Below, piece by piece: positions 1-38,809 of a DNA stretch of 38,809 nt. Numbering within the stretch: position 1 is the stretch's first letter; each line of letters starts with the position of its first letter. The notes beneath the pieces were generated by a model. The model was not told the origin of the DNA and ran no database searches. It was given only the letters and a program-made list of their open reading frames with translations. This DNA is from Actinomycetota bacterium. GTDB taxonomy: Bacteria; Actinomycetota; Thermoleophilia; Gaiellales; F1-60-MAGs149. A program made the position numbers and the translations under genes. The DNA is taken from NCBI GenBank assembly GCA_009885805.1, contig VFJZ01000082.1, positions 1 to 38,809 of the forward strand, read 5' to 3'.

Positions 1-1311
1 GCCGGCGCGGAGCTTCTGGGCGAGGCGGAAGGCCTTCGCGCCCTTGTCCGTCCAGACGCCGGCCGACAGTCCGTAGCGCGTGTTGTTCGCGAGCTCGACG
101 GCCTCGTCGGGCGTCCGGAACGTGAGGATGCTGAGCACCGGCCCGAAGATCTCCTCACGCGCGATCCGGTGTGCCGGGGCGACGTTGGTGAAGTACGACG
201 GCGCGAACCAGAAGCCGCGCTCGGGCAGGTCGCACGGCGGCTGGTGGAAGGCGGCGCCCTCCGCGGTGCCAGCCTCGACGAGCGTTCGCACCCGCGCGAG
301 CTGCGCCGCCGAGTTGATCGCGCCGACGTCGGTGTTCTTGTCCAGCGGATCGCCGACGCGGAGCAGCCGCACCCGCCGGTCGAGCTTGCGGATCACGGTC
401 TCGGCGACGGACTCCTCGACGAGCAGGCGCGAGCCGGCGCAGCAGACGTGCCCCTGGTTGAAGTAGATGCCGTTGACGATCCCCTCCACCGCCTGGTCGA
501 GCGCGGCGTCGGCGAAGACGATATTCGCCGCCTTGCCGCCGAGTTCGAGCGTCAGCCGTCGCCCCGTCCCGGCGAGGTGCGCGGCGATCTGCTTGCCGAC
601 CGCCGTCGAGCCGGTGAACGCGACCTTCGCGAGAGCCGGGTGGCGGACGAGCGCCTCGCCGACCGCGGGCCCGCCGGTGACGACGTTGACGACGCCGGGC
701 GGCAGTTCCGCCTCCTCCAGAATCTCGGCCAGGAGCAGCGCGGTCAGCGGCGTCGTCTCGGCCGGCTTCAGGACGACCGTGTTGCCGCAGGCGAGTGCCG
801 GTGCGATCTTCCACGCCGCCATCAGCAGCGGGAAGTTCCACGGCACGACGGCGCCGCAGGCACCAAGCGGGCGCGGATCGGCGCCCGGAAACGCGTAGGC
901 GAGCTTGTCCGCCCAGCCGGCGTGGTGGAAGAAGTGCGCGGCGACGAGCGGCAGGTCGACGTCGCGCGACTCGCGGATCGGCTTGCCGCCGTCCATCGTC
1001 TCGGCGACCGCGAGCTCACGGCTCTTCTCCTGGAGGAGCCGCGCGATGCGGTACAGGTACTTGCCGCGCTCGCCGCCGGGCAGCGCCGCCCAGGCCGGAA
1101 ACGCCGCGACGGCCGCCTTGACCGCCGCATCGACGTCGGCCGCGGTCGCCTCGGTCACGTCGGCGATCGGCTCCTCGGTCGCCGGGTTGATCGTCGCGAC
1201 GCGCTTGCCGCCCTTCGACCGCTTCCACGCACCGCCGATGAACAGGTCATACCGCGCCTTGATCTGCGGGCGGACCGACTCCGGCGCGGGCGCGTACTCG
1301 AAGACCGCCAT
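1..1311 (-). CDS. Aldehyde dehydrogenase, NAD(P)-dependent (3' end outside window)
   Basis: Oxidises an aldehyde to the acid with NAD(P)+. Translating the minus strand from the ATG at 1309-1311 gives an open frame to the window edge, about 437 residues of a family usually near 480-500, so only the C-terminal end is missing. Visible motifs in order: the oxyanion Asn in VPWNFPLLM, the cofactor-loop motif FTGSTAVG, the glutamate motif LELGGK and the catalytic cysteine motif NQGHVCCAGSR. It is last in a minus-strand run after two deoC-type genes and a hydroxyacid dehydrogenase, 14 bases after the stop of the latter. A role in oxidising acetaldehyde or glyceraldehyde released by deoxyribose-phosphate cleavage is inferred from that context. 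The exact substrate cannot be read from the sequence. Confidence 0.92.
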   Translation of the reverse strand, partial: MAVFEYAPAPESVRPQIKARYDLFIGGAWKRSKGGKRVATINPATEEPIADVTEATAADVDAAVKAAVAAFPAWAALPGGERGKYLYRIARLLQEKSRELAVAETMDGGKPIRESRDVDLPLVAAHFFHHAGWADKLAYAFPGADPRPLGACGAVVPWNFPLLMAAWKIAPALACGNTVVLKPAETTPLTALLLAEILEEAELPPGVVNVVTGGPAVGEALVRHPALAKVAFTGSTAVGKQIAAHLAGTGRRLTLELGGKAANIVFADAALDQAVEGIVNGIYFNQGHVCCAGSRLLVEESVAETVIRKLDRRVRLLRVGDPLDKNTDVGAINSAAQLARVRTLVEAGTAEGAAFHQPPCDLPERGFWFAPSYFTNVAPAHRIAREEIFGPVLSILTFRTPDEAVELANNTRYGLSAGVWTDKGAKAFRLAQKLRAG

Positions 1312-1325
1312 CACGACGGAGGGTA

Positions 1326-2246
1326 CTACGCCGGCCCGAAGACCCGTTCCAGCCCCTCCACCACGCCGTTCGTGAGCGCCGCCTCGGCCCCGGGCTGGAT
1401 GTCGGCGTTGTGCGGTGTCACGACAACGCGCGGATGCGCGAGGAGCCGGGCATCGACCGCCGGCTCGGCGTCGAAGACGTCGAGGCCAGCACCCCAGAGC
1501 TGGCCCTCGGCGAGCGCCGCGATCATCGCCTCGGTGTCGACGACGGCACCGCGCGCGGCGTTGACGAGGATCGCGCCGCGTGGCAGGAGACTCAGCTCAC
1601 GCGCGCCGATCAGGCCGCGCGTGTCGGGCGTCAGCGCGACGTGGAGCGTGAGGATCGCCGCGACGGCGAGCAGACCTGCGAGCGGCAGAAGCTCGACGCC
1701 GGCCACCGGCCGCGGCGTGCGGTTCCAGCCGACGACGCGGAGGCCGAACGCCGGCGCACGACGCGCGACGGCGTGGCCGATCGCGCCGAGGCCGACGATA
1801 CCGATCGTGCGACCGGTCACGTCCCAGCCCATCGGCTCGGCCTCCCCCCGCGCTGCCCAGCGGCCCTCGCGGATGAACCGGTCGCCGGCGGCGATCTGGT
1901 GGCTCACGGCGAGCAGCAGCCCGAACACGTGGTCGGCCACCGCGTCGGCATTCGCACCGGTCGGGCGGCAGAGCGCAACCCCCCGCCGCTCCAGCGCAGC
2001 CGTGTCGACGGTGTCCACCCCGACGCCCTGGTTACCGACCGCGCGCAGATGCGGCAGGACGTCGAGGAGGGCGTCGTCGACGACCTCGCTGGACGTCCAG
2101 ATCGCCGCGGCGTCCGGGTGCTCGCCGCGCAGGCAGGCGTCGCGCACCGAGGCGTCGAGCACGCGGACGTCGAAGAGGTGCTCCGCCCGCTCGAAGGCGA
2201 GACCGGGAAAGCGGATCCGGGAGACGAGGACCGGGCGGGCGGTCAC
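1326..2246 (-). CDS. D-isomer specific 2-hydroxyacid dehydrogenase
   Basis: NAD(P)-dependent 2-oxoacid/D-2-hydroxyacid oxidoreductase of the phosphoglycerate/glyoxylate reductase superfamily, 306 residues. The dinucleotide motif GLGAIG is at residues 152-157. The catalytic set is complete: Arg232 in NAARGAVVD, Glu261 in DAEPAV and His279 in TPHNA. The start is the GTG at 2244-2246, which overlaps the stop of the preceding aldolase gene as GTGA, so translation is probably coupled. There is no ACT or other C-terminal regulatory domain, so biosynthetic SerA is unlikely. It lies between deoC and an aldehyde dehydrogenase, which points to carbon catabolism. Substrate is not known. Confidence 0.87.
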   Translation of the reverse strand: MTARPVLVSRIRFPGLAFERAEHLFDVRVLDASVRDACLRGEHPDAAAIWTSSEVVDDALLDVLPHLRAVGNQGVGVDTVDTAALERRGVALCRPTGANADAVADHVFGLLLAVSHQIAAGDRFIREGRWAARGEAEPMGWDVTGRTIGIVGLGAIGHAVARRAPAFGLRVVGWNRTPRPVAGVELLPLAGLLAVAAILTLHVALTPDTRGLIGARELSLLPRGAILVNAARGAVVDTEAMIAALAEGQLWGAGLDVFDAEPAVDARLLAHPRVVVTPHNADIQPGAEAALTNGVVEGLERVFGPA

Positions 2247-3130
2247 GACGCCGAGAAGGCGTCGGGCGAGCTGTAGGCGCCGGTGCGGAGCTTGCGCAAC
2301 TGCATCAGAAGGTCGTTCACGAGCGACGACGCGCCGATCCGGAAGCGCGCCGGCGTCAGCCACTCGTCGCCGAGCGTCTCCTTCACGAGCACGAGGACGC
2401 CGAGCGCCGCCTTCGCATCGCGGATGCCGCCCGCCGGCTTCATCCCGATCACGCGCCCCGTCTCGTCCGCGAAGTCGCGGATCGCCTCCAGCATCACGAG
2501 GATCACCGCCGGCGTCGCGGCCGGCGAGACCTTCCCCGTCGAGGTCTTGATGAAGTCGGCGCCGTGTCGCATCGCGAGGAACGAGGCGCGGCGCACGTTG
2601 TCGTACGTCTCGAGCTCGCCCGTCTCGAGGATCACCTTCAGGTGGGCAGCGCCGCAGGCCGCCTTCACCTGCTCGATCTCGTCGGCGACTCGGCTGTAGT
2701 CGCCCTCGAGGAACGCGCCGCGATCGATCACCATGTCGATCTCGTCGGCGCCGTCGGCGACCGCGGCCGCCACCTCGGCGAGGCGGGTCGCGAGCGGCGC
2801 CTGCCCGGACGGGAACGCGGTCGCGACCGACGCGACGGCGACGCCGCTGCCGGCCGTCAACTCCTTCGCGAGCCGGACGAACGGCGGGTAGACGCAGACC
2901 GCGGCGCAGCGGGGAAGGCTCGAGTCCGACGGGTCGGGCAGCAGCGCCTTCGCGCACAACCGCCGCACCTTGCCGTCGGAGTCCTTGCCCTCGAGCGTCG
3001 TCAGGTCGATCATCGACAGCGCGAGCCGGAGCCCCTCGCCCTTCGCCGTCGTCTTGATCGAGCGCTTCGCCAGCCACGACACGCGGTTGGCGACGCCGAC
3101 GGCATCGACCGGGACGTCATCCGCTCTCAC
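2243..3130 (-). CDS. deoC: Deoxyribose-phosphate aldolase (long, eukaryote-like form)
   Basis: Cleaves 2-deoxy-D-ribose 5-phosphate to glyceraldehyde 3-phosphate and acetaldehyde. The protein has 295 residues, longer than the usual bacterial 220, with the N-terminal extension of the animal-type DERA. The active site is intact: Asp132 in GADEID, Schiff-base Lys195 in DFIKTSTGK and the proton-relay Lys231 in GMKPAGGIR. The GTG start at 3128-3130 overlaps the TGA of the upstream paralogue as GTGA. The dehydrogenase that follows overlaps its own stop in the same way, so the three genes are a tightly coupled operon for deoxynucleoside or deoxyribose breakdown. This copy is the one expected to be active. 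Confidence 0.93.
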   Translation of the reverse strand: MRADDVPVDAVGVANRVSWLAKRSIKTTAKGEGLRLALSMIDLTTLEGKDSDGKVRRLCAKALLPDPSDSSLPRCAAVCVYPPFVRLAKELTAGSGVAVASVATAFPSGQAPLATRLAEVAAAVADGADEIDMVIDRGAFLEGDYSRVADEIEQVKAACGAAHLKVILETGELETYDNVRRASFLAMRHGADFIKTSTGKVSPAATPAVILVMLEAIRDFADETGRVIGMKPAGGIRDAKAALGVLVLVKETLGDEWLTPARFRIGASSLVNDLLMQLRKLRTGAYSSPDAFSAS

Positions 3131-3798
3131 CGACGCACCGCCTCGAGCAGGGGAGCGACCTGCGTCGAGCCGACACGATGCGCACCCGCCGCGATCAGCT
3201 CGACCGCCTCGTCCCGCGTCCGGACGCCACCCGCCGCCTTGATCGTGATGCCGGGGCCGAGCTCCTCCCGCAGCAGCTCGACGTCGAGCACCGACGTGCC
3301 GCGCGGGCCGAGGCCGGTCGACGTCACCGCCATGTCCACACCGGCTGCGCGGAGCACGCGCGCCGCGAGCCTGATGCGCCGATCGTCGAGGTACGCCGTC
3401 TCGACCACGGCGCGGATCGCCGGTCGCCGGCGGCCGTTGGCGAGCGTCCGCAACTGCGCCGACCGGACGATCGCCGCGAGTTCGTCGCGCGCCCCGTTGA
3501 CGTCGCCCGACAGGAACGCGTGCAGCCCCAGCATCACCTCGACCTCGTCGGCGCCGTCGTCAAAGGCCGCCATCGCGGCCGCCGTCTTGACCTCGGACGT
3601 GTCGGCGCCGAACGGGAACGACACCAGCGCGACGAGCTTCACGTCGCCGCCGTCGAGCTGTTCCGCGGCCCGGGCGACGTGCGCCGGCAGGACGCACACG
3701 GCCGCGACGTGGAGCCGGCGCGCCTCGGCGCAGGCGGCGTCGACATCGTCCCGCGCAGCCGTCGGCCGGATCAGAATCGACTCGACAGCCTTGGCCAT
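3127..3798 (-). CDS. DeoC-family aldolase paralogue with degenerate active site
   Basis: A 223-residue protein of the deoxyribose-phosphate aldolase fold, aligned over its full length with short bacterial DeoC: the SFPFGADTSEVK, TSTGLG and KAAGGVRT blocks are clear. However, the Schiff-base lysine position (normally K in FxKTSTG) is Val158, the catalytic Asp of the GADEhD block is Glu87, and the N-terminal DHTLLKP block reads ESILIRP. Only the proton-relay lysine (Lys187) survives. It therefore probably cannot do standard DERA chemistry and may be a partner of the intact DeoC translated next, or an enzyme with another reaction. The ATG at 3796-3798 has GGAG just upstream. First gene of the operon, divergent from the glycoside hydrolase gene. 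Confidence 0.82.
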   Translation of the reverse strand: MAKAVESILIRPTAARDDVDAACAEARRLHVAAVCVLPAHVARAAEQLDGGDVKLVALVSFPFGADTSEVKTAAAMAAFDDGADEVEVMLGLHAFLSGDVNGARDELAAIVRSAQLRTLANGRRRPAIRAVVETAYLDDRRIRLAARVLRAAGVDMAVTSTGLGPRGTSVLDVELLREELGPGITIKAAGGVRTRDEAVELIAAGAHRVGSTQVAPLLEAVRR

Positions 3799-3826
3799 CT
3801 CTCCGGGTCGTGGCGCCACTCGGCGC

Positions 3827-3832
3827 ATCGTA
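3827..3832 (-). promoter_or_regulatory. Possible -10 box for the deoC operon
   Basis: TACGAT on the minus strand, 28 bases before the start of the first aldolase gene. The same hexamer lies before dnaJ and gltX. No good -35 box is seen 16-18 bases upstream. The leader would be about 20 bases and carry the GGAG ribosome site. Confidence 0.3.
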
Positions 3833-3856
3833 CCGACGCGCGGATGACGCTTCCCC

Positions 3857-3885
3857 TTCACGGCTGCCCCCCGCGACGGTATGGT
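3857..3885 (+). promoter_or_regulatory. Possible sigma70-type promoter for the glycoside hydrolase operon
   Basis: TTCACG at 3857-3862 and TATGGT at 3880-3885 are 17 bases apart, each matching four of six bases of the vegetative consensus. If real, the transcript would start near 3892. The ATG at 3881 would then lie upstream of the RNA start, favouring the in-frame GTG at 3908. Confidence 0.3.
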
Positions 3886-5146
3886 ACCGGCTCCGAACGT
3901 CTTACCCGTGGATCTCAACGACTTCACCCAGCGCGATCGCCAGAGCGAGATCGCGAAGATTGCCGCGCGCCGCGCGGACCGTGACCGCATGCGCCGGGTG
4001 TACCGCAAACGGCGCGCGATGGCGGCCGTCGCACTGGTCCTGCCGATCGCTGGTTTCGCCGTCGCCGGCCGTTTCCCTTCCGACCCCGCGACACCGACGA
4101 CCACCGCAGTCAGCGCACCGGCGACCGCACCGGCGGCGGCCGACACCACCGGAGCGCAGACGCGCTTCCCGGCGCCCCCCGAGGTGCGTGCCGTCCACCT
4201 CTCGATGCACCTCGCCGCCAACGGGCAAGCGGTGCAGAAACTGCTCGCGGCGGCCGATCCGGCGACGGGCATCAATGCGATCCAGCTCGACATCAAGGAC
4301 GAGAACGGCGAGATCGGCTTCATCGACGGCATGCCATCGCTGGCCGTCAAGTCCGGGTCGGCCCGCGATATCTACGAGCCGCGGATCGTCGTCGAGCAGT
4401 TCCACGACGCCGGCCTCTACGTGATCGGGCGCATCGTCTCCTTCCAGGACCCGGTACTCGCGTCGGAACGACGGAAGCGCGCGATCCTGACCGACGGCGG
4501 CGACGTCTGGACGAACCACAACGGCCAGGGCTGGCTGAACCCGTACACGAAGGCCAACTGGCGCTACCTGATCGACATCGCGAAGGCGGCCGGAGAAGCC
4601 GGCTTCGACGAGATCCAGTTCGACTACGTCCGCTTTCCGACCGACGGCGACCTCAGCACCGTCGACCTGGACCGCACCAGCAAGCGTATGGAGGCCGCCA
4701 TCTCGGGCTTCCTGAAGCAGGCGGTCACCGAACTGCACACGATGGACGTGCGCGTCTCCGCCGACCTGTTCGGGCTCGCGGCGAGCGGTGACATCGGCAT
4801 CGGCCAGAACCCGCGCGAGCTCCGCGATATCCTCGACGTCGTCTCGCCGATGATCTACCCGCAGGGGTACGCCGACGGGACGTACAACATCCCGTGCCCC
4901 GTCTGCGCTCCGGCGGAGACGATCCGGGCAACGCTCGACGAGTGGCGGACGGTGATCAACGGCGGCACCGCCGAGCTCCGACCGTGGCTCCAGGCCTACG
5001 ATTGGAAGGAGCACGATTACACCGCCGACGAGGTCCAGGCCCAGGTCGCCGCGACCCGCGAGTCCACGAGCCGTGGCTTCATGCTCTGGCACCCGGCCGT
5101 GACGTACGACGAGGGCATGCTCCGCTTTCCGCCGACCGGGGCGTGA
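3881..5146 (+). CDS. Membrane-anchored or secreted putative glycoside hydrolase (DUF4015 type)
   Basis: A 421-residue protein. A basic N-terminus (about residues 28-46, rich in Arg/Lys) precedes one hydrophobic segment (AAVALVLPIAGFAVAG), an export signal or anchor, followed by a Pro/Thr/Ala linker. The rest resembles the TIM-barrel putative glycosyl hydrolases: AIQLDIKDENG, a long QFDYVRFPTDG block with the usual Asp and Arg, SADLFGL, and VVSPMIYPQGY near the end. It probably acts on an extracellular or wall polysaccharide; the substrate is unknown. The listed ATG has no clear ribosome site. The GTG at 3908 (reading VDLNDF) is a fair alternative and fits the promoter-like boxes better. The next gene overlaps its stop as GTGA. 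Confidence 0.78.
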   Translation: MVPAPNVLPVDLNDFTQRDRQSEIAKIAARRADRDRMRRVYRKRRAMAAVALVLPIAGFAVAGRFPSDPATPTTTAVSAPATAPAAADTTGAQTRFPAPPEVRAVHLSMHLAANGQAVQKLLAAADPATGINAIQLDIKDENGEIGFIDGMPSLAVKSGSARDIYEPRIVVEQFHDAGLYVIGRIVSFQDPVLASERRKRAILTDGGDVWTNHNGQGWLNPYTKANWRYLIDIAKAAGEAGFDEIQFDYVRFPTDGDLSTVDLDRTSKRMEAAISGFLKQAVTELHTMDVRVSADLFGLAASGDIGIGQNPRELRDILDVVSPMIYPQGYADGTYNIPCPVCAPAETIRATLDEWRTVINGGTAELRPWLQAYDWKEHDYTADEVQAQVAATRESTSRGFMLWHPAVTYDEGMLRFPPTGA

Positions 5147-5631
5147 GCCGCAGTCACGAGGCGCGCGCGGCGGCGCTCGACCTCGCGATTCCGGACTTCG
5201 CTCGCGACGGCTACTACGGCGCGGGCTACGGCTCGATGAAGTCGCATCACCTGACGCGCGGCATCCTCTACCTGTCCGGTCACGTCCCCGAGGGGCCGGA
5301 CGGCGGCGTCCACCCGGGGCGACTCGGGCGTGACGTCTCGATCGAGCAGGGGTACGCGGCGGCGCGCCAGACCGGGCTCAACTGTCTGGCCGGCATCAGG
5401 CTCGCCGTCGGCTCGCTCGACAACGTCCGCTGCCTGATCCGCAACCTCTGCTTCGTCGCCGCCGCGCCGGACTTCACGGACGTGCACCTCGTCTCGTCGG
5501 GCTGCTCCGATCTGCTCCGCGACGTCTTCGGCCCCGAGGACGGCCTCGGCGGCCGCGCCACGATCGGCGTCCAGAGCCTCGCCGGCGACCACTGCTTCGA
5601 ATGCTGGCTGGAGGTCGAGGTCGATGTCTGA
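5143..5631 (+). CDS. RidA/YjgF-like protein
   Basis: A 162-residue member of the YjgF/YER057c/UK114 (Rid) superfamily, of the longer chorismate-mutase-like subgroup. Recognisable parts are YLSGHVPEGPDGG near residue 42, GYAAARQTGLNCLAGI in the middle and the C-terminal GVQSLAGDHCFECWLEVEV. Classical RidA hydrolyses reactive enamine/imine intermediates made by PLP enzymes and amine-oxidising enzymes; this subgroup is less well studied. The GTG start (5143-5145) overlaps the previous stop as GTGA and the gene overlaps the next by 8 bases, so it is co-translated with a gamma-glutamyltransferase and an amine oxidase. A detoxifying role in amine or amino-acid breakdown is inferred from that. Confidence 0.83.
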   Translation: MSRSHEARAAALDLAIPDFARDGYYGAGYGSMKSHHLTRGILYLSGHVPEGPDGGVHPGRLGRDVSIEQGYAAARQTGLNCLAGIRLAVGSLDNVRCLIRNLCFVAAAPDFTDVHLVSSGCSDLLRDVFGPEDGLGGRATIGVQSLAGDHCFECWLEVEVDV

Positions 5632-7216
5632 CGCGCGCGCACAGGGCTACCGGCACGCGATCGCGACGCCGCACGCGACGGCGACGGCGATCGGCGACGA
5701 CGTCTTTCGTGCCGGTGGCAACGCCTTCGACGCGGCGATCGCCGCGGCCGCCGCGCTGACCGTGTGCTATCCGCACATGTGCGCGGTCGGCGGCGACATC
5801 CTCGCCCTCGCCGCGACTCCGGACGGGGCGGTCCGCGCCGTCAACGGCTCGGGCGCGGCACCGGTCGCCGCCTCCGCCGGGCGCCTGCGGGAGCGCGGGC
5901 TCGGCGAGATGCCGCTGACCGGCGCCGAGGCGGTCACCGTGCCCGGCGCCGTCGCGGCCTGGGAGACGCTCCATGCGCTCGGCGCGTCGCGACCACTCGC
6001 CGACCTGCTCGAACCGGCGGCCCGACTGGCCGAAGAGGGACTGCCGTTGGCGCCGGGCGTGGCGCGTGCGCTCGCGGCCGAGGCGACCACCCTCGCCGCC
6101 GACGCCGGCCTGGCCGGAGTCTTCTTCCCGAGCGGCGCGCCGCTCGCTGCGGGCGATCTCCTGCGCCAGCCGGCCCTGGGCCGGACGTTCCGCGCGCTGC
6201 AGGCGGGTGGCGCGGCGGCGCTCTACCGTGGCGAGATCGGAGCCGCAATCGTCGCCCACCTGCGGTCCGTCGGCTCGCCGATGACCGCGGACGATCTCGC
6301 CGCCCACGCGACGGAGGTGACCGACCCGATCTCGCTCCGCTTCCGCGACGAGGAGATTCTGACAGCGCCGCCCAACTGCCAGGGGCTCCTCCTCCTCGAG
6401 ATCCTGGGCGCGATCGAGGCGCTCGGCGACGCCGATGTGCTGGGCGCGGACGCCGATCTGATCGCCGAGATCTTCCGCCTCGCCACCCTCGACCGCACCG
6501 CCCACCTCGGCGACCCGCGACACGTGAGCGTGCCGGTGTCGCGGCTCCTATCGCCGGCACACGCGGCGGCGCTGGCGGCAGCCGCGCGTGAGCGGCGGAG
6601 CAACGGCGGCCTTGTCGGACCGCCCGAGGCGGCGCCGCGCCCTACCGGCGACACCGTCGCGCTCGTCGCCGCCGACGCGGACGGCAACGCGCTGTCGGTC
6701 ATCCAGTCGATCTTCCACTCGTTCGGCTCCGGCATCCTCGAGCCCGAGACGGGCGTCATCCTCCACAATCGGGGTGGGTTCTTCTCGCTCGACGAGAGCT
6801 CGCCGAATCTCCTCGCCGGCGGACGGCGGCCCGCCCACACCCTCATGCCCGTGCTCGTGCGTCGCGACGGCCGACTGGTCGGCGTCCATGGCACGATGGG
6901 CGGCAAGGTGCAGCCGCAGATCCACGCCCACCTCGTCCTGCGCGCCGGCGCGGGCGAGGATCCCGCTGTCGTCGTCGCCGCGCCCCGCTTCGTCGTCGGC
7001 GGCCTGGAGGCGGGATCGCGCGACGACATCGTGATCGCCGAGACCGGCTGCAGCGCGGCTGCCCGCGCCGCCTGGCGGCGGGCCGGTTTCGAGGTCCAGG
7101 ACCGACCCGACCACGACGAGGAGGTCGGGCATTCGCACGTGATCCGGATCGACGCCGACGGCCTGCTGCGGGTTGCTAGCGACCCGCGCAGCGACGGCGC
7201 CGCCGCAGCCGACTGA
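5624..7216 (+). CDS. Gamma-glutamyltransferase family protein
   Basis: A 530-residue Ntn hydrolase that would be made as a precursor and self-cleave before a threonine. The most likely catalytic nucleophile is Thr344 in PTGDTVALVAADADGN, which matches the conserved TTH-type cleavage site followed by the VDxDGN strand. The N-terminal AGGNAFDAAIAAAAAL and GGDILALAA blocks and the later GGFFSLDESSPN, RRPAHTLMP and GTMGGKVQPQ blocks fit the family. No signal peptide is seen, so it appears cytoplasmic. The ATG overlaps the end of the RidA gene by 8 bases. Hydrolysis of gamma-glutamyl amides, or a related acylase activity, would fit the adjacent amine oxidase. Confidence 0.9.
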   Translation: MSDARAQGYRHAIATPHATATAIGDDVFRAGGNAFDAAIAAAAALTVCYPHMCAVGGDILALAATPDGAVRAVNGSGAAPVAASAGRLRERGLGEMPLTGAEAVTVPGAVAAWETLHALGASRPLADLLEPAARLAEEGLPLAPGVARALAAEATTLAADAGLAGVFFPSGAPLAAGDLLRQPALGRTFRALQAGGAAALYRGEIGAAIVAHLRSVGSPMTADDLAAHATEVTDPISLRFRDEEILTAPPNCQGLLLLEILGAIEALGDADVLGADADLIAEIFRLATLDRTAHLGDPRHVSVPVSRLLSPAHAAALAAAARERRSNGGLVGPPEAAPRPTGDTVALVAADADGNALSVIQSIFHSFGSGILEPETGVILHNRGGFFSLDESSPNLLAGGRRPAHTLMPVLVRRDGRLVGVHGTMGGKVQPQIHAHLVLRAGAGEDPAVVVAAPRFVVGGLEAGSRDDIVIAETGCSAAARAAWRRAGFEVQDRPDHDEEVGHSHVIRIDADGLLRVASDPRSDGAAAAD

Positions 7217-7229
7217 ACGGGAGGTAGAG

Positions 7230-9107
7230 ATGCATCCGCTCGATCCGCTCACCGCCGACGAACTGGCCCGCAGCATCGCGATCCTGCGCGAACGCGGCGA
7301 CCTCTCCGATCGGCACCGCCTGATCAGGCTCGTGCTCGACGAGCCCGCGAAGGACGCGACGCACTGGCAGGCTGACGCGAACGCCGACGAGCGACGGGCG
7401 TTCGCGGTCGTGCGCGAACGCGGGACGAACGCCGTCACCGAGCACCGCGTGCGCCTGAGCGACGCGGCCGTCACGACGACGCCGCAGCCCGGCGTGCAGT
7501 CCGCCTTCTCGCTCGACGAGTACGAGATCGGGATCCCCGCAGTGAAGGCGGACGCCCGCGTCCGCACCGGGCTCGCGGCACGCGGTATCACCGATCTCGA
7601 TCTTGTCCACGTCGAGCTGTGGCCGATCGGCGGCCAGGTGCCTGAGGGGTTCGATGGCAGACGCATCGTCTGGGCCGCGCTCTGGCTCCGCCACGACCCA
7701 ACGGACAACCAGTACGCACATCCGATCCGCGGGCTCGAGGTGATCTACGACATGGGCGCCGAGGAGGTGGCGCGCGTCATCGACCATGGCCCCGTCGAGA
7801 TTCCGGCGGCCGAGGCGCGCTGGCTGCCGGAGGAACTCGGCGCACTGCGCAGGACGCCCGCAGCGCTCTCGATCGTCCAGCCGGACGGCCCCGGCTTTCG
7901 TCTCGACGGGCGCGCGCTGTCGTGGGAAGGCTGGACGCTGCGGATCGGCTTCGAGCAGCGGGAGGGCCTGACGTTGCACGCAGTCGCGTACGAGGGACGG
8001 CCGGTGTGCTATCGCGCCTCGATCGCGGAGCTCGCGATTCCCTATGCCGACACGGACTCGACGAACTACCGCAAGTCCGCCTTCGACATCGGCGAGATCG
8101 GGCTGGGCCATTTCACCAACGCCCTCGAACTCGGCTGCGACTGCGTCGGCGACATCACCTACCTCGACGCTGAGCTCGCGACGGACACGGGCGCGGTGGT
8201 GCGGCTGCCGAACGCGATCTGCATCCACGAAGAGGACGCGGGCATTCTCTGGAAGCACGTCGACCACGGCCCGGGCCGGACCGAGGTTCGCCGGTCAAGG
8301 CGGCTCGTGATCTCCTCGATCGTCACCGTCGACAACTACGACTACGGCTTCTACTGGTACCTGCATCAGGACGGTGCGATCGAGTTCGAGGCGAAGCTGA
8401 CCGGCATCATTTTGACGGCGGCGTCGCGGCCCGGCGAGACACCGCGGGCCGGTTCGCTCGTCGCGGCCGGGGTCAACGGCATGTGGCACCAGCACTTCTT
8501 CTGTGCCCGCCTCGACCTCGACATCGACGGCGAGGACAATGCCGTCTACGAGGTGCACTCGGAGTACGCCGGCGACACCTTCACGGTCGCCGAGCGCCTG
8601 CTCGAGACCGAGGCCGACGACGCGGGCGTGATCGACCCTCTCGCCGCGCGCCACTGGCGGATCGTGAACCGTGGTCAGCGGAACGCGGTCGGTGCGCCGA
8701 CCGGCTACCGGCTCGTCCCGGGCGGCAACGTCCGCATGTTCATGTCGCCGGACACGCCGATGGGCCGCCGGATGGCGTTCTGCGGGCGACATCTGTGGGT
8801 GACGCCGCACGACCGCGCCGAGCGCTGGCCGGCCGGTGACTACGTCAACCTGTCGGACGCCGCGCAGGGGCTGCCGGAGTGGACGCGGGCGGCCGAGTCG
8901 GTCGTCGACCGCGACGTGGTCGTCTGGTACGCGTTCGGATCGCACCACGTGCCGCGCCCGGAGGACTGGCCGGTGATGCCGGTGGTGCGGATCGGGTTCC
9001 GCCTCGAGCCGTACGGGTTCTTCGACCGCAACCCGTCGCTGACGCTGCCGCCGGAGTGTCGCAATGGTGCCGCACACCTTTGCGACACGCCAGCCAGCGC
9101 CGAATAG
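7230..9107 (+). CDS. Copper-containing primary-amine oxidase (TPQ type)
   Basis: A 625-residue enzyme oxidising primary amines to aldehydes with release of ammonia and hydrogen peroxide. Tyr370 in the consensus N-Y-D-Y is the residue converted to topaquinone. Copper ligands are His420 and His422 in MWHQHFF and the His of SHHVPRPEDWPVMP (572/573). The ATG at 7230 is chosen over in-frame upstream codons because GGGAGGT ends 4 bases before it. It follows the gamma-glutamyltransferase after 13 bases. The last residues (CRNGAAHLCDT plus a short tail) are encoded by the 31-base repeat at 9058-9088, so the native C-terminus has been replaced or extended by repeat sequence. Confidence 0.94.
   Translation: MHPLDPLTADELARSIAILRERGDLSDRHRLIRLVLDEPAKDATHWQADANADERRAFAVVRERGTNAVTEHRVRLSDAAVTTTPQPGVQSAFSLDEYEIGIPAVKADARVRTGLAARGITDLDLVHVELWPIGGQVPEGFDGRRIVWAALWLRHDPTDNQYAHPIRGLEVIYDMGAEEVARVIDHGPVEIPAAEARWLPEELGALRRTPAALSIVQPDGPGFRLDGRALSWEGWTLRIGFEQREGLTLHAVAYEGRPVCYRASIAELAIPYADTDSTNYRKSAFDIGEIGLGHFTNALELGCDCVGDITYLDAELATDTGAVVRLPNAICIHEEDAGILWKHVDHGPGRTEVRRSRRLVISSIVTVDNYDYGFYWYLHQDGAIEFEAKLTGIILTAASRPGETPRAGSLVAAGVNGMWHQHFFCARLDLDIDGEDNAVYEVHSEYAGDTFTVAERLLETEADDAGVIDPLAARHWRIVNRGQRNAVGAPTGYRLVPGGNVRMFMSPDTPMGRRMAFCGRHLWVTPHDRAERWPAGDYVNLSDAAQGLPEWTRAAESVVDRDVVVWYAFGSHHVPRPEDWPVMPVVRIGFRLEPYGFFDRNPSLTLPPECRNGAAHLCDTPASAE
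9058..9088 (-). repeat. 31-base near-palindromic repeat, copy 1 (single)
   Basis: On the minus strand it begins TGTCGCAAAGGTGTGCGG and ends CACCATTGCGACA, with arms complementary except near the centre. It lies inside the last codons of the amine oxidase gene and reads CRNGAAHLCDT in that frame. It has no stop codon in any frame. Confidence 0.85.
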
Positions 9108-9172
9108 CGCGCCACTGGCGACGGAGGCAGCGCCCGGAGGTACCACCTACCCCGAACAGAGGGACGTCCACA

Positions 9173-9964
9173 TCAGGCGATCGGGCTCTCCGTGTCGCAA
9201 AGGTGTGCGGCACGATCGCGACACGCCATCGTCGCAAAGGCGTGCGGCACGATTGCGACCCGCGCCAGATCCCACGCCAACGCCTGATTCGACGTCACCA
9301 CCGGCTTGCCGAGCCGCGCCCCGAGCGGCCCGACCACGTCGCGCGTGCGCAAGCCGGTGCACGAGATGAAGAGTGCCTCGGCGTCGGGATGGGCGCCGAG
9401 TTCGGCGCCCGCGCTGATCAGACAGGAGGCGGAGACGCGATTCATCTCCGGATCCCCGTCGAGCTTGAAGCTCGCGCGGACGACGACATCGATCCCGCTG
9501 GCGGCGAAATGGTCGGCGATCAGCGAGCTCGCGCCGTCGAGATACGGCGTCAGCAGCGCGATGCGCGTCGTGCCCAGATCGCGCAGCCGGTGCACGGCGG
9601 CCTCGACCGGCGTGCAGACCGGAACGCCGGGCCGGCCGGCCGCGATGCGCTCCTGCACGACACCGGGGCCGACCGCGACGGTACCCGACGTGCACGAGAA
9701 GCCGATCGCCCCGAGCGGACCGCCCGGGACGAGCAGCGCCGCCGCCTCGGTCAGGTGGTCGCCGAGGCGAACGAGCGACTCGGGTGTCGCGACGACGTCC
9801 ATCGGTATCCGCGTCGAGAAGGCCTCGAACCCCTCCGGCAGGAAGGCCTCGACGTCGGCGCCCGACGCACGGTCGGTCGCGAGGAGGATCAGTCCGACCG
9901 GCACCGCCAGCTCGTCGTCGAAGGATGCCTCCAGACGGGGCCACTGCGATTGCGCGATCGTCAT
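9173..9964 (-). CDS. Asp/Glu racemase superfamily protein (maleate isomerase / arylmalonate decarboxylase-like)
   Basis: A 263-residue protein with the duplicated two-cysteine arrangement of the superfamily: GFSCTSGT in the N-terminal half and FISCTGLRT in the C-terminal half. Two cysteines fit a racemase or isomerase (for example maleate cis-trans isomerase) better than the one-cysteine arylmalonate decarboxylases; EutA-like ectoine breakdown is another option. Two ATGs lie in tandem. The second (9962-9964) is preferred because TACGCT lies exactly 9 bases before it, as in other genes here. The last 28 or so residues, after NQALAWDLA, are read straight through two repeat copies (9193-9260). 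It converges on the amine oxidase gene. Confidence 0.8.
   Translation of the reverse strand: MTIAQSQWPRLEASFDDELAVPVGLILLATDRASGADVEAFLPEGFEAFSTRIPMDVVATPESLVRLGDHLTEAAALLVPGGPLGAIGFSCTSGTVAVGPGVVQERIAAGRPGVPVCTPVEAAVHRLRDLGTTRIALLTPYLDGASSLIADHFAASGIDVVVRASFKLDGDPEMNRVSASCLISAGAELGAHPDAEALFISCTGLRTRDVVGPLGARLGKPVVTSNQALAWDLARVAIVPHAFATMACRDRAAHLCDTESPIA
9193..9260 (+). repeat. 31-base near-palindromic repeats, copies 2 and 3 (direct pair)
   Basis: Copy 2 is 9193-9223 and copy 3 is 9230-9260, same orientation, with a 6-base spacer, giving a 37-base pitch. Copy 3 has lost the outermost T/A pair. Both lie in the 3' coding end of the racemase-superfamily gene and are read through in frame as VAIVPHAFAT and CRDRAAHLCDT. 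Confidence 0.85.
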
Positions 9965-9973
9965 CATTCCATC

Positions 9974-9979
9974 AGCGTA
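9974..9979 (-). promoter_or_regulatory. Possible -10 box for the racemase-family gene
   Basis: TACGCT on the minus strand in the 19-base gap after era, exactly 9 bases before the ATG at 9964. This implies a leaderless or nearly leaderless RNA separate from the era operon. The -35 region would be inside era and is not obvious. Confidence 0.35.
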
Positions 9980-9983
9980 CGCG

Positions 9984-10901
9984 TCACGGACCGAGCATGT
10001 CGAGCACGCGGTCGTCGTCGCGCCAGCCGCGGCGGACGCGGACGGTCAACTCCAGCATCGCCTTCCCACCGAGCAGCCGCTCGACACCGACGCGAGCGTG
10101 CGCGCCGATGTCGCGGATCATTCCACCGCCGGCGCCCACGAGGATGCCCTTCTGGGACTCGTGGTCGCAGAACACCGTGCAGGCGATGCGTGCCACCCGG
10201 TGCCGACTGCCCGGCTCGTACTCGTCGACGAGAACTGCGACGGCGTGCGGCACCTCCTCACGCATGCGGGCGAGGGCCGCTTCACGGACGATCTCGGCGA
10301 TGCGGAGCCGGATCGGGTCGCCGGAGGCGACGTCGAACGGGAACAGCGCCGGTCCAGCCGGCGCCCGCGCCACGAGCTCGTCGCGAACCCGCTCGACGCC
10401 GTCGCCGCTGCGGGCCGAGACCGGGACGAGCGCCGCGAACTCGCCGAGCGGCGCCGCGCGCTCGATCGCCTCGCCGATCGCCCGCGGCGACAGCCGGTCG
10501 ACCTTGTTCAGAACCACGATCACCGGCGGTCCGGCAGCGAATGCGCGCGCGGCGATGAAGCGGTCGCCGGCGCCGGGCGGCTCGGTCCCGTCGAGCACGA
10601 AGAGGATCGCGTCGACGTCGGCGAGCGTCTCGTCGACTGCACGCTGCATGCGCCCCGTAAGCCCGTCGCGCGGCCGCTGGAACCCGGGGAGATCGAGCAG
10701 GACGAGCTGCCAGCCGTCACCGTGCACGAGGCCGGCGATCCGGCGTCGCGTCGTCTGCGGCTTGTCGGAGACGATCGTGACGTGCGCGCCGCAGAGCGCG
10801 TTGACCAGCGTCGACTTGCCGACGTTGGGCCGACCGGCGAGTCCGACGAGGCTGCAGCGGAACGCGGGATCGTCACTCAACGCCGTGAGTGTAGGCGTCA
10901 C
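9984..10901 (-). CDS. era: GTPase Era
   Basis: Ribosome assembly GTPase that binds the 3' end of 16S rRNA during 30S maturation. The 305 residues match the usual 300. All GTPase motifs are visible: G1 GRPNVGKST, G2 QTTRRR, G3 DLPG, G4 NKVD and G5 SAR. The C-terminal KH domain carries the GAGGGMIRDIG loop. The GTG start (10899-10901) overlaps the stop of the upstream membrane-protein gene as GTGA. It is the last gene of the dnaJ-to-era run, downstream of ybeY, a usual partner in 16S rRNA 3'-end processing. Confidence 0.96.
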   Translation of the reverse strand: MTPTLTALSDDPAFRCSLVGLAGRPNVGKSTLVNALCGAHVTIVSDKPQTTRRRIAGLVHGDGWQLVLLDLPGFQRPRDGLTGRMQRAVDETLADVDAILFVLDGTEPPGAGDRFIAARAFAAGPPVIVVLNKVDRLSPRAIGEAIERAAPLGEFAALVPVSARSGDGVERVRDELVARAPAGPALFPFDVASGDPIRLRIAEIVREAALARMREEVPHAVAVLVDEYEPGSRHRVARIACTVFCDHESQKGILVGAGGGMIRDIGAHARVGVERLLGGKAMLELTVRVRRGWRDDDRVLDMLGP

Positions 10902-11740
10902 AGCGCCGGGATCGCTTCGCCTTCCCCGCCGGCGAGCGGCGGCGCGTCAGCCGGCGGCGGTGGCCTCGGCACGACGCGACGGGGGGCCGCAGGCGATCTG
11001 GTCTGCCCACGCGGCGCCGGCCGGGGGCGCGTCGGGCGCGGCGGCCGCCGCACATCGCCGCCCCTGAACCGCACGACCGGCGGGCGTACGCGGGACGGTG
11101 TTTCGGGCGCGGCCGGCACCGGCGCCGGCAGCGGAGCGGCGAGCGGCAGCGGCGGCAGCGGCACAGCCGCGATCGTGTCGGCCACTGCAGCGGGCGGACC
11201 CGACACGTCGGCGCGGGGCGCGACGGTGATGCCGGCCGCGATCAGCGCTACGGCGACAGCCAGCGGTGCGAGACGACGCCGACGCTGTCCGAACTGGGCC
11301 GACCCCACCCGGCACGCCGCCGCCACCGTGGCTACAAATGCCGCCGCCTCCTCGGCGGGATCGCCAGCCTCACCCGCGACCGGAACGACGATCCGCAGCA
11401 GGCCATCCCGAACGCCGAGGTCGTCCGCCGCCAGCGCGCCAACGCCGATGCCGCGGGCGGCGAGCGCCGCGCCGAGCCGTCCGGCCTGGGCGACGGCGAT
11501 CGCCGCCGTACCTGGACCGAGCGGATCGGTCCGCTCGGGGAGCGCAGCGAGCACCGGCACACCGTCGCAGCGGGCAGCGCGCACGTCCGGCACCGGCAGC
11601 CCGGCGGCGCCGGCCTCACGCCACGGCGCGTCATCACCGGCCGCCGCGAGGACACGCAGCCGCACCCGGAGGCCGTCGTCGATACCATCGAGGACGACGC
11701 CGGGACGCAGGAGGCGGATGTCGACCCGGATCGCGCGCAC
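10898..11740 (-). CDS. Proline-rich single-pass membrane protein, unknown function
   Basis: A 280-residue protein with no family I can name. Residues 1-156 are an Ala/Gly/Leu-rich, apparently cytoplasmic domain. Residues 157-175 are one hydrophobic span behind four arginines (GQRRRR), which fits an N-in orientation. The rest is a Pro/Arg/Ala-rich low-complexity tail that would be outside. The stretch around residues 84-120 (LGAALAARGIGVGALAADDLGVRDGLLRIVVP region, given only in outline) resembles in spacing the catalytic-loop area of bacterial kinase-like proteins but lacks the HxD and DFG residues; this is a guess. GTG start at 11738-11740. It sits between the DgkA/PAP2 gene and era and is translationally coupled to era. 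Confidence 0.65.
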   Translation of the reverse strand: MRAIRVDIRLLRPGVVLDGIDDGLRVRLRVLAAAGDDAPWREAGAAGLPVPDVRAARCDGVPVLAALPERTDPLGPGTAAIAVAQAGRLGAALAARGIGVGALAADDLGVRDGLLRIVVPVAGEAGDPAEEAAAFVATVAAACRVGSAQFGQRRRRLAPLAVAVALIAAGITVAPRADVSGPPAAVADTIAAVPLPPLPLAAPLPAPVPAAPETPSRVRPPVVRFRGGDVRRPPRPTRPRPAPRGQTRSPAAPRRVVPRPPPPADAPPLAGGEGEAIPAL

Positions 11741-11802
11741 GTGCCGAGCATCCCACCGCCACTCCGCACGGGACCGTCACGGACCCGCGCGAACGACGAA
11801 CT

Positions 11803-12540
11803 TCAGCTCCAGACCTGGAAGATCGCGAGCGCCACGAGGGCGCCGACGACGCCGCCGTAGATCACCTCGACGGCGCTGTGGATGCCCGCCTCGACGCGGG
11901 TCTGGGCGACGAGCGCCGCCATCAGGAACGTGATCGACGCGACCAGCACGTTGTGCCTCGTGCCGGCGGTGATGAAGAGGACCGCGGCCCAGCCGGCGAA
12001 CGCTACCGCCGCGTGCCCGCTCGGCAGCCCGCCCCGGATCGGCGTCCCGCGGCCCGTCGCCGCCTTGATCGCGATCACCACGATCGTCACCAGGACCAGC
12101 GCGATCACGGTCAGATGTACCGGCGACTCCCGCACCTGGCGCAGCAGCGATGAGGTCGGCGACGCGAGCCGGTCCGCGAAGACGAGATAGCCGACGACGA
12201 CCGCGATGAAGGCACAGACGAGCACCGCCCCGGCGGCGACGTCCTTGGCGACCTTCGCCCGCGGGTCGAAGCTGGAGGTCGCGACATCGATCGCCGCCTC
12301 GATGGCGGTGTTCAGCATCTCGGCGACGATCACAAGTCCGGACACGATCATCAGCGCGAGCAACTCCGTCCGCGTCACGCCGAGCGCCAGGCCCGCCACG
12401 AGCGCAGCGGCCGCCGCGGCGACGTGGATGCGCATGTTCCGCTGCGTGCGGAGCACGTGCATGACTCCCTCGAACGCGTAGTTGAGGGAGGTCAGCACCG
12501 AACTCGCCGGCGCCGTCCGGCGGTCGTCGTTCAGCGCCAC
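11803..12540 (-). CDS. DgkA-type lipid kinase fused to PAP2 phosphatase
   Basis: A 245-residue, multi-span membrane protein. Residues about 14-122 are a complete DgkA domain of the diacylglycerol/undecaprenol kinase type: LNYAFEGVMHVLRTQRNMRIH, then VAEMLNTAIEAAID (Asn77, Glu81) and AKDVAAGAVL. Residues about 135-245 are a PAP2 phosphatase: Lys159 and Arg169 of the first motif, PSGH at 173-176, and TR...GIH with His220. Two substitutions from consensus are Ser to Thr before that Arg and Asp to Glu after His220. The kinase makes lipid phosphate and the phosphatase removes phosphate, so the fusion could feed the undecaprenyl-phosphate pool from both sides. The GTG start overlaps ybeY by 10 bases; a later start is possible. 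Confidence 0.84.
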   Translation of the reverse strand: MALNDDRRTAPASSVLTSLNYAFEGVMHVLRTQRNMRIHVAAAAAALVAGLALGVTRTELLALMIVSGLVIVAEMLNTAIEAAIDVATSSFDPRAKVAKDVAAGAVLVCAFIAVVVGYLVFADRLASPTSSLLRQVRESPVHLTVIALVLVTIVVIAIKAATGRGTPIRGGLPSGHAAVAFAGWAAVLFITAGTRHNVLVASITFLMAALVAQTRVEAGIHSAVEVIYGGVVGALVALAIFQVWS

Positions 12541-12971
12541 GCCACCTCGTCGAGCGCGTCGGTGATCCGGTCCTGCAGCTCGAGCATCGCGCCGCCGTCC
12601 GTCTCGTGATCGTGCCCGAGGAGGTGCAAGGTGCCGTGCACGGTCAGGACGACCAGCTCGCGGCCCGGGGTGTGGCCCTGCTCGACGGCCTGCTCCGCGC
12701 ACCGCTCGAGGCAGATCACGACGTCACCGAGCAACCGCGGCATGCCCGCCGGCAGTGCCTCGTCCTCGTCGATCGGAAACGCCAGGACGTCGGTGACCTC
12801 GTCGTGCCGCCGGTGCTGACGGTTCAGCGCCCGCATCGCATCCGCCTCGACGAGCAGGATCGCCGCCTCCGCATCGCCGGCGCCCTGTCCCTCGAGCACG
12901 CTATCGACAACATTCGCAAGCGCGATCTCGTCGATCCGCTCGTCGGTGCGGTTGTCGATCTCGACCGGCAT
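12531..12971 (-). CDS. ybeY: Endoribonuclease YbeY
   Basis: Zinc-dependent endoribonuclease for 16S rRNA 3'-end maturation and 70S quality control. The metal site HGTLHLLGHDH at residues 112-122 supplies the three conserved histidines. The protein has 146 residues, close to the usual 150-160. The preceding EVTDVLAFPI block is also typical. The ATG shares one base with the phoH stop, and the next gene starts inside its 3' end. The order phoH-ybeY-dgkA-era is the widely conserved one. Confidence 0.95.
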   Translation of the reverse strand: MPVEIDNRTDERIDEIALANVVDSVLEGQGAGDAEAAILLVEADAMRALNRQHRRHDEVTDVLAFPIDEDEALPAGMPRLLGDVVICLERCAEQAVEQGHTPGRELVVLTVHGTLHLLGHDHETDGGAMLELQDRITDALDEVAWR

Positions 12972-13927
12972 CAGCGGGGGCCACCGCGGCGCTCGTGGTC
13001 GACGCGGTAGGCCTCGACGATCCGCTGCACGAGCTTGTGACGGACGACGTCGTGACGGTCGAAGGCGATGAAGGTGATGTCGGGGACGTCGAGCAGGACG
13101 TCGCGCACCTCGATCAACCCCGACCCCTGGCCGCGCGGCAGGTCGGTCTGCGTGACGTCGCCGGTGACGACCATCCGCGACCCGAAGCCAAGCCGCGTCA
13201 GGAACATCTGCATCTGTTCGGGCGTCGTGTTCTGCGCCTCGTCGAGGATGATGAACGAGTCGTTCAGCGTGCGGCCGCGCATGTAGGCGAGCGGTGCGAC
13301 CTCGACGATGCCGCGCTCCAGGTACTGCTGGACACGGTCCGAGTCGAGCATGTCGAGAAGGGCGTCGAACAGTGGCCTGAGGTAGGGGTCGACCTTCGCC
13401 ATCAGGTCGCCGGGGAGGAACCCGAGCCGCTCACCGGCCTCGACCGCCGGGCGCGTGAGGATGATCCGCGAGACCTCGCGATCGATCAGCGCGGCGACGG
13501 CCAGCGCCATCGCGAGGTACGTCTTGCCCGTGCCGGCCGGGCCGATGCCGAAGGTGATGGTGCTCGACCGAATCGCGTCGCAGTACCGCTTCTGGTTGAT
13601 CGTCTTCGGGGCGATCTTCTTCCCGCGGTGCCGCCAGACGACGTCGTGCAGCACGTCGACGGCCCGCCCGTTCTCGGCCAGTACGCCGGTCACGGCCTCG
13701 ACCGTCTGGGCGGCGATGGCTAGCCCCTGCCCGACCAGCTCCTCGAGCTCGTCGACGACCTCGCGCGCCCGCTCGAGCGGCGCGCTGTCGCCATCCAGGA
13801 TCAGCTCGTCGCCGCGCAGGAAGACACGGATGCCGAGCTGTGTCCCGAGCGCCCCGAGCAGCTCGTCCGAACGCGACGCCAACTCGTGCGCCAGCTCGTC
13901 GGATACCTGGAACGTCTCCCGGGCCAC
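12971..13927 (-). CDS. PhoH-family ATPase
   Basis: A cytoplasmic P-loop ATPase of 318 residues, the usual length for PhoH/YbeZ. The Walker A motif is GPAGTGKT, followed by the conserved PAVEAGERLGFLPGD segment, the Walker B region SFIILDEAQNTTPEQM and the motif VVTGDVTQTDLP. PhoH-type proteins encoded next to ybeY are thought to act with it in rRNA processing as RNA-dependent ATPases. The start is GTG at 13925-13927, 10 bases after yqeY. Confidence 0.94.
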   Translation of the reverse strand: MARETFQVSDELAHELASRSDELLGALGTQLGIRVFLRGDELILDGDSAPLERAREVVDELEELVGQGLAIAAQTVEAVTGVLAENGRAVDVLHDVVWRHRGKKIAPKTINQKRYCDAIRSSTITFGIGPAGTGKTYLAMALAVAALIDREVSRIILTRPAVEAGERLGFLPGDLMAKVDPYLRPLFDALLDMLDSDRVQQYLERGIVEVAPLAYMRGRTLNDSFIILDEAQNTTPEQMQMFLTRLGFGSRMVVTGDVTQTDLPRGQGSGLIEVRDVLLDVPDITFIAFDRHDVVRHKLVQRIVEAYRVDHERRGGPR

Positions 13928-13937
13928 ACTCCGCAGT

Positions 13938-14387
13938 CTATTCGCCGGTGAGGCGCTCGCGGACGAGTGCGGAGACGGCGCGGCCGTCCGCCCGCCCCTC
14001 GGTCCGCGCCATCACGAGCTTCATGACGGCGCCGAGTTCGCGGGCGGACGTCGCGCCCGCCTCGGCGATTGCCGTGTCGACGAGGGCGACGAGCGCGTCG
14101 CGGTCGAGCTCAGCCGGCAGGTACGCGCCGATCAGCCGTGCCTCCTCCTCCTCGCGGAGCGCGTCATCCTCGCGACCACCCTCCCGGAAACTCGCGGCGG
14201 CCTCGTCACGACGCTTCCGCTCGCGCCGCAGCAACGCGATCTCGTCAGCCTCGGCCAGCGCGCCGCGGTTCGCGACCTCCGCCTCCTGCAGCGCTGCGAG
14301 CAGACCGCCGAGCGCCGACACGGGCAGCTCGGCGCGCGCCTTGCGGGCGGCGAGGCGATCGTCACGGACGCGGTCGATCAGGCTCAC
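13938..14387 (-). CDS. yqeY: GatB/YqeY domain protein
   Basis: A 149-residue YqeY-like protein, all helical by composition, with the family features: SLIDRVRDD at the start, a charged EEEEARLIGAYLPAEL segment in the middle and the C-terminal LGAVMKLVMART...VSALVRERL block that matches the tail domain of the GatB amidotransferase. Its function in bacteria is unclear; binding of tRNA or an aminoacyl-tRNA complex is proposed from GatB. The GTG start overlaps the mtaB stop as GTGA. The conserved position between mtaB and phoH supports the call. Confidence 0.88.
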   Translation of the reverse strand: MSLIDRVRDDRLAARKARAELPVSALGGLLAALQEAEVANRGALAEADEIALLRRERKRRDEAAASFREGGREDDALREEEEARLIGAYLPAELDRDALVALVDTAIAEAGATSARELGAVMKLVMARTEGRADGRAVSALVRERLTGE

Positions 14388-15625
14388 GCGATGCTCCCTG
14401 CGAGGATGGTGTCGTCGTCCGCCGCGACGGCCCGCGCGGCGATGACGTCTCCCGGCCTGGCGCCGGGCGCCGTGACGCTCCACGACGTGTAGTCACGAGC
14501 GTAGCCGGTCGCCCGTCCGTCGCTCCCGATCCGCTCGACGAGCACCTCGTCGACCTCGCCGATCCGCGCGGCCAGGCGCGTGTGGCCCTGCAGCGCCGCG
14601 AGCGCGCGCACGCGCCGCGAACGGTCGCGCTTCGACGCGGGCGGGACGGGATCGTCGCCGGCCGTGCGCGTGCCGGGCCGCGGCGAGTAGGGAAAGGCAT
14701 GGACGCGCGACAGGCCCGTCTCCCGCACGAGGTCGAGCGTCCGCTCGAAGGCCGCCTCGTCCTCGGTCGGGAAGCCGACGATGACGTCGGCCGTCACATT
14801 CAGACCCGGCAGGGCAGCCCGAGCGGCAGCGATCCGCTCGGCGTAGCGTCCGGCGGACGCGCGCCGCCGCATCGCGGCCAGGACGCCATCGTCGCCGGAC
14901 TGCATCGGGACGTGCAGGTGCGGCAGCACCGCGCGCGTCTCCGCGAGCGCCGACACCAACGCAGGATCGAGATGGTCGACCTCGACGGAGCTGAGGCGCA
15001 GCCGACGGACACCGGGGACGGCGCCGACCGCGCGGATCACGTCGGGCAGACGCTGCCTGCCGTCGCGATACAGGCCGACGTTGACACCGGTGATGACGAC
15101 CTCCGGCCGACCCTGGCGGACCCGCCGTGCAGCCTCGGCGGCGAGGTCGACGAGCGGCCGTGATCGCGTCCCACCCCGGACCAGCGGGATGATGCAGAAC
15201 GAGCAGGAGAACGAGCAGCCGTCCTGGACCTTGACGAACGCCCGCACGCGCCGCGCGAACGGATCGGCAGGCGCACCGCCCTGGCAGCCGAGCGACCGCG
15301 CCAGACCGACGACGGCCGCCGGCGTCTCCTCGGCGGGCCGCGCGACGACGTGGACGCGCGGGTCGAGTCCAGCCCGATCCAGCGCCGGGAGACGAGCGGC
15401 ACAACCGGTCACGACCACGTTCGCCGCGCCCTCTGCGAGCGCGCGGCGGACAGCCTGGCGCGTCTTCACGACGGCCTCGGCCGTGACGCAGCAGCCGTTG
15501 ACGACGTGCAGGGCACCCCCGGTGGGCACCTCCTCGTACCCCTCGGCGGCGAGTCCCTCGCGGAGCGCCTCGAGATCGGTCCGCGACACCTTGCAGCCGA
15601 GGAACTGCGCCGAGAACGTCGTCAT
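14384..15625 (-). CDS. mtaB: tRNA t6A37 methylthiotransferase MtaB
   Basis: Radical SAM enzyme that adds a methylthio group to N6-threonylcarbamoyladenosine 37 in tRNA. The 413 residues include an N-terminal UPF0004 domain with three cluster cysteines (Cys11, Cys45, Cys75), the radical SAM CxxxCxxC cluster at 137, 141 and 144 (GCSFSCSFC), the HVPMQSGDDGVL block and a short TRAM-like C-terminal end. MtaB is favoured over MiaB because of the short N-terminal domain and the QFLGCKVSRTDLE start. The ATG overlaps the upstream stop as ATGA. Confidence 0.92.
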   Translation of the reverse strand: MTTFSAQFLGCKVSRTDLEALREGLAAEGYEEVPTGGALHVVNGCCVTAEAVVKTRQAVRRALAEGAANVVVTGCAARLPALDRAGLDPRVHVVARPAEETPAAVVGLARSLGCQGGAPADPFARRVRAFVKVQDGCSFSCSFCIIPLVRGGTRSRPLVDLAAEAARRVRQGRPEVVITGVNVGLYRDGRQRLPDVIRAVGAVPGVRRLRLSSVEVDHLDPALVSALAETRAVLPHLHVPMQSGDDGVLAAMRRRASAGRYAERIAAARAALPGLNVTADVIVGFPTEDEAAFERTLDLVRETGLSRVHAFPYSPRPGTRTAGDDPVPPASKRDRSRRVRALAALQGHTRLAARIGEVDEVLVERIGSDGRATGYARDYTSWSVTAPGARPGDVIAARAVAADDDTILAGSIA

Positions 15626-16743
15626 CCCCAGACCCGGTCGGCGAGTCGGCCGACGAGTTCGAGCTTGCGCCACTGGACGTCCTCGTCGATCGCGTTGCCC
15701 TCCATCACCGAGGCGAACCCGCACTGGGTCGACAGCGCCAATTGCTCGTACGGGAGGAAGGCGGCGGCCGCGTCGAGCGCGCGCAGGACCTCCTCGTCGG
15801 ACTCGACGTCGGGTCGCTTCGACGAGACGACGCCGAGCACGAGCGTCGCGCCGGCCGAAACGAAGCGGATCGGTTCGTAGCCTCCATCCCGGGCCGTGTC
15901 GTCCCACTCCACGAGCCACGCATCGACCGGCACCTCGCCGAACATCCGCGCCGCGACCGGCTCCAGCGACCCCTCACAGAGCCAGTGGGAGCGGTAGTTG
16001 CCACGGCAGACGTGGATCGCGGTCGTGACGTCGTCCGGGATCCCGGCGAGCACGGCGCGGTCAGCCGCGATCGCCCGCTCGAGCACGTCCGCGACGTCGT
16101 GCCCGGCGCGCTCGAACGCGGCGACCCAGCCGGGGTCGCACAGGTACGGATAGAGCGCGAAGTCGAACTGGATGTAGCGGCAGCCGGCGGCGATGGCGTC
16201 GGCGACGAGGCCGCGCTCGATCTCGATCGCGTGATCGACCAGTGCGTCGAGATCCGCGTACCCGCCGCTACCGGCCGGCGTGAACGTGGAGGGGTGCGCG
16301 AACAGCGACGCCGCCGGAAAGGTCAGCTTGAACGGCAGCCCACTCTCCGCCGTCAGAAAGGCCGCCTCCCGGGCAGCGGGGCTGTCGACAAGGCGCAGCC
16401 GCTCCTCGACACGGTGGACATGCCAGGTCACGGTGTCGCCGGTCGCGTCGCGGAACTGCACCGGGTTCGAGTCCGTCGAGTAGCCCTCGACCGCATCCCA
16501 GAACGAGTTCTGGAACATGTAGCGTCGGAACTCCCCGTCAGTGACGACGTCGAGGCCGGCGTCGGCCTGGCGCCGGATGGCGTCGCGAATCGCAAGGTCC
16601 TCCGCCTCGCGGAGCCGATCGAGGCCTCGTGCGCGGACCGCCGGCAGCAGCGCGCGCTCCCCCGAGTCGTAGACCGCCTCGATCGCTGCGCGCAGCGCGG
16701 GCGGGCGCAGCAGCGAGCCGACGTTCTCCGCGCGAAACCTCAA
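15622..16743 (-). CDS. Cobalamin-independent methionine synthase-like methyltransferase (MetE C-terminal family)
   Basis: A 373-residue protein with only the catalytic barrel of MetE, not the two-barrel 750-residue enzyme. Zinc-ligand positions are kept: His and Cys in IHVCRGN, an acid in LVEWDD and the last Cys in STQCGFAS. The start is the rare TTG at 16741-16743, which overlaps the SIS gene's stop as TTGA; the next residues RFRAENVGSLLRP are the usual beginning of this family. Such short MetE-like proteins transfer methyl groups to or from small thiols or xenobiotic donors, and the true substrate is open. It is an insertion in an otherwise conserved translation and RNA gene order. Confidence 0.85.
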   Translation of the reverse strand: MRFRAENVGSLLRPPALRAAIEAVYDSGERALLPAVRARGLDRLREAEDLAIRDAIRRQADAGLDVVTDGEFRRYMFQNSFWDAVEGYSTDSNPVQFRDATGDTVTWHVHRVEERLRLVDSPAAREAAFLTAESGLPFKLTFPAASLFAHPSTFTPAGSGGYADLDALVDHAIEIERGLVADAIAAGCRYIQFDFALYPYLCDPGWVAAFERAGHDVADVLERAIAADRAVLAGIPDDVTTAIHVCRGNYRSHWLCEGSLEPVAARMFGEVPVDAWLVEWDDTARDGGYEPIRFVSAGATLVLGVVSSKRPDVESDEEVLRALDAAAAFLPYEQLALSTQCGFASVMEGNAIDEDVQWRKLELVGRLADRVWG

Positions 16744-17684
16744 AGGCCCACGCTCCCCCACGCCTCGACGGCGCCGGGACGGTCCTTGCCGAACGAGTCC
16801 GGGTTCGTGCCGAGCGCCTCCGCCACCTCCAGCGCGATCCGCTGGACTGCGACGGTGAGTGGGAAGATGCTGAGCGGCTCCGGCAGACCGGTCTCGACGA
16901 CGTGTGCGACCGTCACGCCGAAGCGGCCGGCGGCGGCGGCGATCTCGCGCACGCGTTCGCCGCCCGGGCCGCCGCCGTCGAGCGCGACGAGCGTGTCGCC
17001 CGCCTGGAGCGCGACGCTCGGCCCGTGGTACAGCTGCTCGACGGCGAGGCCCTCGGCGGCGACGTACGCCGTCTCCCGGACCTTCAGCGCACCCTCGGCG
17101 GCCGTCCACTGGTTGCTGCCGGCGCCGGTGAACTCCAGCAGCCGCCCGGGCGGAGCGACGCGCGGGCCCGCGCCGGCGAGCGCGGCGGCAACTGCATCGG
17201 CGACGCCCGACAGGTCGAGCGTGCCCCCGAGCGCACCGGCGATCTGGGCGAGGCGGGCCAGGCAGCCGAGGTGGCTGGCGGTGAACGCCGCCGATGTCTC
17301 CGGCGCCACCGTCTCGACGTCGCCGCCGGCGCCAATCCCGGAGACGATCACCGTCGGGACACCCAGCGCCGCCGCGCGGTCGCGGACGATCGTCGCGTAG
17401 CGCTTCGTGTTGCGGTGCGTCAGGAGCACGAGCGCGTCCGCGGCGGTGGGCACGCGGCCGTCGAGCGCCGCGTCCATCGCCTGCACGGCGACGGCGTCGA
17501 CGCCCGCGTCGCGCAGCAGGTACGCACCGTGGTTCGCGGCGTGCCAGCTGGTGCCGGTGCCGACGATGTACAGGCGCCGCCCTGCGAGCCGCTCCGCCGC
17601 CCGCTGCGCGGGCGCGGGGTCGGCAACGATGCGGCGGAGGTCGGCGGGCTGGCGGTCCATCGTCTGACGCATCGCGGAAGTCAT
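16740..17684 (-). CDS. SIS-domain protein, GlmS isomerase-like, without glutaminase
   Basis: A 314-residue double sugar-isomerase (SIS) domain protein. The first SIS phosphate-binding segment is YIVGTGTSWHAA and the second is FTGAGSNQWTAAEGALKVRE, followed by LYHGPSVAL, which corresponds to the HGP loop of the GlmS isomerase domain. No N-terminal glutamine amidotransferase is present, so it is more like deglycases or aminosugar isomerases (AgaS/FrlB type) than glucosamine synthase. The ATG at 17682-17684 is 7 bases after the rsmE stop. Its role among ribosome-modification genes is unknown; a part in protein or sugar damage repair is only a guess. Confidence 0.82.
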   Translation of the reverse strand: MTSAMRQTMDRQPADLRRIVADPAPAQRAAERLAGRRLYIVGTGTSWHAANHGAYLLRDAGVDAVAVQAMDAALDGRVPTAADALVLLTHRNTKRYATIVRDRAAALGVPTVIVSGIGAGGDVETVAPETSAAFTASHLGCLARLAQIAGALGGTLDLSGVADAVAAALAGAGPRVAPPGRLLEFTGAGSNQWTAAEGALKVRETAYVAAEGLAVEQLYHGPSVALQAGDTLVALDGGGPGGERVREIAAAAGRFGVTVAHVVETGLPEPLSIFPLTVAVQRIALEVAEALGTNPDSFGKDRPGAVEAWGSVGL

Positions 17685-17691
17685 GGCGAGA

Positions 17692-18387
17692 TCATGCCAG
17701 GGCGCCGAGACGGTCGAGCGCGAGCACCGTGGCTGCGATCGCGGCCGTCTCCGTCCGCAGCACGACATCGCCGAGCGTCGCCAGCGGCACCCCGGCGGCA
17801 CGTGCGGCGGCGCGCTCGTGATCGAGGAATCCCGCCTCCGGGCCAACGAGCAACACGACCGGTCGCGCGACGCGAGCGAGGGCATCGTCCAGCGACCCGT
17901 CCGGGTCATCGGGCGTGAGCATGATCGCGCCACCGCCGAGCGTCGCCGCGAGCGGGACGGGAGCTTCGACGACCGGGATCCGCTGCCGTTTCGACTGGCA
18001 TGCCGCCGCCTGCGCGATCCGCCGCCAGCGGTCGGTGCGCGGCTCGCGCCGGATGCCGGCCGTCTCGAGCGGCGACAGCCGCTCGACGCCGAGCTCGACG
18101 AGCTTCTCGACAGCGGTGTCAGCGCGCGGTCCGGTGAGCGCAAGGCGAACGACCAGCGGCACCGCCGGGCGCGGCTCGCGCAGAATGCTGCGAAGTTCAA
18201 CCTCGCCGCGCGCCGCCAGCACCGCAGTCCAGACGCGACCGTCGGCATCGGCGACCTCCACCGGGTCTCCGGCGCGGAGCCGCAGCACCCGGTCGATCCG
18301 CCGGGCGTCCTGGTCGCACACCCGACGCACGGCGCCGACGGCACCCGACTCGTCGTCAGGGAGGAAGAAGTGGAAGACGTGCGCCAC
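17692..18387 (-). CDS. rsmE: 16S rRNA m3U1498 methyltransferase RsmE
   Basis: SPOUT-class methyltransferase acting on U1498 in the decoding region of 16S rRNA. The 231 residues show the N-terminal PUA-like part (HVFHFFLPDDE, RVLRLRAGDP), the DTAVEKLVELGVERL segment and the C-terminal knot with LVGPEAGFLDHE and LGDVVLRTETAAIAA. The GTG at 18385-18387 is chosen because it begins exactly where the family starts; longer in-frame starts run into prmA. It lies 10 bases after the prmA stop, as in many bacteria. Confidence 0.94.
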   Translation of the reverse strand: MAHVFHFFLPDDESGAVGAVRRVCDQDARRIDRVLRLRAGDPVEVADADGRVWTAVLAARGEVELRSILREPRPAVPLVVRLALTGPRADTAVEKLVELGVERLSPLETAGIRREPRTDRWRRIAQAAACQSKRQRIPVVEAPVPLAATLGGGAIMLTPDDPDGSLDDALARVARPVVLLVGPEAGFLDHERAAARAAGVPLATLGDVVLRTETAAIAATVLALDRLGALA

Positions 18388-18397
18388 GGCGAGCCGC

Positions 18398-19168
18398 CTA
18401 CCGGCGCTCCAGCAGCAGTGCCAGCCAGCCGTCGCACTCCTCGCTATCGGCAACGTCGTAGCCGAGGGGCCGGAACCGCTCGTGCTCGAGCAGACCCGAG
18501 ACGATCACGCGCGGCCCGAGCGCGGCCCGGTCCGCGAGCGGTTCGAGCAACGAGCGCTGGAGGTTGGCGACCTGGAGCGCTGCCGCGGGGATCGGACCGG
18601 CCAGAGCGTCGGCCGTCCAGACCTCGATCGCGACGCCGTTCGCGGTCGCATTCGCACACGCCGCCGCCACGGCGTCGGGGTCGACATCGAACGCGCGGAC
18701 CGACCGGTGGCCGAGTCGAGCGGCGATGATCGCGAGCACGCCCGAGCCGCAGCCGATGTCGAGCAGCGAGCCGCGCGGCGCCGGCTCCCGCAGCAGGAGC
18801 GCGGCGGCGGCGCGGGTCGAGCCGTGTGCACCCGTGCCGAACGCGAGCCCCGGCTCGATCACGACCGCCTCGACGCCGTCGTCCGGCTCGAGCCAGGGCG
18901 GCCCGATCCAGAACGGACCGACTCGCACCGGTCGGTGAAACGCCCGCCAGCCGTCGCGCCAGCCGGGTGGCACGGCGTCGGCGGACGCGTCGAGGTCGGG
19001 GACGAAACCGGGCTCGGCGTAGCCGCTGATCAGAACCGCGTCGCCGTCGCGCTCCTCCTCGACGCCGGCCGGGAACGCCGCCAGCGCGGCGAGGAGCGCG
19101 ACCTCTCCCTCGGACTCCGTCACGCGCACGGTCCACCGCACGAACGCGGGCTCAGCGCTGTCAGCCAT
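18398..19168 (-). CDS. prmA: Ribosomal protein L11 methyltransferase PrmA
   Basis: SAM-dependent methyltransferase for L11 side chains and N-terminus. A 256-residue protein with the motif LLDIGCGSGVLAI for SAM binding, preceded by the family's GLAFGTGAHGSTRAA and followed by VDPDAV. The catalytic NLQRSLLEPLAD segment corresponds to the usual NILAxxL block but is altered (Asn-Leu-Gln). The ATG at 19166-19168 overlaps the end of dnaJ by 8 bases. The N-terminal L11-recognition domain is somewhat short compared with the usual 290 residues. Confidence 0.9.
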   Translation of the reverse strand: MADSAEPAFVRWTVRVTESEGEVALLAALAAFPAGVEEERDGDAVLISGYAEPGFVPDLDASADAVPPGWRDGWRAFHRPVRVGPFWIGPPWLEPDDGVEAVVIEPGLAFGTGAHGSTRAAAALLLREPAPRGSLLDIGCGSGVLAIIAARLGHRSVRAFDVDPDAVAAACANATANGVAIEVWTADALAGPIPAAALQVANLQRSLLEPLADRAALGPRVIVSGLLEHERFRPLGYDVADSEECDGWLALLLERR

Positions 19169-20300
19169 TGCCGAAGCGGCGCAGCTTGCCGAGCAGGCCC
19201 TCGTCGGTCTCGCCGTAGTTGCGCGGGCCGAGCGCGCCGTCGAGTTCCTCGACGAGCTTCTTCTGATCGCCGGACAGCCCGCGCGGGACACGCACGTTCA
19301 CGAGCACGCGCAGGTTGCCGCGCCGGCCGCTGCGAACGTCGGGCATCCCCTGGCCCTTCACGACCCGCACCTCGCCGGGCTGCGTGCCCGGTTTGAAGTC
19401 GAGCGACGCCGTCCCCTCGAGCGTCGGCACGTCGATCGCCGTTCCAAGCGATGCCTGGGTGATGGTCAGTTCGACGACGGAGACGAGGTCGCGTCCGTCG
19501 CGCTCGAAGCGCGGGTCGTCGGCGACGGCGATGGCGACGTAGAGATCGCCGGCCGGCGCCCCGGGCTCGCCGGCGTGGCCCTGTCCACGGACGCGCACCT
19601 GCTGGCCGTGGTCGATGCCGGGCGGGATCGCAACGGTGATCCGGCGCTCCTCGGCCCTAAGTCCGGCGCCGCCGCAGTCCCGGCAGGGGGAGGCGATGAG
19701 ACGCCCGCGACCGCGGCAGCGGGCGCACGTACCAGTGCGCACCATCTGCCCGAGGACGGTCCGCACGACCTGTCGCAGCTGGCCGCTGCCGCCACAGTCG
19801 GTACAGGTGGCGGGTTGCGTCCCCGGCTCGGCGCCGGACGCCTCGCAGCGGGCGCAGTGGCCCTGGACGGCGAGGTCGATCTCGGCCCGCACGCCGAACG
19901 CGGCATCGCGGAGGGAGATCGTCGTCGCGACGGCGGCGTCCGCACCGGCGAGCGGCCCGTGCGAGCCACCGCCGCCACCCCCGAATCCGAACAGGTCGTC
20001 GCCGAACAGCATCGAGAAGAGGTCGCCGAGGTTGCCGGCCTGGTAGGCAGCGTCGGTGCGCGCGTGGCTGCCCTCGACGCCGGCGTGTCCGTGCCGGTCG
20101 TAGCTCGCGCGCGTGGTCGCCACGGACAGGACCTCGTATGCCTCCGCCACCTCGCGGAAGCGATCGGCCGCCTGCGGGTCGTCCGTGTTGACGTCGGGAT
20201 GCAACTGACGCGCCAGGCGACGGAACGCCTTCTTGACGTCGTCGTCGGAGGCGTCGCGCGCCACCCCGAGGGTCTCGTAGTAGTCGCGCTTGACCGCCAT
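19161..20300 (-). CDS. dnaJ: Chaperone protein DnaJ
   Basis: Co-chaperone that stimulates DnaK ATPase, 379 residues. The J domain has RDYYETLGV at the start and HPD near residue 40. Next come a short Gly-rich linker and a zinc region with four cysteine repeats: CARCEASGAEPG (first, slightly altered spacing), CTDCGGSG, CARCRGRG and CRDCGGAG. The C-terminal substrate domains follow. The ATG at 20298-20300 is preferred over one 12 bases upstream because it matches the family start and lies 10 bases after a TACGAT box. dnaK and grpE are not adjacent, and no CIRCE element is visible. Confidence 0.95.
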   Translation of the reverse strand: MAVKRDYYETLGVARDASDDDVKKAFRRLARQLHPDVNTDDPQAADRFREVAEAYEVLSVATTRASYDRHGHAGVEGSHARTDAAYQAGNLGDLFSMLFGDDLFGFGGGGGGSHGPLAGADAAVATTISLRDAAFGVRAEIDLAVQGHCARCEASGAEPGTQPATCTDCGGSGQLRQVVRTVLGQMVRTGTCARCRGRGRLIASPCRDCGGAGLRAEERRITVAIPPGIDHGQQVRVRGQGHAGEPGAPAGDLYVAIAVADDPRFERDGRDLVSVVELTITQASLGTAIDVPTLEGTASLDFKPGTQPGEVRVVKGQGMPDVRSGRRGNLRVLVNVRVPRGLSGDQKKLVEELDGALGPRNYGETDEGLLGKLRRFGNG

Positions 20301-20310
20301 CCGCCATCCC

Positions 20311-20316
20311 ATCGTA
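20311..20316 (-). promoter_or_regulatory. Possible -10 box for the dnaJ-era operon
   Basis: TACGAT on the minus strand, 10 bases before the dnaJ ATG, in the 36-base gap between dnaJ and the divergent AlkC-like gene. Spacing fits a leaderless transcript. No CIRCE or HAIR-like inverted repeat is present in the gap. Confidence 0.35.
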
Positions 20317-20336
20317 GCCGTGCCATCCTCTCGGGC

Positions 20337-21395
20337 ATGCCGAACTTCAAGGACGAGCTGTCGCCCGCCGTCGTCGAGCGGCTGGCCACGTCGCTCGGGC
20401 TCGGAGCGCCCTTCGTACGCGAGGCCTGCGATGGTCTGGAGCGCCTCGAACTGAAGGCGCGGGCGGCTCACATCGAGGGCGCGCTGCGCGACCACCTCGG
20501 CGGCGACCTCGACCAGATCGAGGGGGCGATCGACGCCGCGCTCGTGGAAACCGCCTTCAGCGGCTGGATGCTGTGGCCGGTCGGCGATCTCGTCGCCGCG
20601 GCCGGGCTCGACCAGCCGGAGCGCACGTTCGCGCTGCTCGCCAGGATCACGCCGCGCTGGACGATGGAGGGCGCGGTGCGCCCGCTGATCGACCGGCACC
20701 CCGCGGTGGCAATGCAGACGCTGACGGCGTGGGCTCGCGACCCGGACGAGCACGTGCGCCGGCTCGCCTCCGAGGGGTCGCGGCCGCGGCTTCCCTGGTC
20801 GCCGCGGCTGCGAGCGCTGATGGCCGACCCGACGCCGGTGCTGCCGCTCCTCGACCACCTGCGCGACGACGCCTCCGAGTACGTCCGCCGCTCCGTCGCG
20901 AACCACCTGAACGACATCGCGAAGGACCACCCGGAACTGGCCCTGGCGGTGGCGTCGCGCTGGCGGGCCGAGGGGGGCGCCCATACCGATGCGGTGCTCC
21001 GCCGCGCCCTACGCACGCTGGTGAAGGCGGGCGAGTCGCGCGCGCTCGCCCTGCTCGGGTTCCGCGGCGCGGTCCGGCTCGTCACGCTCGCGATCGGCCC
21101 GACGCGCGTACCGATCGGCGGCACGGTGACGATCACGGCGGTCGTGACGGCCGACGAGCCGTTGCGCGCCGCGATCGACTACGCCGTCCACCACGCCGGC
21201 GCGCGCGGCCGGCGAGCGCCGAAGGTCTTCAAGTGGACGGCCCGCGACCTCGTGCCCGGGGTCGAGCAACGTCTGGAGCGGCGGCACGCCTTCCGGGAGG
21301 TGAGCATCCGCCGTATCTACCCGGGCCCGCACCGCGTCGAGGTGATCACGAACGGCGTCGTCCTCGGTGGCGCCGAGATCGACGTCTACTCGTAG
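20337..21395 (+). CDS. AlkC-like DNA alkylation repair glycosylase
   Basis: A 352-residue protein. Residues about 1-240 are helical HEAT-like repeats with the signature HVRRLASEGSRPRLPW (about 139-154) and EYVRRSVANHLNDIAKDHPE, typical of the AlkC branch of the AlkC/AlkD superfamily. The final 110 residues are beta-rich and Ig-like (GGTVTITAVV... HRVEVITNG), as in the AlkC form with an Ig-like domain. These enzymes excise 3-methyladenine-type alkylated bases without base flipping. The gene runs opposite to its neighbours: divergent from dnaJ by 36 bases and overlapping the hrcA stop tail-to-tail by 10 bases. It therefore splits the usual hrcA-dnaJ order. Confidence 0.82.
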   Translation: MPNFKDELSPAVVERLATSLGLGAPFVREACDGLERLELKARAAHIEGALRDHLGGDLDQIEGAIDAALVETAFSGWMLWPVGDLVAAAGLDQPERTFALLARITPRWTMEGAVRPLIDRHPAVAMQTLTAWARDPDEHVRRLASEGSRPRLPWSPRLRALMADPTPVLPLLDHLRDDASEYVRRSVANHLNDIAKDHPELALAVASRWRAEGGAHTDAVLRRALRTLVKAGESRALALLGFRGAVRLVTLAIGPTRVPIGGTVTITAVVTADEPLRAAIDYAVHHAGARGRRAPKVFKWTARDLVPGVEQRLERRHAFREVSIRRIYPGPHRVEVITNGVVLGGAEIDVYS

Positions 21396-22417
21396 ATCGC
21401 GCCGACGAACTCCGAGAGGGCCGCGGCCGCTCCGCGCACGGAGGCGATGGCGGCCGCGTAGTCCATCCGCACCGGGCCGACGAGGCAGATCACGCCGAGG
21501 TTGCGCGCACCGGCGCCGTAGCCGGCCGCGACCAGCGACAGCGGCCGGATGCGGGGGTCGTCGTGCTCGTCGCCGATGCGGACCAGCACGCGATCGGCGG
21601 CGAGGGCGTCGCGCAGCAGGGCCAGCATCGTCGCGCGCTCCTCGAGCGCGGCGGCGAGCAGCCCGAGGTCGTGCACCTCCCTCGCTCGCAACGCCGACAT
21701 CAGCCGGGAGGCGCCGCCGACGAAGACGCGCTCGTGCTCCTCCATGACGTCGGAGAACGCGGGTGCGATCGCGAGCAGGAAGGCCTGCTCGCGGACCGAC
21801 AGGTCCGGGGCCTCGAGGCGGCGGCGCAGTGCATGCGTGCCGATCGCGATGCCGGTCACGGTCTCGTTGAGGTACTCGCGCGCCGACTCGGCGAGCTTCG
21901 AGTCGACGGGTTCCTCGAACGCGAAGATGCGCTTGGAGACCGTGCCCGAGGCCGTGATCACGACCACCATCACGACCTGCGGCTGCAGTACGAGGACCTC
22001 GACGTGCCGGATCTGGGTCGCCGTCACTGACGGCGCGGAGGCGAGCGCGAGCAGGTTGGTGACCTGCGACAGCGCCTCAGCCGTCGTCTGGAGGGCGGCG
22101 TCGACCTCCTGCGAGCCGCCGAGATCGAGCGGCAGCGGCCGACCGGGCGCGCGACTGGCGAGCAGGTGCTCGGCGTAGCGGCGGTAGCCGGCGTCGGTCG
22201 GGACGCGGCCGGCCGACGTGTGCGGGTGCCCGAGCAGGCCCATCCGCTCCAGCCAGGCCAGTTCGTACCGGATCATCGACGGCGACACTTCGAAGTCACC
22301 CGCGTCGGCCAGCGACTTCGAGCCGACCGGCGAACCCGTCTCGATGTGCTCCTCGATGACGCGGACGAGGAGGCGCTCGCGCCGCGTCGTCAGGTCGGTG
22401 TCGGTCGGTTCAGGCAT
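21386..22417 (-). CDS. hrcA: Heat-inducible transcription repressor HrcA
   Basis: Winged-helix repressor of class I heat-shock genes, 343 residues, the usual length. The N-terminal helix-turn-helix region reads EHIETGSPVGSKSLAD and VSPSMIRYELAWLERMGLL, then GHPHTSAGRVPTDAGYR, all hallmark HrcA blocks. The ATG overlaps the hemW stop by 8 bases, so hemW-hrcA form a unit. The 3' end overlaps the opposite-strand AlkC-like gene. No CIRCE target is seen in this window, so its operators are probably elsewhere, for instance before groES or dnaK. Confidence 0.95.
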   Translation of the reverse strand: MPEPTDTDLTTRRERLLVRVIEEHIETGSPVGSKSLADAGDFEVSPSMIRYELAWLERMGLLGHPHTSAGRVPTDAGYRRYAEHLLASRAPGRPLPLDLGGSQEVDAALQTTAEALSQVTNLLALASAPSVTATQIRHVEVLVLQPQVVMVVVITASGTVSKRIFAFEEPVDSKLAESAREYLNETVTGIAIGTHALRRRLEAPDLSVREQAFLLAIAPAFSDVMEEHERVFVGGASRLMSALRAREVHDLGLLAAALEERATMLALLRDALAADRVLVRIGDEHDDPRIRPLSLVAAGYGAGARNLGVICLVGPVRMDYAAAIASVRGAAAALSEFVGAIYE

Positions 22418-23501
22418 CGCGAAGCAGACGGGCGGCGATGTCGTGGGCGAGGTGCCGTCCCCGTTTCTCGAGAAGGATTCTACCGCCGTCCTCCCGGGCG
22501 ACCCCGTGCGCTACGAGCGCGGCGAGCGCCGCATCGTCAATGACGTCGGCGACGGCGGCGTGCTCGACGCCCTCGGCCAGCCGGAGGCCGAGGATCAGCC
22601 GCTCGCGAACCCGCGTCGCGTCGTCGAGCCCCTCGACGGTGCCTGGCGGCTCGCTGCCGGCGGCGAGCGCGGCGAGGTACGCGGCCAGGCGCGGCCCGTT
22701 CGTGCGGCGCTCGTCACCCAGCGTCGAGACGGCGCCGATGCCGACTCCGAGATAGTCGCGCCCGCGCCAGTAGGCGCTGTTGTGCCGTGACCAGGCGTCG
22801 CCGCGCTCGAAGCTGGCGGCCTCGTACCAGCGGTAGCCCGCTGCTTCGAGGCGCTCGATGACGCGCTCGTAGTGCCCCTCGAGCCGTTCGGCCTGGGCGT
22901 CGAGCGCCGCCCGGTGGTGGTGCGTGAAGCGCGTCCCCGGCTTCGCCTCCAGTTCGTAGACGGAGCAGTGGTCGGGTTCGAGCGCGATCAGGGCGTCGAG
23001 GTCGGCGTCGAGCGCGGCATCGTCCTGACCAGGAATGCCGTGGATGAGGTCGAGCGAGAGGTTGCGGACACCGGCCGCCCGCAGCAGGTCGACGGCGGTC
23101 GTCACGTCGGCCGGGGTGGCCTGGCGTTCGAGGACGCTCAGGAGCGGCGCCTGGAACGTCTGCGCCCCGAGCGAGACGCGGATATCCCTCGCGCCGAGCG
23201 TCGCCGCGAGCGCCGCGGTGACCGACTCCGGATTGCACTCGACCGTGCGCTCCGCGGCGGGCGGGAGGGCGTCGAGGAGCCGCGCGAGGAGGTTGGCGCC
23301 GAGGAGCGAGGGCGTGCCACCGCCGACGTAGACCGTGTCCGGCGCCGGATCGAGTGCGCCGCCGCGGAGCCGGAGTTCGGTCAGGACCGCCGCGACGTAC
23401 GCCGCGTGGCGGTCATCGTGTCCGGTGACCGTCACGAAGTCGCAGTACCCGCAGCGGTGGGCGCAAAAGGGCACGTGGACGTAGAGGTGGCGGGCGGGCA
23501 C
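22410..23501 (-). CDS. hemW: HemW-like radical SAM heme chaperone
   Basis: A 363-residue protein of the HemW (oxygen-independent coproporphyrinogen oxidase-like) family. The radical SAM cluster is VPFCAHRCGYCDF with Cys13, Cys17 and Cys20, and the HNSAYWRG motif of the family is present. It lacks the extra N-terminal cysteine region of true HemN, so heme trafficking rather than oxidase activity is expected. The GTG at 23499-23501 is chosen because the family begins there. Reading further upstream in frame enters the repeat pair at 23510-23577, which would add a non-family tail. It is followed by hrcA with an 8-base overlap. Confidence 0.92.
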   Translation of the reverse strand: MPARHLYVHVPFCAHRCGYCDFVTVTGHDDRHAAYVAAVLTELRLRGGALDPAPDTVYVGGGTPSLLGANLLARLLDALPPAAERTVECNPESVTAALAATLGARDIRVSLGAQTFQAPLLSVLERQATPADVTTAVDLLRAAGVRNLSLDLIHGIPGQDDAALDADLDALIALEPDHCSVYELEAKPGTRFTHHHRAALDAQAERLEGHYERVIERLEAAGYRWYEAASFERGDAWSRHNSAYWRGRDYLGVGIGAVSTLGDERRTNGPRLAAYLAALAAGSEPPGTVEGLDDATRVRERLILGLRLAEGVEHAAVADVIDDAALAALVAHGVAREDGGRILLEKRGRHLAHDIAARLLRDA

Positions 23502-23509
23502 CCGGGCAT

Positions 23510-23577
23510 TGTCGCAATCGTGCCGCGCACCTTTGCGACACGGCGCTGTCGCAAAGGTGCGCGGCACCATTGCGACA
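23510..23577. repeat. 31-base near-palindromic repeats, copies 4 and 5 (inverted pair)
   Basis: Copy 4 is 23510-23540 (minus orientation) and copy 5 is 23547-23577 (plus). They are reverse complements of each other with one difference, separated by 6 bases, again a 37-base pitch. Each can fold alone (14-base arms with one or two mismatches and a GCG/CGC loop) or the two can pair as one 31-base stem. The pair lies just upstream of the hemW start. Confidence 0.88.
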
Positions 23578-23635
23578 CCGAGCATCGTTGGCGCCCGAGA
23601 GCGCGTCGCGTACGGCGCCCCCAACCGACCCGAGG

Positions 23636-24271
23636 ATGTCCAGAAACGTTCCGCTCGCTCCGCGCGCGCCTCACGTACGCCAACGTGATGGCCTCCGCCG
23701 CCGTGTTCATCGCCCTCGGCGGGGTCTCCTACGCCGCCGTCGCGAAGAACAGCGTCGGCACCGCCCAGCTCAAGTCGAACGCCGTTACCAGCGCCAAGAT
23801 CAAAAACAACACCGTCGCGATGACCGACCTCACCGCGGCGACCCGCACGCTGATCAACGCTGCCGGCCCGACCGGCGCCGCCGGCGCCGCCGGACCCGCC
23901 GGCAACAAGGCGCCGGCAGCACGATGAGCTCGATGGGAATAACGTCGAACGTCACCCGCTTCACAGGGCTCTCAGGAGTTGGCGGCGCGGGTGCACCCGG
24001 CTACCCGGTTGGCGAGATCACCCCGAATGTCGCACTCACCATCGGCGCCGGGGCAGTGCGCGCCGACGGGCTGACCCTCATGACCGAGACGATCGCGTTG
24101 ACGGTGACCCTCGACGGGGCCGACGCGGCGATGACCTGCACCATCATTGGTCCAGGGAATACCTGCACGCTGCCGGGAACGATGAGCGTGCCGGCGCGGA
24201 GCCGGGTCGGAGTGAAGGTCGTCTCGAGCGCCTTCGCCGCGGCGGACCTTCTCCTGATCGCTCTGCGCTGA
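23636..24271 (+). pseudogene. Surface/collagen-like protein gene with two compensating frameshifts
   Basis: The plausible start ATG (23636, MSRN) is in one frame. From about 23648 the recognisable protein continues in another frame as FRSLRARLTYANVMAS, a hydrophobic signal (AVFIALGGVSYAAVA), NSVGTAQLKSNAVTSAKIK and a short GPTGAAGAAGPAGN collagen-like run that stops at 23927. From about 23905 the C-terminal part (GAGSTMSSMG onward, a beta-rich domain with MTCTI...NTCTL) is back in the first frame. One extra base near 23648 and one missing G near 23903 would restore a single 212-residue exported protein. It may be a decayed gene or a sequencing artefact. Alternatively the ATG at 23924 overlaps the TGA as ATGA, making two coupled genes. 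Confidence 0.62.
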
Positions 24272-24274
24272 CCT

Positions 24275-24315
24275 GCGCGTGTCGCAAAGGTGTGCGGCAC
24301 CTTTGCGACACGCGC
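24275..24315 (+). repeat. 31-base repeat, copy 6, extended to a perfect 18-base hairpin
   Basis: The core is 24280-24310. Here the arms are fully complementary and extend to 18 base pairs (24275-24292 with 24298-24315) around the loop TGCGG. No T-run follows, so it is not a classic terminator. It lies 4 bases after the surface-protein frame ends and before the aminotransferase gene. Confidence 0.88.
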
Positions 24316-24344
24316 CGGCCCCGCCTATCCTGTCCCACGGGACA
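24303..24344 (+). promoter_or_regulatory. Possible promoter and operator of the aminotransferase gene
   Basis: TTGCGA (24303-24308, the right arm of repeat copy 6) and TATCCT (24326-24331) are exactly 17 bases apart, each four of six consensus bases. Overlapping the predicted RNA start is an inverted repeat TGTCCC-AC-GGGACA (24331-24344), which could be a repressor operator. The leader would include GGGAG before the ATG at 24362. Confidence 0.38.
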
Positions 24345-24361
24345 ACGACCTGGGAGACGCG

Positions 24362-25747
24362 ATGGCGACCACCGCCCACACGCAGATCGACCGCGAGCGG
24401 ATCCGCGAGCTCGCCGCACGCGAGGAGACGCAACTCAACGCCGAGACGCAGGGCTCCGGCCGCCTCTTCGAGCGGGCGCGGAAGTCGCTCTCCAGCGGCG
24501 TCGCGTCCTCCTACCAGCTGCGCGACCCGTGGCCGATCTACCTCGAGCGCGGCGAGGGCGCCTACGTCTGGGACGTCGACGACAACAAGATGATCGACTT
24601 CCACAACGGCTTCGGCTCGATGGTGCAGGGACACGCCCACCCGGCGATCACCAAGGCCGTGACCGAGCGGATGGCGCTCGGCACCCACTTCGCCGCCCCG
24701 ACCGAGGACGCCGTCGTCGTCGCGGAGGAGCTGCAGCGCCGCTGGGACCTGCCGCTCTGGCGCTACGTCAACTCCGGCTCCGAGGCGACGATGGACGCGA
24801 TCCGCATCGCCCGCGCCCACACCGGCCGCGACACGATCATGAAGATCTTCGGCTCCTACCACGGGCACCACGACTACGTGATGGTCTCGATCGGTGTCGC
24901 CTACGACAAGATCGGCGACCGCGACAACTACGCCTCGCTGCCCTACGGGGCCGGCATCCCGCAGTCCGTCGCGGAGATGACCGTCCCGGTGCCGTTCAAC
25001 GACGCCGACGCCATGGAACGCCGCATCGAGCGCCTGATCCGCGAGGACCGCAAGCCGGCCTGCGTGATCATGGAGGCGGCGATGATGAACCTCGGCGTGA
25101 TCCTGCCGGTGCCGGGATACCTCGAGGCGGTCCGCGAGATCACCCGCAAGCACGGCATCCTCCTGATCGTCGACGAGGTCAAGACCGGCATCTGCATCCA
25201 CCCGGGCGGCGCGTCGGCGCGTTGGAACATCCAGCCCGACCTCGTCACGCTCGCAAAGGCGCTCGGCGGCGGCCTGCCCTCCGGGGCGATCGGCGGCACC
25301 GAAGAGGCCCTCAGCACCGTCACGGACGGCAAGGTCTACCAGGTCGGCACCTACAACGGCAATCCGCTCGTGATGGCCGCAGCGCGCGCGAACCTGCTCG
25401 AGGTGATGACCCCGGACGCCTACGCGCACCTCGACTCCCTCAACGACCACATCCTCGCCGGGTGCGAGGGCGTGATCGCGAAGTACAACCTGTCGGGCTA
25501 CGCCGTCGGCATCGGCTCCAAGGGCTGCGTCACGTTCTCGCCCACGCCGATCACCGACTACGACTCGTTCAAGGCGAACCAGGACGGTGAGCTGAGCGAC
25601 CTGGCGTGGCTCTACAACATGAACCGCGGCATCTTCATGACGCCGGGCCGCGAGGAGGAGTGGACGCTCTCCATCACGCACACGAAGAACGACTGCGACC
25701 AGTTCGTCCGCGTCTTCGACGAGATGGCGCGCGACCTCACGAGCTGA
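24362..25747 (+). CDS. Class III aminotransferase, glutamate-1-semialdehyde aminomutase-like
   Basis: A 461-residue PLP enzyme of the aspartate aminotransferase family, class III. The visible parts are VNSGSEATMDAIRIAR (phosphate-binding), YHGHHDYV, DEVKTG with the cofactor Asp, and the Schiff-base Lys299 in TLAKALGGGLPSGA. The N-terminal SSGVASSYQLRDPWPIYLERGEGAYVWDVD resembles HemL-like proteins, but the context and the IHPGGASARW segment differ from true HemL. It more likely acts on an amino acid or beta-amino acid. GGGAG lies 6 bases before the ATG. Its 3' end overlaps the opposite-strand methyltransferase gene by 11 bases. Confidence 0.85.
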   Translation: MATTAHTQIDRERIRELAAREETQLNAETQGSGRLFERARKSLSSGVASSYQLRDPWPIYLERGEGAYVWDVDDNKMIDFHNGFGSMVQGHAHPAITKAVTERMALGTHFAAPTEDAVVVAEELQRRWDLPLWRYVNSGSEATMDAIRIARAHTGRDTIMKIFGSYHGHHDYVMVSIGVAYDKIGDRDNYASLPYGAGIPQSVAEMTVPVPFNDADAMERRIERLIREDRKPACVIMEAAMMNLGVILPVPGYLEAVREITRKHGILLIVDEVKTGICIHPGGASARWNIQPDLVTLAKALGGGLPSGAIGGTEEALSTVTDGKVYQVGTYNGNPLVMAAARANLLEVMTPDAYAHLDSLNDHILAGCEGVIAKYNLSGYAVGIGSKGCVTFSPTPITDYDSFKANQDGELSDLAWLYNMNRGIFMTPGREEEWTLSITHTKNDCDQFVRVFDEMARDLTS

Positions 25748-27320
25748 GCACACGTCGCGCACGGCCCACGCGAGCGGCGACCGCCGCCGCGTGGGCCCCG
25801 CGCACGTCGTCGGCCGCGCCGACCCCGATCCCGAGCAGGTCGGCGCAGAGTCGCTCCAACGGGTCCCGATCGGTCCGCCCGCACTCCTCTCCGACCGTCC
25901 CGAGCGGCCGACGGAGCAGCGGCGCGAACGCCGCGCTCAGCGCGGGCGCGGCCGCCCGGAGCGCGTCGGCCGGTGGGATGCGCAGCTGCACGAGATTCAT
26001 CCGCTCCACCTTCAGCGGGCCGCCGCCACCGCCGTAGGCGCGCCCCAACGCCTCCAGCTGCAGCCCGGCGACCGACGAGTTGAGGAACGCCGCCAGCGCG
26101 CTCGCCGGAATGCCGTCGGGCGGCCAGATGCGGTACAGCTCGCCGGAGGCCCACAGCTCCGGGTTGAGGTATGCGATATGGCGGTCGCGCATCGTGCGGA
26201 CGGCGAGCACTGGCGCCGGCTCCTGCGTGATCGCGCTCCAGATCCGGCGCGGCCGGACGCCGCTCCGCGCGGGGATGCCCTCCCGCACCGCCCGCTCCTC
26301 CTCGGCACCGAGGCGAGCGGGATCGGCGGTCGAGACGAGCCACCGACGCGGTGCGCCGCCGATGACGACGTGGTGCTCGCCGCGCGTCGACTTGACGATC
26401 GGACGCAGGCAGGCGGGATCGATCGCCCCGGGAGCCGGTCGGTAGAAGAACGCGTCGGCGCCCGTGATCAGGTACGAGCCGACCCGGCACGAATCGCCGA
26501 GCGGCACCCCGCAACCGAACAGCGGTGCCGCAGCCGGTGCCCGCAGCAGCGGACCGCCCCACTTCGGCATCGCCCTCAGATCCGGCCGCGTGATCCGGGT
26601 CGTCCCCGCCCCGACCTGTCGCAGCTCGACCGGCCCGTCCGCGCCACGACGGACGACGACGATCACGGAGTTCACGTCGGCGCCGGCAAACGTCCGCTCG
26701 GCCGGTCGCTCGATCAGTTCGCAGAGGCCGGCGTCGAGCAGGAACCGCCCGAGCGGCACGCCGTAGGCGGCGTCGAGCCAGGCGCTCGTCGTGACGAACG
26801 CGAGCACGCCATCGTCCGCGAGAAGCGAGACGCCGAGCACGAGGAACGCCGCCGCGAGATCGGCCCGGCGCGGCAGCCCGAGGCCCGGGGCGAGCCGCTC
26901 GACGGCGGCCGTGACGCGGTCGGCGTAGCGCCCCGGTCGCCCCAGCGGGTCGACGAGCGACTGGTGACGCACGTAGGGCGGATTACCGACGATAACGTCG
27001 TAGCGTGCCGGCAGTCCGTCGCCCCAGCCGGGATCGAGCGCGTCCCGGTGATGCACCTCGACCCCCGGCACCGCGACGCGCGCCAGCGCCCCGGCGTCGG
27101 CGTCGACGCCGACGAGCCGAGCCGGCGGCCCCGCCACGGCCAGCCAGGCCGCGAGGAAATCACCGGCGCCGCACGCCGGGTCGCAGACGATCGCGTCCGC
27201 CGGTGCCCGGGCCAGGTGTCGCAGGGCGGCCGTACAGGCGGCCTCGGCCTCGATCGCGGGCGTGTAGACGGCTCCGAGCGCGCGCCGCTCAGCGTTCGTC
27301 AGGTGCTCGGCGACGGCCAC
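25737..27320 (-). CDS. TaqI-like N6-adenine DNA methyltransferase, solitary
   Basis: A 527-residue class I SAM-dependent DNA methyltransferase. ALGAVYTP near the N-terminus is the block often found in type I and TaqI-like enzymes. SAM motif I is DPACGAGDF and the catalytic motif IV is NPPY at residues 113-116, which methylates adenine N6. The C-terminal 250 residues, with the RAYGGGGGPLKVERMNLVQLRIP block, look like the TaqI-type target-recognition domain. No nuclease domain is present, and no restriction, helicase or specificity gene lies nearby, so it may be an orphan or a part of a dispersed defence system. GTG start (27318-27320); TACCCT lies 7 bases upstream. Confidence 0.86.
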   Translation of the reverse strand: MAVAEHLTNAERRALGAVYTPAIEAEAACTAALRHLARAPADAIVCDPACGAGDFLAAWLAVAGPPARLVGVDADAGALARVAVPGVEVHHRDALDPGWGDGLPARYDVIVGNPPYVRHQSLVDPLGRPGRYADRVTAAVERLAPGLGLPRRADLAAAFLVLGVSLLADDGVLAFVTTSAWLDAAYGVPLGRFLLDAGLCELIERPAERTFAGADVNSVIVVVRRGADGPVELRQVGAGTTRITRPDLRAMPKWGGPLLRAPAAAPLFGCGVPLGDSCRVGSYLITGADAFFYRPAPGAIDPACLRPIVKSTRGEHHVVIGGAPRRWLVSTADPARLGAEEERAVREGIPARSGVRPRRIWSAITQEPAPVLAVRTMRDRHIAYLNPELWASGELYRIWPPDGIPASALAAFLNSSVAGLQLEALGRAYGGGGGPLKVERMNLVQLRIPPADALRAAAPALSAAFAPLLRRPLGTVGEECGRTDRDPLERLCADLLGIGVGAADDVRGAHAAAVAARVGRARRVLSS

Positions 27321-27327
27321 CTCGCCG

Positions 27328-27333
27328 AGGGTA
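27328..27333 (-). promoter_or_regulatory. Possible -10 box for the DNA methyltransferase gene
   Basis: TACCCT on the minus strand, 7 bases before the GTG at 27320, in the 27-base gap after the membrane-protein gene. No ribosome site is visible, so a nearly leaderless RNA is possible. Weak evidence. Confidence 0.25.
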
Positions 27334-27347
27334 GCGCCCGGCCCGGA

Positions 27348-27926
27348 CTACGGTGTGGGCGCCGGCTTGGCCTTCGCTGCCTTCTGCACCGCGACGAGGG
27401 CCTTGGCGAGCCGGTCTGCCCGCTTCTCGGCCGCGAGCAGGTCCTTCTTCGACTGCTCGAGCACCTTGGCGATGTCGTCGAGCGCCTTCTTGTACTTCGT
27501 CGCGGTGTCGTCGACCGCGTCGGAGTAGCCGCGGCGGCGCCCGTCCCTCAGGCCGTCGGTGTAACCTCGCTTCGTGCCGTGCACGTAGCCGCGCGCGAAC
27601 GACTTCTTCGACGCCGTCGACTCGCCCTCCGTGACGCCGGCCGCGAACCCGCCGTCGTAGCCGCTCTTCCGCCCCTCGGCGAGACCGGCGGCGCGGGCAT
27701 CGGCGACGAGCACGCCGATGTCCGCCTGGACGGCGGGGACCTCACGGGCGGCGCCGCCGACGGTGTACGCCGCGCCCGCGGCGCCGACTGCCAAGAGGAC
27801 GCAGGCGAGGAGCGCCAGGACGAAGGTCACCTGTCGCGGCAGCCGCCGCGAGGGGCCACGCGGCAGATCGTCGACCAGGTCGAGTTCGGTCGGGAAGGCG
27901 AGCGCGGTATCGGGGACGTTCGCCAC
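27348..27926 (-). CDS. Membrane protein with long Gly-every-fourth-residue repeat
   Basis: A 192-residue protein of no family I can name. Residues about 33-60 form one hydrophobic span after a basic stretch (SRRLPRQ). From residue 81 to 133 glycine occurs at 81, 85, 89, 93, 97, 101, 113, 117, 121, 125, 129 and 133, with Ala105 and Ser109 filling the gap in the same register and Ala137 after it. The pattern is often Gly-Tyr-x-x. A Lys/Ala/Leu-rich coiled-coil-like tail (about 144-184) follows. The repeat resembles the GX3 runs of Yae1/Lto1 and of FliH-type proteins, which pack helices or bind partners. GTG start; TATAAG lies 9 bases upstream. Confidence 0.72.
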   Translation of the reverse strand: MANVPDTALAFPTELDLVDDLPRGPSRRLPRQVTFVLALLACVLLAVGAAGAAYTVGGAAREVPAVQADIGVLVADARAAGLAEGRKSGYDGGFAAGVTEGESTASKKSFARGYVHGTKRGYTDGLRDGRRRGYSDAVDDTATKYKKALDDIAKVLEQSKKDLLAAEKRADRLAKALVAVQKAAKAKPAPTP

Positions 27927-27935
27927 GGCCCCCTA

Positions 27936-27963
27936 CTTATACCACCCGAAGGAGGGCCCGCAA
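27936..27963 (-). promoter_or_regulatory. Promoter-like site for the Gly-repeat membrane protein
   Basis: On the minus strand, TTGCGG (27963-27958) and TATAAG (27941-27936) are 16 bases apart. TATAAG ends 9 bases before the GTG at 27926, so the RNA would begin about at the start codon. This is the best -10 match in the window. Confidence 0.45.
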
Positions 27964-27988
27964 AAGGGTGATTTTTCGTGGACCGGCG

Positions 27989-29425
27989 TCAGGACAGGCG
28001 GACGCGCGCCGCGTGCAGCCGGGTGATCGACTCCTCCCGCCCGAGCAGCGCGACCGACTCGAACAGGCCAGGTGACACCTTGCTGCCGGTGATCGCCACG
28101 CGGAGTGGGAGCAGCGCGACGCGCGGCTTCAGCCCGGCCGCCTCGCAAACACCGCGCAGCGCGCCGTCGACGGACGTGGTGTCGAGCACGGCGAGGCTCG
28201 CGAGCGCGGCGCTCGCGGCATCGAGCAACGACGCGGCGGCGGGCATCTCGGCCAGGGCCCGCCACGCGGCGGGGTCGTAGACGACGGGGCGGAAGAGGAA
28301 TCCCGCGAAGTCCTCGAACTCGCCGAGGGTGGCGATCTTCTCCTGGACGAGGGGAACGGCGGCGCCGAGGTCGCGCGTCGCCAGGGGCGAGCCCCGCTCG
28401 ACCAGGTAGCCCGTGAGCCGCCGGCCATAGTCGCCCGGCTCGAGACTGCGCAGATGGACGCCGTTCATCCAGGCGAGCTTGACGTGGTCGAAGACGCCGG
28501 GCGACGGCGACACGCGGTCGAGCGTGAACCGCTCGACGAGTTCGTCCACCGACATGATCTCGGTCGTCGAGTCGTAGCTCCAGCCGACGAGCGCGAGATA
28601 GTTGACGACCGCCTCCGGCAGATAGCCGGCATCGCGAAACTCCTCGACGGAGGCCGCCCCGTGCCGCTTCGACAGGCGCTTGCGGTCGGGGCCGAGGATC
28701 TGCGGCAGGTGCGCCGTCACCGGGTACGCCCGGCCGAGGGCCTCGGCCAGCAGCACCTGGCGTGGCGTCGAGGGGAGCAGATCGTCGCCGCGGATGACGT
28801 GCGTGATGCCGTGATGGAGGTCGTCGAGCACGTTCGCGAGCTGGTACGTGGCGCCGCCGTCCGCTCGCAACAGCACGTGGTCGCCGAGCAGCCGGTTCTC
28901 CCAGCTGACGTCGCCGCGCACGAGATCCGCCACCTCGGTTGCGCCCTCGAGCGGCGTCTTCAGGCGGATCACCGGCTGCCGCCCCTGCGTCTCGAACGCG
29001 GCGACCGCGGCCGCCGACAGCTCGCGGTGGGCACGGGTCGGCGCGGCCGGATCGTCGGTCTGGCGAGCCGCCTCCCGCGCAACGGTCAGCTCCTCCGGCG
29101 ACTGGTAGCAACGGTACGCCAGACCGTCGACGACGAGCGACTCCGCGACCTCGCGGTAGACGTCGGCGCGCTCACTCTGCAGGTACGGCCCGTGCGGTCC
29201 GCCTCGTGCCGGCGACTCGTCGAAGTCGAGGCCGACCCAGTCGAGCGAGCGCTGGATCTGCTCGATCGCGCCGACGGTCTCGCGGGAGGTGTCGGTGTCC
29301 TCGATCCGCAGCACGGCGACGCCGCCGTGGTGACGGGCGAAGAGCCAGTTGTAGAGCGCCGTGCGGACGCCGCCGACGTGGAGGTACCCGGTCGGCGACG
29401 GGCAGAAGCGGACGCGGACCCCCAT
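27989..29425 (-). CDS. gltX: Glutamyl-tRNA synthetase
   Basis: Class I aminoacyl-tRNA synthetase that charges tRNA-Glu, and possibly tRNA-Gln if the organism uses the amidotransferase route. The 478 residues match the usual length. The HIGH-type motif is in SPTGYLHVGG (about residues 9-18), followed by RIEDTD. The KMSKS-type motif is RKRLSKRHG. The C-terminal anticodon-binding domain is present. The ATG at 29423-29425 is 9 bases after TACGAT, with no ribosome site, so it may be leaderless. It is divergent from nfo across only 23 bases and 62 bases upstream of the Gly-repeat protein gene. Confidence 0.96.
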   Translation of the reverse strand: MGVRVRFCPSPTGYLHVGGVRTALYNWLFARHHGGVAVLRIEDTDTSRETVGAIEQIQRSLDWVGLDFDESPARGGPHGPYLQSERADVYREVAESLVVDGLAYRCYQSPEELTVAREAARQTDDPAAPTRAHRELSAAAVAAFETQGRQPVIRLKTPLEGATEVADLVRGDVSWENRLLGDHVLLRADGGATYQLANVLDDLHHGITHVIRGDDLLPSTPRQVLLAEALGRAYPVTAHLPQILGPDRKRLSKRHGAASVEEFRDAGYLPEAVVNYLALVGWSYDSTTEIMSVDELVERFTLDRVSPSPGVFDHVKLAWMNGVHLRSLEPGDYGRRLTGYLVERGSPLATRDLGAAVPLVQEKIATLGEFEDFAGFLFRPVVYDPAAWRALAEMPAAASLLDAASAALASLAVLDTTSVDGALRGVCEAAGLKPRVALLPLRVAITGSKVSPGLFESVALLGREESITRLHAARVRLS

Positions 29426-29433
29426 CGAGGCCC

Positions 29434-29440
29434 TATCGTA
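29434..29440. promoter_or_regulatory. Overlapping divergent -10 boxes for gltX and nfo
   Basis: The 7 bases TATCGTA read as TATCGT on the plus strand (29434-29439) and TACGAT on the minus strand (29440-29435). Each hexamer is followed by exactly 9 bases and then the ATG of nfo (29449) or gltX (29425). The -35 regions would lie inside the opposite gene and are not clear. Confidence 0.42.
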
Positions 29441-29448
29441 CGCGGCCG

Positions 29449-30318
29449 ATGCTCTACGGCGCGCACGTTTCCGCAGGCGGTGGGCTCCTGAACGCGATTC
29501 CGCGCGCCGTCGAACTCGGCTGCGGCGCGCTCCAGGTCTTCACGCAGAGCTCGCGGATGTGGAAGCCGACGCAGCACGACCCGGCCGACCTGGCGCGCTT
29601 CGCGCCGCTGGCGGCCGAGGCCGGCATCCGCTACAGCCTCTGCCACGCGATCTACTTCATCAACCTCGCCTCGCAGGACGAGGAGATCTACGGCAAGTCA
29701 CTGGCGTCCCTGACGACGACCGTCCGCGTCGCCGCCGCGATCGGCGCTGACACCTGCTTTCACGTCGGGTCGCACCGCGGCGCCGGTCTCGACGCAACGA
29801 TGCCGCGGATCAGGGCCGGCCTCGAGGCGGCGCTCGAGGTGCTCGGCGATGACTGCTGGCTCCTGCTCGAGAACTCCGCCGGCGCCGGCGACACGATCGG
29901 CCGCGACGTCGCCGAACTGGCCCGCGTGATCGAGGCGACCGGGCATCCGCGGGTCGGGATCTGCATCGATACCTGCCACATCTACGTGTCCGGCGTCGAC
30001 CTCTGCGACGCCGACGCCGTCGACCGCTTCGTCGCCGAGGTCAGCGGCGCGATTGGCCTCGACCGGCTGCGAGCGCTCCACGTCAACGACACTGCCGCGC
30101 CGATCGGCTCGAACCGCGACCGGCACGCGAACATGCTGGAGGGGCTGATGGGCGAGGGGATGGGTGTGTTCCTGTCGCACCCGGCGCTGCAGCACCTGCC
30201 GGCGATTCTGGAGACGCCCGGCCCCGAAGGGAAGGGCTCCGACCGCGAGGAGGTCGAGCGGCTGCGCCGCGTGCATGAGGCCGGGCTCGCGGTCAGACGT
30301 TCCGCGGCACCGCGGTGA
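29449..30318 (+). CDS. nfo: Endonuclease IV (AP endonuclease)
   Basis: Zinc-dependent apurinic/apyrimidinic endonuclease of base-excision repair, 289 residues, a TIM barrel of normal length. Metal ligands and signatures: GAHVSAGGGL at the start, CHAIYFINLAS, CFHVGSHRG, LLENSAGAGDTIG with the ligand Glu, GICIDTCHIYVSG, LHVNDTAAPIGSNRDRH and ILETPGPEG. The start is set by the family beginning at MLYGAHVS. The 3' end overlaps the opposite-strand Cys-rich gene by 26 bases. With the AlkC-like glycosylase it gives two base-excision repair functions in the window. Confidence 0.95.
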   Translation: MLYGAHVSAGGGLLNAIPRAVELGCGALQVFTQSSRMWKPTQHDPADLARFAPLAAEAGIRYSLCHAIYFINLASQDEEIYGKSLASLTTTVRVAAAIGADTCFHVGSHRGAGLDATMPRIRAGLEAALEVLGDDCWLLLENSAGAGDTIGRDVAELARVIEATGHPRVGICIDTCHIYVSGVDLCDADAVDRFVAEVSGAIGLDRLRALHVNDTAAPIGSNRDRHANMLEGLMGEGMGVFLSHPALQHLPAILETPGPEGKGSDREEVERLRRVHEAGLAVRRSAAPR

Positions 30319-30673
30319 CGCGGAACGGCTCGCCCTCCGTCGGCTCAGCGAACTCCGGGTTCACGCAGCCGGCGGGCGGCAGGCGCGAGACGTAGGCGCG
30401 CTCGACCGCCGATCGGCAGACTGGCAGCGGGCGCCGCGCGGCGCGCAGAGGTCCGAAGCGACCACCGTTCGCCTCGCGTACGCGGGTCAGCACCGCGAGG
30501 TCGATCTCGGCCGTGAAGACGCGCTCGACGCAGCCGACGACGCGCCGGCCGGCGGCGTCGTCGTAGGCGTACAGGTTCGGGCAGGCGCCATCGACGCAGC
30601 CGCCAGGATCGATCGTCCAGTCGCAGTAGACCCGGCAGAGCCGGCACGAGCCGCTATCGCCTGCAGCCGCCAT
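30293..30673 (-). CDS. Small cysteine-rich conserved hypothetical protein
   Basis: A 126-residue protein of unknown function. Six of its eight cysteines lie in the first 50 residues as C-x2-C-x3-C-x8-C-x4-C and one more before ERVF, with DWTIDPGGC and ACPNLYAYDD between. Two more lie near the end. This looks like a small zinc- or iron-sulfur-binding domain. I recall similar actinobacterial proteins of unknown role but cannot name a family. The ATG at 30671-30673 is chosen over a TTG further upstream. AACAAT lies just upstream as a weak -10. Converges with nfo, with overlapping 3' ends. Confidence 0.66.
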   Translation of the reverse strand: MAAAGDSGSCRLCRVYCDWTIDPGGCVDGACPNLYAYDDAAGRRVVGCVERVFTAEIDLAVLTRVREANGGRFGPLRAARRPLPVCRSAVERAYVSRLPPAGCVNPEFAEPTEGEPFRVTAVPRNV

Positions 30674-30710
30674 ACAGGAATTGTTCCCGCACGACGGCTG
30701 AAAACACAAG

Positions 30711-31190
30711 TCAGCGCGGCAAGCCGTCGGGTCGGAAGCACTGCTCCAGCGCCGCCGCGACCCGTGCGCGCTTCCCCGGAGCGACGTGCGCGTCGTCGAT
30801 CAGCGTCGGCCCGGTCACCCCGGAAGCCTCCTCGAAGCAGCGCCGTGCCGCGTCGAAGCGCGGCTGCGCCTCCTTCAACATTCGCGCGTACTCCGGCGAG
30901 TCCGCCTCGTTGCGGTCGACCTCGGCGGCGCACGGGGTGTACGAAGCGGTCGTCGCGCCGTGGCGCTCGAGGCACGCGACCGCACTGGACGCATCGAGAT
31001 CGAAGCGGAGCGTTGCCCCCGCACACTGCACCGAGATTGTCCCAACGGCGGGACCGTTGGAGGGGTGCGCATGGTGGGTGGCGCACTCAGCGTTGGCCGT
31101 CGCCTTCGACGACCCTGTACCCGGTACGGTCACGACAACGTCGAACGGCGCGGCCACCACCACGACTGCCAGCACGCGGCGAGGACTCAC
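30711..31190 (-). CDS. Small exported protein with six cysteines
   Basis: A 159-residue protein of unknown function. The N-terminus (RR then VLAVVVVAAPFDVVV) is a probable signal peptide or anchor. The mature part has six cysteines, which could form three disulfides outside the cell, and an alpha-helical Lys/Glu/Ala-rich C-terminal half (EYARMLKEAQPRFDAARRCFEEA). The start is GTG at 31188-31190. An identical kind of GGCCCCCGTGAG block occurs 16 bases upstream, so a decoy start exists. A promoter-like pair lies at 31228-31257. Confidence 0.6.
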   Translation of the reverse strand: MSPRRVLAVVVVAAPFDVVVTVPGTGSSKATANAECATHHAHPSNGPAVGTISVQCAGATLRFDLDASSAVACLERHGATTASYTPCAAEVDRNEADSPEYARMLKEAQPRFDAARRCFEEASGVTGPTLIDDAHVAPGKRARVAAALEQCFRPDGLPR

Positions 31191-31222
31191 GGGGGCCGCC
31201 TCTCACGGGGGCCTCCTCTGCG
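31191..31222 (-). repeat. Duplicated ribosome-site/GTG block
   Basis: Two direct copies of GGCCCCCGTGAG lie 16 bases apart in the leader of the six-cysteine exported protein. AGAGGAGG precedes the first GTG, which is out of frame (offset 16); the weaker AGAGGCGG precedes the second, which starts the gene at 31190. Looks like a short tandem duplication. Confidence 0.5.
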
Positions 31223-31227
31223 CGCGG

Positions 31228-31257
31228 ACTCTATGAAGCCAGGGTATCTCGAGTCAA
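31228..31257 (-). promoter_or_regulatory. Promoter-like site for the six-cysteine exported protein
   Basis: On the minus strand TTGACT (31257-31252, five of six consensus) and TAGAGT (31233-31228, four of six) are 18 bases apart. The RNA would begin near 31221, giving a leader of about 30 bases with AGGAGG. Confidence 0.42.
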
Positions 31258-31275
31258 GGGCGAATCACACATGAG

Positions 31276-31289
31276 CCGACGGCCGTCGG
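31276..31289. repeat. Perfect 14-base palindrome CCGACGGCCGTCGG
   Basis: Lies 7 bases after the stop of the 31296-31817 gene and 19 bases upstream of the -35-like box for the next gene. It could be a 3'-end structure or an operator. No T-run follows. Confidence 0.5.
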
Positions 31290-31295
31290 TGGAGC

Positions 31296-31817
31296 CTACG
31301 CTCGCACGTCGATCGTGACGCCGCCCTGCGAGGTCACGAGCGAACCACCGGTAATCCGCGCGGACAGCCGCCATTCGCCGGGCAGGGCTTTCATCTTCGT
31401 GACGAGGCGTCCCGAACGCGTCTTCAGCTTCAGGCACACCTGGTAGGGCGTGTCGTCCGCGAGGGGTTTGGCATTTCGCAGCCGGAACCGCCACTCCCAC
31501 TGCTCGCCACCCGGCCCGTCGGCCCGGATCCGCAGCCGCTGCCCGGCACCGCGCTGCACGGTCGGCCAGCTGGCGTTGATCCTGACGTGCAGCAGCAGGT
31601 CTTTCGTCTCGGGCGTGACCGTCTTGATCTCGCGGCCCGGTGTCACATGCGTGCGGGTGACGATGCTGCCGTCGCTCAACTGCACCCGGACGCTGCGCTC
31701 GGTACAGAAGGCCACGCCCTTGACGGCGATGCCGACACGGCGTGCCTCCGCCACCGGAACGAGCATCAACAGGGCCGCTGCGGCGGCGATCGGGACGAGA
31801 CGCCTCACGCGCCTCAT
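31296..31817 (-). CDS. Exported hypothetical protein
   Basis: A 173-residue protein with a clear signal peptide: MRRVRRLV, then a hydrophobic core (PIAAAAALLMLVPV) and a likely cleavage after AEA. The mature part is beta-rich with two cysteines (FCTERS and QVCLKLK) and the segments RVQLSDGSIVTRT and EQWEWRFRL; an Ig-like or lipocalin-like extracellular fold would fit but is not shown. It starts 1 base after the gcvH stop, so it is co-transcribed with the glycine cleavage genes, although no functional link is apparent. Confidence 0.68.
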   Translation of the reverse strand: MRRVRRLVPIAAAAALLMLVPVAEARRVGIAVKGVAFCTERSVRVQLSDGSIVTRTHVTPGREIKTVTPETKDLLLHVRINASWPTVQRGAGQRLRIRADGPGGEQWEWRFRLRNAKPLADDTPYQVCLKLKTRSGRLVTKMKALPGEWRLSARITGGSLVTSQGGVTIDVRA

Positions 31818-31818
31818 C

Positions 31819-32211
31819 CTACTTGGCGAGCAGGCCTCGGTAGGTGGCGGCGTCGAGCAGGGCGTCGGCGGACGACGCGTCGTCGAGTCGGACGCGGATC
31901 AGCCAACCGCCGCCGTACGGATCACGATTGACGAGGACCGGATCGTCGATCACCCCGTCGTTGACGGCGACGACGACGCCCGTGAGCGGCGCGATCACGT
32001 CGGAGACGGCCTTGACGGACTCGAGTTCACCGTATGGCCCGTCTGCCTCGACGCGGGCACCGACCTCCGGAGGCTCGAAGTAGACGACCTCGCCGAGCGC
32101 ATCCTGCGCGTACCACGTGATCCCGAACTGGGCCTCGTCGCCCTCCAGCCGCACCCAGTCGTGCTCGCTGTGGTAGCGGAGGTCGTCCGGGTAGGACTCA
32201 TCGGCGGCCAT
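31819..32211 (-). CDS. gcvH: Glycine cleavage system H protein
   Basis: Lipoyl carrier of the glycine cleavage complex, moving the aminomethyl group from P to T protein. The 130 residues match the family. The lipoylated residue is Lys67 in LESVKAVSDV. The preceding EVVYFEPPEVGARV and later NDPxx-equivalent VIDDPVLVNRDPYGGGWLIRV blocks are typical. ATG at 32209-32211, 6 bases after gcvT. The gcvP gene is not in this window. Confidence 0.95.
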   Translation of the reverse strand: MAADESYPDDLRYHSEHDWVRLEGDEAQFGITWYAQDALGEVVYFEPPEVGARVEADGPYGELESVKAVSDVIAPLTGVVVAVNDGVIDDPVLVNRDPYGGGWLIRVRLDDASSADALLDAATYRGLLAK

Positions 32212-32217
32212 GGACGG

Positions 32218-33285
32218 TTACTGCTCCTTCTTGTAGAGCGGTTTGCGATCGATCGCCGCGCCTCGGCGGCGACCGCGGATGTCGATCACGATACCGGTGC
32301 CCGGCGCGGCGTGCGCGGCGGCAACGTAGCCGAGGCCGATCCCCTCGTCGAGAGTCGGCGAGAGCGTGCCGCTCGTGACCCGGCCGATCACGGCGCCGGC
32401 AGCGTCCTCGATCGCCATCCCGCCGCGTGGGATCGCGCGCTCCGTCATGCGGAAGGCGACTAGACGCTCGGTCGGTCCCTGCTCCTTGATCCGTCGCAGC
32501 GCCTCGACGCCCGTGAACTCCTTGCCGAGGGCGCACACCCAGCCGAGGCCGGCGGCGACGGCGTCGGTCTCCGTCGAGATGTCGTTGCCGTGCAGCGGAT
32601 AGCAGACCTCGAGTCGGAGCGTATCGCGGGCACCGAGGCCGCAGGGCTCGGCGCCGGCGACGAGGAGGGCATCCCAGACCGTGCCGGTCGCGCCCGCCGG
32701 GCAGATGATCTCGACGCCGCGCTCACCCGTGTAGCCGGTGCGGGCGACGAGGCAGCGGACGCCGGCGACCGCACGCTCGGCGAACGCGAACGGTGCGATG
32801 TCCGCCGCCACACCCGTGAGCAGGTCGTCGGCGTTCTGGCCCTGCACGGCGATCATGCCGTGCGCATCCGAGACGTCGGTGACGCGCACGCCCGCCGCCG
32901 GCCGCCGCGCCTTCAGATGGGCGACGTCCGTCTCCCGGTTCGCCGCGTTGACCACGAGCAGGTAGGCATCGTCGCCGCGGCGGTAGGCGATCAGGTCATC
33001 GACGATGCCGCCGCCGGCGGTCGTCAGGAGCGTGTACTGCGCCTCGCCCGCCGCGAGACGGTCGAGATCGTTCGACAGCACCGACTGCAGGTACGCATGG
33101 GCGCCCGGGCCGTCGATCTCGACCTGGCCCATGTGGGAGACGTCGAAGATCCCGGCGCGTTCGCGCACCGCGGCGTGCTCGACGGCGATACCGGCGTAGG
33201 AGACGGGCATGTCCCAGCCGCCGAAGTCGATCAGGCGGGCGCCGAGGGCAACGTGACGAGCGTGGAGCGGCGTCGTGCGCGTCAC
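32218..33285 (-). CDS. gcvT: Aminomethyltransferase (glycine cleavage T protein)
   Basis: Transfers the methylene unit from the H-protein aminomethyl group to tetrahydrofolate with release of ammonia. The 355 residues are the normal length. Visible blocks are TPLHARHVALGARLIDFGGWDMPV, FDVSHMGQVEIDG, the folate-site acid in RTGYTGERGVEI, and GARDTLRLEVCYPLHGNDI. The GTG at 33283-33285, overlapping the previous stop as GTGA, is preferred to an ATG 15 bases upstream because that overlap form recurs in this window and the family begins with TPLHxxH. Adjacent gcvH confirms the call. Confidence 0.95.
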   Translation of the reverse strand: MTRTTPLHARHVALGARLIDFGGWDMPVSYAGIAVEHAAVRERAGIFDVSHMGQVEIDGPGAHAYLQSVLSNDLDRLAAGEAQYTLLTTAGGGIVDDLIAYRRGDDAYLLVVNAANRETDVAHLKARRPAAGVRVTDVSDAHGMIAVQGQNADDLLTGVAADIAPFAFAERAVAGVRCLVARTGYTGERGVEIICPAGATGTVWDALLVAGAEPCGLGARDTLRLEVCYPLHGNDISTETDAVAAGLGWVCALGKEFTGVEALRRIKEQGPTERLVAFRMTERAIPRGGMAIEDAAGAVIGRVTSGTLSPTLDEGIGLGYVAAAHAAPGTGIVIDIRGRRRGAAIDRKPLYKKEQ

Positions 33286-34286
33286 CGAGGCACGAAGCAT
33301 ACAGCGTGGGCCAGCGCGTTCGCCGTCCGCGCCTCAGCGGTCGTCAGCGCACCGATCGCGCAGAGGAAGGCGAACTCGTCGCGCAGGTGGGTGCGCATCA
33401 TCTCCGGCCCATCCGTGGAGACCGTCACCCGGACGCCGCCGTCGAGCAACGCCCGGAAGACCTCGCACACCTCGTCGGCGTCGCGGAGCGCTCCCGTCAG
33501 GAGATTCGAGGTGGGACAGACCTCGAGCACCGTCCCCGTCTCGCGCAGCAGTGCCAGCAGGGCCGGGTCGCGGGCCGCGAGGATGCCGTGGCCGATGCGG
33601 TCGGGCCGCAGGTGCTCGACGACCTCACGGATCTCGCTCGCGAACCCCTCCTCGCCGACGTGGATCGTGACCCCCAACCCGCCGGCCCGCGCGCGTTCGA
33701 CCAGGGGCGCCAGATCGCGATACGGGAAGGGACCGGGGCCGGGCCGCGGCCCGGCGATGTCGACGCCGACGACGCCGCGATCGCGATAGCGCAGCGCCTT
33801 GGCGACGATGACCTCGTTCTGCTCCGGCGTGAAGGTGCGGTCCATCATCAGGATCAGGCCGGCGCGCACCTGCGGATACTCGAGCGAGGCGCGGTCGAGG
33901 CCACGGACGGCGGCGACGATGATGTGATCGAGGTCGCGCTCGCCACCGCGGTTGCGTTTCATCGGGTTGAAGCGCACCTCGCAGCACGTGATCCGCTGCG
34001 AGCGGTAGCCACCGCCGATCATCCCGTGGACGCTGCGCTCGACAGCGAGCGGCGACGACTGGATCAGCTCCGTCAGGTGGTAGATCCGGTCGAGCCCGTC
34101 GAGACCGTCGACGCCCCTCGGATCGGCGATCGTCGTCAGGTCGCGGAACTCCCAGAAGTCCTTCGTCGGCAGGGCGATGCCCTGTTCGTGTGCGATCTCC
34201 CACAGGACGTGCGGCGGCACCGAGCCGCCGAGGTGCGCGTGCAACTCGGCGAGCTCGGCGTCGGCCGGGAAGGGGGCGGCGCTCAT
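33282..34286 (-). CDS. Adenosine deaminase family amidohydrolase (Add-like)
   Basis: A 334-residue metal-dependent deaminase of the adenosine/AMP/adenine deaminase family. Metal-site motif HAH in AELHAHLGGS; substrate and catalytic residues in TIHVGEEG (His, Glu) and RIGHGI; final metal Asp in STDGPEMM. The second Asp of the usual TDDP/TDNP block is Gly, and the usual HxHLDG reads HAHLGG, so the substrate may not be plain adenosine; aminofutalosine-type or adenine deaminase are options. Start ATG at 34284-34286 with GGAG 8 bases upstream, both inside a strong hairpin. Overlaps gcvT as GTGA. Confidence 0.82.
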   Translation of the reverse strand: MSAAPFPADAELAELHAHLGGSVPPHVLWEIAHEQGIALPTKDFWEFRDLTTIADPRGVDGLDGLDRIYHLTELIQSSPLAVERSVHGMIGGGYRSQRITCCEVRFNPMKRNRGGERDLDHIIVAAVRGLDRASLEYPQVRAGLILMMDRTFTPEQNEVIVAKALRYRDRGVVGVDIAGPRPGPGPFPYRDLAPLVERARAGGLGVTIHVGEEGFASEIREVVEHLRPDRIGHGILAARDPALLALLRETGTVLEVCPTSNLLTGALRDADEVCEVFRALLDGGVRVTVSTDGPEMMRTHLRDEFAFLCAIGALTTAEARTANALAHAVCFVPR

Positions 34287-34321
34287 GCCGTGCGCTCCAT
34301 CGGAGCATCGTCGCACGGCAT
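34285..34321 (-). promoter_or_regulatory. Hairpin sequestering the ribosome site and start codon of the Add-like gene
   Basis: In the RNA the arm AUGCCGUGCG (from 34321-34312) pairs perfectly with CGCACGGCAU (34294-34285). Inside it CUCC pairs with the ribosome-binding GGAG across a GAU loop, with a 6-base bulge on the left. The right arm includes the first two bases of the start codon. Such a structure would hide both signals from ribosomes. Confidence 0.6.
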
Positions 34322-34348
34322 TCGCCACCGCACGCAAGGGTAGACGCG

Positions 34349-34759
34349 CTACTTCGCGATCAGCACGTCACAGGGCGCGTGGTGCGCAACGCGATCGGAC
34401 ACGGAGCCGAGGAGCAGCCGCTTCATGCCGGCGAGATTGCGGCTGCCGACGACGATCGTGTCGTAGCCGTCGCGCTCCGCGGTCTCGCAGATGGCGGTGC
34501 CGGGATCGCCGCTCGCGGCGATCGATTCCGCCTCGATCCCCTGCTCACGCAGGAGGGTGATCGCCTCTTCGAGCTCGCGCCGATGTTCGGCGGGCCCGTC
34601 GTTCGGGGCGAAGGGCCCGCCGGAACGGGCGCCGCCAGCTACGATCGGGACGACACTGATCACTCCGAATGTATCGCCGTTCGACCGCAGGCGGACGGCG
34701 CGGTCGAGCGCGCGTCGTGCGCTCTCCGTACCGTCGTAGCCGATCAGGATCCTGGACAT
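34349..34759 (-). CDS. Universal stress protein, UspA family
   Basis: A 136-residue single-domain UspA protein. The N-terminal ILIGYDGTESARRALDRA and the C-terminal ATP-binding motif G-x2-G-x9-G-S seen in VVGSRNLAGMKRLLLGSVSDRVAHHAPCDVLIAK identify the nucleotide-binding subtype. The start ATG (34757-34759) has GGAGG with 6 bases spacing, one of the best ribosome sites here. Divergent from the sensor kinase gene across 107 bases. Confidence 0.93.
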   Translation of the reverse strand: MSRILIGYDGTESARRALDRAVRLRSNGDTFGVISVVPIVAGGARSGGPFAPNDGPAEHRRELEEAITLLREQGIEAESIAASGDPGTAICETAERDGYDTIVVGSRNLAGMKRLLLGSVSDRVAHHAPCDVLIAK

Positions 34760-34830
34760 CTCGTACCTCCTTGCCCCAATGCTCCTCGCTCGGGCGCGGC
34801 GGCGAATCGGCGCCGCCGCCGAGATCGTCT

Positions 34831-34843
34831 GCGGGTTACCCGC
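34831..34843. promoter_or_regulatory. Inverted repeat GCGGG-TTA-CCCGC before the sensor kinase gene
   Basis: A perfect 5-base inverted repeat with a 3-base spacer, 9 bases upstream of a TACGCT box in the 107-base divergent region between the stress-protein and kinase genes. Possible operator; short enough to occur by chance. Confidence 0.25.
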
Positions 34844-34851
34844 TGGTGGCA

Positions 34852-34857
34852 TACGCT
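34852..34857 (+). promoter_or_regulatory. Possible -10 box for the sensor kinase operon
   Basis: TACGCT, exactly 9 bases before the ATG at 34867 and with no ribosome site between, the same layout as before gltX, nfo and the racemase-family gene. Confidence 0.35.
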
Positions 34858-34866
34858 GCTCGTGCC

Positions 34867-36567
34867 ATGGCCGCCCCGAATCGCTTCGCCGTCCTCGCCG
34901 AGGCTGCGCTCGCCGTCCAGCGCGGTCTCGACATGGAGACGACCCTGACCGCGCTGGTCGAGGCCGCCTGCACCGTCACCGGCGCCCGCTACGCCGCGCT
35001 CGGCGTGCTCGGCCCCGACCGGCGCGTCGCCCGCTTCGTTACCAGCGGCCTCACCGCTGCGGAGGTCGAGGAGATCGGTGCGCCGCCCGTCGGCCGCGGC
35101 ATCCTCGGCGTGCCGATCGCCGAGGGGCGCGCGCTACGGCTGGACGATCTCGCCGCCGACCCTCGCAGCGTCGGCTTCCCGCCCGGCCATCCACCGATGC
35201 GCTCGTTCCTCGGTGTGCCTGTCTCGGTGCGCGGCGAGGTGTTCGGGAACCTCTACGTGACGGAGGCTCCGGAAGGGTCGTTCAGCGACGAGGACGAACA
35301 GGTCATGCTCGTCCTCGCACTCAAGGCCGGCTTCGCGATCGACAACGCACGTCTCTATGCCGAGGCGCAGGCGCAGACGGCGGACGCCGTGCGCGCCGCC
35401 CGCGCCCGTGCCGGCGTCACGGCCGTTGCCGCCTCGATCCTCCGCGAACGTGACGTGACGGTGGTCATGGCCGCGCTCGCCCGGGAGGCGCAGGCGCTCG
35501 TGCAGGCGCGCGCCGTCGCCGTGGGCGTACCCGACGATGTCTCCCAGACCGTCCGTTTCCCGGTGGCCGTCGGCGAGGGTGCCGACGCGATCCTCGGCCG
35601 GGAGTTGCCGCTCGCCGACTCGCTGTCCGGCACCGTCCTGCAGGCTGGTGAGACGTTGCGGGTGGACGATGCCGCCTCCTACGCGAGCGCGCACGGCAGC
35701 ACTTCCGACCTCGGCGCATCCGCGCTGCTGGCGGTGCCGATGCTGGTCGGCGACGATCCGGTCGCCGTCATCTCGGCGATCGGTCGCACCGACGACGCCC
35801 CGTTCAGCGCGGAGGACCAGGACGTCCTCGAGAGCCTCGCATTGCTCGGCGCGGTGGCGATTCATACGGCGCGCGCGTTCGGGCGAGAGCGGGCGCGCTC
35901 CGAGGCGCTCGCGCGCATCCGCCAGGTCGAGGCAGCCTCGGCGGCGCAGCGGCTCGGGGCGAGGCGCGTGATCGAGACGCAGGAGACCGAGCGGCGCCGG
36001 CTCGCGCAGGAACTGCACGACCGCACGGCCGGGGCGCTGGCGGGCGTCCAGTTGTCGCTCAGGCGCCTGGAGCGCGACGTGGACGCCGGCCCTCTCCGGG
36101 AGGCGCTGGGCGCCGCGCGAGCGGACGTCGCCGCCGCCATCGACGAGCTGCGCGACCTGATCGTCGACCTGCGTCCGCGGGTTCTCGATGACTTCGGTCT
36201 CGCCCCCGCGCTGGAGCGGCTCGGCGACTCGCTGGCCCGGCGCAGCGGGCTGATCGTCGACGTCGCCGCCGACCCGACGGTGAACACGATCGCCGGCGAC
36301 GTTGCCAGCGCCGCCTACCGCATCGTCCAGGAGGCGCTGACGAACGCGGCGCGCCACTCGCGCGCGGCGCACGTCCGCGTCAGCGCGACCGTCGAGGGCG
36401 ATACGCTGTTCGTCGTGATCGAGGACGACGGCGTCGGCTTCGACCGCGCACGGGACGGCTACGGGCTCGAGGGCATGCGCGAGCGGGCGGTGCTGAGCGG
36501 CGGGACGCTCGTCATCGCCACGCCCACCGGTGGCGGCACGCGCGTCACGTTCGAGGCTCCGTTGTGA
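34867..36567 (+). CDS. GAF-domain sensor histidine kinase (NarL-type partner)
   Basis: A 566-residue soluble kinase. Two GAF domains are visible: about residues 10-155 (ARYAALGVLGPDRRVARFV, MRSFLGVPVSVRGEVFGNLYV) and about 170-335 (ALLAVPMLVGDDPVAVISAIG). The HisKA_3 dimerisation/phosphoacceptor domain has RRLAQELHDRTAGALAG with His384. The ATPase domain has the N box VQEALTNAARHS and the G box DDGVGFDRARDGYGLEGMRERA. There are no membrane spans, so it probably senses an intracellular signal such as redox state or a small molecule through GAF. The response regulator starts inside its stop codon (GTGA). Confidence 0.92.
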   Translation: MAAPNRFAVLAEAALAVQRGLDMETTLTALVEAACTVTGARYAALGVLGPDRRVARFVTSGLTAAEVEEIGAPPVGRGILGVPIAEGRALRLDDLAADPRSVGFPPGHPPMRSFLGVPVSVRGEVFGNLYVTEAPEGSFSDEDEQVMLVLALKAGFAIDNARLYAEAQAQTADAVRAARARAGVTAVAASILRERDVTVVMAALAREAQALVQARAVAVGVPDDVSQTVRFPVAVGEGADAILGRELPLADSLSGTVLQAGETLRVDDAASYASAHGSTSDLGASALLAVPMLVGDDPVAVISAIGRTDDAPFSAEDQDVLESLALLGAVAIHTARAFGRERARSEALARIRQVEAASAAQRLGARRVIETQETERRRLAQELHDRTAGALAGVQLSLRRLERDVDAGPLREALGAARADVAAAIDELRDLIVDLRPRVLDDFGLAPALERLGDSLARRSGLIVDVAADPTVNTIAGDVASAAYRIVQEALTNAARHSRAAHVRVSATVEGDTLFVVIEDDGVGFDRARDGYGLEGMRERAVLSGGTLVIATPTGGGTRVTFEAPL

Positions 36568-37178
36568 TCCGGATCGTGCTCGTGGACGACCACGCGATCG
36601 TCCGCTCCGGCGTGCGCCGGCTGCTGGAGGAGTCCGGCGACTTCGAGGTCGTCGCGGAGGCCGGCGACGGCCCCGAGGCGCTGCGGATGGTTCGCCGCCA
36701 CACCCCCGACATCGTCGTGCTCGACATCGGGCTGAAGACGGGCTCGGGCCTCGACGTGCTGCCGGAGATCCGCGAGGCCGGCCCGCGGGTCGTCATCCTG
36801 TCGATGCAGGATGAGCCCGCCTACGCGCGGCAGGCGTTCGAACGGGGAGCCCAGGGGTACGTCCTGAAGGACGCCGCCGACGAGGACCTCGTCGCCGCGA
36901 TCCACGCGGTCCTCGACGACCGCATCTACGTCCACCCCGGGCTCGCCGCGCGCCTCGTGCTGCGGCAGCCGGGCGACGAGTTGTCACAGCGGGAGCGCGA
37001 GATCCTCCGCCTGATAGCGCTCGGCTACACGAATCAGGAGATCGCCAAGAAGCTCTTCCTGAGCGTGCGCACCGTCGAGGCGCACCGGCGCCACATCCTC
37101 GACAAGCTACGCCTGCAGACGCGCGCCGACCTCGTGCGGTACGCGTTGGAGAACCGGATCGTCGGTGTCGGCACGTGA
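36564..37178 (+). CDS. LuxR/NarL-family response regulator
   Basis: A 204-residue two-component regulator. The receiver domain (residues 1-120) has the acid pocket VDDH (8-9), phosphoacceptor Asp54 in VVLDIGL and the conserved lysine in YVLKDA. The C-terminal LuxR-type helix-turn-helix reads LSQREREILRLIALGYTNQEIAKKLFLSVRTVEAHRRHI. The GTG start overlaps the kinase stop as GTGA, so kinase and regulator are made together. Target genes are not known; the convergent metal ATPase is a candidate only by position. Confidence 0.95.
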   Translation: MIRIVLVDDHAIVRSGVRRLLEESGDFEVVAEAGDGPEALRMVRRHTPDIVVLDIGLKTGSGLDVLPEIREAGPRVVILSMQDEPAYARQAFERGAQGYVLKDAADEDLVAAIHAVLDDRIYVHPGLAARLVLRQPGDELSQREREILRLIALGYTNQEIAKKLFLSVRTVEAHRRHILDKLRLQTRADLVRYALENRIVGVGT

Positions 37179-37209
37179 AAGAAAGGGATCAGATCCCGTT
37201 CTTTCACGT
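37173..37209. terminator. Bidirectional hairpin between regulator and metal ATPase genes
   Basis: A 17-base stem (37173-37189 with 37193-37209, one mismatch) around a CAG loop. It contains the TGA of the regulator gene and abuts the first base of the TGA of the convergent ATPase gene, and is flanked by A/T-rich GAAAGAAA and TTCTTTC on the two strands. There is no U-run, but it is the strongest terminator-like structure between convergent genes here. Confidence 0.62.
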
Positions 37210-38809
37210 CAGCCCCGTAGCGCCCGCAGCGCGTTCAGGATCACCGCCACGTCGATCGCCTCCTGCAGCAGCGCGCCCGCAATCGGCGGCAGGTAGCCGA
37301 GCGCGGCCGCAACCATCCCCGCGAACGACAGCGCCATCCCGACGAGAACGCTCTGACGGGCGATCGTCATCGAGCGCCGCCCGATCGAGACGGCGTCGGC
37401 GACGCGGTCGATGCGGTCGACGGTGATCACGGCGTCGGCGGTCTCCGAGGAGATCGTGGCGCCGGTGGCAGCGGCCAGAGCGATGCCGACGTCCGCCGCC
37501 GCCAGTGCCGGCGCGTCGTTGATGCCGTCGCCGACCATCAGCACCGGCGCCAGTTCCGGGTCGGCGCGGATCGCGCGCACGACAGCCACCTTGTCCGCCG
37601 GCGACTGGTCCGAGTAGACGGCGTCGACGCCGACGCGGGCGCCGATCGCCTCCGCCACCGCCCGGTGATCGCCGGACACCATCGCGACGTGTCGGACACC
37701 CGCCGCGCGCAGCGCCGGGACGAGCGACTCGGCGTCGGCACGGAGTTCGTCGCCGAGGACGATCTCGCCGGCGAGGTGGCCGTCGACGCCGACGAGGATC
37801 GCCGAGCGCGGCGCGGCTGCGTCGCCGGTCGCGATGACGTAGCCGGCAGCACGCAGGTAGCCGGCGCCGCCGAGGACGACACGATGCGAGCCGACGACGC
37901 CGGCGATGCCCCGGCCGGCCTCCTCGGACGAGGACAGCGGTCGCTCCAGCACCAGACCACGGGACTCCGCGGCGTGCACGACGGCCTCCGCCATGACGTG
38001 CGCGGAGGCCTGCTCCAGTGACGCCGCCAGGCGCAGCACCTCACCGGTGCCGAACCCGTCTGCAGCACGGACGTCCTCCACCGTCGGCGTGCCGCGCGTC
38101 AGCGTGCCGGTCTTGTCGAACAGCACGGTGCGGACGGTGCCGAGCCGCTCGATCACGCCGCCGCCCTTGACGACGATCCCCCGCCGGGCGGCGCGCGACA
38201 GGCCGGAGAGCAGCGCGATCGGGGCCGCCAGAATCAGCGGGCAGGGCGTCGCGATCACGAGCACGGCGACGGCGCGGACCGGGTCGCCGGAGGCGGCGAA
38301 CGCCGCGAGGGCCATCGCGATCGTGATCGCCAGGAACCAGACCGCGTACCGATCGGCGACGCGGACGAATGGCGCGCGCTCGCCCTCGGCGGCCTGGACG
38401 AGGCGGACGACGGCCGCGTACGAGCTGAGCGCCGCCGATGCCGTGGCGCGCACCTCGAACGCGTCACCGGCGTTCGCGACGCCGCTCCGCACCGTCTCCG
38501 AGGCGTGCCTGGCGACCGGCAGCGGCTCGCCGGTCAGCGCCGACTCGTCGAGCACGGCGGTGCCGAGCGCCTCTCCGTCCACGGGCACGACCTCGCCGCC
38601 CCGCACGAGCACGATGTCACCGGGTACCACGAGATCGACCGGCACCTCCTCGAAACCGTCGCCGACCCGCCGGTGCGCGATCCGCGGCGCGCGCTCGACG
38701 AGCGCCGACAGCTCCCGCCGGGCGCGCCGTGTTGCCGCCCGTTCGAGCGCATTGCCGCCAGCCAGCATCAGCGCGACGATCGCCGCCGCCAGGATCTCGC
38801 CGATCGCCA
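37209..38809 (-). CDS. Heavy-metal translocating P1B-type ATPase (5' end outside window)
   Basis: Only the last 533 residues are in the window. The actuator domain has DESALTGEPLPV. The ion-path helix carries Thr-Pro-Cys-Pro (VIATPCPLILAAP) instead of the common Cys-Pro-Cys. The phosphorylation motif is FDKTGTLT, and the hinge is MVGDGINDAPALAAADVGIAL. Two C-terminal membrane spans end the protein, with no added hemerythrin or metal-binding tail. TPC-type pumps are placed in the P1B-5 group, linked to nickel, cobalt or iron export; the metal here is not certain. It converges on the response regulator gene and shares its hairpin. Confidence 0.92.
   Translation of the reverse strand, partial: AIGEILAAAIVALMLAGGNALERAATRRARRELSALVERAPRIAHRRVGDGFEEVPVDLVVPGDIVLVRGGEVVPVDGEALGTAVLDESALTGEPLPVARHASETVRSGVANAGDAFEVRATASAALSSYAAVVRLVQAAEGERAPFVRVADRYAVWFLAITIAMALAAFAASGDPVRAVAVLVIATPCPLILAAPIALLSGLSRAARRGIVVKGGGVIERLGTVRTVLFDKTGTLTRGTPTVEDVRAADGFGTGEVLRLAASLEQASAHVMAEAVVHAAESRGLVLERPLSSSEEAGRGIAGVVGSHRVVLGGAGYLRAAGYVIATGDAAAPRSAILVGVDGHLAGEIVLGDELRADAESLVPALRAAGVRHVAMVSGDHRAVAEAIGARVGVDAVYSDQSPADKVAVVRAIRADPELAPVLMVGDGINDAPALAAADVGIALAAATGATISSETADAVITVDRIDRVADAVSIGRRSMTIARQSVLVGMALSFAGMVAAALGYLPPIAGALLQEAIDVAVILNALRALRG

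Follow-up and report, generated by a model that had tools for sequence, protein, structure and literature searches.

The window, which is the whole stretch of 38,809 nucleotides analysed here, contains a gene for a single-pass membrane protein with a glycine at every fourth position over a long segment (GX3 repeat). The protein is best explained as an anchor that crosses the membrane once and holds a helical, self-associating GX3 stalk outside the cytoplasm, and we give this explanation an even chance. The gene is located on contig C32 of genome G000 (an assembly of 101 contigs, 95% complete) and reads from a GTG start codon to a product of 192 amino acids, in which no enzymatic or signalling domain was visible. 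The gene and the parts of its product are as follows:

27348..27926, minus strand: gene of the single-pass GX3 membrane protein, 192 aa (open reading frame; orthologues occupy the same place 3' of gltX)
27831..27926, minus strand: predicted cytoplasmic N-terminal part, residues 1-32 (R23, R27, R28 and R31 precede the transmembrane helix)
27768..27830, minus strand: transmembrane (TM) helix, residues 33-53 (hydropathy 2.49 over 21 residues)
27528..27686, minus strand: GX3 repeat, residues 81-133, with A105 and S109 filling the gap (register count and shuffles)
27372..27527, minus strand: charged tail predicted as helix, residues 134-185, before a Lys/Pro/Ala end (AF2 helix)

Glycine register of the GX3 protein

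Translation of the open reading frame confirmed the twelve regularly spaced glycines described in the earlier note. They occupy residues 81, 85, 89, 93, 97 and 101, and then 113, 117, 121, 125, 129 and 133, and A105, S109 and A137 keep to this register; a single further glycine, Gly92, is out of register. Composition-preserving shuffles of the 68-residue segment did not reach 12 glycines in one register in any of 200,000 trials (maximum 10). C-terminal to the TM helix, 10 Gly-x3-Gly pairs were counted versus 1.7 expected, and none of 20,000 shuffles gave as many. The other glycine spacings tested after the TM helix (+1, +2, +3, +5, +6 and +7) showed no enrichment. A DNA tandem repeat as the cause of the pattern was rejected, since none is present in the DNA of the gene. 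Four of the twelve glycines are followed by Tyr (G89, G113, G121 and G133) and one by Phe (G93). These data also support the description of the run as much longer than ordinary GxxxG motifs.

Membrane topology

The protein had rightly been called a membrane protein, as it contains one hydrophobic stretch at about residues 33-53, which two AF2 models placed at 31-53 or 31-51. The GX3 repeat (residues 81-133) begins about 28 residues past this helix and thus adjoins the membrane rather than lying within it. Four Lys/Arg residues flank the TM helix on the N-terminal side versus one on the C-terminal side. The N-terminal side also had more of these residues in 12 of 13 orthologues, with a tie in the remaining one. 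According to the positive-inside rule, this excess favours an N-in/C-out orientation. The window protein ends in KAKPAPTP, and the tails of the orthologues in genus g3 are Pro/Thr-rich. In relatives described below, a kinase lies N-terminal to the TM helix; if it is inside the cell, the GX3 stalk has to be outside. From the charges, the Pro/Thr tails and these kinase-TM-GX3-two-Cys relatives, we infer that the GX3 repeat is located outside the cytoplasm. The N-terminus of the window protein would then be in the cytoplasm, followed by the single TM helix, and the GX3 segment would form a stalk at the external surface of this membrane.

The gltX locus and its conservation

The neighbourhood of the GX3 gene consists of the following genes:

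27989..29425, minus strand: gltX, glutamyl-tRNA synthetase, upstream neighbour (Pfam tRNA-synt_1c and Anticodon_2; the same neighbour in families f1 and f3)
25737..27320, minus strand: Eco57I-type N6 DNA methylase, next gene downstream (Pfam Eco57I and N6_Mtase)
24290..25747, plus strand: class III aminotransferase, convergent neighbour (Pfam Aminotran_3; the same gene in L087 and L093)

Orthologues were surveyed by searching for gltX across the order and reading the DNA 3' of it, with L140 and L141 (family f4) and L149 (f2) left out of the flank reading. In the organism's own family (f1), the GX3 gene was found directly 3' of gltX in 11 of the 12 genomes examined, that is G000 and ten genomes of genus g3. 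It was present at the same place in all five genomes of the sister family f3 (G119-G123), shortened in two of them. A gltX scan of contigs revealed one close relative, L087 (uncultured actinobacterium LaPlata-b_bin-0125), which has the GX3 orthologue at this locus as well. By gene order, the GX3 gene is a conserved gene directly 3' of gltX in its own family and the sister family. When the flank was read in G015, the remaining one of the 12 f1 genomes, no GX3 gene was found at gltX, and it was likewise not at this locus in the f2 genomes with a readable gltX flank. Therefore, it is a gene of a lineage and is not essential across the order. Weak class-level matches in f2 (G073, G089 and G113) were rejected as unrelated frames without the TM-GX3 order.

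In G006 and L087, the GX3 gene is flanked by gltX on one side and, on the other, by the class III aminotransferase that also borders the locus in the window. No Eco57I-type methylase separates the GX3 gene from the aminotransferase in L087 or L093. In G015 (L058/L096), a methylase-like open reading frame directly follows gltX, and the GX3 gene is missing. The pattern of methylase presence and GX3 absence points to a gain or loss at this position of the locus.

The earlier note had made its reading depend on conservation of the register in orthologues. The outcome was mixed, in that a period-four glycine bias was conserved and the unbroken register of some 60 residues was not. In G119, G122 and G123 (f3), 15-17 glycines share one register, a run longer than that of the window protein, and these three and G000 retain a single continuous register. 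In genus g3, the glycines are split into three short blocks that occupy two registers (6-7 GxxxG pairs, p at most 0.005), and G120 and G121 have short GX3 remains only. The i+4 glycine excess reached p values of 0.05-0.07 in the two shortest gltX-locus orthologues and at most 0.005 in the rest. Since the register is broken in g3 and shortened in G120/G121, a long continuous rod is not essential everywhere. In the orthologues, 52% of the residues immediately following Gly are Tyr/Phe, a figure drawn from related and thus non-independent sequences.

Comparison with FliH, Yae1/Lto1 and GxxxG helix pairs

A resemblance to FliH and Yae1/Lto1 had been noticed earlier. It holds for the rules of the sequence, including the aromatic residue after Gly; a relationship was not borne out. 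The weak matches of the 192-aa protein to FliH and Yae1_N models fall mainly on the GX3 stretch. FliH/YscL (PF02108), a regulator of the flagellar and type III secretion ATPase, shares with the window protein an AxxxG(xxxG)nxxxA-type repeat of species-variable length and a preference for Tyr/Phe after Gly, and its repeats are thought to be helical and dimerising. In FliH, Tyr/Phe occupy over 45% of the positions right after Gly, and the authors argue for a helix and for convergence (PMC2674601). FliH is, however, soluble and cytoplasmic, has a conserved C-terminal domain and is encoded with fliG/fliI, whereas the window protein has a TM helix and no FliH domain. Membership in FliH was rejected on these grounds: PF02108 gave no match, the best four NCBIfam FliH models reached 28-37 bits versus cut-offs of 180-293, and the neighbours of the window gene are gltX and a DNA methylase rather than flagellar genes. 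The FliH of the same genome is encoded elsewhere (G000:C35:129071-129442), flanked by fliG and fliI, and is a soluble protein with a short GX3 stretch. The flagellar genes of G000 (L097, L091) comprise fliG, fliH and fliI on C35 and flhA on C78.

Yae1/Lto1 deca-GX3 proteins (PF09811), the Fe-S cluster adaptor for Rli1, have about ten GX3 repeats with glycines needed for partner binding, and the window protein shows this feature with its 12 Gly and the Ala/Ser positions. Mutations of the Lto1 GX3 glycines weaken binding to the partner Yae1, and the C-terminal Trp of Lto1 docks on the Fe-S targeting complex (PMC4523923). Yae1/Lto1 are eukaryotic and soluble, and Lto1 ends in this functional Trp; the window protein, in contrast, has a TM helix, ends in Pro and contains no Lto1-type C-terminal Trp. 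With a Yae1_N score of 17.8 bits versus a gathering score of 27.5, membership in this family was rejected too. Because the Lto1 glycines are needed for Yae1 binding, GX3 stretches can serve as pairing elements. Pairs of TM helices of the GxxxG/GASright class (named in PMC7495484) have a small residue at each fourth position and pack closely in a right-handed manner. The spacing in the window protein is the same, but such pairs act in lipid, whereas the window repeat is charged, lies outside the membrane and is several times longer.

TM-GX3 proteins in the class

A search of the class for the same repeat, as proposed in the earlier note, found further TM-GX3 proteins. The module was defined as one TM helix followed by a GX3 run within about 30-45 residues, an arrangement also present in the window protein. 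The module profile A3 matched 40 of the 399 class genomes at E at most 1e-5. The proteins found are ordered as TM helix, spacer, a stalk with about 10-17 GX3 units and small two-Cys domain, and this C-terminal domain was seen behind GX3 in proteins of f5, f10 and f12. The two-Cys domain gave no sequence match in the PDB. In f5, Pkinase lies N-terminal to the TM helix in L036, L035 and L056 (E 1e-40 or better), and in L031 and L043 a kinase was recognized there by visible kinase sequence and motifs. In these five kinases, the TM helix is combined with an ectodomain of 10-17 GX3 units and the small two-Cys domain at the C-terminus. The class kinases resemble the PASTA-type receptor Ser/Thr kinases (PknB/Stk1) in the order of kinase, one TM helix and ectodomain, with the GX3 stalk and two-Cys domain replacing the PASTA repeats; Pfam scans of three of the kinases detected no PASTA domain. 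The window protein itself, unlike PknB/Stk1, has no kinase. Within the paper library searched, no article on GX3 ectodomains of kinases turned up. In L036, the site noted covers residues 416-452 of a 533-aa open reading frame. The ectodomain of this kinase passes the Yae1_N cut-off (28.8 bits versus 27.5) though the protein is not Yae1, so the model can match an unrelated GX3 stretch. In the single-pass proteins L118, L119, L121, L122 and L123, the GX3 register starts inside the TM helix and continues past it; a second GX3 run, longer than the first, follows after an interruption.

Among 396 genomes sampled phylum-wide, the matches from outside the class were GX3 tails on soluble or low-complexity proteins, or frames that lack the TM-GX3 order. 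TM-GX3 is therefore confined to the class within this sample. Three of the outside proteins (L129, L130 and L136) are nuclease- or transposase-like by eye and carry long AEGRAEGLAEG tails in GX3 register, and a low-complexity KEEGKAEG tail occurs in L132, which by eye resembles DivIVA. The repeats of the window family and of the other module proteins are similar at E of about 1e-6 to 1e-4. As the two-Cys domain is absent from the window protein (and from its gltX-locus orthologues), common descent rests on architecture and repeat similarity, and the likeness of the window protein to the other stalk proteins could be convergence.

Structure models and helix geometry

The AF2 model without alignment showed residues 88-118 as coil and a helix at 119-185 (block pLDDT 77-95 over residues 131-180), which is a helix only and not a fold. 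With a two-row alignment containing one orthologue, helices were predicted at 62-97 and 104-185, with block pLDDT of 50-62 in the repeat and 56-72 over residues 131-180. Since the confidence is low in the repeat, we infer a paired rod rather than observe it. Of the tightly packed helical rod beside the membrane suggested earlier, the position next to the membrane stands, and the tight rod does not follow from a helix of such low confidence. Solved structures were also considered as a template and rejected, because the PDB matches were low-complexity Gly-rich stretches or chance.

According to a geometry calculation, residues spaced strictly four apart on an alpha helix form a stripe that drifts by about 35-40 degrees with each repeat. 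A helix pair following the stripe would be right-handed, with a pitch of about 54-63 Å and a crossing of about 37-42 degrees at a separation of 6.6 Å. This crossing is similar to that of close-packed GxxxG helix pairs (GASright class). A run of 12-17 repeats would span about 70-100 Å as a stalk if it were helical throughout. It counts against a helical stalk that a soluble stretch in which about 25% of the residues are glycine has little tendency to form a helix by itself.

Alternative explanations

The main rival explanation is that GX3 forms a flexible, hydrophilic, disordered extracytoplasmic spacer, in which the four-residue period would reflect a habit of composition and helices would not pair. 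We consider it rather unlikely. It agrees with the low-confidence coil that AF2 without alignment leaves over much of the repeat, with register and length that vary freely among orthologues, and with PDB matches to the profile that are low-complexity and Gly-rich instead of helical rods. It does not agree with a spacing of strictly four, with other short spacings unenriched and no DNA tandem repeat behind it, and the presence of Tyr/Phe after Gly and of Ala and charged residues elsewhere is unlike a random spacer.

Two other explanations keep the association through GX3 and change its place or its partner. If the C-terminus were inside, the protein would be a self-associating, membrane-tethered cytoplasmic adaptor acting in a FliH-like manner on an ATPase or a translation factor. 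The GX3 regions of FliH and Yae1/Lto1 are indeed cytoplasmic and bind ATPases (PMC2674601, PMC4523923), the tail of the window protein is very basic, and NCBIfam FliH models match at E 3e-9, though far under the cut-offs. However, the positive-inside charge puts the N-terminus inside, the kinase-TM-GX3 relatives need GX3 outside if the kinase is inside, the true FliH is encoded between fliG and fliI, and the adjacency to gltX may reflect a shared neighbourhood only; we regard such an adaptor as improbable. More improbable still is a heterodimer, in which the stalk would bind another GX3 protein of the organism instead of a second copy of itself, as the different proteins Yae1 and Lto1 pair through GX3 (PMC4523923). 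The genome, which at 95% completeness could be missing one, yielded no second strong GX3 membrane protein, and its FliH is soluble with only a short GX3 stretch.

In the preferred explanation, the anchored self-associating stalk, two or more helices would pack via the glycine stripe, with the Tyr/Phe at the next position bordering the interface. The window protein would be one of several proteins of this class of Actinobacteria built from a TM helix, a short spacer and a GX3 stalk. In its relatives, the stalk would bear the two-Cys domain and would sometimes be joined to a cytoplasmic Ser/Thr kinase, where dimerisation of the ectodomain would lend itself naturally to kinase control.

Implications

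The broader finding is the recurrence of GX3 stalks as a module of ectodomains in part of the class, kinases included. A possible but doubtful extension is that the class evolved a membrane-proximal, right-handed GX3 double-helix stalk as a general dimerisation or spacer element on Ser/Thr kinases and single-pass proteins, in the place of PASTA, with the window protein as a stand-alone version. The kinase GX3 ectodomain that passes the Pfam Yae1_N cut-off is a pitfall for annotation. Two groups of cytoplasmic proteins account for most descriptions of long GX3 repeats. The small, exported-looking proteins with 10-17 repeats, some of them on kinases, would be tractable for studies of GX3 folding and pairing.
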